Shown: one piece after another, positions 1-30,053 of the stretch | Layout: every line of letters starts with the position of its first letter | Numbering within the stretch: position 1 is the stretch's first letter | From: a virus | Virus record (IMG/VR): IMGVR_UViG_3300034021_000548 | Span: 1-30,053 of that record | Reading direction: 5' to 3' (one strand) | Length of the DNA: 30,053 bases | Translations under genes and position numbers: made by a program | The notes under the pieces: generated by a model | The model's database searches: none | What the model was told of the DNA's origin: nothing | The model's input: the letters and a program-made list of their open reading frames with translations, nothing else

Positions 1-2
1 GG

Positions 3-353
3 AGAAGGTATTACGGTCGTAGTCTCAAGCAAGATTTATGGGGCGTAAACTATATCGGCGTGAGAGAAATCTCGCATATGGTAAAGTGGTTACCTTCTGA
101 GGCTGCGGTATGGAGAGATGCTGGAACCAGTTGGAGTACGGAGAATGAATTACAGGCTACTACGGTAGAGATGCTAGATGCAATATTACGTGTTTATATA
201 CAAGCACATAGTAAACCAAATAGTAAAAAACCAAAACCTATAAAGATACCTAGACCATATGAAAAGCAGGAGAAAAAACGCACTAGTATAGGTGAGATGC
301 TTGCTAACGGTCTTACTGTAAAGAAGATTAAAAATGAAGGGGGTGATAAGTAA
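3..353 (+). CDS. Tail assembly chaperone-like protein, 5'-truncated by the window edge
   Basis: The frame is open from base 3 with no stop before it, so the gene starts outside the window. The GTG at 60 is only the first start-like codon inside it. The visible part begins RRYYGRSLKQDLWG and continues with MVKWLPSEAAVW and a proline/lysine-rich tail (KPKPIKIPRP). This matches, from memory, the pattern of the actinophage family encoded just before the tape measure gene, the downstream part of the tail assembly chaperone (DUF5361-like). Such chaperones coat the tape measure during tail assembly and are often made by programmed frameshifting from an upstream ORF; that part is not visible here. 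The stop overlaps the tape measure start as TAATG. Position and pattern agree, but the family call is from memory. Confidence 0.6.
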   Translation, partial: RRYYGRSLKQDLWGVNYIGVREISHMVKWLPSEAAVWRDAGTSWSTENELQATTVEMLDAILRVYIQAHSKPNSKKPKPIKIPRPYEKQEKKRTSIGEMLANGLTVKKIKNEGGDK

Positions 354-2677
354 TGGCTATTGAAGCAGGCTTTTTAAATGTACTTATCGCCCCTAAACTT
401 GTAGAAAACTTTGGTAATAAGTTAGGTGCTGACTTAGATAAACAGTTAGGTCCGATTGCTGAAAAAACTGGAAAAAGCTTTAGCGAAAATCTTACAAAGG
501 GATTAAACAAAGCAGGAAAAGGATTAACGGCTGGAGTAACTGCACCATTATTAGCGATTGGTGGAACTGCTGTAGCGGTTGGTTTGGAAATTGATGGTGC
601 TTTTGATTCTATAAGAGTTGGAACTGGTGCAACTGGAAAAGAGTTAGAAGGATTACAAGATAGTTTTAGAAATGTTGCTAAAACTTCTACACAAAGTTTT
701 GAAGATGTAGGGTCTACAATAACTACATTAAATCAAAGATTAGGATTAACTGGTGAGCCATTAGAAAAACTTGCTACACAATTATTAAATATAAAACAAA
801 TCACTGGTGAGGCTGCTGATACCGAGCAGGTTACGCAGTTTTTTAACGCTTTTAATATTGGGGCTGAAGATCAGGCAAAAACTTTAGATAAATTATTTAT
901 AGTTTCACAGAAAACTGGGTTAGGATTCAACGAATTACTATCAGGTACCTTAGGTCAGGCTGCTGCTTTTGAAACTTTAGGATTCGGGGCAGTTGAGGCT
1001 GCTGCTTTTGTAGGTCAATTAGAAAAGGCTGGAGCAAATAGTGGAGCAGTATTAGCAGGATTAAATAAGTCTATTGCTGCATCTGTTTCGGGTGATAAGG
1101 CTGCGGAAGAGGCAACAAAAAATTTAGCAAAGGCACAGGAAGAACTAGGAACTAAAACATTAGATTTACAGGTTGCGGAGAAAAAGTTAGATGAAGTTAG
1201 GGCTGATCCTAAAGCAAAAGAATCTGAAGTATTGGCTGCTCAGAATGCTGTAACTAAATTAAAAACTGATGTATTAAATGCTACTAATACGATTGCTGCT
1301 AGTAATGAGATTATATCAAAGAAAACAGGTGGAGTTGCAACATCTACAAAAGATTTTTTCGCCAGCACTGTTGCTGAAATTGAAAACTTAATAAAGGCTG
1401 GAGATGAGGCTGGTGCTCAAGCTTTAGCAAAGGATATATTTGGTGCAAAAGGTTTTAATACAGTTATAGCACAAATAAAAGAAGGTACATTTAATATACA
1501 AGAGTTTTCACAGGAAGTAATAAACTCCAGTGAAAGTATCAATGGACTTGCTGCTGATACTGCAGACTTTCCAGAACAATTAGCATTATTAAAAAATCAA
1601 AGTAAATTAGCATTAGAGCCTATTGCAAATGTTTTATTACCGGCAATTACAAGTGCTTTACAGGCTGTACAACCATTTATAGAGAAGTTTTCAAATGCTT
1701 TTGGGGGATTATCACCTGAAACTGCTAAATTAGTTGTTATATTTGGCGGACTTGCCGCAGCTTTAGGTCCGGCGCTTTTAATATTTGCAAAGATTATTAC
1801 CTCTGTGCAGACAATAACGGCTGCTGTAAAAGTATTAAACCTTACAGTATTATTAAATCCATGGGTGCTTGCTGCTGCTGCTGCGATTGCTGCAATAGTT
1901 TTAATTATAAAATATTGGGAACCAATTACTGAATTCTTTAAGAAATTATGGGAAGATATATCAATACTATTTGAGATTGGCGTAGAGGCGGTAGTAGGGT
2001 TATTTAGTAGTATTGGGGATAAGGCTAGTGCTGTTATTGAGTTTATAAAAGAAAATTGGAAAACAATTTTAGGATTTTTGACTGGTCCGATAGGCGCTGC
2101 TGTAACTATTATTATTAAAAACTGGGATAGTATAAAAAATGGATTCCGAGTTGCAATTGATTTTATAAAAAATATTGCATTAAGTATAGGTAATTTTTTG
2201 TTTGCACCATTTAAAACCGCTGGAGATAATATCGTTAGAAGTTTTACAACCGTAAAAGATTTAGTTATTAGAGCGATAAATGCTATACCAAATGCAATAG
2301 TAAACGCTTTTAAAACTTTACAGTCAATTGTGGCAGGTGTTTTAAATTACATTATCAAGTTACCTGGATTTTCTGCACTAAATAAAATCTTCAGTGTTGC
2401 AACGTCAGGTATTGGTAAATTCTTTGGTGGGGCAAGAGCAGAAGGTGGTCCAGTGGATTCTAATAGGGCTTATCTAATTGGTGAAAAAGGTCCGGAAATA
2501 TTTATGCCAAGAAGTGCCGGAATGATATTACCTAATAATGTTTTATCTGGTATGATAGGTAACCAGTCAGGAAGTGCTGCATATACTGTAAATGTTTATA
2601 ATCCAGTTGCAGAAGTTTCATCGGCAAGTATTCCTGCTGCATTAAGAAGAGCCAATTTACTAAGGAGTCAAGCGTGA
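353..2677 (+). CDS. Tail tape measure protein
   Basis: This 774-residue protein is among the longest in the window and lies directly after the chaperone-like gene, the standard tape measure position. It sets tail length and travels through the tail tube during DNA ejection. The N-terminal third is helical with alanine/glycine-rich stretches. A charged, coiled-coil-like segment lies near residues 250-310 (repeated K/E/A/L heptad character). Hydrophobic segments follow near 463-520, including an alanine/isoleucine run before KYWEPITEFF. Residues 694-735 hold the typical tape measure C-terminal signature, GGPV then YLIGEKGPEIFMPRSAGMI. The start follows GGGGGTGATAAGTA, a usable Shine-Dalgarno. 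The last bases overlap the next gene (GTGA). Confidence 0.93.
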   Translation: MAIEAGFLNVLIAPKLVENFGNKLGADLDKQLGPIAEKTGKSFSENLTKGLNKAGKGLTAGVTAPLLAIGGTAVAVGLEIDGAFDSIRVGTGATGKELEGLQDSFRNVAKTSTQSFEDVGSTITTLNQRLGLTGEPLEKLATQLLNIKQITGEAADTEQVTQFFNAFNIGAEDQAKTLDKLFIVSQKTGLGFNELLSGTLGQAAAFETLGFGAVEAAAFVGQLEKAGANSGAVLAGLNKSIAASVSGDKAAEEATKNLAKAQEELGTKTLDLQVAEKKLDEVRADPKAKESEVLAAQNAVTKLKTDVLNATNTIAASNEIISKKTGGVATSTKDFFASTVAEIENLIKAGDEAGAQALAKDIFGAKGFNTVIAQIKEGTFNIQEFSQEVINSSESINGLAADTADFPEQLALLKNQSKLALEPIANVLLPAITSALQAVQPFIEKFSNAFGGLSPETAKLVVIFGGLAAALGPALLIFAKIITSVQTITAAVKVLNLTVLLNPWVLAAAAAIAAIVLIIKYWEPITEFFKKLWEDISILFEIGVEAVVGLFSSIGDKASAVIEFIKENWKTILGFLTGPIGAAVTIIIKNWDSIKNGFRVAIDFIKNIALSIGNFLFAPFKTAGDNIVRSFTTVKDLVIRAINAIPNAIVNAFKTLQSIVAGVLNYIIKLPGFSALNKIFSVATSGIGKFFGGARAEGGPVDSNRAYLIGEKGPEIFMPRSAGMILPNNVLSGMIGNQSGSAAYTVNVYNPVAEVSSASIPAALRRANLLRSQA

Positions 2678-3498
2678 GTTATACAGTAACTGCTACAGAA
2701 TATATTGCAATTGATGGAGTACCTTTATCTACGCCTGCTTGGATTACTACAGACCTAAGTGAACTTAATGATGGTCCTGAAAATAGAGGAAGTAATTTAA
2801 TTGTTCCTCGCAGACCTGGGGCATTAATAAGAAGAAGGGTTAGGGATTCAAGAATTGTAAATATCCCTATTGTCATTTTTGGAGATAAAGATGCAGAGAA
2901 TAATGCACATGCTAATCCGAGAGAAGGATTATTGGATAATATTGATGCTTTAAAAACAGCTTTACGTATGCCAAATACTGCATCTACTACATCAAGAACC
3001 TTAACATACTACAGACCAACAGGGACTGTTGAGGCTACTATACAGACAAGTCAAAAGTTAGATATAGAACAAGTTGGTCCTACTACTGCTAGGGGCGTAA
3101 TTACAATTGAAATACCTGCGGGAGTTTTAAGAAATACTACTAATACAGTTTTAACAAATAGCGTTGGGGCAGATACTACTATAGATATTACAGTACCTGG
3201 CTCTGGAGAAGTTTTTGCGGCTGTATTCAATATACCTGGTGCTGCAACAAGTTTAACATTAACAAATAATACAAGCGGACATGCATTAAGTTATCCACAT
3301 AGTATTACAACAGATTTAGTTATAAATTCAGGAGCAGTTACTGCTACAGATGGTGCAACTCAAGTAGGGGGTAGATTGGTAACTACTAATACGCCATTTT
3401 GGATGCCTTTACAACCTGGAGCAAATCAGATTAGAGTACAGCGTCCTTCGGGCGGAACTGTAAGTATGACAATAACATTTAGGGCAGTGTGGTTATAA
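2674..3498 (+). CDS. Distal tail (Dit-like) minor tail protein
   Basis: This 274-residue, beta-rich protein starts with GTG overlapping the tape measure stop and is preceded by AAGGAG. Its place between the tape measure and the large baseplate gene is that of the distal tail protein, which forms the hub joining tail tube and baseplate. The N-terminal half includes PRRPGALIRRRVRDSRIVNI, resembling the N-terminal domain of siphovirus Dit proteins (a loop over a flat beta platform, with arginine-rich strands). The C-terminal half (about 155-274) is Thr/Ser/Asn-rich beta sequence that could be a galectin-like or carbohydrate-binding insertion. The call rests mainly on synteny and general pattern. 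Confidence 0.7.
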   Translation: MSYTVTATEYIAIDGVPLSTPAWITTDLSELNDGPENRGSNLIVPRRPGALIRRRVRDSRIVNIPIVIFGDKDAENNAHANPREGLLDNIDALKTALRMPNTASTTSRTLTYYRPTGTVEATIQTSQKLDIEQVGPTTARGVITIEIPAGVLRNTTNTVLTNSVGADTTIDITVPGSGEVFAAVFNIPGAATSLTLTNNTSGHALSYPHSITTDLVINSGAVTATDGATQVGGRLVTTNTPFWMPLQPGANQIRVQRPSGGTVSMTITFRAVWL

Positions 3499-5978
3499 TG
3501 CCATTTTTATCTGCTACTGTTTATGATAAGACTGGAATAAATAGGATTGCTCAGTTATCTTTTTCTAGTGATAAACAGTTTGTTGATGAATTAAAAGGAG
3601 ATGGGTCGTTCTCGCTGACCTTACCAGCGGAAGAGGCAAATGTAATTGAAATTGGGCGAGTAGTAAAGTTTAGTTATGGAAGTACTAGTGATGATTTTGT
3701 GTTTGCTGGAGTTATTGAAAAAATATCAAGGACACAAACTGACGAACAAGATGTGTTAAAGATTAGCGGTAGGGGTGTAAGGTCTTTATTAGAGAGCGCT
3801 TTAATTTATACAAATGATAGAACATATGTAAATAAAACCGTTGGTTACATTATGGGCGAGATTTTTGATGAGGCAGTTGCTCGTGGGGCTTTGGGCGGTA
3901 TGACTAAAACATTTTCATCCACTACAGATAGTAATTCTGTGAGTTTTACGGCAAATGAAACAGTAACTGTAGATGAGAAAATAGGAACTAATTTAGCAGA
4001 TGTTGCTAATAGACATCAAGATATGGCGGTTGATATAACTGTTGCACCAAATATGACGCTAAATTATTATATATCAAAAGGTACAGATAGAACTACAGGA
4101 ACAAATCCATTAGTATTTAGGGTTGGTGAGTCTGTAATCAATTATGAAAAAACGATTGAAGGTCCAGTAAAGAATGCTGCTGTTAGCGTGTGGGGGGATG
4201 ATAATACGGTTGTTGGGATTACTAGAGGGAGTAGTATTAGTACATATGGAAGGTATGAAACTTTTTTATCCCTTAATAACGTAAAAGATTCTACTAGCGC
4301 CAGTTTAATTACAAATCGTACATTAGATATAACAGATGACCCTAATTATGGGGCTACAATTGAGTTAGCGGAAGAAGGTCCACAGCCTTATTTAGATTTT
4401 GGAGTTGGAGATTGGGTTACTGTCATAGACCAAAATGGAACAAGAGATAATTTTAGAGTGAGGGCTATAACATTATCGGAACAGGAAGTTGGAGCGATAA
4501 GAGTTGTACCAGAGCTTGGAACGGCTAGAGCAGCTTTAGAAGAGAGATTAAGAAGAATGATTGCAAGGCAGGAAGCAAAAACTGCAAATGGATATGCTGA
4601 TGCTGCTGCTGGGGCTGTTGAGTTAAATGGTTTTGGAGATTTAGGTGGGGGTGGTGGGGCAGAAATATATGATGCTACAATTTTGACATATGATGCAACA
4701 CTTGGAACTGGAACTGCTGATGCTCCACTAATTGACCCTGTAAATGATACAGATTTTATTAATGCGACTGGTATATATTTAGGTGTTGATGATGAAGTTA
4801 TTTTAATTCAACAAGGGGCAGAGTATTTGGTTATTGGAGTTACGTCAAGGTCAGGAACAATAACACCTATTGATCAACCTGTTGGAACTTTATCAACTGG
4901 ATTCCCACTACGCACAGATAATTTACCTAATGCATTTATACCTAATATTAATTTAGAAGGCGGAAGGGGTGATTTATATGATCTTGCAGGATTATTAGGT
5001 CAAGGGGCAGATGCGATTATAGGTCCTAGTTTTTCAAGTACATACCCAACTTTTAATGGATTTTCCAGAAATATTGCATCTAGTTTCGCTTTAGCATCAC
5101 CACCAATTAGTACTGCAACATATGCAAGTTATTTATTAGCCGATGGGCGTATTGTAATGGTTGATGGTAGTAATGTTTATGTTAGAAATGTAAGTACGGG
5201 AGTGTGGACTAATCCGATATCAACTACAACTGATATAGAGGATGTTGCTTTTGATTATTCAACAGGTTGGTTATGGATATATTCGGCTGGTGCTACTGCT
5301 CCTGCTGGCGGTCCATTTTGGTCATTTTCATCTGCTGATGCTGCACCTGTTGCTAGGGGTGCTTTAGGTACAGGGTTTACAGTAGGAACACCGCAGGCAC
5401 AATTAAGAATGGCTGCTGGGGATGGGGTATTGGCTATGCAGTATGCGGCTCCTTATAATTATTATACAAAAGGTAGCAATACTGGTGCTAGTTTTGCTAC
5501 AACATATTCAACCGCTAATTATATTATTACAAATCAGGGATTCTCTGGTAATGCACCGCTGGAAGTAGTGCAAGTAGAAGGATTCTGGTATTTGACACAG
5601 TATACGCCTAGCACGCCAGATGAAGTTGCAATAAACTTTTTTAATAATACTGATGGAACTACTACTACATATTTGACAGGTATTGAGTGGGGAACTGACC
5701 CTAGAAAACCTTACGGATATACAATAAGTAATTCTGGTCATCATATAATTACTTGTATTAGAAATGATGCCGGAACAAATAGGATAGCCTTAGCATCTAA
5801 TAACTTGAGTACTACATCTTATATTTACACTGATACAGGCAAGACAGTGAATGCAAGCGATTTTGTAGGGTCGCCAAAAGAAGTTAGTAATGGAGTTATA
5901 AGATTTACGGCTCATGATAACTTTGCTGGTGCTGGAGCTTTGAATGCTGCGTATGTATATGAGGTGAGTTTATCATGA
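3498..5978 (+). CDS. Siphovirus Gp37-like baseplate/tail protein with C-terminal receptor-binding region
   Basis: The protein is 826 residues from the ATG at 3498, which overlaps the preceding stop as TAATG. A GTG three codons earlier is possible but less likely. The N-terminal roughly 370 residues (MPFLSATVYDKTG, then VFAGVIEKI, ISGRGVRSLLESALIYTNDRT) resemble the siphovirus ReqiPepy6 Gp37-like / Tal-type hub family that caps the tail tip. A glycine run (LGGGGGAE, near residue 385) separates this from a Thr/Ser/Tyr/Gly-rich C-terminal half. That half reads like a beta-propeller or fibre region that would bind the cell surface, for example a repeated pattern of YLLADGRIVMVDGSNVYVRN type. Host-recognition function is inferred. 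Confidence 0.72.
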   Translation: MPFLSATVYDKTGINRIAQLSFSSDKQFVDELKGDGSFSLTLPAEEANVIEIGRVVKFSYGSTSDDFVFAGVIEKISRTQTDEQDVLKISGRGVRSLLESALIYTNDRTYVNKTVGYIMGEIFDEAVARGALGGMTKTFSSTTDSNSVSFTANETVTVDEKIGTNLADVANRHQDMAVDITVAPNMTLNYYISKGTDRTTGTNPLVFRVGESVINYEKTIEGPVKNAAVSVWGDDNTVVGITRGSSISTYGRYETFLSLNNVKDSTSASLITNRTLDITDDPNYGATIELAEEGPQPYLDFGVGDWVTVIDQNGTRDNFRVRAITLSEQEVGAIRVVPELGTARAALEERLRRMIARQEAKTANGYADAAAGAVELNGFGDLGGGGGAEIYDATILTYDATLGTGTADAPLIDPVNDTDFINATGIYLGVDDEVILIQQGAEYLVIGVTSRSGTITPIDQPVGTLSTGFPLRTDNLPNAFIPNINLEGGRGDLYDLAGLLGQGADAIIGPSFSSTYPTFNGFSRNIASSFALASPPISTATYASYLLADGRIVMVDGSNVYVRNVSTGVWTNPISTTTDIEDVAFDYSTGWLWIYSAGATAPAGGPFWSFSSADAAPVARGALGTGFTVGTPQAQLRMAAGDGVLAMQYAAPYNYYTKGSNTGASFATTYSTANYIITNQGFSGNAPLEVVQVEGFWYLTQYTPSTPDEVAINFFNNTDGTTTTYLTGIEWGTDPRKPYGYTISNSGHHIITCIRNDAGTNRIALASNNLSTTSYIYTDTGKTVNASDFVGSPKEVSNGVIRFTAHDNFAGAGALNAAYVYEVSLS

Positions 5979-6268
5979 GTGAATTGACAGGTGGTATCAT
6001 AATTGCACTTATAGGAGCAGTACCCCCAACTATTATGGCTGCTGCTGCTTATAGAAAAGCATCAAAATTGGCTTATCCGATTAATCAAGTTAATGAGGCA
6101 GTTAATCACAGAAAAGAAAATCAAAAGAAGTTGATAGAAGTTGTTGATGAGATGGCAAGTACTATGAATATTATTAGCGATGGTATGAGAAGAGTTGAAG
6201 ATGATATACAAGCACATAGAGCCTGGCATCAAAAGGAAGAAGAGTATGAGATTACGGAAGAAGAGTAA
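5975..6268 (+). CDS. Small single-span membrane protein (DUF2746-like), lysis-module neighbour
   Basis: The ATG overlaps the previous stop as ATGA. Residues about 5-25 (GGIIIALIGAVPPTIMAAAA) form one hydrophobic span with a central PP. A charged, heptad-rich coiled-coil segment follows and ends in EEEYEITEEE. The layout (short outside, one span, cytoplasmic coiled coil, upstream of an endolysin) fits small actinophage membrane proteins of the DUF2746 type, some of which are suspected of roles in lysis or superinfection exclusion. A better holin candidate lies on the opposite strand at 14506-14715, so I do not call this the holin. Confidence 0.6.
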   Translation: MSELTGGIIIALIGAVPPTIMAAAAYRKASKLAYPINQVNEAVNHRKENQKKLIEVVDEMASTMNIISDGMRRVEDDIQAHRAWHQKEEEYEITEEE

Positions 6269-6389
6269 GGAAGAGTTAAATAAACTTTTAGAACTAAGAA
6301 GGTCAAATGCTGCAGGGGCTGTTACCAGCAAAAAGCACTATATAAGAGCAAGAGAAAAAGGGAGAGTGAACGAAGATGGCAAAGAATAA
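6246..6389 (+). CDS. Small basic protein of unknown function
   Basis: The 47-residue product (MRLRKKSKEELNKLLELRR...) is strongly basic. I choose the ATG at 6246 rather than the one at 6195 because a Shine-Dalgarno-like AGGAAGAAG lies just upstream and the overlap with the preceding gene is then only 23 bases. It overlaps the endolysin start by 14 bases, so it appears to be translationally coupled in the lysis operon. It is not recognised, and the sequence shows only a likely amphipathic helix (EELNKLLELRRS) followed by a basic tail. It could bind nucleic acid or the endolysin, but nothing shows this. Confidence 0.5.
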   Translation: MRLRKKSKEELNKLLELRRSNAAGAVTSKKHYIRAREKGRVNEDGKE

Positions 6390-6930
6390 TCCTAGATTAT
6401 GTGTGGCTGGTATAAAATTAAGAGATCAGGTTAATAAGAATTACCCAGCAAGAGATAAGGCAAGTGATGGGTGGATAGGAGATACTAAACATCAAAAAAC
6501 AAAAAGTGATCATAATCCAGATAGTAAGGGAATTGTTAGAGCATTAGATATAGATGCTGATTTAGGAAAAGGTTATGATAGTTTAGAGTTGGCAGAGAGT
6601 TTAAGAAATGCTGCTAAAAATGGAGATAAAAGAATTAGTTATATTATACACAAAAAGAAAATCGCATCTAAAGTATTAGGATGGAAATGGAGAGCGTATG
6701 TGGGGAGTAATCCGCATATATCGCATATTCATATTAGTTTTACAGAGTTAGGTGATAATGATAAAAAAGCATTTGATATAAATATACAAAAGGTTGTTAA
6801 GGAAGTAAAAACACCTATAACACGCACTACTGCATACAATACTGAGATAGATGCTATTAAGATTGATATTATTGCTATACAAAATAGGTTGAAAAAACTA
6901 GAAGATTTAGTAAAAAAGTCTCCACGCTGA
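6376..6930 (+). CDS. Endolysin, M15-type zinc D,D-/L,D-peptidase
   Basis: The protein has 184 residues with a start after GGGAGAG. It carries the features of phage peptidases of the M15 group that cut peptidoglycan stem peptides: SDHNP (44-48), ALDID (56-60), and HISHIHIS (114-121) ending in an HxH pair. These would supply the zinc ligands (H46, D58, H117/H119) and catalytic acid. Residues about 147-180 form a charged helical C-terminus with coiled-coil character (AIQNRLKKLEDLVKK) in place of a recognised cell-wall-binding domain, so it may oligomerise. There is no signal peptide, so it probably needs a holin for release. It sits directly after a membrane protein gene. Confidence 0.82.
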   Translation: MAKNNPRLCVAGIKLRDQVNKNYPARDKASDGWIGDTKHQKTKSDHNPDSKGIVRALDIDADLGKGYDSLELAESLRNAAKNGDKRISYIIHKKKIASKVLGWKWRAYVGSNPHISHIHISFTELGDNDKKAFDINIQKVVKEVKTPITRTTAYNTEIDAIKIDIIAIQNRLKKLEDLVKKSPR

Positions 6931-6945
6931 TGCACTAGTATTGTT
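6918..6945 (+). promoter_or_regulatory. GTnnCC-N8-GCAC-N10-ATG start element (WhiB-1)
   Basis: GTCTCC at 6918-6923, eight bases, GCAC at 6932-6935, ten bases, then ATG at 6946. There is no Shine-Dalgarno. TAGTAT at 6936-6941 resembles an actinobacterial -10 box. It shares exact spacing with elements before 12075, 15105, 19144 and the minus-strand starts at 15024 and 18742. Confidence 0.6.
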
Positions 6946-7161
6946 ATGGGATGGAAGAAGGATGCTGCGTGTAGACAGACAGGTGTAGCACCTTTTTTCA
7001 ATCGTAATACACAAGAAGAAAAAGATACAGCAGATAGTTTCTGCAATGTTTGTGTGGTTAAAAAAGAATGTTTAGAATATGCTAAGACTTTTGAAAAATC
7101 TAAGAACTTGCGAATCGGTATATGGGGCGGTTTAAATCCTAATGAAAGAGCGAAGTTATAA
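6946..7161 (+). CDS. WhiB-family iron-sulfur transcriptional regulator (first copy)
   Basis: The 71-residue protein has the complete WhiB cysteine set, C9, C33, C36 and C42 (C-x23-CxxC-x5-C), which binds a 4Fe-4S cluster. GIWGG (58-62), the turn that contacts the sigma factor and DNA region, is also present. WhiB proteins act by binding sigma region 4 of the host RNA polymerase and are confined to Actinobacteria and their phages, the strongest host clue in the window. The usual basic C-terminal DNA-binding tail is short (NPNERAKL), so it may work mainly through sigma binding. It lacks a Shine-Dalgarno but has the GCAC start element, and it probably heads the early/middle operon running to 11891. 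Confidence 0.9.
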   Translation: MGWKKDAACRQTGVAPFFNRNTQEEKDTADSFCNVCVVKKECLEYAKTFEKSKNLRIGIWGGLNPNERAKL

Positions 7162-7745
7162 TGTTTGATATTCCAGTTGAAAAAGTATTAACAAGATATG
7201 CGGGTAGTTTACCAATTAGTGATAATGGTATTTATAATATTTTAATACATTTAGATGAATGCAAAGATTTGCCAGAGAGCTTAACACCTAAAGCAAGTAG
7301 ATATTCTTTACGTATTATAAACGCTTTATTGCCTGAATTAGATATTGCTGGAGCGGACACTACTGCAATTGTTTGTGGGCTACGAAATATTGCAGAGAGC
7401 GGTATGGCAAGTGCTATTGTAAATGCTACTGGAGAGTATTCAGGGGAATGTACTCCACAAAATATTAGGTCATTTATGATTGATGTTACGTATGGTACGC
7501 ATCCGGAAAAGAGTGCAGAAAAACATAATATAAACGATACGGATTATATGCACTTAAATAATTTGTTAGAGATAGAAGAGTATTGGCACGAAAATATAAT
7601 GAATAGGGTATTAATGGTTAGGGTAGGGTTTGGTAAATGGTTTAAGGTTGGCAAGGAATTAAAAACTTGGAATCCATCTATTATATGGTCTTGGATGCGT
7701 GAGGCTAAAAGAATTGAAAAATACTTAAAAAGATTATGTGCATAA
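7161..7745 (+). CDS. Unknown protein in the regulation/replication operon
   Basis: The 194-residue protein is not recognised. Its ATG overlaps the WhiB stop as TAATG, so the two are probably coupled. The N-terminal half looks helical and moderately acidic. The C-terminal half is rich in W, K and R (EEYWHENIMNRVLMV, FGKWFKVGKELKTWNPSIIW, EAKRIEKYLKRL), compatible with a nucleic-acid-binding helical domain. No catalytic motif, signal peptide or membrane span is visible. The neighbours (WhiB upstream, recombination genes downstream) suggest a role in DNA metabolism or control, but that is only context. Confidence 0.65.
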   Translation: MFDIPVEKVLTRYAGSLPISDNGIYNILIHLDECKDLPESLTPKASRYSLRIINALLPELDIAGADTTAIVCGLRNIAESGMASAIVNATGEYSGECTPQNIRSFMIDVTYGTHPEKSAEKHNINDTDYMHLNNLLEIEEYWHENIMNRVLMVRVGFGKWFKVGKELKTWNPSIIWSWMREAKRIEKYLKRLCA

Positions 7746-7758
7746 ATAGCCAACACAG

Positions 7759-7772
7759 GCACAGTGATATGT
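7759..7772 (+). promoter_or_regulatory. GCAC-N10-ATG start element (ERF-like gene)
   Basis: GCAC at 7759-7762 lies exactly 14 bases before the ATG at 7773, as at seven other starts, and no Shine-Dalgarno is visible. The GTnnCC hexamer is not conserved here (AATAGC in that position), so this is a weaker member of the set. Confidence 0.45.
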
Positions 7773-8432
7773 ATGACAAATACATACGGCAAGAATCAGT
7801 CAGGGTCTACCTGGGCTGAAGGTTATATTGATGTAGCAACAAGAATTGTTGAATTTAGACAAAAGCATCCTGATGGCTCACTTAGAGCACAAAATCCAGA
7901 TAATCCGATAACGATTATTACAATTGGCGATAAGACATATTTACAGTATGTTGCGTGTGCCTTTAGAACCCCAACTGATACTGCTCCTGGAATTGGAGTT
8001 GCTTGGGAGTTGTTTCCTGGTCGTACACCATTCACAAGAGATAGTGAAGCGATGGTTGCTGAAACATCTGCGTGGGGTAGAGCGATTGTTGCAGCTTTAG
8101 CAGGAGATACTAAAAAGGGTATAGCAAGTGCAGAAGAAGTAAGGGCTGCAAAGGCAAGACAAGAAAAACCAGTTGTAGAAAAACCAGTTGTAGAAAAGCC
8201 TAGTGTTGATTTAGGCTGGCAGTCCGCTGATGAAGAAAATCCTAAACGGGCTACAGAAAAACAAGTACAGTTAATTCATATTTTAAGAAAAGATATACCG
8301 TCAATACAAGATGAAGAAGCTTATCATCAACGATTGCTAAAAGCATACGGTGTAATATCTACTAAAGATTTGACTCAGGCACAGGCTACAGATTTAATAC
8401 AAAAGTTGGAAAAATCTTCAGGTAAACAATAA
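7773..8432 (+). CDS. ERF-like / single-strand annealing-type recombination protein (tentative)
   Basis: The protein has 219 residues from the ATG at 7773. A GTG three codons earlier is possible, but 7773 is placed by the GCAC element. The N-terminal domain (about 1-130) has the pattern RIVEFRQKHPDGSL, then ETSAWGRAIVAAL and KKGIASAEEVR. I recognise this from many actinophage proteins in recombination modules and it resembles ERF/Rad52-like annealing proteins. A linker contains a near-perfect duplication, KPVVEKPVVEKPSV, encoded by a 15-base direct repeat near 8165-8200. A small helical C-terminal domain (TEKQVQLIHILRKDIP...) follows, of the type that may bind partners. Neighbouring RusA and helicase genes support a recombination/replication role. 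It could instead be an ssDNA-binding accessory protein. Confidence 0.55.
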   Translation: MTNTYGKNQSGSTWAEGYIDVATRIVEFRQKHPDGSLRAQNPDNPITIITIGDKTYLQYVACAFRTPTDTAPGIGVAWELFPGRTPFTRDSEAMVAETSAWGRAIVAALAGDTKKGIASAEEVRAAKARQEKPVVEKPVVEKPSVDLGWQSADEENPKRATEKQVQLIHILRKDIPSIQDEEAYHQRLLKAYGVISTKDLTQAQATDLIQKLEKSSGKQ

Positions 8433-8644
8433 TGTTGCCTATAGAACCACTTTTTATTGCTTATGGTAGACCGTGGAGAGAGTTTAGAACAGTGGTGGGA
8501 GCAAGGCATACTAAATTAGTAAGATATAGAAAAGAAGGTATGCCTGTTGATGTTGCTGATAAGTATGCTATAAAATGTGGGTTTCACCCTATTGAAGTTT
8601 GGGGTATAGACAATTGGTTAGATGCTATTAAGGAAGGTGAGTAA
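8432..8644 (+). CDS. Small HTH-like DNA-binding protein
   Basis: The 70-residue protein starts at an ATG overlapping the previous stop (TAATG). The segment KLVRYRKEGMPVDVADKYAI, then GFHPIEVWG, has the layout of small actinophage helix-turn-helix proteins in which a recognition helix is followed by an AD-x-x-A-x-x-x-G-x-HP-x-x-x-WG ending. It probably binds DNA, perhaps as a local regulator or replication accessory factor. The assignment is by pattern only; no partner or target can be read from the sequence. Confidence 0.55.
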   Translation: MLPIEPLFIAYGRPWREFRTVVGARHTKLVRYRKEGMPVDVADKYAIKCGFHPIEVWGIDNWLDAIKEGE

Positions 8645-8654
8645 AATTATTATT

Positions 8655-9053
8655 ATGACATTTACTGCACCTAGTAGACCATTATCAACTAATGAAAGTA
8701 ATAGAATGCACTGGGCTGCAAGGAGAAGAAGATTAAAAGATTGGGGAACTTTAACGGAAGTAGCATATAGACACTTAGATAGTGAAGAGAAGGCTACTCT
8801 AAAAGATCAGAAAATAAAAGTATATGTACACTTACCATTTAGTAGGAAAAGTCGTAGAGACCCACATAATTATGTTGGTACGAATGTTAAAGCAATAGTT
8901 GATGCTTTAATTACAGCAGGATTAGCACCTGATGACACGCCAGAATATATCACAGTATGTGAACCTCGGCTTACAGTGGATAGTAGTAATGTAGTATTGA
9001 TTTGTCTTGAGCCACTAGGAAAAGTGGTAAAATTAGAAAAGGAGAAGAAATGA
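8655..9053 (+). CDS. RusA-like Holliday junction resolvase
   Basis: The protein has 132 residues from the ATG at 8655. An upstream in-frame start at 8622 would overlap the previous gene, and GGAAGGTGAG sits a suitable distance before 8655. Family hallmarks: N-terminal RMHWAARRRR, then SRRDPHNY (66-73), K79, VDALITAGLAPDD (82-94). RusA enzymes are magnesium-dependent dimers that resolve four-way junctions. The conserved acidic residues here would be D69, D83 and D93/D94, the first in a basic loop and the others around the DALxxAGLxxDD motif. The gene lies between the annealing-like protein and the helicase, fitting processing of recombination or replication intermediates. Confidence 0.82.
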   Translation: MTFTAPSRPLSTNESNRMHWAARRRRLKDWGTLTEVAYRHLDSEEKATLKDQKIKVYVHLPFSRKSRRDPHNYVGTNVKAIVDALITAGLAPDDTPEYITVCEPRLTVDSSNVVLICLEPLGKVVKLEKEKK

Positions 9054-10672
9054 GTAAGTTAGCAAATAAACCAGCGGAACACAGATTATTGGGTGCTTGT
9101 TTGACGGACAGTAAAATAATTGATAAAGTTATTGATAGGGTTGGTCCTGGAGATTTTATTGATGAGAGAATGGGTGCAATATTTAGTGCTATAGCACGTG
9201 TTGCAACAAGGGGTGAAGTGACTGCTACAAAAGTAGTTGAAGAGCTTAGACTATCTCAAGAGTTAGAAATTGTAGGGGGAGATAAGGTTATTACTTGGTT
9301 GTCAGGTTATGCTGGTAATCAGGATGAAGCGTTAGATGCCGCTAAGACTGTTAGAGAGTTGGCAAGAAAACGTGATCAAGCAAGTGCTGCTAGGGCTGCT
9401 GCTATGACAATTGAAAACGGTGGTGACCCAGTAGTAGAGATTGCTGAATTAAATGCAATGTCATCAGTTTCAGATGATGATGGGTGGACTGACTTAGCAC
9501 CTATCGTTGAAGCGATTATGAATGGAACACACAAAAGATTAGAACCAGCAATATTAAAAACTACTGCGGGGAATTACTTAATATACCCTAATCGGTTAAA
9601 TATTATTATGGGTGCACCTGAGTCAATGAAATCGTGGACTGCAAAATATGCCTGTGTTCAGACAATGATGACTGGTGTACCTGTTGTATATATTGATTGT
9701 GAAGAGAGCGATGGTATAACTTGTGCTGAGAGAGTATATGCGATTGCTTTAGGACAGGGAGTTAGTAAAGAAACCTTACGAGATTGGTTAGAAGGTCCGG
9801 AAGATGAGAACGGAGATAGAGATAAAAATAAAAGATTATTTTATTATAGAGCAGAGAACAATGGATTAGATAGTAGGGCTAGGGCTCAAATTCTACGCAT
9901 TGTAAGAAATCGTAATGTATCATTTGTTGTACTTGATGGTTTTGCTGCTGCTATGGCATCACATAATCCACCATTAGAAGAAGATAAGGCAAGAGATGTT
10001 AATATGTTTTTATCTGGTAATGTTTGGCAGATTGTAAATGCTGGGGCTGGAGTTTTAGTTGTAGACCATATTGCTAAGAGCAGTGGGTCATCTAACAATA
10101 CATCATTTCAGTCACGTGGTCCGAGAGGGTCTGGTGCTAAACTTGCTGCTGTATCTGGAGTTGCTATACAGGCAAATGTTGTTGTGGCTGGTAGCAGTTG
10201 GACTCCTGGTAAAGTTGAATTGTATGTAACAAAAGATAGACCTGGCAGAGTTAAAATAGTACATAGAAATAATAAAAGATTAGCAGGTGTATTAGAATCA
10301 ACACCGACTAATGAAAACGGTATTGAGATTACAAAACTTGAAATATTAACACCTGAAGATGTTGCTAGTCAACAAGCAGAAAAAAGATGGGATTTAATTG
10401 CTGCTGAAAAAATTAGCAGATTGTTGGGAGATATTGGTAGAGCAATGAGTAAGACTGAGATTAAAGAGACGCTAAACGAAGATAGGAAGAGAGCAGGTGG
10501 GGCAGGTTGGCGTGCTGATACATTAGTAAAGGCAATGGACTTTTTAATTACTAATAACTGGGTAAGAGTTGAAAAAGAAGGGCGTAATGAAAATCTTGCT
10601 AGATTGTCAGGTTATAAATCTGAGTTTGGAGATATTCATTGTGATGAACGTCCTATGGAGAGTTTATTCTAA
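9050..10672 (+). CDS. DnaB/RepA-type replicative helicase with DnaB-N domain and C-terminal winged-helix-like region
   Basis: The 540-residue protein starts after AAAAGGAGAAGAA. Residues 1-125 resemble the DnaB N-terminal domain (AEHRLLGACLTD...IFSAIARV). A RecA-like ATPase core follows, with a Walker A variant GAPESMKSW (188-196), YIDCEES (214-220), a hydrophobic Walker B strand VSFVVLDGF (290-298) and VDHIAKSSG with an SRGPRGSGAK loop. The C-terminal segment (about 445-530: SKTEIKETLNEDRKRAG...VKAMDFLITNNWVRVEKEGRNE) looks like a winged helix that could recognise the origin. It should unwind the phage replication fork. No DNA polymerase or primase is in the window, so synthesis probably relies on the host or on genes outside it. 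Confidence 0.82.
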   Translation: MSKLANKPAEHRLLGACLTDSKIIDKVIDRVGPGDFIDERMGAIFSAIARVATRGEVTATKVVEELRLSQELEIVGGDKVITWLSGYAGNQDEALDAAKTVRELARKRDQASAARAAAMTIENGGDPVVEIAELNAMSSVSDDDGWTDLAPIVEAIMNGTHKRLEPAILKTTAGNYLIYPNRLNIIMGAPESMKSWTAKYACVQTMMTGVPVVYIDCEESDGITCAERVYAIALGQGVSKETLRDWLEGPEDENGDRDKNKRLFYYRAENNGLDSRARAQILRIVRNRNVSFVVLDGFAAAMASHNPPLEEDKARDVNMFLSGNVWQIVNAGAGVLVVDHIAKSSGSSNNTSFQSRGPRGSGAKLAAVSGVAIQANVVVAGSSWTPGKVELYVTKDRPGRVKIVHRNNKRLAGVLESTPTNENGIEITKLEILTPEDVASQQAEKRWDLIAAEKISRLLGDIGRAMSKTEIKETLNEDRKRAGGAGWRADTLVKAMDFLITNNWVRVEKEGRNENLARLSGYKSEFGDIHCDERPMESLF

Positions 10673-11499
10673 TGAGTGATATAACGAACATTACCGGAAG
10701 ATTTGGTAAAAAAGAAAACGAATCATTAAGTCAAGAGAGAGAAAAAGAACTAGGGGAGCAGTTTCGCCTGGCTCTAGAAAATAATGATGAAAAAGCTTTA
10801 GAGAAGATAAGAGAAGAATTAATTCTAAGGCATATGCGATTAGTTTTACATATTGGTAAAAAGTTTATAAAAAACTTAGAATGGGAAGAGATTATTGGAG
10901 CAGGTAGTTTGGCTCTAACACATTGCGTAAGTCGTTGGCATCCCGACAAGGGACAGATGTACCCTTGGGCTGAAAGATGGATTACAACAGGAATTATGCG
11001 TGCTGTAGATGCTAACCGTACAATAAGGATTCCTCAAGGTGTGGCATATAAGGCTGGACTGGTAAAGAAAAATATTAATATACTAGAGAGCGAATTAGGT
11101 AGAACACTAACAAAAGAAGAAAAAGAAGAAGTTGCAAATGGTGTTGTTGGGTTTGAAAGTTTACCACAGGTTGCAAAAAGTTTAGACGATAAATTTGAAG
11201 AGAGTGCTTTAGATAGTTACTCTAGCACAATGGAACAAGAGAATGCAGACCCTGCAGAAATATATGAAAAGAAGGAAGTAGTTGAAACTATATTGGAAGC
11301 AATTAGTGAGTTAAATGATGTAGAGCAAGAAGTTATTATGGTAAGATTTGGAATAAAAGATTTGGATAGATTAACATTAACACAATTAGGAGAAAAATAC
11401 GGAATGACAGGTGAGGCTATGAGAAGGGTTGAGTCAACGGCTTTAGCAAAGTTAAGACACCCAGCTTTAAAGAATCCATTAGACTTGGAGAATGAATAA
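10672..11499 (+). CDS. Phage-encoded sigma-70 family RNA polymerase sigma factor
   Basis: The 275-residue protein starts at an ATG overlapping the helicase stop (TAATG). Region 2 spans about 50-124: LRHMRLVLHIGKKF, WEEIIGAGSLAL, PWAERWITTGIMRAVDANRT, IRIPQGV. These are the core-binding and -10-reading helices. Region 3 spans about 125-170 (LGRTLTKEE). Region 4 spans about 210-264: LNDVEQEVIMVRFG, LTLTQLGEKYGMTGEAMRRV, LAKLRHP, the -35-reading HTH. Regions 2, 3 and 4 are all present, so it is closer to group 2 sigma factors than to the small ECF type. It is followed directly by a WhiB gene, and WhiB proteins bind sigma region 4. A dedicated sigma-WhiB pair recognising phage promoters is plausible but unproven. 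Confidence 0.9.
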   Translation: MSDITNITGRFGKKENESLSQEREKELGEQFRLALENNDEKALEKIREELILRHMRLVLHIGKKFIKNLEWEEIIGAGSLALTHCVSRWHPDKGQMYPWAERWITTGIMRAVDANRTIRIPQGVAYKAGLVKKNINILESELGRTLTKEEKEEVANGVVGFESLPQVAKSLDDKFEESALDSYSSTMEQENADPAEIYEKKEVVETILEAISELNDVEQEVIMVRFGIKDLDRLTLTQLGEKYGMTGEAMRRVESTALAKLRHPALKNPLDLENE

Positions 11500-11891
11500 T
11501 GAGTCAAGAGAGTTTAGAAGATTTGTTGATGGAGTCTGCTGGGGTAATAGGTGATGTAAGAATGTTTGCAGAAAATGCTAACTGTGGAGAACTTGATCCC
11601 GATTTATTTTTCAATACAGATAGTGCGAATCAGTTAATACCTATGGAAGTTTTAAATGCGTGCTTGGGATGTAAGGTAAGATTTGAATGCTTAGAGCGGA
11701 TTGCTGTGTTAGAATCAAAGGGAAGAACTAGTGGTGTTATTTTTGGTGGTATGAAAGGGTCTGCTAGAAAACAAAATTTGTATAACGCACCTAGGCATTC
11801 ATGGTTAGAGATATCTGAAGAATATATAAAAAGTGCAATAACACGCAGGAAAAACTATAGAAATAGAAGTAAGAAAAGTAACAAAAAGTAA
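11499..11891 (+). CDS. WhiB-family iron-sulfur regulator (second copy, long basic tail)
   Basis: The 130-residue protein carries the WhiB cysteines C29, C55, C58 and C64, and a GVIFGG turn (79-84) in place of the usual G[IV]WGG, so the conserved Trp is replaced by Phe. A basic tail of about 45 residues rich in K, R and N (TRRKNYRNRSKKSNKK) could bind DNA. It directly follows the sigma factor gene (TAATG overlap). The two are likely co-produced and may act together on RNA polymerase. It differs from the first WhiB in length and tail, so the two are unlikely to be simple duplicates. Confidence 0.82.
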   Translation: MSQESLEDLLMESAGVIGDVRMFAENANCGELDPDLFFNTDSANQLIPMEVLNACLGCKVRFECLERIAVLESKGRTSGVIFGGMKGSARKQNLYNAPRHSWLEISEEYIKSAITRRKNYRNRSKKSNKK

Positions 11892-11909
11892 TACCCTTGT
11901 GCTAGTTAG

Positions 11910-11982
11910 TCCGCACCCCCTTTAAAAGCAACGGTCAGTTAATTAATTTAACCACACCCCTTAAAAAGTTGCGGGGGGCGGA
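11910..11982 (+). other. Structured intergenic element; interrupted GC-rich stem, candidate RNA structure or attP-containing region
   Basis: The left arm TCCGC-A-CCCCC-TTTAAAA-GCAAC (11910-11932) pairs with the right arm GTTGCGGGGGGCGGA (11968-11982) over 15 base pairs, with one bulged A and a 7-base bulge. The 35-base loop holds an imperfect palindrome, GTTAA-TTAAT-TTAAC (11938-11952), and a CGGTCAGTTAAT block like that upstream of 12333, 16142 and 17298. There is no T-run after it, so it is not a typical terminator. The place between the early operon and the serine recombinase is where attP often lies. Nothing coding is evident in 11892-12074. Confidence 0.45.
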
Positions 11983-12046
11983 GCAACAAATAAAGGGATG
12001 AGGGCTAATTACGCTCAATGAAGCGTAGAAAAAGTTTGTATGCTAC

Positions 12047-12074
12047 GTAACCAATACCCGTCACTATATAAGGT
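12047..12074 (+). promoter_or_regulatory. GTnnCC-N8-TCAC-N10-ATG start element (12075 ORF)
   Basis: GTAACC at 12047-12052, eight bases, TCAC at 12061-12064, ten bases, ATG at 12075. TATATA follows TCAC. Spacing is identical to the other elements, with T instead of G in GCAC. It supports this small ORF being a real gene. Confidence 0.55.
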
Positions 12075-12278
12075 ATGACTAAAAAGATAACAAGAGCAGA
12101 ACAGACAGAACTATTGGATAAAGATGAGCCAGTATTAATAGCGTGGAACGCAGTCGTGCGAGTACTCGAAAGTATAAATGCACCTAAGACTAGATTATAT
12201 AGAAAACCTATAAAGAGCAAAAAAGACCCCCACACCAAAACCAAAACTTTTCAAGGGACAATTGGCGCAAATGGTTAA
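12075..12278 (+). CDS. Small lysine-rich protein upstream of the integrase
   Basis: The 67-residue protein (MTKKITRAEQTELLDKDEPV...) has an acidic/basic N-terminal half (LIAWNAVVRVLESINAP) and a lysine-rich C-terminal half. It is not recognised. It has no proper Shine-Dalgarno but carries the conserved upstream element at 12047-12074. It lies between the structured intergenic region and the serine recombinase. A recombination directionality factor or small regulator is conceivable from position alone; nothing in the sequence proves it. Confidence 0.5.
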   Translation: MTKKITRAEQTELLDKDEPVLIAWNAVVRVLESINAPKTRLYRKPIKSKKDPHTKTKTFQGTIGANG

Positions 12279-12284
12279 CTCTAA

Positions 12285-12332
12285 CGGACAGTTAATAACA
12301 GACAGAGAGTCCACTGTCAAAAGGAGAGCAAA
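12285..12332 (+). promoter_or_regulatory. Integrase leader: CGGACAGTTAATA block, short hairpin, strong Shine-Dalgarno
   Basis: CGGACAGTTAATA (12285-12297) matches blocks before 16142 and 17298. It is followed by GACAG-N8-CTGTC (12301-12318), able to form a 5-bp hairpin, and AAAAGGAGAGCAAA before ATG 12333. A longer inverted repeat GACAGT...ACTGTC (12287-12318) overlaps it. It may be a promoter plus an operator or an RNA structure limiting integrase translation. Confidence 0.5.
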
Positions 12333-14159
12333 ATGAGTAATAAAAAAGTAGTTATCAAAGCAAAAGAAGTAGAGGTTGATTTAACTGGATATAAGAACTA
12401 TAAAATTGTAGAGTGGAAGCATAGTCAATTATGCGAGACACACGGCTGTAAAATTGCTGCTGCTTATTGCCGTCATTCACAGGGAGATGAAGAGAGTCTC
12501 GAGGCACAGGAGTCATCTATAGGTAGATGGATTAAAAAGGCTGAAGATGATATGGGATGTGTAATACATCTTGCATATATCATTTCTGATAAAACTGGTG
12601 CATGGGCTAATGATGCACCACCACCAAAGCGACCTGGATACGATACTTTAAATTACCTTAGAGATAATGGCGCTATACAACATTTTATGGCACGTGAGGC
12701 ATCAAGATATCATCGTATTTATGAGTTTCTTTTGATAGAGCTTAGAAACTGCAGATTAAAGAATGTTTCATTTACTACAATGATGGATGGTATAAATACT
12801 GACGTCTGCGATAATAACAGTATCGGACATTTATTTCAAGTTATGTCTAAGGCTATTATGAGTTACACTGAGAGTAAAAATGTTAGTGATAGGTATTTTG
12901 AAAACACTAGAGAAATGATTGAATGTGGATTTTGGTTAGGAACTTTGCAGACAGGTTATTTCCCTAAAGATGCAAAATATATTGAGACAATGGACCCAAG
13001 AGGAAATCCTATTAAAGAGTTGGTTGCACCAAGATTCCCAAGAATACACAAAACTGGGATTACTGTTTATGGTAAAATATTAGAGCCAGTTGATGGATGG
13101 GCTGAGGCTATCAATGCTGCTGCTGATGATGTAATAGGTGGTGGCAGTTTAAGAAGTGCTGGAAAAGTATTGGACGAAAAAGGTTTCCCTATAAAAGTAA
13201 AAGGTATGATTGATGGCGGTGCTGTGAAAAGATGGTTAGCAAATCCTATATTAATTGGTTATTTGTCAAACGATTCAGGTACGACTGCAAATCAAAAAAA
13301 ATCTTACGCTGATAATGGATTTAAAAGATTAACTCTAGTACAAAAAGATCCAGATGGTATTCCTGTAGAGGGAGTAACACCAGTAATGACAATGAATAAA
13401 TGGGTTGCTGTGCAACAAGCCTTAGCAAGTCGTGATCAGATGAGAACACCAAGAACACCATTTATATTACAAGGTCTTTTGACTTGTGAGAAATGTGGAG
13501 CAAAATTGACTAGGGGGAAGCAGACTAAAAAAGCAGGTTATGATTATATGGTTTGCCTTAATACAAAATATGGGAAGTGTACAGGGGTTAATATTACAGG
13601 ACACAAAACTGAGAAGTTTATAGTTGATTCAGTATTAGAGAAGTTTGATGTTGCATCAATAGAATCATCTAGACTTGAGTATGAGGCAGAGATGAAAAAA
13701 TTGATTAAGGATTTACCATCAGAAAAAACTGATGAGTTAGAGAGCCTTAACAAAAAATACAATATTATTTATACAATGCTTTTAGAAGAAGAGATATCTA
13801 CAAATAGAGATAAGTTTAAGATATCTTTGGATGAAGTTGCAAAGAAGATTGATGAGTTAAAAAATCACAAAGTAAATGTACCAAAAGCACCAGCGATAAG
13901 TAATGTTTTAAAAACAATTGATATGGAAGGATATAACCTAAAAGATATTTGGGATAGTCTAACAGTAGAACAAAAAAATGCAGTGTTAAGAGCATCATTT
14001 GAAGGAGTACAGATTAAAACTGTTTCAAGAAATAAAATTGAAAAATCAGGTAGATTTGTGTTTGATACTAATCGAATAATTTTATGGTGGAGAGGCGAGA
14101 ATAGACCTGAAGAATGGGATAGAGCGCATCCCAGCTTTAATAATCAAGAGGGTGAGTAA
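12333..14159 (+). CDS. Large serine recombinase (integrase)
   Basis: The 608-residue protein integrates phage DNA at attP/attB by double-strand exchange through a serine-DNA intermediate. The catalytic domain has YCRHSQGDEESLEAQ with nucleophile S49 (45-59) and the arginine cluster REASRYHR (121-128). The recombinase DNA-binding domain spans roughly 200-320 (RWLANPILIGYLSND). The zinc ribbon has C385, C388, C408 and C416 (CEKCGAKL...CLNTKYGKC). A charged coiled coil follows, roughly 430-510, as in large serine integrases. A strong AAGGAG precedes the start. It marks the phage as temperate or descended from one; the attachment site is probably nearby, but the crossover core cannot be fixed by reading. 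Confidence 0.93.
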   Translation: MSNKKVVIKAKEVEVDLTGYKNYKIVEWKHSQLCETHGCKIAAAYCRHSQGDEESLEAQESSIGRWIKKAEDDMGCVIHLAYIISDKTGAWANDAPPPKRPGYDTLNYLRDNGAIQHFMAREASRYHRIYEFLLIELRNCRLKNVSFTTMMDGINTDVCDNNSIGHLFQVMSKAIMSYTESKNVSDRYFENTREMIECGFWLGTLQTGYFPKDAKYIETMDPRGNPIKELVAPRFPRIHKTGITVYGKILEPVDGWAEAINAAADDVIGGGSLRSAGKVLDEKGFPIKVKGMIDGGAVKRWLANPILIGYLSNDSGTTANQKKSYADNGFKRLTLVQKDPDGIPVEGVTPVMTMNKWVAVQQALASRDQMRTPRTPFILQGLLTCEKCGAKLTRGKQTKKAGYDYMVCLNTKYGKCTGVNITGHKTEKFIVDSVLEKFDVASIESSRLEYEAEMKKLIKDLPSEKTDELESLNKKYNIIYTMLLEEEISTNRDKFKISLDEVAKKIDELKNHKVNVPKAPAISNVLKTIDMEGYNLKDIWDSLTVEQKNAVLRASFEGVQIKTVSRNKIEKSGRFVFDTNRIILWWRGENRPEEWDRAHPSFNNQEGE

Positions 14160-14160
14160 A

Positions 14161-14304
14161 TTGTCAAAATTAACTGATAAGAAAATAAGAATGTTACAAA
14201 GAACATTATTGATGATTTCATTAGTTATGACTTTTTTATTAGTTGTATATACTGAACCTGATGCGGAAGCAGTTGTGATTTCATATAATGTGGGCACAGA
14301 TTAA
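14161..14304 (+). CDS. Tiny single-span membrane protein
   Basis: A 47-residue product starts with TTG one base after the integrase stop, preceded by GAGGGTGAG at good spacing. MSKLTDKKIRMLQR is a basic N-terminus. Residues about 15-31 (TLLMISLVMTFLLVVYT) make one membrane span, and a short acidic C-terminus follows (EPDAEAVVISYNVGTD). The topology would place the basic end inside by the positive-inside rule. It is not recognised; a lysis accessory, superinfection exclusion or simple membrane peptide are all possible. Confidence 0.5.
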   Translation: MSKLTDKKIRMLQRTLLMISLVMTFLLVVYTEPDAEAVVISYNVGTD

Positions 14305-14307
14305 GTT

Positions 14308-14451
14308 ATGGGTAGAATAACTAATACTGAAAGATGGAACCGTAGAGTCCAGTCTCTAAAGGTTGAAGATGAGTTGGTCATTAATAGTGCAACAGAATGC
14401 TGTAATGACGGAACTTGTGAATGCGAAAAGAATGAGGCTATTAAAGAGTAG
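14308..14451 (+). CDS. Tiny cysteine-containing protein
   Basis: A 47-residue product begins MGRITNTERWNRRVQSLKV and contains a CC-x4-C-x-C cluster (ECCNDGTCEC, residues 30-39) suggestive of metal binding. It starts three bases after the previous stop and ends just before a strong terminator, closing the rightward operon. There is no clear Shine-Dalgarno. It is not recognised. The position after a serine integrase is where some phages keep small excision or regulatory proteins, but that is context only. Confidence 0.45.
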   Translation: MGRITNTERWNRRVQSLKVEDELVINSATECCNDGTCECEKNEAIKE

Positions 14452-14466
14452 TTACTCTCCATAGTA

Positions 14467-14498
14467 AAAAGACCCTGCAGACAATTGCAGGGTCTTTT
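14467..14498. terminator. Bidirectional intrinsic terminator between convergent operons
   Basis: A perfect 13-bp stem, AAAAGACCCTGCA / TGCAGGGTCTTTT, has a 6-base loop. A-runs and T-runs on the two sides make it usable on both strands. It separates the + strand integrase operon from the minus-strand holin gene. Confidence 0.9.
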
Positions 14499-14505
14499 AT
14501 TTTAC

Positions 14506-14715
14506 TTAGGAGTTGATACCAAATCTATCATCATTTGGGTCAAGTGCAGTTAAAATCAAAGGAACTATTGAAGCGATTCCTGCTGATATAAAAGTGCGTG
14601 CATCAGAAAAATCAACGGCAAAGATATCTGCACCGTTAGATAGGAAAAGTCCTAATACGGTTGCTAGAAAAACTTTTACGTAAGATTTAATTGCATTGAA
14701 ATATTGTGTTGTCAT
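14506..14715 (-). CDS. Holin (internal start within the HNH-holin ORF)
   Basis: The 69-residue product starts at MTTQYFNAIKSYVKVFLATV. It has two hydrophobic segments, about 12-26 (VKVFLATVLGLFLSN) and 43-57 (ISAGIASIVPLILTA), separated by a short acidic stretch (GADIFAVDFSDA), with a polar acidic tail (DPNDDRFGINS). The pattern FLAT-x-LGL...F...SAGIAS-x-VP-x-L...-x-DP-x-D-x-RFG is that of small two-span actinophage holins. These form membrane lesions and release the endolysin at a set time. The start is fixed by GAGGAGGTGAAC directly upstream, the best Shine-Dalgarno in the window. It lies about 8 kb from the endolysin, on the opposite strand. Confidence 0.75.
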   Translation of the reverse strand: MTTQYFNAIKSYVKVFLATVLGLFLSNGADIFAVDFSDARTFISAGIASIVPLILTALDPNDDRFGINS

Positions 14716-15024
14716 GTTCACCTCCTCTGTATGTGGACATATATTATTGTTTACTCTTTTACCGTGATTACAAGTTGCACATAAGATTTGATAACGGTGC
14801 TTTGGCCAGTAACCGAGTTGCCGATATTCGGCACGAACTAGACGGTATGTAGGATTATTTTTATTGGCTCTGCGATGTGCAGTGCCTCCTCCATCAATGT
14901 GGTCAAAACAAAGTGACCATATCCGAGCATCACCACAGCACTTACATACAGGTTTGCCGTCCGCTATACCTGTTAGTGCTTCTAGACGATACTTGGCTCT
15001 TTTTTGTGCATCGGATAAAGGCAT
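14506..15024 (-). CDS. HNH-like endonuclease ORF fused in frame to a holin domain
   Basis: The 172-residue ORF runs from the ATG at 15024 (MPLSDAQKRAKYRLEAL), placed by the GCAC element; a GTG start at 15054 adds ten residues. Residues about 25-90 have a zinc/HNH-type arrangement: CKCCGD (27-32), LCFDHIDGGG (38-47) with a DH pair, GYWPKHRYQILCATCNHGKR (71-90) with CxxCNH. This resembles phage recombination-endonuclease or HNH nicking enzymes. From residue 104 the same frame, with no stop, is a holin (see 14506-14715). The coding bases for EEV at the junction are themselves a near-perfect Shine-Dalgarno. Either a true fusion or one ORF yielding two products by internal initiation is possible. 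Confidence 0.65.
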   Translation of the reverse strand: MPLSDAQKRAKYRLEALTGIADGKPVCKCCGDARIWSLCFDHIDGGGTAHRRANKNNPTYRLVRAEYRQLGYWPKHRYQILCATCNHGKRVNNNICPHTEEVNMTTQYFNAIKSYVKVFLATVLGLFLSNGADIFAVDFSDARTFISAGIASIVPLILTALDPNDDRFGINS

Positions 15025-15052
15025 ATCAAAAGAAGTGCATATGGGTGGGGAC
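15025..15052 (-). promoter_or_regulatory. GTnnCC-N8-GCAC-N10-ATG start element (HNH-holin, minus strand)
   Basis: Read on the minus strand, GTCCCC (15052-15047), eight bases, GCAC (15038-15035), ten bases, ATG at 15024. There is no Shine-Dalgarno. It is arranged head to head with the element of the methyltransferase gene. Confidence 0.55.
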
Positions 15053-15076
15053 ACACACCGCCAGCACGCAGGAATA

Positions 15077-15104
15077 GTAACCAGTGGTATGCACTTTTAT
15101 AATT
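15077..15104 (+). promoter_or_regulatory. GTnnCC-N8-GCAC-N10-ATG start element (methyltransferase)
   Basis: GTAACC (15077-15082), eight bases, GCAC (15091-15094), ten bases including TATAAT, ATG at 15105. There is no Shine-Dalgarno. This fixes the methyltransferase start at 15105 rather than 15084. Confidence 0.6.
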
Positions 15105-16052
15105 ATGAAGCATGGAAGTTTATTTAGTGGCATAGGTGGATTTGATTTGGCTGCTGATGCATGTGGAATAAAAAGTGTTTGGCAGTGTGAACTAGATGCT
15201 AAAAATAGAAGTATATTAAAAAAGCATTGGCCTGATGCAAGGAGATATGTTGACATTACTGATGTGCATGGAAGTATGTTAGGGTTTGTTGATGTAATAT
15301 CTTTCGGGTCACCTTGTCAAGATTTATCTGTTGCGGGAAAAGGAAAAGGTATAGAAGCTTATCGCTCCGGATTATTTTATCAGGCGACAAGAGTAATTGA
15401 AGAAATGCTAGAAGCAAGTAATGGTATGTATCCAGGATTTGCTATATGGGAAAATGTAAAAGGAAGTTTAACATCTAATGGGGGGAATGATTTTGAAAAA
15501 GTATTGCAAGAGATGGAGAGAATCGGGGCAAAGGATATCGCATGGAGAGTACTTAACGCCAGCGAATTTGGAGTACCACAAAGAAGAGAGCGGGTATTCT
15601 TGGTCGCAGATTTTAGAGGAGAATGTGCCGGAAAAATATTATTTAGAAAAATTAAACAGAGAAGGGATATTGGAAAGGGGACAGAGAAAAAACAAGAAGT
15701 TACCAAAGAGCTTAGAGAAGGCACTCAAGAAAAAATAAAAGTATTTGTAAAGAGTAGGCGTGCACATAGCAACGAAGATTATGAAACTTGGTTAGAGAAT
15801 AAATTATGTCCGACATTAAATGTATTTGATAATGCTAATGAGATTTATGCAACAGTTTTAATTGTTGATGAGATTGGTGTTAGAAAATTAACACCTTTAG
15901 AGTGTGAGAGATTAATGGGGTATCCTGATAATCATACATTAGATGAAGCGGTAACAGAATATACACGATATAGGATGTGCGGGAACGGAGTTGCTACGCC
16001 AGTCGCAAAATGGGTGCTTTTAGGCGTAAAAAAATATTTAAAAAATATTTAA
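15105..16052 (+). CDS. DNA (cytosine-5) methyltransferase
   Basis: The 315-residue protein transfers a methyl group from S-adenosylmethionine to carbon 5 of cytosine. The key motifs are in order: I GSLFSGIGGFD (4-14), IV SFGSPCQDLS with catalytic C71, VI WENVKG (115-120), VIII FGVPQRRERVFLVADF (155-170), a short target-recognition region (about 180-255), IX LTPLECERLMGYPD (262-275), X GNGVATPVAKWV (293-304). It appears complete. It could protect phage DNA against restriction and, more interestingly, supply 5-methylcytosine to the TET/JBP-like dioxygenase at 20921-21802. It diverges from the holin gene, and both share the GCAC start element. The target site cannot be read from sequence. Confidence 0.93.
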   Translation: MKHGSLFSGIGGFDLAADACGIKSVWQCELDAKNRSILKKHWPDARRYVDITDVHGSMLGFVDVISFGSPCQDLSVAGKGKGIEAYRSGLFYQATRVIEEMLEASNGMYPGFAIWENVKGSLTSNGGNDFEKVLQEMERIGAKDIAWRVLNASEFGVPQRRERVFLVADFRGECAGKILFRKIKQRRDIGKGTEKKQEVTKELREGTQEKIKVFVKSRRAHSNEDYETWLENKLCPTLNVFDNANEIYATVLIVDEIGVRKLTPLECERLMGYPDNHTLDEAVTEYTRYRMCGNGVATPVAKWVLLGVKKYLKNI

Positions 16053-16073
16053 AAAAAGTACCTAACCTTCAAG

Positions 16074-16141
16074 CATTTTGTGCATTAGCACGGATAGTTA
16101 ATAGTATCAAGTAAACGTCAATACTTGAAAGGAGAAATAAA
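16074..16141 (+). promoter_or_regulatory. Leader/promoter of the 16142 gene with inverted repeat
   Basis: TTGTGC-N18-TAGTAT (16078-16107) resembles a sigma-70 promoter and contains CGGATAGTTAATA (16091-16103). TCAAGTA-N8-TACTTGA (16107-16128) is a perfect 7-bp inverted repeat around AACGTCAA, followed by AAAGGAG and ATG 16142. It shares about 70 bases of layout with the leader at 17217-17297, including AACCTTC upstream. Confidence 0.6.
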
Positions 16142-16507
16142 ATGGGAATAGAAATAGGAACTACTTTAACAGTAGGGTTTAATGCAAGTAGTTACAGATC
16201 TTTAAAAATTATATTAAACGATTCAAATGCTTTATTATTTTTTAACGATACTGAAAGAAGTGCTCAAGTTAAGAAGGATGTAGAAATTATTAATAGAGAT
16301 ATTATGCTTACAATATTAAAGAATCATGGTTATGATCACGACCGTGATGCATTTATTGAAATTGATTTTAGTGCAGAAGGAATTGCAAAGTTAGATTGTT
16401 TGTTACAAAATTATGAAATGCATTTTCCTTTTTTTGTAGAAGAATCAATAAGAACCCAACGTGTTAATTTAGTATACAGAGATTTACATAAGGCAGGTTA
16501 CAGATAA
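16142..16507 (+). CDS. Unknown acidic protein
   Basis: The 121-residue protein has a strong AAAGGAGAAATAAA ribosome site. It begins MGIEIGTTLTVGFNASSYRSLK and looks like a compact alpha/beta domain, with predicted strands (LKIILNDSNALLFF), acidic helices (SAQVKKDVEIINRDIMLTIL) and a C-terminal IRTQRVNLVYRDLHKAGYR. There is no membrane span, cysteine cluster or catalytic motif. It is not recognised. It heads a four-gene operon of small proteins ending at the terminator at 17142, and its leader is shared with the metallohydrolase gene, which suggests co-regulation. Confidence 0.65.
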   Translation: MGIEIGTTLTVGFNASSYRSLKIILNDSNALLFFNDTERSAQVKKDVEIINRDIMLTILKNHGYDHDRDAFIEIDFSAEGIAKLDCLLQNYEMHFPFFVEESIRTQRVNLVYRDLHKAGYR

Positions 16508-16854
16508 TGAAAATAAAATCCGTAAACAAGGCAGGTGTCAGTGCTACTGGCACCTGCTATACAGGAACTATAAGTGTAACAAAAAACGAATTAGAGTTAG
16601 TGCTTGGAAATCCAGTTGAGTTGTATAGAGATATTGACTACTCTGATGGTAAAACGAACTTTCAGTGGATTGTAGAACTTAGCGATGGTAGCATTGCAAC
16701 AGTGTATGATTGGAAGGAAGATTTTATTGTTGATGATGTGACAGAGATTAATTGGCATATTGGTGGAAGAAAAAGTAATTATGAAATGTTTAAAAACTTA
16801 TTAGAAGATTCTATAACCCAAGCTTTACAAAAAAGAAAAGGAGTAAGACGATGA
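16507..16854 (+). CDS. Unknown acidic protein, hairpin at its 5' end
   Basis: The 115-residue protein starts at an ATG overlapping the previous stop (TAATG). Its strand-rich sequence (VELYRDIDYSDGKTNFQWIVELSDGSIATVYDWKED) resembles a small SH3-like or beta-barrel domain, followed by helices (NYEMFKNLLEDSITQALQKR). It is not recognised. A 12-bp hairpin (16531-16557) is embedded in codons 9-17 and could tune translation. Confidence 0.6.
   Translation: MKIKSVNKAGVSATGTCYTGTISVTKNELELVLGNPVELYRDIDYSDGKTNFQWIVELSDGSIATVYDWKEDFIVDDVTEINWHIGGRKSNYEMFKNLLEDSITQALQKRKGVRR
16531..16557 (+). promoter_or_regulatory. 12-bp hairpin just inside the 16507 gene
   Basis: GCAGGTGTCAGT (16531-16542), loop GCT, ACTGGCACCTGC (16546-16557). 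In RNA all 12 pairs form, one of them G-U. There is no T-run after it. As DNA it is a near-perfect palindrome that could also be an operator. Confidence 0.6.
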
Positions 16855-16964
16855 GTAGATTTGTTATATGTTCAGATTGTAAAAAAGAGATAGAAGTACG
16901 GTGGGGTATATTTGGTCACGATACTCTTAGCCGTCATAGTAAAGAATGCAAAGGGGGTAAGTAA
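16851..16964 (+). CDS. Tiny zinc-finger-like protein
   Basis: The 37-residue product MSRFVICSDCKKEIEVRWG... has C7-x2-C10 and later H-x3-C (H29, C33), which could make a single C2HC zinc site. GGAG precedes the start, which overlaps the previous stop (ATGA). It is not recognised, but the metal-site spacing, good ribosome site and operon packing support a real gene. Confidence 0.55.
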   Translation: MSRFVICSDCKKEIEVRWGIFGHDTLSRHSKECKGGK

Positions 16965-17099
16965 ATGGAACTATCAGAAGATCAGATTGTTGCTATCCTT
17001 GAAGGATATGGATGCGATTATGAAGAGACAGAGAAGATTGTTCAAGAGATTCGCAAAGGCGATTGGCGGTCACTTGAACGTAAAATGTTGACTGAGTGA
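16965..17099 (+). CDS. Tiny acidic helical protein
   Basis: The 44-residue product MELSEDQIVAILEGYGCDYE... starts immediately after the previous stop, with GGGGGTAAGTAA as a ribosome site. The sequence is mostly helical and acidic (ETEKIVQEIRKGDWRSLERKML). It is not recognised. It is the last gene before the terminator at 17142-17172. Confidence 0.5.
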   Translation: MELSEDQIVAILEGYGCDYEETEKIVQEIRKGDWRSLERKMLTE

Positions 17100-17141
17100 A
17101 TGCTCTCCTTTAAAAAAGAGTAACTCAGTTGACTGACGGGG

Positions 17142-17176
17142 AAGACCACTAGCGTAAAAAACTAGTGGTCTTTCTA
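17142..17176 (+). terminator. Intrinsic terminator after the small-gene operon
   Basis: An 11-bp perfect stem, AAGACCACTAG / CTAGTGGTCTT, has a 9-base loop (CGTAAAAAA) followed by TTCTAAT. It ends the 16142-17099 operon. Confidence 0.85.
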
Positions 17177-17202
17177 ATTATATGATAAAATAGTTTTAAT
17201 TA

Positions 17203-17297
17203 ACAAAAAGAGTTTTTTAACCTTCGGGCTTTTTGTAAACAATAACGGACAATTAATAGTATAGGTGAAACCGTCAATCACTTAAAGGAGAAATAAA
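17203..17297 (+). promoter_or_regulatory. Leader/promoter of the metallohydrolase gene with UUCG hairpin and inverted repeat
   Basis: ACAAAAAG...CTTTTTGT (17203-17236) encloses CC-TTCG-GG. TTGTAA-N18-TAGTAT (17233-17262) resembles a promoter and contains CGGACAATTAATA (17246-17258). TAGGTGA-N9-TCACTTA (17262-17284) is a 7-bp inverted repeat (one G-U if RNA) around AACCGTCAA, followed by AAAGGAG and ATG 17298. It is the sister of the element at 16074-16141. Confidence 0.6.
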
Positions 17298-17837
17298 ATG
17301 AAAGATACACAAAGGTCAAAAGTATATCGGGCAGAGAACACTAGTACTGTTAAAATAAATACAAATGATATGACACTATTAGAATGCGAGGAACTTATAA
17401 ATAAGTTGCAGAAAAAGTATATGAAAGTTATTACAAATAAGATTACAGTAGAGTGTTTGCGAGAATCAAAAATGGCATACTATAGTTCTCAGGAAATAAA
17501 GATTAGTTTACCATCTTGGTCAAGAAATAGATATAATATATTACACGAATTTGCACATTACTTAACAGATATGATTAGGCTACAATTTCAACCACGATTC
17601 GGTTATAGTCATAAAGTAAAAATTAAGTTACCAAAAAATATTCATGAAGTATGCAAAACAGATAGCAATTATTTTTCAGGTCATGGTCCAGTTTTTACAT
17701 ACGTGTTGTTAATGCTTGTTAGAAAAGAGTTAGGAGCAATACAATATGAGAAGTTAAAGAACAGTATGTATTGGTATAACGTTAAAAGTATAAACAGTGC
17801 AGGTAAGGTAGTTAAGATAAGAGCTTCAAAAGAATAA
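17298..17837 (+). CDS. HExxH metallohydrolase of an actinobacterial family (TIGR04338-like)
   Basis: The 179-residue protein opens MKDTQRSKVYRAE, matching the D-x-QRS-x-VY-x-AE opening I recall for the actinobacterial putative metallohydrolase family TIGR04338. The zinc site is ILHEFAHYL (81-89; H83, E84, H87), with a third ligand likely in SGHGPVFTYVL (127-137; H129). There is no signal peptide or span, so it is cytoplasmic. The substrate is unknown; the zincin fold suggests peptidase or SprT/ImmA-like activity. It has its own leader and is followed by a terminator, so it is a single-gene unit sharing regulation with 16142. Transfer from an actinobacterial host is plausible. Confidence 0.75.
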   Translation: MKDTQRSKVYRAENTSTVKINTNDMTLLECEELINKLQKKYMKVITNKITVECLRESKMAYYSSQEIKISLPSWSRNRYNILHEFAHYLTDMIRLQFQPRFGYSHKVKIKLPKNIHEVCKTDSNYFSGHGPVFTYVLLMLVRKELGAIQYEKLKNSMYWYNVKSINSAGKVVKIRASKE

Positions 17838-17851
17838 AAAAGCTTTTTTAG

Positions 17852-17882
17852 ATACCGTCAGAGAAGTCTGGCGGTATTTTTA
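17852..17882. terminator. Intrinsic terminator between convergent genes
   Basis: ATACCGTCAGA / TCTGGCGGTAT form an 11-bp stem (one G-U), with loop GAAG followed by TTTTTATTT. It separates the metallohydrolase gene from the minus-strand zinc-ribbon operon. Confidence 0.85.
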
Positions 17883-18065
17883 TTTGTCGTTTTTATCTGA
17901 GGAATAAAACCCACCACCTTTAAAGATTGCATTGACAGGATTAAAAGTACGTTGGGCTGGTTGATTACATTTACCACACTTGACCTCTAAATCGCGGTCA
18001 TCTATCTTACGAGTATAGGTTGTGGTTTCATTACATAGCATACAGCGGTAATCATAGTCTGGCAT
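17880..18065 (-). CDS. FmdB-family zinc-ribbon protein
   Basis: The 61-residue protein runs from the ATG at 18065 (MPDYDYRC), with AGAGGATAAC as ribosome site. An upstream start at 18101 lacks this. The layout is that of the FmdB/CxxC_CxxC family: MP-x-Y-x-Y-x-C, CxxC at 8-11 and 30-33, then AIFKGGGFYSSD near the C-terminus. These small regulatory-type zinc ribbons are common in bacteria and phages and their biochemical role is mostly unknown. It is the last gene of a four-gene leftward operon and overlaps the terminator by a few bases at its stop. Confidence 0.82.
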   Translation of the reverse strand: MPDYDYRCMLCNETTTYTRKIDDRDLEVKCGKCNQPAQRTFNPVNAIFKGGGFYSSDKNDK

Positions 18066-18067
18066 AG

Positions 18068-18334
18068 TTATCCTCTCATTGTTTGTATACAGGCAGGGCA
18101 AATAGATAATTCAAATAGGTCGTCTGTGCGCTTATCGCCACAGTTAGGACAGGTATGTGCGTGCTTAGACATATCATCTCTACATTGCTGGCAGAGTGCA
18201 TCTCGGATGGCGATGCGACCTATGTCTGCACCACAACATCTACACGCATCGTGATTGGTGGCGGAACATGTACAGATGTGACCAAAGGCGCAACACACGA
18301 TTATGACCTGACTTTGCGTGGTCTTTTCCACCAC
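18068..18334 (-). CDS. Multi-zinc-ribbon small protein
   Basis: The 88-residue protein is dense in CxxC pairs: C31/C33/C34, C48-x2-C51, C62-x2-C65 and C79-x2-C82. It probably binds two zincs and mediates nucleic-acid or protein contacts. The start is uncertain: GTG at 18334 or 18331, both weak, overlapping the upstream gene by about 30 bases. It is spaced two bases from the FmdB-like gene. It is not recognised as a named family. Confidence 0.6.
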   Translation of the reverse strand: MVEKTTQSQVIIVCCAFGHICTCSATNHDACRCCGADIGRIAIRDALCQQCRDDMSKHAHTCPNCGDKRTDDLFELSICPACIQTMRG

Positions 18335-18495
18335 TCAGATTGTTTTAGGTCTGATGCGGGGATACGTACGGTTATGGTTGGATTATCTATTTGATATAGA
18401 AGAACAAGGTCGCCAGTTGCTTTGTCTGTGTAACGGGCTGCTAAGGTATGTGTATTAGTATTAGGTGGATACCTTCTAGGCTTTCTCTGTTTCAA
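18301..18495 (-). CDS. Small basic protein of unknown function
   Basis: The product is 64 residues if it starts at TTG 18495, which has AAAGGTAAGC upstream. An ATG-free extension of the frame to 18612 would overlap the HTH gene by 137 bases and is less likely. It begins with a basic segment (KQRKPRRYPPN) and has strands LAARYTDKATGDLVLLYQID and TITVRIPASDL, then a basic end (SEWWKRPRKVRS). It could be a small DNA- or RNA-binding protein. It is not recognised. Confidence 0.5.
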   Translation of the reverse strand: MKQRKPRRYPPNTNTHTLAARYTDKATGDLVLLYQIDNPTITVRIPASDLKQSEWWKRPRKVRS

Positions 18496-18742
18496 TTTGC
18501 TTACCTTTCTTTTGTTGGAATCTGCGGGATTGACCTGCTGGTCGGAGTAACTCACGTAAGGCTCCTTCAGTGATACCGATTCTATCGGCTGACTTACGGA
18601 GAGATAGACCATTCTTTTGCCAGTCTGTTACGGCTATGCGGATAGCGTGACGGTAATTGGCTGCTGATTGTTCTGATGCGGCTCTAGCGGTATGCATGGA
18701 TGCTCTGGCTAGAAGTATGTTGTTGTATAGGTTATCATCCAT
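18476..18742 (-). CDS. Helix-turn-helix DNA-binding protein
   Basis: The 88-residue protein has an N-terminal helical, alanine-rich segment (ILLARASMHTARAASEQSAA). The HTH GLSLRKSADRIGITEGALRELL (45-66) has the form S-x-R-x-x-A-x-x-x-G-I-T-E-x-x-L-x-x-L. The tail is basic (RRFQQKKGKQ). It heads the leftward operon. There is no Shine-Dalgarno, but the GTAACC-N8-GCAC-N10 element precedes the ATG. It is the best candidate here for a repressor or operator-binding regulator, perhaps acting on the adjacent palindromic region; no CI-like repressor is seen elsewhere in the window. Confidence 0.68.
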   Translation of the reverse strand: MDDNLYNNILLARASMHTARAASEQSAANYRHAIRIAVTDWQKNGLSLRKSADRIGITEGALRELLRPAGQSRRFQQKKGKQIETEKA

Positions 18743-18770
18743 AGTAAATACTGTGCGTACCTGTGGTTAC
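18743..18770 (-). promoter_or_regulatory. GTnnCC-N8-GCAC-N10-ATG start element (HTH gene, minus strand)
   Basis: On the minus strand, GTAACC (18770-18765), eight bases, GCAC (18756-18753), AGTATTTACT, then ATG at 18742. There is no Shine-Dalgarno. It matches the methyltransferase element in both blocks and spacing. Confidence 0.6.
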
Positions 18771-19115
18771 ACCGCACACACATTTAATAGAGATTAGGGG
18801 GAGAGAGCGCCCCCCACACGCACCATTTGGGAATGTGTGGGAACGTCAATAGGGTACTGTACCACTAACACGCACGTGTTCCCATGCGGAGATTCCCACC
18901 TACGTAGGATTGATATTCCCATTCCCGTACCTCTATAGGTACGGGATAGGGAATATGAAGACGGTGGAATCTCAGGGATAAGGGAATAGGAATAGTATTC
19001 CATAGGATAGACTATTGGGAATATATCCACCCCCACCTCAACAAGAATAGACCCTACACAATAAGACACCCCCCATAGATACACCCCCAGCACGCAGAGA
19101 GATAAGGAGTAATGT
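18771..19115. repeat. Non-coding palindrome-rich region with nine or so GGGAAY/RTTCCC repeats; candidate origin, operator cluster or packaging site
   Basis: About 345 bases between divergent genes, with no convincing ORF. GGGAAT, GGGAAC or their complements occur at 18829, 18839, 18878, 18892, 18915, 18921, 18949, 18982 and 19017. Perfect palindromes: GGTACTGTACC (18853-18863), CCTACGTAGG (18899-18908) and GGAAT-AGT-ATTCC (18989-19001). The centre is a 20-base-arm hairpin (18913-18956). An outer pair GAGATTCC(C)ACC / GGTGGAATCTC (18889-18900 and 18963-18973) flanks it. Composition is GC-richer than the surroundings. Confidence 0.65.
18913..18956. repeat. Long inverted repeat (20-base arms, 4-base loop)
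   Basis: ATATTCCCATTCCCGTACCT (18913-18932), loop CTAT, AGGTACGGGATAGGGAATAT (18937-18956). The arms match except for two adjacent bases. There is no T-run, so it is unlikely to be a simple terminator. It is the centre of symmetry of the repeat region. Confidence 0.85.
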
Positions 19116-19143
19116 GCTACCAGCTTTAAGCACAGGTAAAAGT
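19116..19143 (+). promoter_or_regulatory. GCTACC-N8-GCAC-N10-ATG start element (HNH gene)
   Basis: GCTACC (19116-19121), eight bases, GCAC (19130-19133), AGGTAAAAGT, ATG 19144. The 16 bases from GCAC to ATG are almost identical to those before the ParB-like gene at 19606 (one difference). This supports the start at 19144 over the in-frame start at 19114. Confidence 0.55.
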
Positions 19144-19470
19144 ATGCCTAATAAACCACCTCACAGATGCAGGCATCTCGGTTGCTATGAATTAGTTTAT
19201 ACACCTAGATGTTCTGTACACGCTAGAGCGGAAGAGAAGAAGAGAAAAGAAAAAGAAGTATGGAGAGATTATGGAAGTGAGTGGAGAGTTATTAGAGGCA
19301 AGGTATTAAGGGCTGAACCTAATTGTAGAATGTGTGGTCAGAAGGCTACAGATGTAGACCATATAAAGAGTTTAAAAGAAGGTGGAACACATGATATAAG
19401 TAATCTAAGACCTTTATGTAAGAGTTGTCACTCAAGAAGAACCTATTATGATACATTAGGTAAGAAATAA
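19144..19470 (+). CDS. HNH endonuclease (terminase-associated type)
   Basis: The 108-residue protein has the HNH core ATDVDHIKSLKEGGTHDISNL (68-88), with the DH pair (72-73), a conserved N87 and LCKSCHSRRT (91-100). Zinc cysteines C61/C64 (NCRMC) and C92/C95 hold the fold. An extra N-terminal cysteine/histidine group (HRCRHLGC...CSVH) adds a second small zinc site. HNH proteins of this length next to terminase genes take part in specific cleavage of phage DNA at packaging in cos phages. Here the terminase is 3 kb downstream, with modification genes in between. A general nicking role is also possible. Confidence 0.85.
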   Translation: MPNKPPHRCRHLGCYELVYTPRCSVHARAEEKKRKEKEVWRDYGSEWRVIRGKVLRAEPNCRMCGQKATDVDHIKSLKEGGTHDISNLRPLCKSCHSRRTYYDTLGKK

Positions 19471-19601
19471 TGCTATATAAAATAAAAAATAAGGGTAGGG
19501 GGGTTAGGATTATACATAGTTATTATCTTATAACCGCGCCTGAGAGTTGGCGTGCAAAAAGTCAGGTTTTTAGGAATATGTCATTTTCTAGGCACAGGTA
19601 A
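19470..19601 (+). CDS. Possible tiny basic ORF, or non-coding spacer with candidate cos-like sequence
   Basis: An ATG overlaps the HNH stop as TAATG and opens a 43-codon frame (MLYKIKNKGRGVRIIHS...FSRHR) ending just before the ParB-like gene. There is no Shine-Dalgarno, and several AGG codons make it doubtful. The same stretch holds GGGTAGGGGGGTTAGG and a GC-richer patch, CCGCGCCTGAGAGTTGGCG, with inverted repeats CGCC/GGCG and CCTGA/TCAGG (19538-19566). That is the type of sequence seen around cos sites between HNH and terminase genes. Both readings are tentative. Confidence 0.3.
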   Translation: MLYKIKNKGRGVRIIHSYYLITAPESWRAKSQVFRNMSFSRHR

Positions 19602-19605
19602 AGGT
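19592..19605 (+). promoter_or_regulatory. GCAC-N10-ATG start element (first ParB-like gene)
   Basis: GCACAGGTAAAGGT lies directly before ATG 19606 and differs by one base from the sequence before 19144. AGGT within it could act as a weak Shine-Dalgarno. The GTnnCC hexamer is not present at the expected place (ATGTCA). Confidence 0.5.
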
Positions 19606-20286
19606 ATGATAAATAATATACACGAACAGTTAGCAGATTTAGTTGTACCGATAGAGAACCTTGAAGTCCTAGAAGGAAATCCACGTAAGGGTGATGTTGA
19701 GGCTGTTGCAAAAAGTTATAGAACCTTCGGACAAAGAAAACCAGTAGTGGCTAGAAAAACTGGAAGTAATGGCAAAGGAGATATTGGTGTGGTGTTGGCT
19801 GGTAATCATCAACTGAAGGCTGCTCTTGATTTAGGATGGACTGAGATTGCTGTTGTGTTTGTTGAGGATGATGATAAGACTGCTGCTGCTTTTGCACTTG
19901 CGGACAATAGGGTTAGTGATTTGGGAGAATATGATGCGAATGAGTTGAGTCAAGTTTTAGAAGAGATGAAGGCGACTCCGGAATTATTAATTGCTGCAAG
20001 CTTTGATGTTGATGATTTAGGTGCGGCTGTAAAAGATCAAATAGAAATTGATAATATGTCTACAAAAAATGATAAAGAAAATAATAAAAAGAAAAAGTCA
20101 CTTGCTGACATGGCAGATGAATATCAGAATAGAAGTACAAGAACATTTAGAGCGGAGTATCCTTATAATGTTTATAACTGGTTAATTTCCACTTTAGAAA
20201 ATTACAAAGAAGATAAAGGTGTGGAATCAACTACGACTGCTTTTATAGAAGTATTAAAAAATATAGAAGGAGAGAAAAAGAAATGA
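19606..20286 (+). CDS. ParB-like (ParB/sulfiredoxin-fold) protein, first of two paralogues
   Basis: The protein has 226 residues from the ATG at 19606. The ParB-like domain spans about 14-112: VVPIENLEVLEGNPRKGDVE, FGQRKPVV (41-48), AGNHQLKAA (65-73), ALADNR (97-102). The usual ParB box GE[RH]R is changed to GNHQ, so the NTPase/nuclease pocket may be altered. The C-terminal third (SLADMADEYQNRSTRTFRAE, then a helical end) also resembles the next gene. ParB-like proteins with this domain accompany phage DNA-modification and methyltransferase genes; the exact job is unclear (nicking, sequence recognition or CTP-dependent loading). It overlaps the second copy by four bases. Confidence 0.85.
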   Translation: MINNIHEQLADLVVPIENLEVLEGNPRKGDVEAVAKSYRTFGQRKPVVARKTGSNGKGDIGVVLAGNHQLKAALDLGWTEIAVVFVEDDDKTAAAFALADNRVSDLGEYDANELSQVLEEMKATPELLIAASFDVDDLGAAVKDQIEIDNMSTKNDKENNKKKKSLADMADEYQNRSTRTFRAEYPYNVYNWLISTLENYKEDKGVESTTTAFIEVLKNIEGEKKK

Positions 20287-20930
20287 AAGGTAAGTATGCT
20301 GAAGGTTTAGAAAAATTATTAACACCGATTGAAAAAATAGAAATTGCAAAAAGTAATCCTAGGCGTGGAGATATTGATGCGGTTGCAAGAAGTTATAAAA
20401 CATTTGGTCAGAGAAAACCGATAGTAGTCAGGAAAGAGAAAAACGGAAAAGGTACAGCGATTGCCGGTAACCATCAACTGCAGGCTGCTAAAAAATTAGG
20501 ATGGACTCACATTGCTGCGATATGGGTTGAGGAAGATGAGATGGTTAGCAAGGCTTTTGCCTTAGCGGATAATCGTACCCATGATTTAGGAACTTATGAT
20601 ACTGTTGCTTTACTTGCTTTGTTAGAAGAAATAAAGGGGGAAGAAAAGTTATTGGCTGCTAGCGCTTATACGGAAGATGATATGTCAGATTTGGTTGCTA
20701 GTATTGAAGAAGATTCCGAAATTAGTATTGATGATTTACTAGAACTAAACGATAGATTTTCTAAGATGGCATCCAGACAGTTTGTGGTAGAACTTACTAA
20801 CGAAGAGTTTGTATGGGCTCAAAATGTTTTAGAAAAATATAGAGAGAAAATAAAAGTAGAGAACAATGCTTTGGCTTTTGTAAAAGCATTAGAAAAATTA
20901 ACTAGTAAAAGGAGTCCCAAATGGAACTAA
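20283..20930 (+). CDS. ParB-like (ParB/sulfiredoxin-fold) protein, second paralogue
   Basis: The 215-residue protein is a full-length paralogue of the preceding gene. Shared landmarks are SNPRRGDIDAVARSYKTFGQ (24-43), RKPIVVRK, AGNHQLQAA (61-69), ALADNR (93-98) and DLGTYD, with a C-terminal R-x-F-x-x-E...W...LE-x-Y-x-E...VE pattern also in the first. The changed GNHQ box is kept in both, so it is not random decay. It overlaps both neighbours and ends inside the dioxygenase start region. The two copies may form a heterodimer. Confidence 0.85.
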   Translation: MKGKYAEGLEKLLTPIEKIEIAKSNPRRGDIDAVARSYKTFGQRKPIVVRKEKNGKGTAIAGNHQLQAAKKLGWTHIAAIWVEEDEMVSKAFALADNRTHDLGTYDTVALLALLEEIKGEEKLLAASAYTEDDMSDLVASIEEDSEISIDDLLELNDRFSKMASRQFVVELTNEEFVWAQNVLEKYREKIKVENNALAFVKALEKLTSKRSPKWN

Positions 20931-21802
20931 AAATTATAGAGATGAAAAAGGTTATGAGCGCTGATGAGGCAACAAAATTAGTTGGCACATTTGTGAAAAG
21001 TAAAGAAGCAAATTTAACCGAACAATGTGTTGTAATTGATGCGGAAACCAAAGAGCCAGTTATGGCATATCTACCATTGGATAGAGAGATTGTAAAACAG
21101 GTAAGACAGGCTGTACTAGGATTAAAGAGTTGGGGTACGGCTGGTAGGGCTGGTGGATGGGATAGTGCTAGTAGAACTTTTGGTATGGCACCTAGAAAAC
21201 CATTCCATGGTCGTGAAAGTTGCAGACCTACTAGTATGGCAACTGATGAACCAGAGAATCACGCAGTCTTTGTTAGTTTGGCGGAACATCTAGATAAAAT
21301 ATTAAAGCAAATTGCACCTAAGGTATGGCAAGAAGATATGGAAGTTATGGATAGGGTTGCAGATGAATGGAAAATGATGGATGGCTCAACATGGACTAGT
21401 GGTGTTGTAAATAAATCTGCTCAACTACCTTATCATCGTGATGGTTTTAATTTTGAAGTGTGGAGTGGGATGCCAGTTGTACGAAGGGGAATGCGTGGTG
21501 GGTATTTAGACTTACCTGAATACAATATGACTATTGACTGCAAAGATGGATGGGTATTATTTTTTCCCGGATATTTAATTGTACATGGAGTTACACCATT
21601 GGAGCCAGTACAGAAAGATGCATATCGTTTTAGTGTTGTTTATTATTCTTTGAAGGGTATGAAAGATTGTTTTACTTATGCTGTTGAAACTGCTCAAGGA
21701 AGAAAAAAGAGAACAGAACGTGAAAAAGATTTAGCGGATGCTATTGAAGGTAAAAAAGATTTCAAAGTAGGTAATTCAAAGAAAAAGGAAAAAACCAAAT
21801 GA
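20921..21802 (+). CDS. TET/JBP-like 2-oxoglutarate/Fe(II)-dependent DNA base dioxygenase
   Basis: The 293-residue protein has AAAAGGAGTCCCAA upstream. The double-stranded beta-helix core carries LPYHRDGFN (169-177), giving the HxD iron ligands H172 and D174. Next come MRGGYLDLPEYNMTI (191-205), DGWVLFFPGYLIVHGVTP (209-226) with distal ligand H222, and DAYRFSVVYYS (233-243) with R236 for 2-oxoglutarate. The GGYLDLPEY...GDxLFF...HGVTP...YRxSxVxYS string is diagnostic of the TET/JBP group, which oxidises methyl groups on DNA bases. The N-terminal domain includes GRAGGWDSASRTFG. The lysine-rich tail may contact DNA. With a C5-methyltransferase in the same genome, 5-methylcytosine is the likely substrate; thymine oxidation is the alternative. 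Confidence 0.9.
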   Translation: MELKIIEMKKVMSADEATKLVGTFVKSKEANLTEQCVVIDAETKEPVMAYLPLDREIVKQVRQAVLGLKSWGTAGRAGGWDSASRTFGMAPRKPFHGRESCRPTSMATDEPENHAVFVSLAEHLDKILKQIAPKVWQEDMEVMDRVADEWKMMDGSTWTSGVVNKSAQLPYHRDGFNFEVWSGMPVVRRGMRGGYLDLPEYNMTIDCKDGWVLFFPGYLIVHGVTPLEPVQKDAYRFSVVYYSLKGMKDCFTYAVETAQGRKKRTEREKDLADAIEGKKDFKVGNSKKKEKTK

Positions 21803-22758
21803 ACGTAGCTTTATTTTACTTACCCGATGTAAAGTATGGCGGATGGCCGACATACACAGCACACTTATATCACGGACTACTTGATGCTGGTTATAAACCT
21901 ATGCTATTCAAAATCGGAAATAGAACTGAACCAAATACAAGAGCTTGGGGCAGAAAAATAAGATATAAAAATTTATCATTACAGGATGCTGCAAATATTG
22001 CATTAATGATGCCCACAATTATAACGGCAACTAATATGAAGTACGAAAAGGAGACAGAGTTATTGGTAAATGCCGGAGCAAAAGTAGTAATTCACGACCC
22101 GACTGAACTAAAAGGCAGTATTGTTGAAATATTAAAAGATTGCAAAGATGTAATAACTATTAGACCAATTAACGTTATAAATTTAGAGAAAAAAGATATT
22201 GAATCTAGATATGTACCACACCCATACAAAAGATACGCTGGTCGTTTTTATAATAAAAGCAAATGGGCTGCATCTTTTTCAAGGATTGATTGGGACAAAG
22301 GAACACACCATATTGTATCTGCAAATGAAAAACTAGAAAAAAATAAACAAATAGATATATATGGTGCACCAAATAGGTTATACACATTTCATAAATTACC
22401 TAGCGGATGGGAAGAAAAATATTATAAAGGAACATTCACTGCTGACAGTTTATGGGAAGGTGCTAAAATAGCATCAAAATATGAGTGGGCTGTAGATATG
22501 AGTACTATCAGTGGAGATGGTGGTGGAACTCAATACACATTTTTAGAAGCAATTGATGCAAAAGCAGGATTGTTACTAAATAGTGGTTGGATTACAGGTA
22601 GAAACGATGATGAACTATTAGAAAATGCAACATTTGTCAAACCTGAAGAATTACATATGGCGCTAGAGAGTAAACCAAATATTTATGGCACGTCTATTTT
22701 AGAAAAACATAATGCCGCTACAATTGCAAAAAAAACGCTAGGAAAAATAAATGGGTAG
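21799..22758 (+). CDS. GT-B (GT4-like) glycosyltransferase, probably modifying oxidised bases in DNA
   Basis: The 319-residue protein starts at an ATG overlapping the dioxygenase stop (ATGA). The N-terminal Rossmann-like start is MNVALFYLPDVKYGGWPTYT (1-20) with HGLLDAG. The C-terminal domain has FSRIDWDKGTHHIVSA (160-175), IDIYGAP (185-191) and GDGGGTQYTFLEAIDAKAG (239-257), with the conserved E250 that holds the nucleotide sugar, as in GT4 enzymes. The coupling to the TET/JBP-like gene implies transfer of a sugar to the hydroxymethyl base, which would shield DNA from restriction. The sugar donor is unknown; no nucleotide-sugar synthesis gene is in the window, so a host donor is likely. A cell-surface substrate is less likely given the context. 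Confidence 0.8.
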   Translation: MNVALFYLPDVKYGGWPTYTAHLYHGLLDAGYKPMLFKIGNRTEPNTRAWGRKIRYKNLSLQDAANIALMMPTIITATNMKYEKETELLVNAGAKVVIHDPTELKGSIVEILKDCKDVITIRPINVINLEKKDIESRYVPHPYKRYAGRFYNKSKWAASFSRIDWDKGTHHIVSANEKLEKNKQIDIYGAPNRLYTFHKLPSGWEEKYYKGTFTADSLWEGAKIASKYEWAVDMSTISGDGGGTQYTFLEAIDAKAGLLLNSGWITGRNDDELLENATFVKPEELHMALESKPNIYGTSILEKHNAATIAKKTLGKING

Positions 22759-23203
22759 AAGGGGTCCAGCACCATTACCTACACATTTAAAAATTGTTAG
22801 AGGTACGGCACGTCCTGATAGGATGGTAAAGAACGAACCAAAAGCAAAGAGCGGAGTGCCTAGATGTCCAGAATGGTTAAGTGCTGATGCAAAAGAAGTT
22901 TGGAAGAGAACTGTAAAACAATTAAAACAAATGGGTACATTAAGTGTTGCTGATGTTGATTTAATTGCTGCATATTGCAATGCGGTAACCACTTATAAAA
23001 AGGCTACTGATTTAGTTGATAAAAGTGGAGTACTAATAAAAGGTAGAAGAGATGGAGTAGTTACAAATCCTGCAGTTAGAATCCAGAGAGATGCCGCTCA
23101 ACTTATAAGGCAATTGGGTGCTGAGTTTGGGTTATCTCCGTCATCACGAAGTAGAATACAGGTTGATGGAGCGGACAATGACGCAGACGATTTCCTGGAC
23201 TAG
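22751..23203 (+). CDS. Terminase small subunit (P27 family)
   Basis: The 150-residue protein starts MGRRGPAPLPTHLKIVRGTA, with the GRRGPAPxPxxLK opening of P27-type small terminases. CPEWLSADAKEVWKRTVKQL, DVDLIAAYCNAVTTYKKA and NPAVRIQRDAAQLIRQLGAEFGLSPSSRSRI follow, covering the helical oligomerisation region and conserved end. It recognises phage DNA and loads the large subunit. It overlaps the glycosyltransferase end by eight bases and the large terminase start by 26. Confidence 0.93.
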   Translation: MGRRGPAPLPTHLKIVRGTARPDRMVKNEPKAKSGVPRCPEWLSADAKEVWKRTVKQLKQMGTLSVADVDLIAAYCNAVTTYKKATDLVDKSGVLIKGRRDGVVTNPAVRIQRDAAQLIRQLGAEFGLSPSSRSRIQVDGADNDADDFLD

Positions 23204-24794
23204 ACCTGCTCACACCAGTGCTGGATTAAATTTGCCAGAAGGTGCTTACTATGATGAAGATGCTGCTGATAGGGCTGTAAAGTTTTTTGGTTATTTGCAT
23301 TTAGTGGAAGGTAAAGGTGCTGGAGAAAAATGGCAACTTATGCCCTGGATGGAGTTTGAAGTTATAAGACCATTATTCGGATATAAAAGAGCAGACGGAA
23401 CTAGAATGTATCGTACTGTTTGGTTGGAAGTACCGAGAAAAAATGCAAAAACTACATTGGCTGCTGGATTAGCATTGTATGGATTAGTTGCTGATAATGA
23501 ACCTGGTGCTCAGGTTTATATGGGAGCAAGAGATAGAGCACAGGCTAGAATCTGTTTTGAGTTGGCAAGAAAAATGGTTAATGCTTCTCCAGCTTTAAGA
23601 AATAGATGTAGGGCACAAAGGTCATTTATTGAAGTGCCAAAAACTGGAAGTGTTTTAAGAACTATTTCTGGAGATGCTTTAGGTCAACATGGATTCAATG
23701 CTCATATTGCGGTATTGGATGAAGTACACGCACATAAGAACAGAGAGATATGGGATGTTTTATCTTCATCTGTTGGAGCAAGAACTCAACCAATAGTTAT
23801 TGGGATTACGACTGCTGGAACATACGACCCAAATCATATTGCGTGGGAGTTACACGATTATGCGGTAAGGATTGCATCTGAAGAACTTGAAGATTCATCT
23901 TTTTTGGCTGTAATTTATGGAGCAGATATGGAAGATGATTGGACTGACCCTAAGATATGGCATAAAGCAAATCCATCATTAGGAATTACAATTATGCCTA
24001 CATTTTTAGAAGAAGAGATTAGAAAAGCGAAAGCATCTCCGGCTAGGCAGACTACTTTCGCACAATTATATTTAAATAAATGGACTAGGGAAGTATCTCG
24101 CTGGATTGATATGGATGCTTGGCATAGTTGTGGTAAAAAGAAAATTAATATTGAGGATTATAAGGGTAAGCCTTGTTTTGTTGGATTAGATTTATCTTCT
24201 ACAACTGATATTTCTGCTTTAGTGCAAGTATTTATTGAAGATGATGGGAGTTTTACAGCGGTGCCACACTTTTGGTTACCCACTGACGGAATGCCAGAGA
24301 GAGAAAAAAGAGATAGGCAACCTTATAGTAGATGGGCTGAAGAAGGTCATATAACTTTGACACCTGGAAATGTTATTGATTATAGATACATTAGGAGTTA
24401 CATTGAAAAACTTGCTACCGATTTTCATATATTGGAATTGGCTTATGACCCTTGGAATTCTACCCAGTTGGTTGTTGAGTTAGCGGAACAAGGGATGAGA
24501 GTAGCACCTACTCGGCAGGGATTTGCTACTATGAGTGCTCCCACAAAAGAACTAGAGAGATTGATTGTATCGGAAAATATATCCCACGCATCTCATCCTG
24601 TCTTGAGTGCTCACGCTGATGCGGCACTAGTATCTACAGACCCTGCTGGTAACCTAAAGCCAGATAAGGCGAAAAGTACTGCACGTATTGACGGATTGGT
24701 AGCATTAATCATGGCTATCAATAGTGCGATGTTAGCAGGAACTTCACTAACGGGTCGTTCAGTTTATGAGGATAGAGGAGTAGAATTAATATGA
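23178..24794 (+). CDS. Terminase large subunit
   Basis: The protein has 538 residues from the ATG at 23178; GGAG lies six bases upstream, and starts at 23166 or 23118 are less well placed. The ATPase has Walker A VPRKNAKTT (85-93), Walker B IAVLDEVHAH (177-186) and the coupling motif TTAG (211-214). The RNase H-like nuclease has FVGLDLSSTTD (334-344) with D338 and LAYDPWN (421-427) with D424. This is the HK97/Terminase_1 type motor that packages DNA into the prohead and cuts it. Overlap with the small subunit ensures coupled synthesis. Confidence 0.95.
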   Translation: MTQTISWTRPAHTSAGLNLPEGAYYDEDAADRAVKFFGYLHLVEGKGAGEKWQLMPWMEFEVIRPLFGYKRADGTRMYRTVWLEVPRKNAKTTLAAGLALYGLVADNEPGAQVYMGARDRAQARICFELARKMVNASPALRNRCRAQRSFIEVPKTGSVLRTISGDALGQHGFNAHIAVLDEVHAHKNREIWDVLSSSVGARTQPIVIGITTAGTYDPNHIAWELHDYAVRIASEELEDSSFLAVIYGADMEDDWTDPKIWHKANPSLGITIMPTFLEEEIRKAKASPARQTTFAQLYLNKWTREVSRWIDMDAWHSCGKKKINIEDYKGKPCFVGLDLSSTTDISALVQVFIEDDGSFTAVPHFWLPTDGMPEREKRDRQPYSRWAEEGHITLTPGNVIDYRYIRSYIEKLATDFHILELAYDPWNSTQLVVELAEQGMRVAPTRQGFATMSAPTKELERLIVSENISHASHPVLSAHADAALVSTDPAGNLKPDKAKSTARIDGLVALIMAINSAMLAGTSLTGRSVYEDRGVELI

Positions 24795-25072
24795 CAATAA
24801 ATACATCGGCAAAAACAGTGGGTACTGCTGCATCAAGCATAATTTTAGTTGAGAACTTTGCGTCTGCTGCTAAGGATGGTAGAATAACATACGAAGTTTA
24901 CAATAATGGCTCGGCTATTATTTATTTAGGCGGTACAGATGCGGTAACAACATCTACTGGGATACCAATTCCACCAAAGGCTAGTAGAACTTTAGACCTA
25001 AGGTTAGGGTCTAATATTTATGCTATATCTGGAACTGCTGGTCAAGATATTAGAGTTATGGAAGTGATATAA
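24791..25072 (+). CDS. Small beta-rich structural-looking protein
   Basis: The 93-residue protein has an ATG overlapping the terminase stop. The strand-rich sequence ITYEVYNNGSAIIYLGGTDAV, GIPIPPKASRTLDLRLGSNIYAI is typical of small virion or fibre-attachment proteins in tailed phages. There are no catalytic residues or spans. It could be a capsid decoration protein or a head-fibre adapter, since the next gene also looks fibre-like. Not recognised beyond that. Confidence 0.6.
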   Translation: MTINTSAKTVGTAASSIILVENFASAAKDGRITYEVYNNGSAIIYLGGTDAVTTSTGIPIPPKASRTLDLRLGSNIYAISGTAGQDIRVMEVI

Positions 25073-25073
25073 G

Positions 25074-25859
25074 ATGACTGATAGTAGTTTTGAGTCGGCA
25101 GGGGCGATTAATCAATTAGAAGATGTTACTTTAGCTGCTACTGGAACAATTGATCAGGTAATTGGTTGGAATGGAACAAAATGGGCTGATACTGATCCGC
25201 GTTCATTTGCGCCAGCAATACCTGTAGCATTGACTAATAGATATTATTTTCCACGAGCTTGGAACGATGGGTCAAATTATTATCCAGAAACAGCAGGTTT
25301 AACTGCTATAAAATTTAACAAAACAGTAACAGTAAATAAATGGGTATTTGCTTATTCAGGAAATGGTACAATTGCTGCAGGTAATACAGGAGTTAAGGTG
25401 CGAGGTTTTATTTATCAAGCGGGTTCAAGTACTAGACCTCATACATTAACAAAAGATTTAGGTTATGAATTAGTAAAAGCATCAAATGATACAGGTGGTT
25501 TATCATCTGAAGTACGTCAAGTTACATTAGGGTCAACAGTTACATTAAATGCTAATACGGTTTATTATGTTGGATGTGCTACTTACCCAGTAAATCGGGC
25601 TACACATACAGATTCTGCTTCACCAAGTTTTTTGGTACATACACAAGAAAACTTAGGTAACTTTTGGAATAACGGAATAAATCCATTAGCATTTGGTTTC
25701 GGTACTACTGGCATGTATGTAGGAGCATACTATAATGCAGCGACTACATGGTCTGCATTTGATTTTGCTAGCGGTACATTACCTGATAGTATAGAAAACG
25801 CAGTTGGCACATTACATCATGCAATAAGAATCGGTCTTAGTGTATCGGCAATTGCATAG
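25074..25859 (+). CDS. Fibre-like structural protein in the head module
   Basis: The 261-residue protein carries near its N-terminus the repeat-type motif LEDVTLAATGTIDQVIGWNG followed by TKW, common in phage tail and head fibres. The remainder is Thr/Asn/Gly/Tyr-rich beta sequence with no catalytic motif (TVTVNKWVFAYSGNGTIAAG, TVYYVGCATYPVN). The position between terminase and portal suggests a head fibre or decoration, which could bind surfaces or mucus-like glycans. A displaced tail fibre is the other possibility. Confidence 0.6.
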   Translation: MTDSSFESAGAINQLEDVTLAATGTIDQVIGWNGTKWADTDPRSFAPAIPVALTNRYYFPRAWNDGSNYYPETAGLTAIKFNKTVTVNKWVFAYSGNGTIAAGNTGVKVRGFIYQAGSSTRPHTLTKDLGYELVKASNDTGGLSSEVRQVTLGSTVTLNANTVYYVGCATYPVNRATHTDSASPSFLVHTQENLGNFWNNGINPLAFGFGTTGMYVGAYYNAATTWSAFDFASGTLPDSIENAVGTLHHAIRIGLSVSAIA

Positions 25860-25868
25860 GGGAGAAGA

Positions 25869-26087
25869 GTGAGTAATCTATATAAAAGATTAACATATAC
25901 TAAAAGATGCCTGGTTAATTTAAAGTCGGGGGCTGCTTTTAGGGGTTATTTAATTAGGGCTACAGGTAATATTATATTATTGAAGGCTGCTATTTTTATT
26001 GAACCTGGGGCTGAGCCAGTTGAAGTTAGCGGAGAAGTAATAATAGAAAAAAGTAATATAGAGTTTATACAAGTATTGGAGAACTAA
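25869..26087 (+). CDS. Small Sm-like protein in the terminase-portal interval
   Basis: The 72-residue protein has a GTG start after GGGGAGAAGA. The sequence RCLVNLKSGAAFRGYLIRAT, IILLKAAIFI, VSGEVIIEKSNIEFIQVL has the five-strand pattern of Sm/LSm-like small barrels (V-x-L-K-x-G...G-x-L...L-x-x-A...G-x-V-x-I...I-x-F-I-x-V). Comparable small proteins sit near the portal gene in many actinophages; their role is unknown. The fold assignment is by pattern only. Confidence 0.6.
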   Translation: MSNLYKRLTYTKRCLVNLKSGAAFRGYLIRATGNIILLKAAIFIEPGAEPVEVSGEVIIEKSNIEFIQVLEN

Positions 26088-26088
26088 T

Positions 26089-28035
26089 ATGGCAATAGTA
26101 CAAAATGGTGATGATCTACTAAATATACGACCCCAGACACCTTTTGCACCTACTTTGGCTGGGGCTATAAGATTATTTGATGATAGATTAATTGATTATG
26201 CGGAACTTTACAAAACTCAACACGAAGTTAGAACTGTTATTGATTTTCTTGCCCGTAATATATCTCAGATTCCTTTACATGCTTATAAGAGAGTTAGTGA
26301 TACAGAGCGACAGAGAATGACAGGAACATCGCTAACAAATACTATTGAAAAACCCGATGTGTATACGACAAGAAGCCGTTGGATGGAAGGTTTAGTAAAA
26401 GATTTATGTATTTTTGATGAGGCTGTACGTATCAAAGTAAAGAATGCTAATGGGGATATATCATTGGTAAGGATACCACCGACATTAGTAAAACCAATCG
26501 GTACTAATTGGTTACGTCCAGATGGATATCAAGTTATAGGACAAGGTCGTACTGTTGAATTTACAAGAGATGAAGTTATACATATTCATGGATATAATCC
26601 TAAAGATCCACGTACTGGATTGTCACCTTTAGAAACTTTAAGACAATTATTATCCGAGCAGTATGCTGCTGCTGAGCATAGAGAAGGATTATGGAAGCAG
26701 GGTGCTAGAGCATCATTAGTTATAGAGCGTCCATTAGGTGCTCCGCCTTGGTCTGATGTTGCAAGGTCTAGATTTAGAGCGGACTGGGATGCAAGCTTTA
26801 CAGGTGCAAAAAATAGTGGCAAAACTGCTGTATTGGAAGAAGGTATGATTGCTAAACCTTTGGAAACTTTTTCTCCTAGAGATGCTCAGTATCTTGAGAC
26901 CGCACAATTAGCAAGAGAGATTGTTGCTGCTGCTTATGGAGTACCAGCAGGATTATTAGGATTAGGTGCGACTACTTATTCATCATTGACAGAGCAGAAT
27001 AGACAGTTGTATCAGAATGCTTTAGCACCTTGGCTAACACTTATACAAGAAGAGTTAGAAGCACAATTATTGCCGGAGTTTGAGAGTGATAGTGTTTATT
27101 TAGAGTTTCAGTTACAGGATAAACTCAAGGGATCATTTGAGGAACAGGCTGCAGTATTACAGGCGTCTGTTGGCGCTCCATACTTGACAAGGAACGAAGC
27201 CAGAGCAAGATTAAATCTATCTTCTATTGAAGGTGGGGATGAGTTAGTGACACCGCTAAATGTTTTGATTGGCGGACAGGCTTCACCACAGGATAGTGTT
27301 AGTGATGATAGAGTTGTAGGAACTTTATCAAATGAAGAAGGTTTAACAAAAAGTGCTATGGGAAGAGATTCATTTGTACAGATAAGAAGTGAGGCTGCAA
27401 AAGAACTCAATAGTGTTTTTAAAAAAAACTTAGAGAGACAGAAAAGAATTGTTGCTAGTAAGTTAGGCGCTCAAAAAAGTTTTATAGCAGAAATAAAAGC
27501 AGATGCTAGGAGAGTTTATGATAGAGCAAGATTTGATAAAGAACTTGCTGATGATTTATTACCTGTATTAAAGAAAACTGCAAAGAAATCTGCAAGTACT
27601 GTTGGCGAGTGGGATATTGATAATGGTGAGAATTATTTAAAGGCAGTTGCTGCAAGTGCTGCAAATAGAGTAAACGCTGCTACACAGGAAAGAATTGCAA
27701 ATAAGTTTAGAGATTTGGCTGACGATGAAGATGTGTTAGAATCTTTAGAAGAAGTTTTTGATGAGATGACTGATAATAAAGTTATTGCTGCGGGTTATAC
27801 GCTTGCAACATCTATTGCTAATTTTGCAAGAAATGAGAGTGCAAATGCAAATGGTAGAAGAACTAAAACGTGGATTGTAACAAGTGGAAATCCTAGGTCT
27901 AGTCACGCAGCTTTAAATGGTGAAACTGTAGGAATATCTGAAGACTTTTCAATTGGCGCACCTTGGCCTGGGCATCCTAATTTAGATGCTGAAGATAATG
28001 CAAATTGTCAGTGTATAGTGGATTTTGAGGGGTAA
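26089..28035 (+). CDS. Portal protein fused to a MuF-like head morphogenesis domain
   Basis: The protein has 648 residues. The N-terminal roughly 400 residues are an HK97-type portal: VRTVIDFLARNISQIPLHAY (45-64), VIHIHGYNPKDPRTGLSPLE, ARASLVIERP, AAYGVPAGLLGLG followed by YSSLTEQNRQLYQNAL. The dodecameric ring sits at one capsid vertex for packaging. A charged helical linker (about 425-560) leads to a C-terminal Mu gpF-like motif (594-648): TSGNPRSSHAALNGE...APWPGHPN...NCQC. Portal and MuF are often separate neighbouring genes; here they are one chain. It is preceded by TTGGAGAACTAAT. Confidence 0.92.
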   Translation: MAIVQNGDDLLNIRPQTPFAPTLAGAIRLFDDRLIDYAELYKTQHEVRTVIDFLARNISQIPLHAYKRVSDTERQRMTGTSLTNTIEKPDVYTTRSRWMEGLVKDLCIFDEAVRIKVKNANGDISLVRIPPTLVKPIGTNWLRPDGYQVIGQGRTVEFTRDEVIHIHGYNPKDPRTGLSPLETLRQLLSEQYAAAEHREGLWKQGARASLVIERPLGAPPWSDVARSRFRADWDASFTGAKNSGKTAVLEEGMIAKPLETFSPRDAQYLETAQLAREIVAAAYGVPAGLLGLGATTYSSLTEQNRQLYQNALAPWLTLIQEELEAQLLPEFESDSVYLEFQLQDKLKGSFEEQAAVLQASVGAPYLTRNEARARLNLSSIEGGDELVTPLNVLIGGQASPQDSVSDDRVVGTLSNEEGLTKSAMGRDSFVQIRSEAAKELNSVFKKNLERQKRIVASKLGAQKSFIAEIKADARRVYDRARFDKELADDLLPVLKKTAKKSASTVGEWDIDNGENYLKAVAASAANRVNAATQERIANKFRDLADDEDVLESLEEVFDEMTDNKVIAAGYTLATSIANFARNESANANGRRTKTWIVTSGNPRSSHAALNGETVGISEDFSIGAPWPGHPNLDAEDNANCQCIVDFEG

Positions 28036-28038
28036 TAT

Positions 28039-29430
28039 ATGGCAAAAGATAAACCAGTTGGTGTAGAAGGGTCAAAAGAACCGTTCTTCCCGCCTCAGGG
28101 AGCAATTAATGAGGCTAGAAGGGGTTTGGAGTGGAGAAGAGAATATAATCGCGGTGGAACGGATGTAGGAGTTGCAAGAGCAAGAGATATAAGTAATGGA
28201 AGAGGATTATCGCAAGATACTATTGGAAGAATGGTTAGTTATTTTGCTAGACACGAAGTTGATAAGCAAGGTCAAGGCTGGTCATCTGGAGAAGATGGAT
28301 ACCCTTCTGCTGGTAGGATTGCTTGGGCTCTTTGGGGTGGTGACCCTGGAAGAAGTTGGGCGAATAGGATATGGGCGAGTCTTGAGCGAGAAGGAGAACG
28401 AAGCACTAGTAATGATGAAAAGGGAGAATATAGAATGCAGGTAAAATCATTTCCAGTTGATACTATTGAAGTAAAGGCTGCTAGTAGTGAGGCACCTCAC
28501 GGAGAGTTTACGGCTCTTGTATCAGTTTTTGGAAATACAGATTTAGTGGGTGATAGAGTTATGCCTGGAGCTTTTACAAGTAGTTTAAAAAGTTATTCTG
28601 ATGCAGGAAAAAACTTACCTATTGTTTGGTCGCACGATTGGGGTAATGCAGAAAGTTTTATTGGTAAAACATTATCGGCTGAAGAAAACGCTGATGGACT
28701 TTTAATACGTGGTGCTTTTTTTGATACACCTAGGGCTCAGACCGTTAGAACACTTTTAGCAGAGAGAGTTGTTAGTGAATTTTCTTTCGCTTATGATGTT
28801 GTAGATGAGCAAAAAGGTAGTGATGGGATAAACGAATTATTAGAATTAAAAATACTTGAGGCTGGTCCTACACTAAAGGGAGCAAATCCTGCTACACAAT
28901 TAATCTCTGCTAAGAATATTGCAAAAATAAACACAAAGGCTGAACCTGGGGAATTACAAGAAGGCTCTTTTGTAACTTGGGGAGAAGGTGGTTATGGAAG
29001 AGTTGAGTATGTTATGATTGATGGAACTTTTGGCGTTGAAGGTGACTCTATGAGTTTAATTGCGACTGAAGATGACCCTCTGGCTTTAGTAAGAGCTTAT
29101 AACGAAACGACAGATGAAGAAGAAGAAAAATACACTCCTACAGAAATGTTTAGAGGATTTAGATTCTCTGAATTAACTGTATATGAAGATTTATCTAAAG
29201 AGAAAAACATTAGTATTGATAATGTGAAGGCTGGGCGCACCATATCTAGTAAGAATGAGGGACTAATCAAACAGGCTAAGGTCATGTTAGATGAAGTTTT
29301 AAATTCATTAGATACACAGTCAGACCCTGTCAAATTCGAGGAACCGTCAAAGGTCAAGGATGAGGAACTGCGGATGGAACCTAGTATCGCTATAACTTTG
29401 CTTGATATCGCTGATATTGAGTCAGAGTAA
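28039..29430 (+). CDS. Prohead protease with extra N-terminal domain
   Basis: The protein has 463 residues. Residues 1-115 hold a separate domain, including GLEWRREYNRGG, VGVARARDISNGRGLS, RMVSYFARHEVDK and GYPSAGRIAWALWGGDPGRSW, known from other phage proteins but of unknown function. The HK97-type protease follows (about 135-300), with SHDWG (198-202; H199) and VVSEFSFAYDV (244-254; S249) supplying catalytic His and Ser, then LELKILEAGPTLKGANPAT. It trims capsid proteins during maturation. The acidic C-terminal part (300-463) could be a scaffold segment. An internal ATG at 28435, after GGGAGAATATAGA, could give the protease alone. Confidence 0.88.
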   Translation: MAKDKPVGVEGSKEPFFPPQGAINEARRGLEWRREYNRGGTDVGVARARDISNGRGLSQDTIGRMVSYFARHEVDKQGQGWSSGEDGYPSAGRIAWALWGGDPGRSWANRIWASLEREGERSTSNDEKGEYRMQVKSFPVDTIEVKAASSEAPHGEFTALVSVFGNTDLVGDRVMPGAFTSSLKSYSDAGKNLPIVWSHDWGNAESFIGKTLSAEENADGLLIRGAFFDTPRAQTVRTLLAERVVSEFSFAYDVVDEQKGSDGINELLELKILEAGPTLKGANPATQLISAKNIAKINTKAEPGELQEGSFVTWGEGGYGRVEYVMIDGTFGVEGDSMSLIATEDDPLALVRAYNETTDEEEEKYTPTEMFRGFRFSELTVYEDLSKEKNISIDNVKAGRTISSKNEGLIKQAKVMLDEVLNSLDTQSDPVKFEEPSKVKDEELRMEPSIAITLLDIADIESE

Positions 29431-29466
29431 AAATAACATACAACCGAGAAAACAGGAGAAAAAAAT

Positions 29467-30053
29467 ATGAAACACTTAATTGATCAGGCAAAGCAAATTG
29501 CTGAAACTGCTGCAACTGAAGGTCGTGCTCTAACTAATGAAGAGCGTGAAACCGTTGAGGCTGCTATTTCAGGAGCAAAGGCTGTAAAGGCTGATAACGA
29601 ACTACGTAAAGCGGTTGATGCTTTGGGTAGTGAACTTGCTGATGCAAAAATTCAAAAGGATGAACCTAGTGTTCAACCACGTACAACAGGTGGCAAGTTA
29701 CTTGCTGACTCATCTTTCAAGAATTGGCTTGGTGAGGCTACACGTAATGGTCAACCCGATGTAAAATCTTTACCTAATTCGCCAGCAGTTAATATTGGCG
29801 GAATTAAGGCTACATTGTTAGGCAACTCAGATACATCTGCTGGGGCTACAATTAGTAATGACAGATATGCACCAATTGGTATTGCGTATGGTCGTGGCGG
29901 ATTATCTGCACTAGATTTAGTAACCGTTGGGTCTACTACTTCTGATGCTGTTGAGTTTGCACGTGCTATGCGTATTATGGGCGGTCAGTCTGTAAATAAT
30001 GCAGGTCCAGTTGATGAAGATGGCGCTGGATTAGAATCGACTCTAACATTTGT
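29467..30053 (+). CDS. Major capsid protein (HK97 fold), 3' end outside the window
   Basis: The ATG at 29467 follows ACAGGAGAAAAAAAT and the frame stays open to the window end (195 codons). The N-terminal roughly 75 residues are helical and charged (MKHLIDQAKQIAETAATEGR, ERETVEAAISGAKAVKADNE), matching the delta scaffold domain removed by the protease. The following region (GGKLLADSSFKNWLGEA, then ATISNDRYAPIGIAYGRGGL, LDLVTVGSTTSDAVEFARAM) matches the HK97-type N-arm/E-loop area. It is directly downstream of the prohead protease, as expected. Confidence 0.9.
   Translation, partial: MKHLIDQAKQIAETAATEGRALTNEERETVEAAISGAKAVKADNELRKAVDALGSELADAKIQKDEPSVQPRTTGGKLLADSSFKNWLGEATRNGQPDVKSLPNSPAVNIGGIKATLLGNSDTSAGATISNDRYAPIGIAYGRGGLSALDLVTVGSTTSDAVEFARAMRIMGGQSVNNAGPVDEDGAGLESTLTF

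Follow-up and report, generated by a model that had tools for sequence, protein, structure and literature searches.

A ParB-TET-glycosyltransferase cassette beside phage terminase genes, with a predicted role in glycosylation of 5-hydroxymethyluracil

Organization of the locus

The window analyzed here, a metagenomic contig of phage DNA 30,053 nucleotides in length (IMG/VR record IMGVR_UViG_3300034021_000548), contains two ParB-like genes followed by a TET/JBP dioxygenase gene, a glycosyltransferase gene and, directly 3' of these, the terminase genes (Table 1). The genes from ParB1 through TerS are linked by overlaps of 4-10 bases (4 between ParB1 and ParB2, 10 between ParB2 and TET, and 4 between TET and the glycosyltransferase). 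An intact C5-cytosine methyltransferase, displaying the PCQ, ENV and QRRER motifs, lies on the same strand, 3.5 kb 5' of ParB1. All of the genes named in a first-pass annotation of this DNA, including a complete C5-methyltransferase, were recovered at the same positions; the methyltransferase gene begins at 15084, and the start given previously (15105) corresponds to an internal ATG.

Table 1. Position of the cassette, its landmarks and the methyltransferase in the window
Feature	Position	Strand	Evidence
Intact C5-cytosine methyltransferase (C5-MTase)	15084..16052	+	PF00145 5.3e-52, TIGR00675 7e-53
ParB-like protein 1 (ParB1; ParB_N / Srx-like fold domain)	19552..20286	+	PF02195 6e-5, phrog_723 2.7e-32
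ParB-like protein 2 (ParB2)	20283..20930	+	PF02195 2.2e-8, phrog_723 9e-34
TET/JBP 2OG-Fe(II) dioxygenase (TET)	20921..21802	+	PF12851 6.4e-13, phrog_6059 1e-84
GT-B/GT4-like glycosyltransferase (GT), uncatalogued phage family	21799..22758	+	AlphaFold2/Foldseek, relatives, neighbors
Terminase small subunit (TerS), landmark directly 3' of cassette	22751..23203	+	phrog_83 4.5e-48
Terminase large subunit (TerL), landmark	23118..24794	+	PF20441 7e-43, PF03354 7e-21

The two overlapping ParB-like genes, both of which match phrog_723 at about 1e-33, encode proteins that are 42% identical to one another; ParB2 exceeds the cut-off for PF02195 (ParB_N) and ParB1 falls just below it, while both reading frames (at 46.9 and 31.5 bits) are below the cut-off of 58.45 for the full partition protein family TIGR00180. 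A ParB gene is found immediately 5' of the dioxygenase in 177 of the 184 related loci for which enough upstream sequence is available, and a tandem pair, initially thought to be unusual, occurs in 27 of those 184. This arrangement suggests that ParB1 probably acts as a partner of the dioxygenase or as a protein that targets it.

The TET/JBP dioxygenase and its exchangeable neighbors

The assignment of the dioxygenase to the TET/JBP family, made earlier from its residue pattern, is borne out by a Tet_JBP (PF12851) score of 48.7 bits against a curated cut-off of 34.9, and by the conservation in all 82 of 82 TET relatives of H172, D174 and H222 (the HxD...H iron triad) and of R236 (the 2OG-binding arginine). 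A probable link of this protein to actinobacteria is supported as well. Because the profile match is to Tet_JBP, the PHROG name ‘queuine tRNA-ribosyltransferase’ attached to this protein was rejected as a misannotation. At the R+8 position, where Naegleria Tet1 has a histidine, the window's enzyme has Leu244, and its discrimination between pyrimidines may therefore differ. A lysine in place of leucine at position 244 was at first considered as a marker of 5mC-type TET enzymes, with a C5-MTase present on two of four such contigs; this idea was dropped when, after 80 more loci had been added, Lys-type TETs displayed the same kinase, ADDT and TAGT cassettes, with a C5-MTase in only eight of 57 cases.

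Across approximately 200 related loci, many of them represented by fragmentary records, the constant unit consists of ParB and TET, an exchangeable tailoring cassette and the terminase, and the complete order ParB-TET-cassette-TerS-TerL is found in 68 loci and with 82 non-redundant TETs. The slot that follows TET contains, in various phages, an FkbM methyltransferase, a TAGT, a further glycosyltransferase-like protein or a kinase with an amino-acid:DNA transferase. At least seven tailoring outcomes are represented in this slot. A tree of these 82 TET proteins requires at least 28 changes of cassette, and five closely related TETs are accompanied by four different cassettes. At one such locus (L003), where the TET is 80% identical to that of the window and the flanking genes are the same, a TAGT-like protein replaces the window's GT. 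The cassettes include members of two thymidine-hypermodification families (the PF18751 kinase and the PF18724 ADDT), and PF18751, PF18724, PF18723 and PF00303 were all found as neighbors of TET or GT relatives. One arrangement of this kind, in Rhodococcus phage Tonitrus (TET, ADDT and kinase), appears in the literature as a predicted system for thymine hypermodification (PMC11955845). Among other isolated relatives, Mycobacterium phage Nigel, like Tonitrus, has a kinase cassette and no C5-MTase, and Arthrobacter phage Altadena combines a TET with a TAGT and a deacetylase. In the accessible literature, no report of thymine hydroxylation by the window's own TET family was found, which counts against a thymine reading.

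An uncatalogued family of GT-B glycosyltransferases

Because the GT matches no family in Pfam (even at E=10), PHROGs or NCBIfam, a structure was needed to confirm its initial reading as a GT4-like glycosyltransferase. AlphaFold2 gave a pLDDT of 32 with the single sequence; relatives were then gathered through the TET neighborhood, and a model built from 51 sequences reached a pLDDT of 95 and a pTM of 0.92. Foldseek comparison of that model demonstrated a GT-B fold, with 286 PDB matches at E<=0.001 and GT4 enzymes leading, so that the GT4-like reading was upheld. The best PDB matches (E about 1e-9 to 1e-8, TMq 0.65-0.67) comprise GT4 enzymes together with T4 DNA alpha-glucosyltransferase, including its complexes with HMU-DNA, and further matches include glycosyltransferases of Bacillus phage SP-15, a phage with hypermodified thymine (PMC5977210). 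Alignment of the GT family profile with the T4 enzyme was not significant (hhalign E 0.07), and residues could not be mapped between the two by profile. Within the family itself, H99, D100, R162 and K167 are unchanged and E250 nearly so among 51 relatives, and the first glutamate of the EX7E motif is missing, with Gly242 in its place.

A search with the single GT sequence returned only an identical contig, and a search with the alignment returned 142 relatives. Among 61 non-redundant members of the family, 30 have a TET gene within 3 kb and 22 have, within the same distance, HMUDK_hel or PF00303, the latter being thymidylate-synthase-like and presumed to act as a dUMP hydroxymethylase; outside TET loci the family thus adjoins genes for PF00303 proteins and 5hmdU DNA kinases. 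No member (0/61) has neighbors of both kinds, an exclusivity that amounts to roughly two switches on the GT tree, not to many independent observations. These neighborhoods suggest that two routes, one through TET and the other at the nucleotide level, converge on 5-hydroxymethyluracil (5hmU), and the window's GT is predicted to be a 5hmU-DNA glycosyltransferase. Since GT4-type folds serve many acceptors, and acceptor specificity is not legible from the model, the enzyme might conceivably glycosylate a virion protein or the host surface instead, the position after TET being a mere cargo slot. That alternative appears very improbable: 55 of the 61 members have a TET, HMUDK_hel, PF00303-like or radical SAM neighbor within 3 kb, and the GT replaces DNA-base tailoring enzymes in the same slot.

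The C5-methyltransferase and the identity of the modified base

The first-pass annotation grouped the C5-MTase with the cassette, and proposed a chain in which that enzyme generates 5mC, TET oxidizes it to 5hmC, and the GT glycosylates the product. An intact C5-MTase is indeed encoded in the window, and this counts against a thymine reading; its location upstream of the cassette on the same strand, the reported oxidation by phage TETs of 5mC made by phage C5-MTases (Burke 2021, as cited in PMC12730594), and the presence of a C5-MTase on a few related contigs (those of L006, L011, L014, L015, L022, L130 and L134) all speak for that chain. The distribution of the gene argues otherwise. A C5-MTase was found in none of 11 complete genomes of isolated phages with a TET of the window's kind, was missing from 37 of 39 further records and from 42 of 44 glycosyltransferase contigs, and was present within the fetched region in 15 of 218 loci of the window's TET family. 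It is likewise missing from a 41.6-kb contig (L125) that has the same ParB-TET-GT order and a GT 63% identical to that of the window. A second TET clade (Cr30-like), sought as a 5mC-type positive control, yielded cassettes mostly of thymidine type and a C5-MTase in 0 of 66 loci. Homologues of the window's C5-MTase occur in 1,546 phage records, and among the matches listed the nearest belong to Faecalibacterium phages, a group that is not represented among the TET-bearing records. With thymidine-type enzymes common beside these same TETs, the cytosine chain is unlikely; 5mC retains a low probability as the substrate in this one phage.

These comparisons led us to judge the C5-MTase an orphan phage methyltransferase that presumably lies outside the cassette; its grouping with the cassette appears to be accidental, and its separation, previously listed as an unusual feature, is best explained by its not belonging to the system. 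The nearest solved structure is that of M.HhaI, and because the match is confined to the catalytic half of the protein, specificity cannot be read from it. A relaxed TET, acting mainly on thymine and also on 5mC supplied by the orphan methyltransferase, would place two modified bases in one genome. The presence of both enzymes in intact form and the leucine at position 244 are consistent with such behavior, which we nonetheless hold to be improbable, as there is no comparative signal for it: the C5-MTase is rare in the family, and the relative positions of the two genes are not conserved.

A predicted pathway and its implications

We regard it as likely that the window's TET produces 5hmU from thymine in DNA, that the GT glycosylates 5hmU, and that the C5-MTase is unrelated to both. 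Under this thymine reading, positions 19552-22758 would constitute a single late operon, coupled in translation, whose products modify the phage DNA once it has been replicated. The dioxygenase, paired with one or two ParB-like proteins, would oxidize the methyl group of thymines in DNA; the GT, occupying the exchangeable tailoring slot, would then move a sugar from a nucleotide-sugar donor to the hydroxyl of 5hmU. The resulting glycosyl-5hmU, similar to base J, would be in place shortly before packaging by the terminase. The C5-MTase would act independently. The earlier proposal of post-replicative modification beside the terminase is supported. What the comparisons establish directly are the genes, their families, the fold, the gene order and the exchange of cassettes; the thymine substrate, the DNA acceptor, the sugar, the part played by ParB and the timing are inferred. 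A glycosyltransferase cassette does not by itself prove a thymine target, since TAGT enzymes use glucosylated 5hmC in T2 and T6 (PMC13216743).

Three consequences follow from the preferred thymine reading. The likely target base shifts from cytosine to thymine, with phage-made glycosyl-5hmU as a precise prediction. The unnamed GT family (142 relatives in one scan) provides candidate thymine-DNA glycosyltransferases that could be assayed and put to use as tools. Finally, the plug-in slot after TET makes it possible to test directly how phage base hypermodification arose and diversified, and whether JBP and TET descend from phages, as has been supposed. To our knowledge, glycosyl-5hmU has been described to date as the base J of kinetoplastids, and from no phage. 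The chances are about even that phages make a true analogue of base J, by a scheme in which (i) a ParB-directed TET acts at chosen thymines in replicated DNA, followed by a GT-B enzyme on 5hmU; (ii) the same GT family is paired with two unrelated sources of 5hmU; and (iii) tailoring is a plug-in cassette.

Relationship to known systems

The framework of ParB, TET and tailoring enzymes was known previously; what is new is the GT-B family, as yet unnamed, and the way it converges on 5hmU. The TETs of mycobacteriophage Cooper (gp2) and PHROG 6059, found with ParB-TET-ADDT-kinase cassettes as in Tonitrus, belong to the same family as that of the window; the Tonitrus enzyme is 46% identical to it and likewise lies beside the terminase with a ParB upstream, but is accompanied by an ADDT, a kinase and an FAD oxidase where the window has a GT-B glycosyltransferase. 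The 5mC TET systems reported from phages (Burke 2021; Pyle 2024) resemble the window in that an enzyme of TET/JBP fold and a glycosyltransferase are present in a genome that also encodes a C5-MTase; the window's TET family differs in having no conserved C5-MTase.

The tailoring enzymes can be compared in the same manner. TAGT (TET-associated glycosyltransferase, PF20691; at L012, L038, L111 and, weakly, L003) occupies the same slot after TET as the window's GT, which differs in being GT-B/GT4-like and does not match PF20691 even at E=10. T4 DNA alpha-glucosyltransferase and the SP-15 glycosyltransferases, which use modified bases of phage DNA as substrates or are associated with them, share the GT-B fold and are top structural matches, at an identity of about 10-15%. 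The remote half of the GT family resides in M6-like thymidine clusters (PF00303-like, the 5hmdU DNA kinase PF18723 and radical SAM), which appear to generate 5hmU at the nucleotide level, through a presumed dUMP hydroxymethylase and without a TET. With the base J pathway of kinetoplastids (the thymidine hydroxylases JBP1/2 and a glucosyltransferase), the window shares only the predicted logic, in which hydroxylation of thymine is followed by glycosylation of 5hmU.

Organisation of the putative modification locus

The genes named in the first-pass annotation all proved to be real, and lie in an IMG/VR record of 30,053 bases (approximately 37% GC) whose plus strand carries tail, replication, serine-integrase, terminase and portal genes. 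Because two ParB-like genes, the TET/JBP 2OG-Fe(II) dioxygenase ('TET'), the glycosyltransferase and the terminase small subunit (TerS) overlap end to start, their arrangement indicates a single translationally coupled unit. The cytosine-5 methyltransferase (C5-MTase) is located 3.5 kb upstream of ParB1, with three other ORFs, a minus-strand stretch and an HNH gene in between.

Features of the window in and around the putative modification locus
Feature	Position	Strand	Remarks
182-residue ORF	14506-15054	minus	HNH-like N-terminal part; C-terminal part, from an internal Met, resembles a small holin-type membrane protein; looks like a fusion or two in-frame genes
C5-MTase	15084-16052		intact
Stretch without convincing plus-strand genes	17838-19113		GC up to 46%; small minus-strand ORFs; no Rfam match
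ORF	17880-18101	minus	CxxC zinc-ribbon, FmdB-like by eye
Inverted repeat, 23-nt	18910-18959
ParB1	19552-20286	plus	overlaps next gene
ParB2	20283-20930	plus	overlaps both neighbours
TET	20921-21802	plus	overlaps both neighbours
Glycosyltransferase	21799-22758	plus	overlaps both neighbours
TerS	22751-23203	plus	overlaps preceding gene

The TET relatives, the portal (42% to Arthrobacter phages) and a MAG locus (L044) point to a possible host in the Actinomycetota; the closest counterparts of the large terminase and the methyltransferase belong to Firmicutes phages, and the GC content is low for most actinobacteria.

A ParB_N protein was found directly upstream of TET in 177 of 184 loci, and was doubled in 27 of the 184, with Arthrobacter phage Kharcho as an isolated-phage example. 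The two copies in the window are 42% identical to one another, both score below the partition-protein cut-off, and we infer a putative role in targeting or loading.

The dioxygenase and its exchangeable partners

The window TET matches Tet_JBP over the curated cut-off and PHROG 6059 at 1e-84, and its iron triad and 2OG arginine are invariant across 82 non-redundant relatives. The closest relatives from isolates come from phages of Rhodococcus, Mycobacterium, Gordonia, Microbacterium and Arthrobacter. Mycobacteriophage Nigel gp2 belongs to the same family, and gp2 of Cooper, a phage of Nigel's genus, has been aligned with TET and JBP (PMC12730594). The name 'queuine tRNA-ribosyltransferase', given to PHROG 6059 and to many RefSeq mycobacteriophage records, was rejected as wrong, the profile evidence being for Tet_JBP; one record labels a TET of this type 'DpdA-like'.

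The 68 non-redundant loci are usually arranged as one or two ParB genes, TET, tailoring genes, TerS and large terminase (TerL). The tailoring position is occupied by kinase PF18751 alone; by a kinase and an FAD oxidase together with an amino-acid:DNA transferase (ADDT, PF18724); by a kinase, a PLP-enzyme-like protein and an ADDT of a second group; by a TET-associated glycosyltransferase (TAGT, PF20691), with or without an FkbM methyltransferase; by FkbM alone; by an uncharacterised 308-residue protein, GT-B-like by eye; or by the window's glycosyltransferase. At least 28 cassette changes were counted on the tree of 82 TETs. In contig L003, whose TET is 80% identical to that of the window, ParB, TerS, TerL and the following genes are kept, and a TAGT-like protein (clustering with TAGT, with a weak Pfam match) replaces the GT-B enzyme; in a separate clade, five close TETs carry four different cassettes. 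The most parsimonious interpretation is a constant TET product, with only the chemistry built upon it varying.

Several individual loci add to this variety. The 308-residue protein (L010:2635-4004 and related loci), which is without a Pfam match, is followed by an unnamed protein of approximately 148 residues, HAD-phosphatase-like by eye, and the pair is possibly a second uncatalogued cassette. In Arthrobacter phage Altadena (L038:5915-7263, genes 63-64), the genes after TET encode a TAGT and a PIG-L-type GlcNAc deacetylase, which suggests that DNA receives an N-acetylhexosamine whose deacetylation leaves an amino sugar. Four loci (L147, L148, L152 and L184) contain two adjoining sugar-transfer genes (two GT-B, or GT-B plus TAGT), making disaccharides on DNA possible. 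Two genes look misannotated: Nigel gp3 (L023:1765-2382), termed 'terminase small subunit', matches the PF18751 kinase of Rhodococcus phage Tonitrus in sequence, and Pfam identifies Microbacterium phage Matzah gp3 (L035:1595-2179), noted as a 'HicA-like toxin', as a PF18751 kinase. The same kinase, ADDT, PLP and TAGT cassettes also occur in a second TET clade, which is very divergent (L139, L276-L340 and Caulobacter phage Cr30, L041:5347-6675, where TET is annotated 'SNF2 DNA repair protein').

The glycosyltransferase family

The window glycosyltransferase has no match in Pfam (even at E=10) or NCBIfam, and none of 51 family members matches PHROGs. Relatives were gathered through TET neighbourhoods and then by profile search, yielding 142 stretches. 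An AlphaFold2 model built with 51 sequences (pLDDT 95, pTM 0.92) falls among GT4/GT-B enzymes in Foldseek; the top 30 matches include five entries for T4 DNA alpha-glucosyltransferase (T4 AGT), two of them with HMU-containing DNA, and matches among viral models include two glycosyltransferases of Bacillus phage SP-15.

The target base

The first-pass annotation had proposed a chain from C through 5mC and 5hmC to glycosylated 5hmC, in which the C5-MTase in the window would act first. Such an enzyme was absent from all 11 complete isolated TET phage genomes and all 66 loci of the Cr30-like clade, and was present in 2 of 39 further records (one bacterial genome, one weak partial match), 2 of 44 glycosyltransferase contigs and 15 of 218 TET loci (duplicates and the window counted). 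The association is not zero, because the first contig set, richer than later ones, contained it in 6 of 21. The kinase and ADDT families of the TET cassettes, assigned by the Pfam families found here (PF18751, PF18724), are those of thymidine hypermodification, a pathway that phosphorylates 5hmdU in DNA before substituting it (PMC6449724).

Of the 61 non-redundant glycosyltransferase members, 30 have a TET no more than 3 kb away; at that same range, 22 have a gene for a 5hmdU DNA kinase (PF18723) or a thymidylate-synthase-like protein (PF00303), and none is near both. The chance of zero overlap is 9e-10 if members are independent, which overstates the case, as just two switches account for the pattern on the glycosyltransferase tree. 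Even so, a single family has partnered two distinct sources, both of which can give 5hmU.

These three comparisons favour thymine, which is probably the target base and should replace cytosine in the proposed chain. That judgement stops at 'probably', and the cytosine route is kept as an unlikely alternative, because the window does encode an intact C5-MTase, there are reports of phage TETs that act on 5mC (Burke 2021, as cited in papers such as PMC12730594), glucosylated 5hmC is the substrate of TAGTs in T2/T6 (PMC13216743), and a search for a 5mC-proven TET as positive control found none. Leu244 of the window TET, where Naegleria Tet1 has His, could reflect a different contact with the pyrimidine; across the TET loci compared, this residue is not diagnostic of the target base.

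Relationship to known systems

The system is real, well-organised and mostly of an already-known kind. Two points are new: an uncatalogued GT-B family that two separate routes connect with 5hmU, and the direct replacement of one cassette by another in closely related loci; a limited literature search, weak evidence of absence, found no later report bearing on this novelty. Tonitrus, whose genes have been described in print as a predicted system for hypermodifying thymine (PMC11955845), shares ParB and TET with the window, but carries an ADDT-kinase cassette in place of the glycosyltransferase. Phage cytosine carboxymethyltransferases, too, often have ParB domains as partners (PMC12783734). The modelled likeness to T4 AGT appears limited to the common GT-B fold, because profile comparison of the two was not significant. 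SP-15, whose glycosyltransferases structurally resemble that of the window, has a thymine derivative that bears glucose (PMC5977210).
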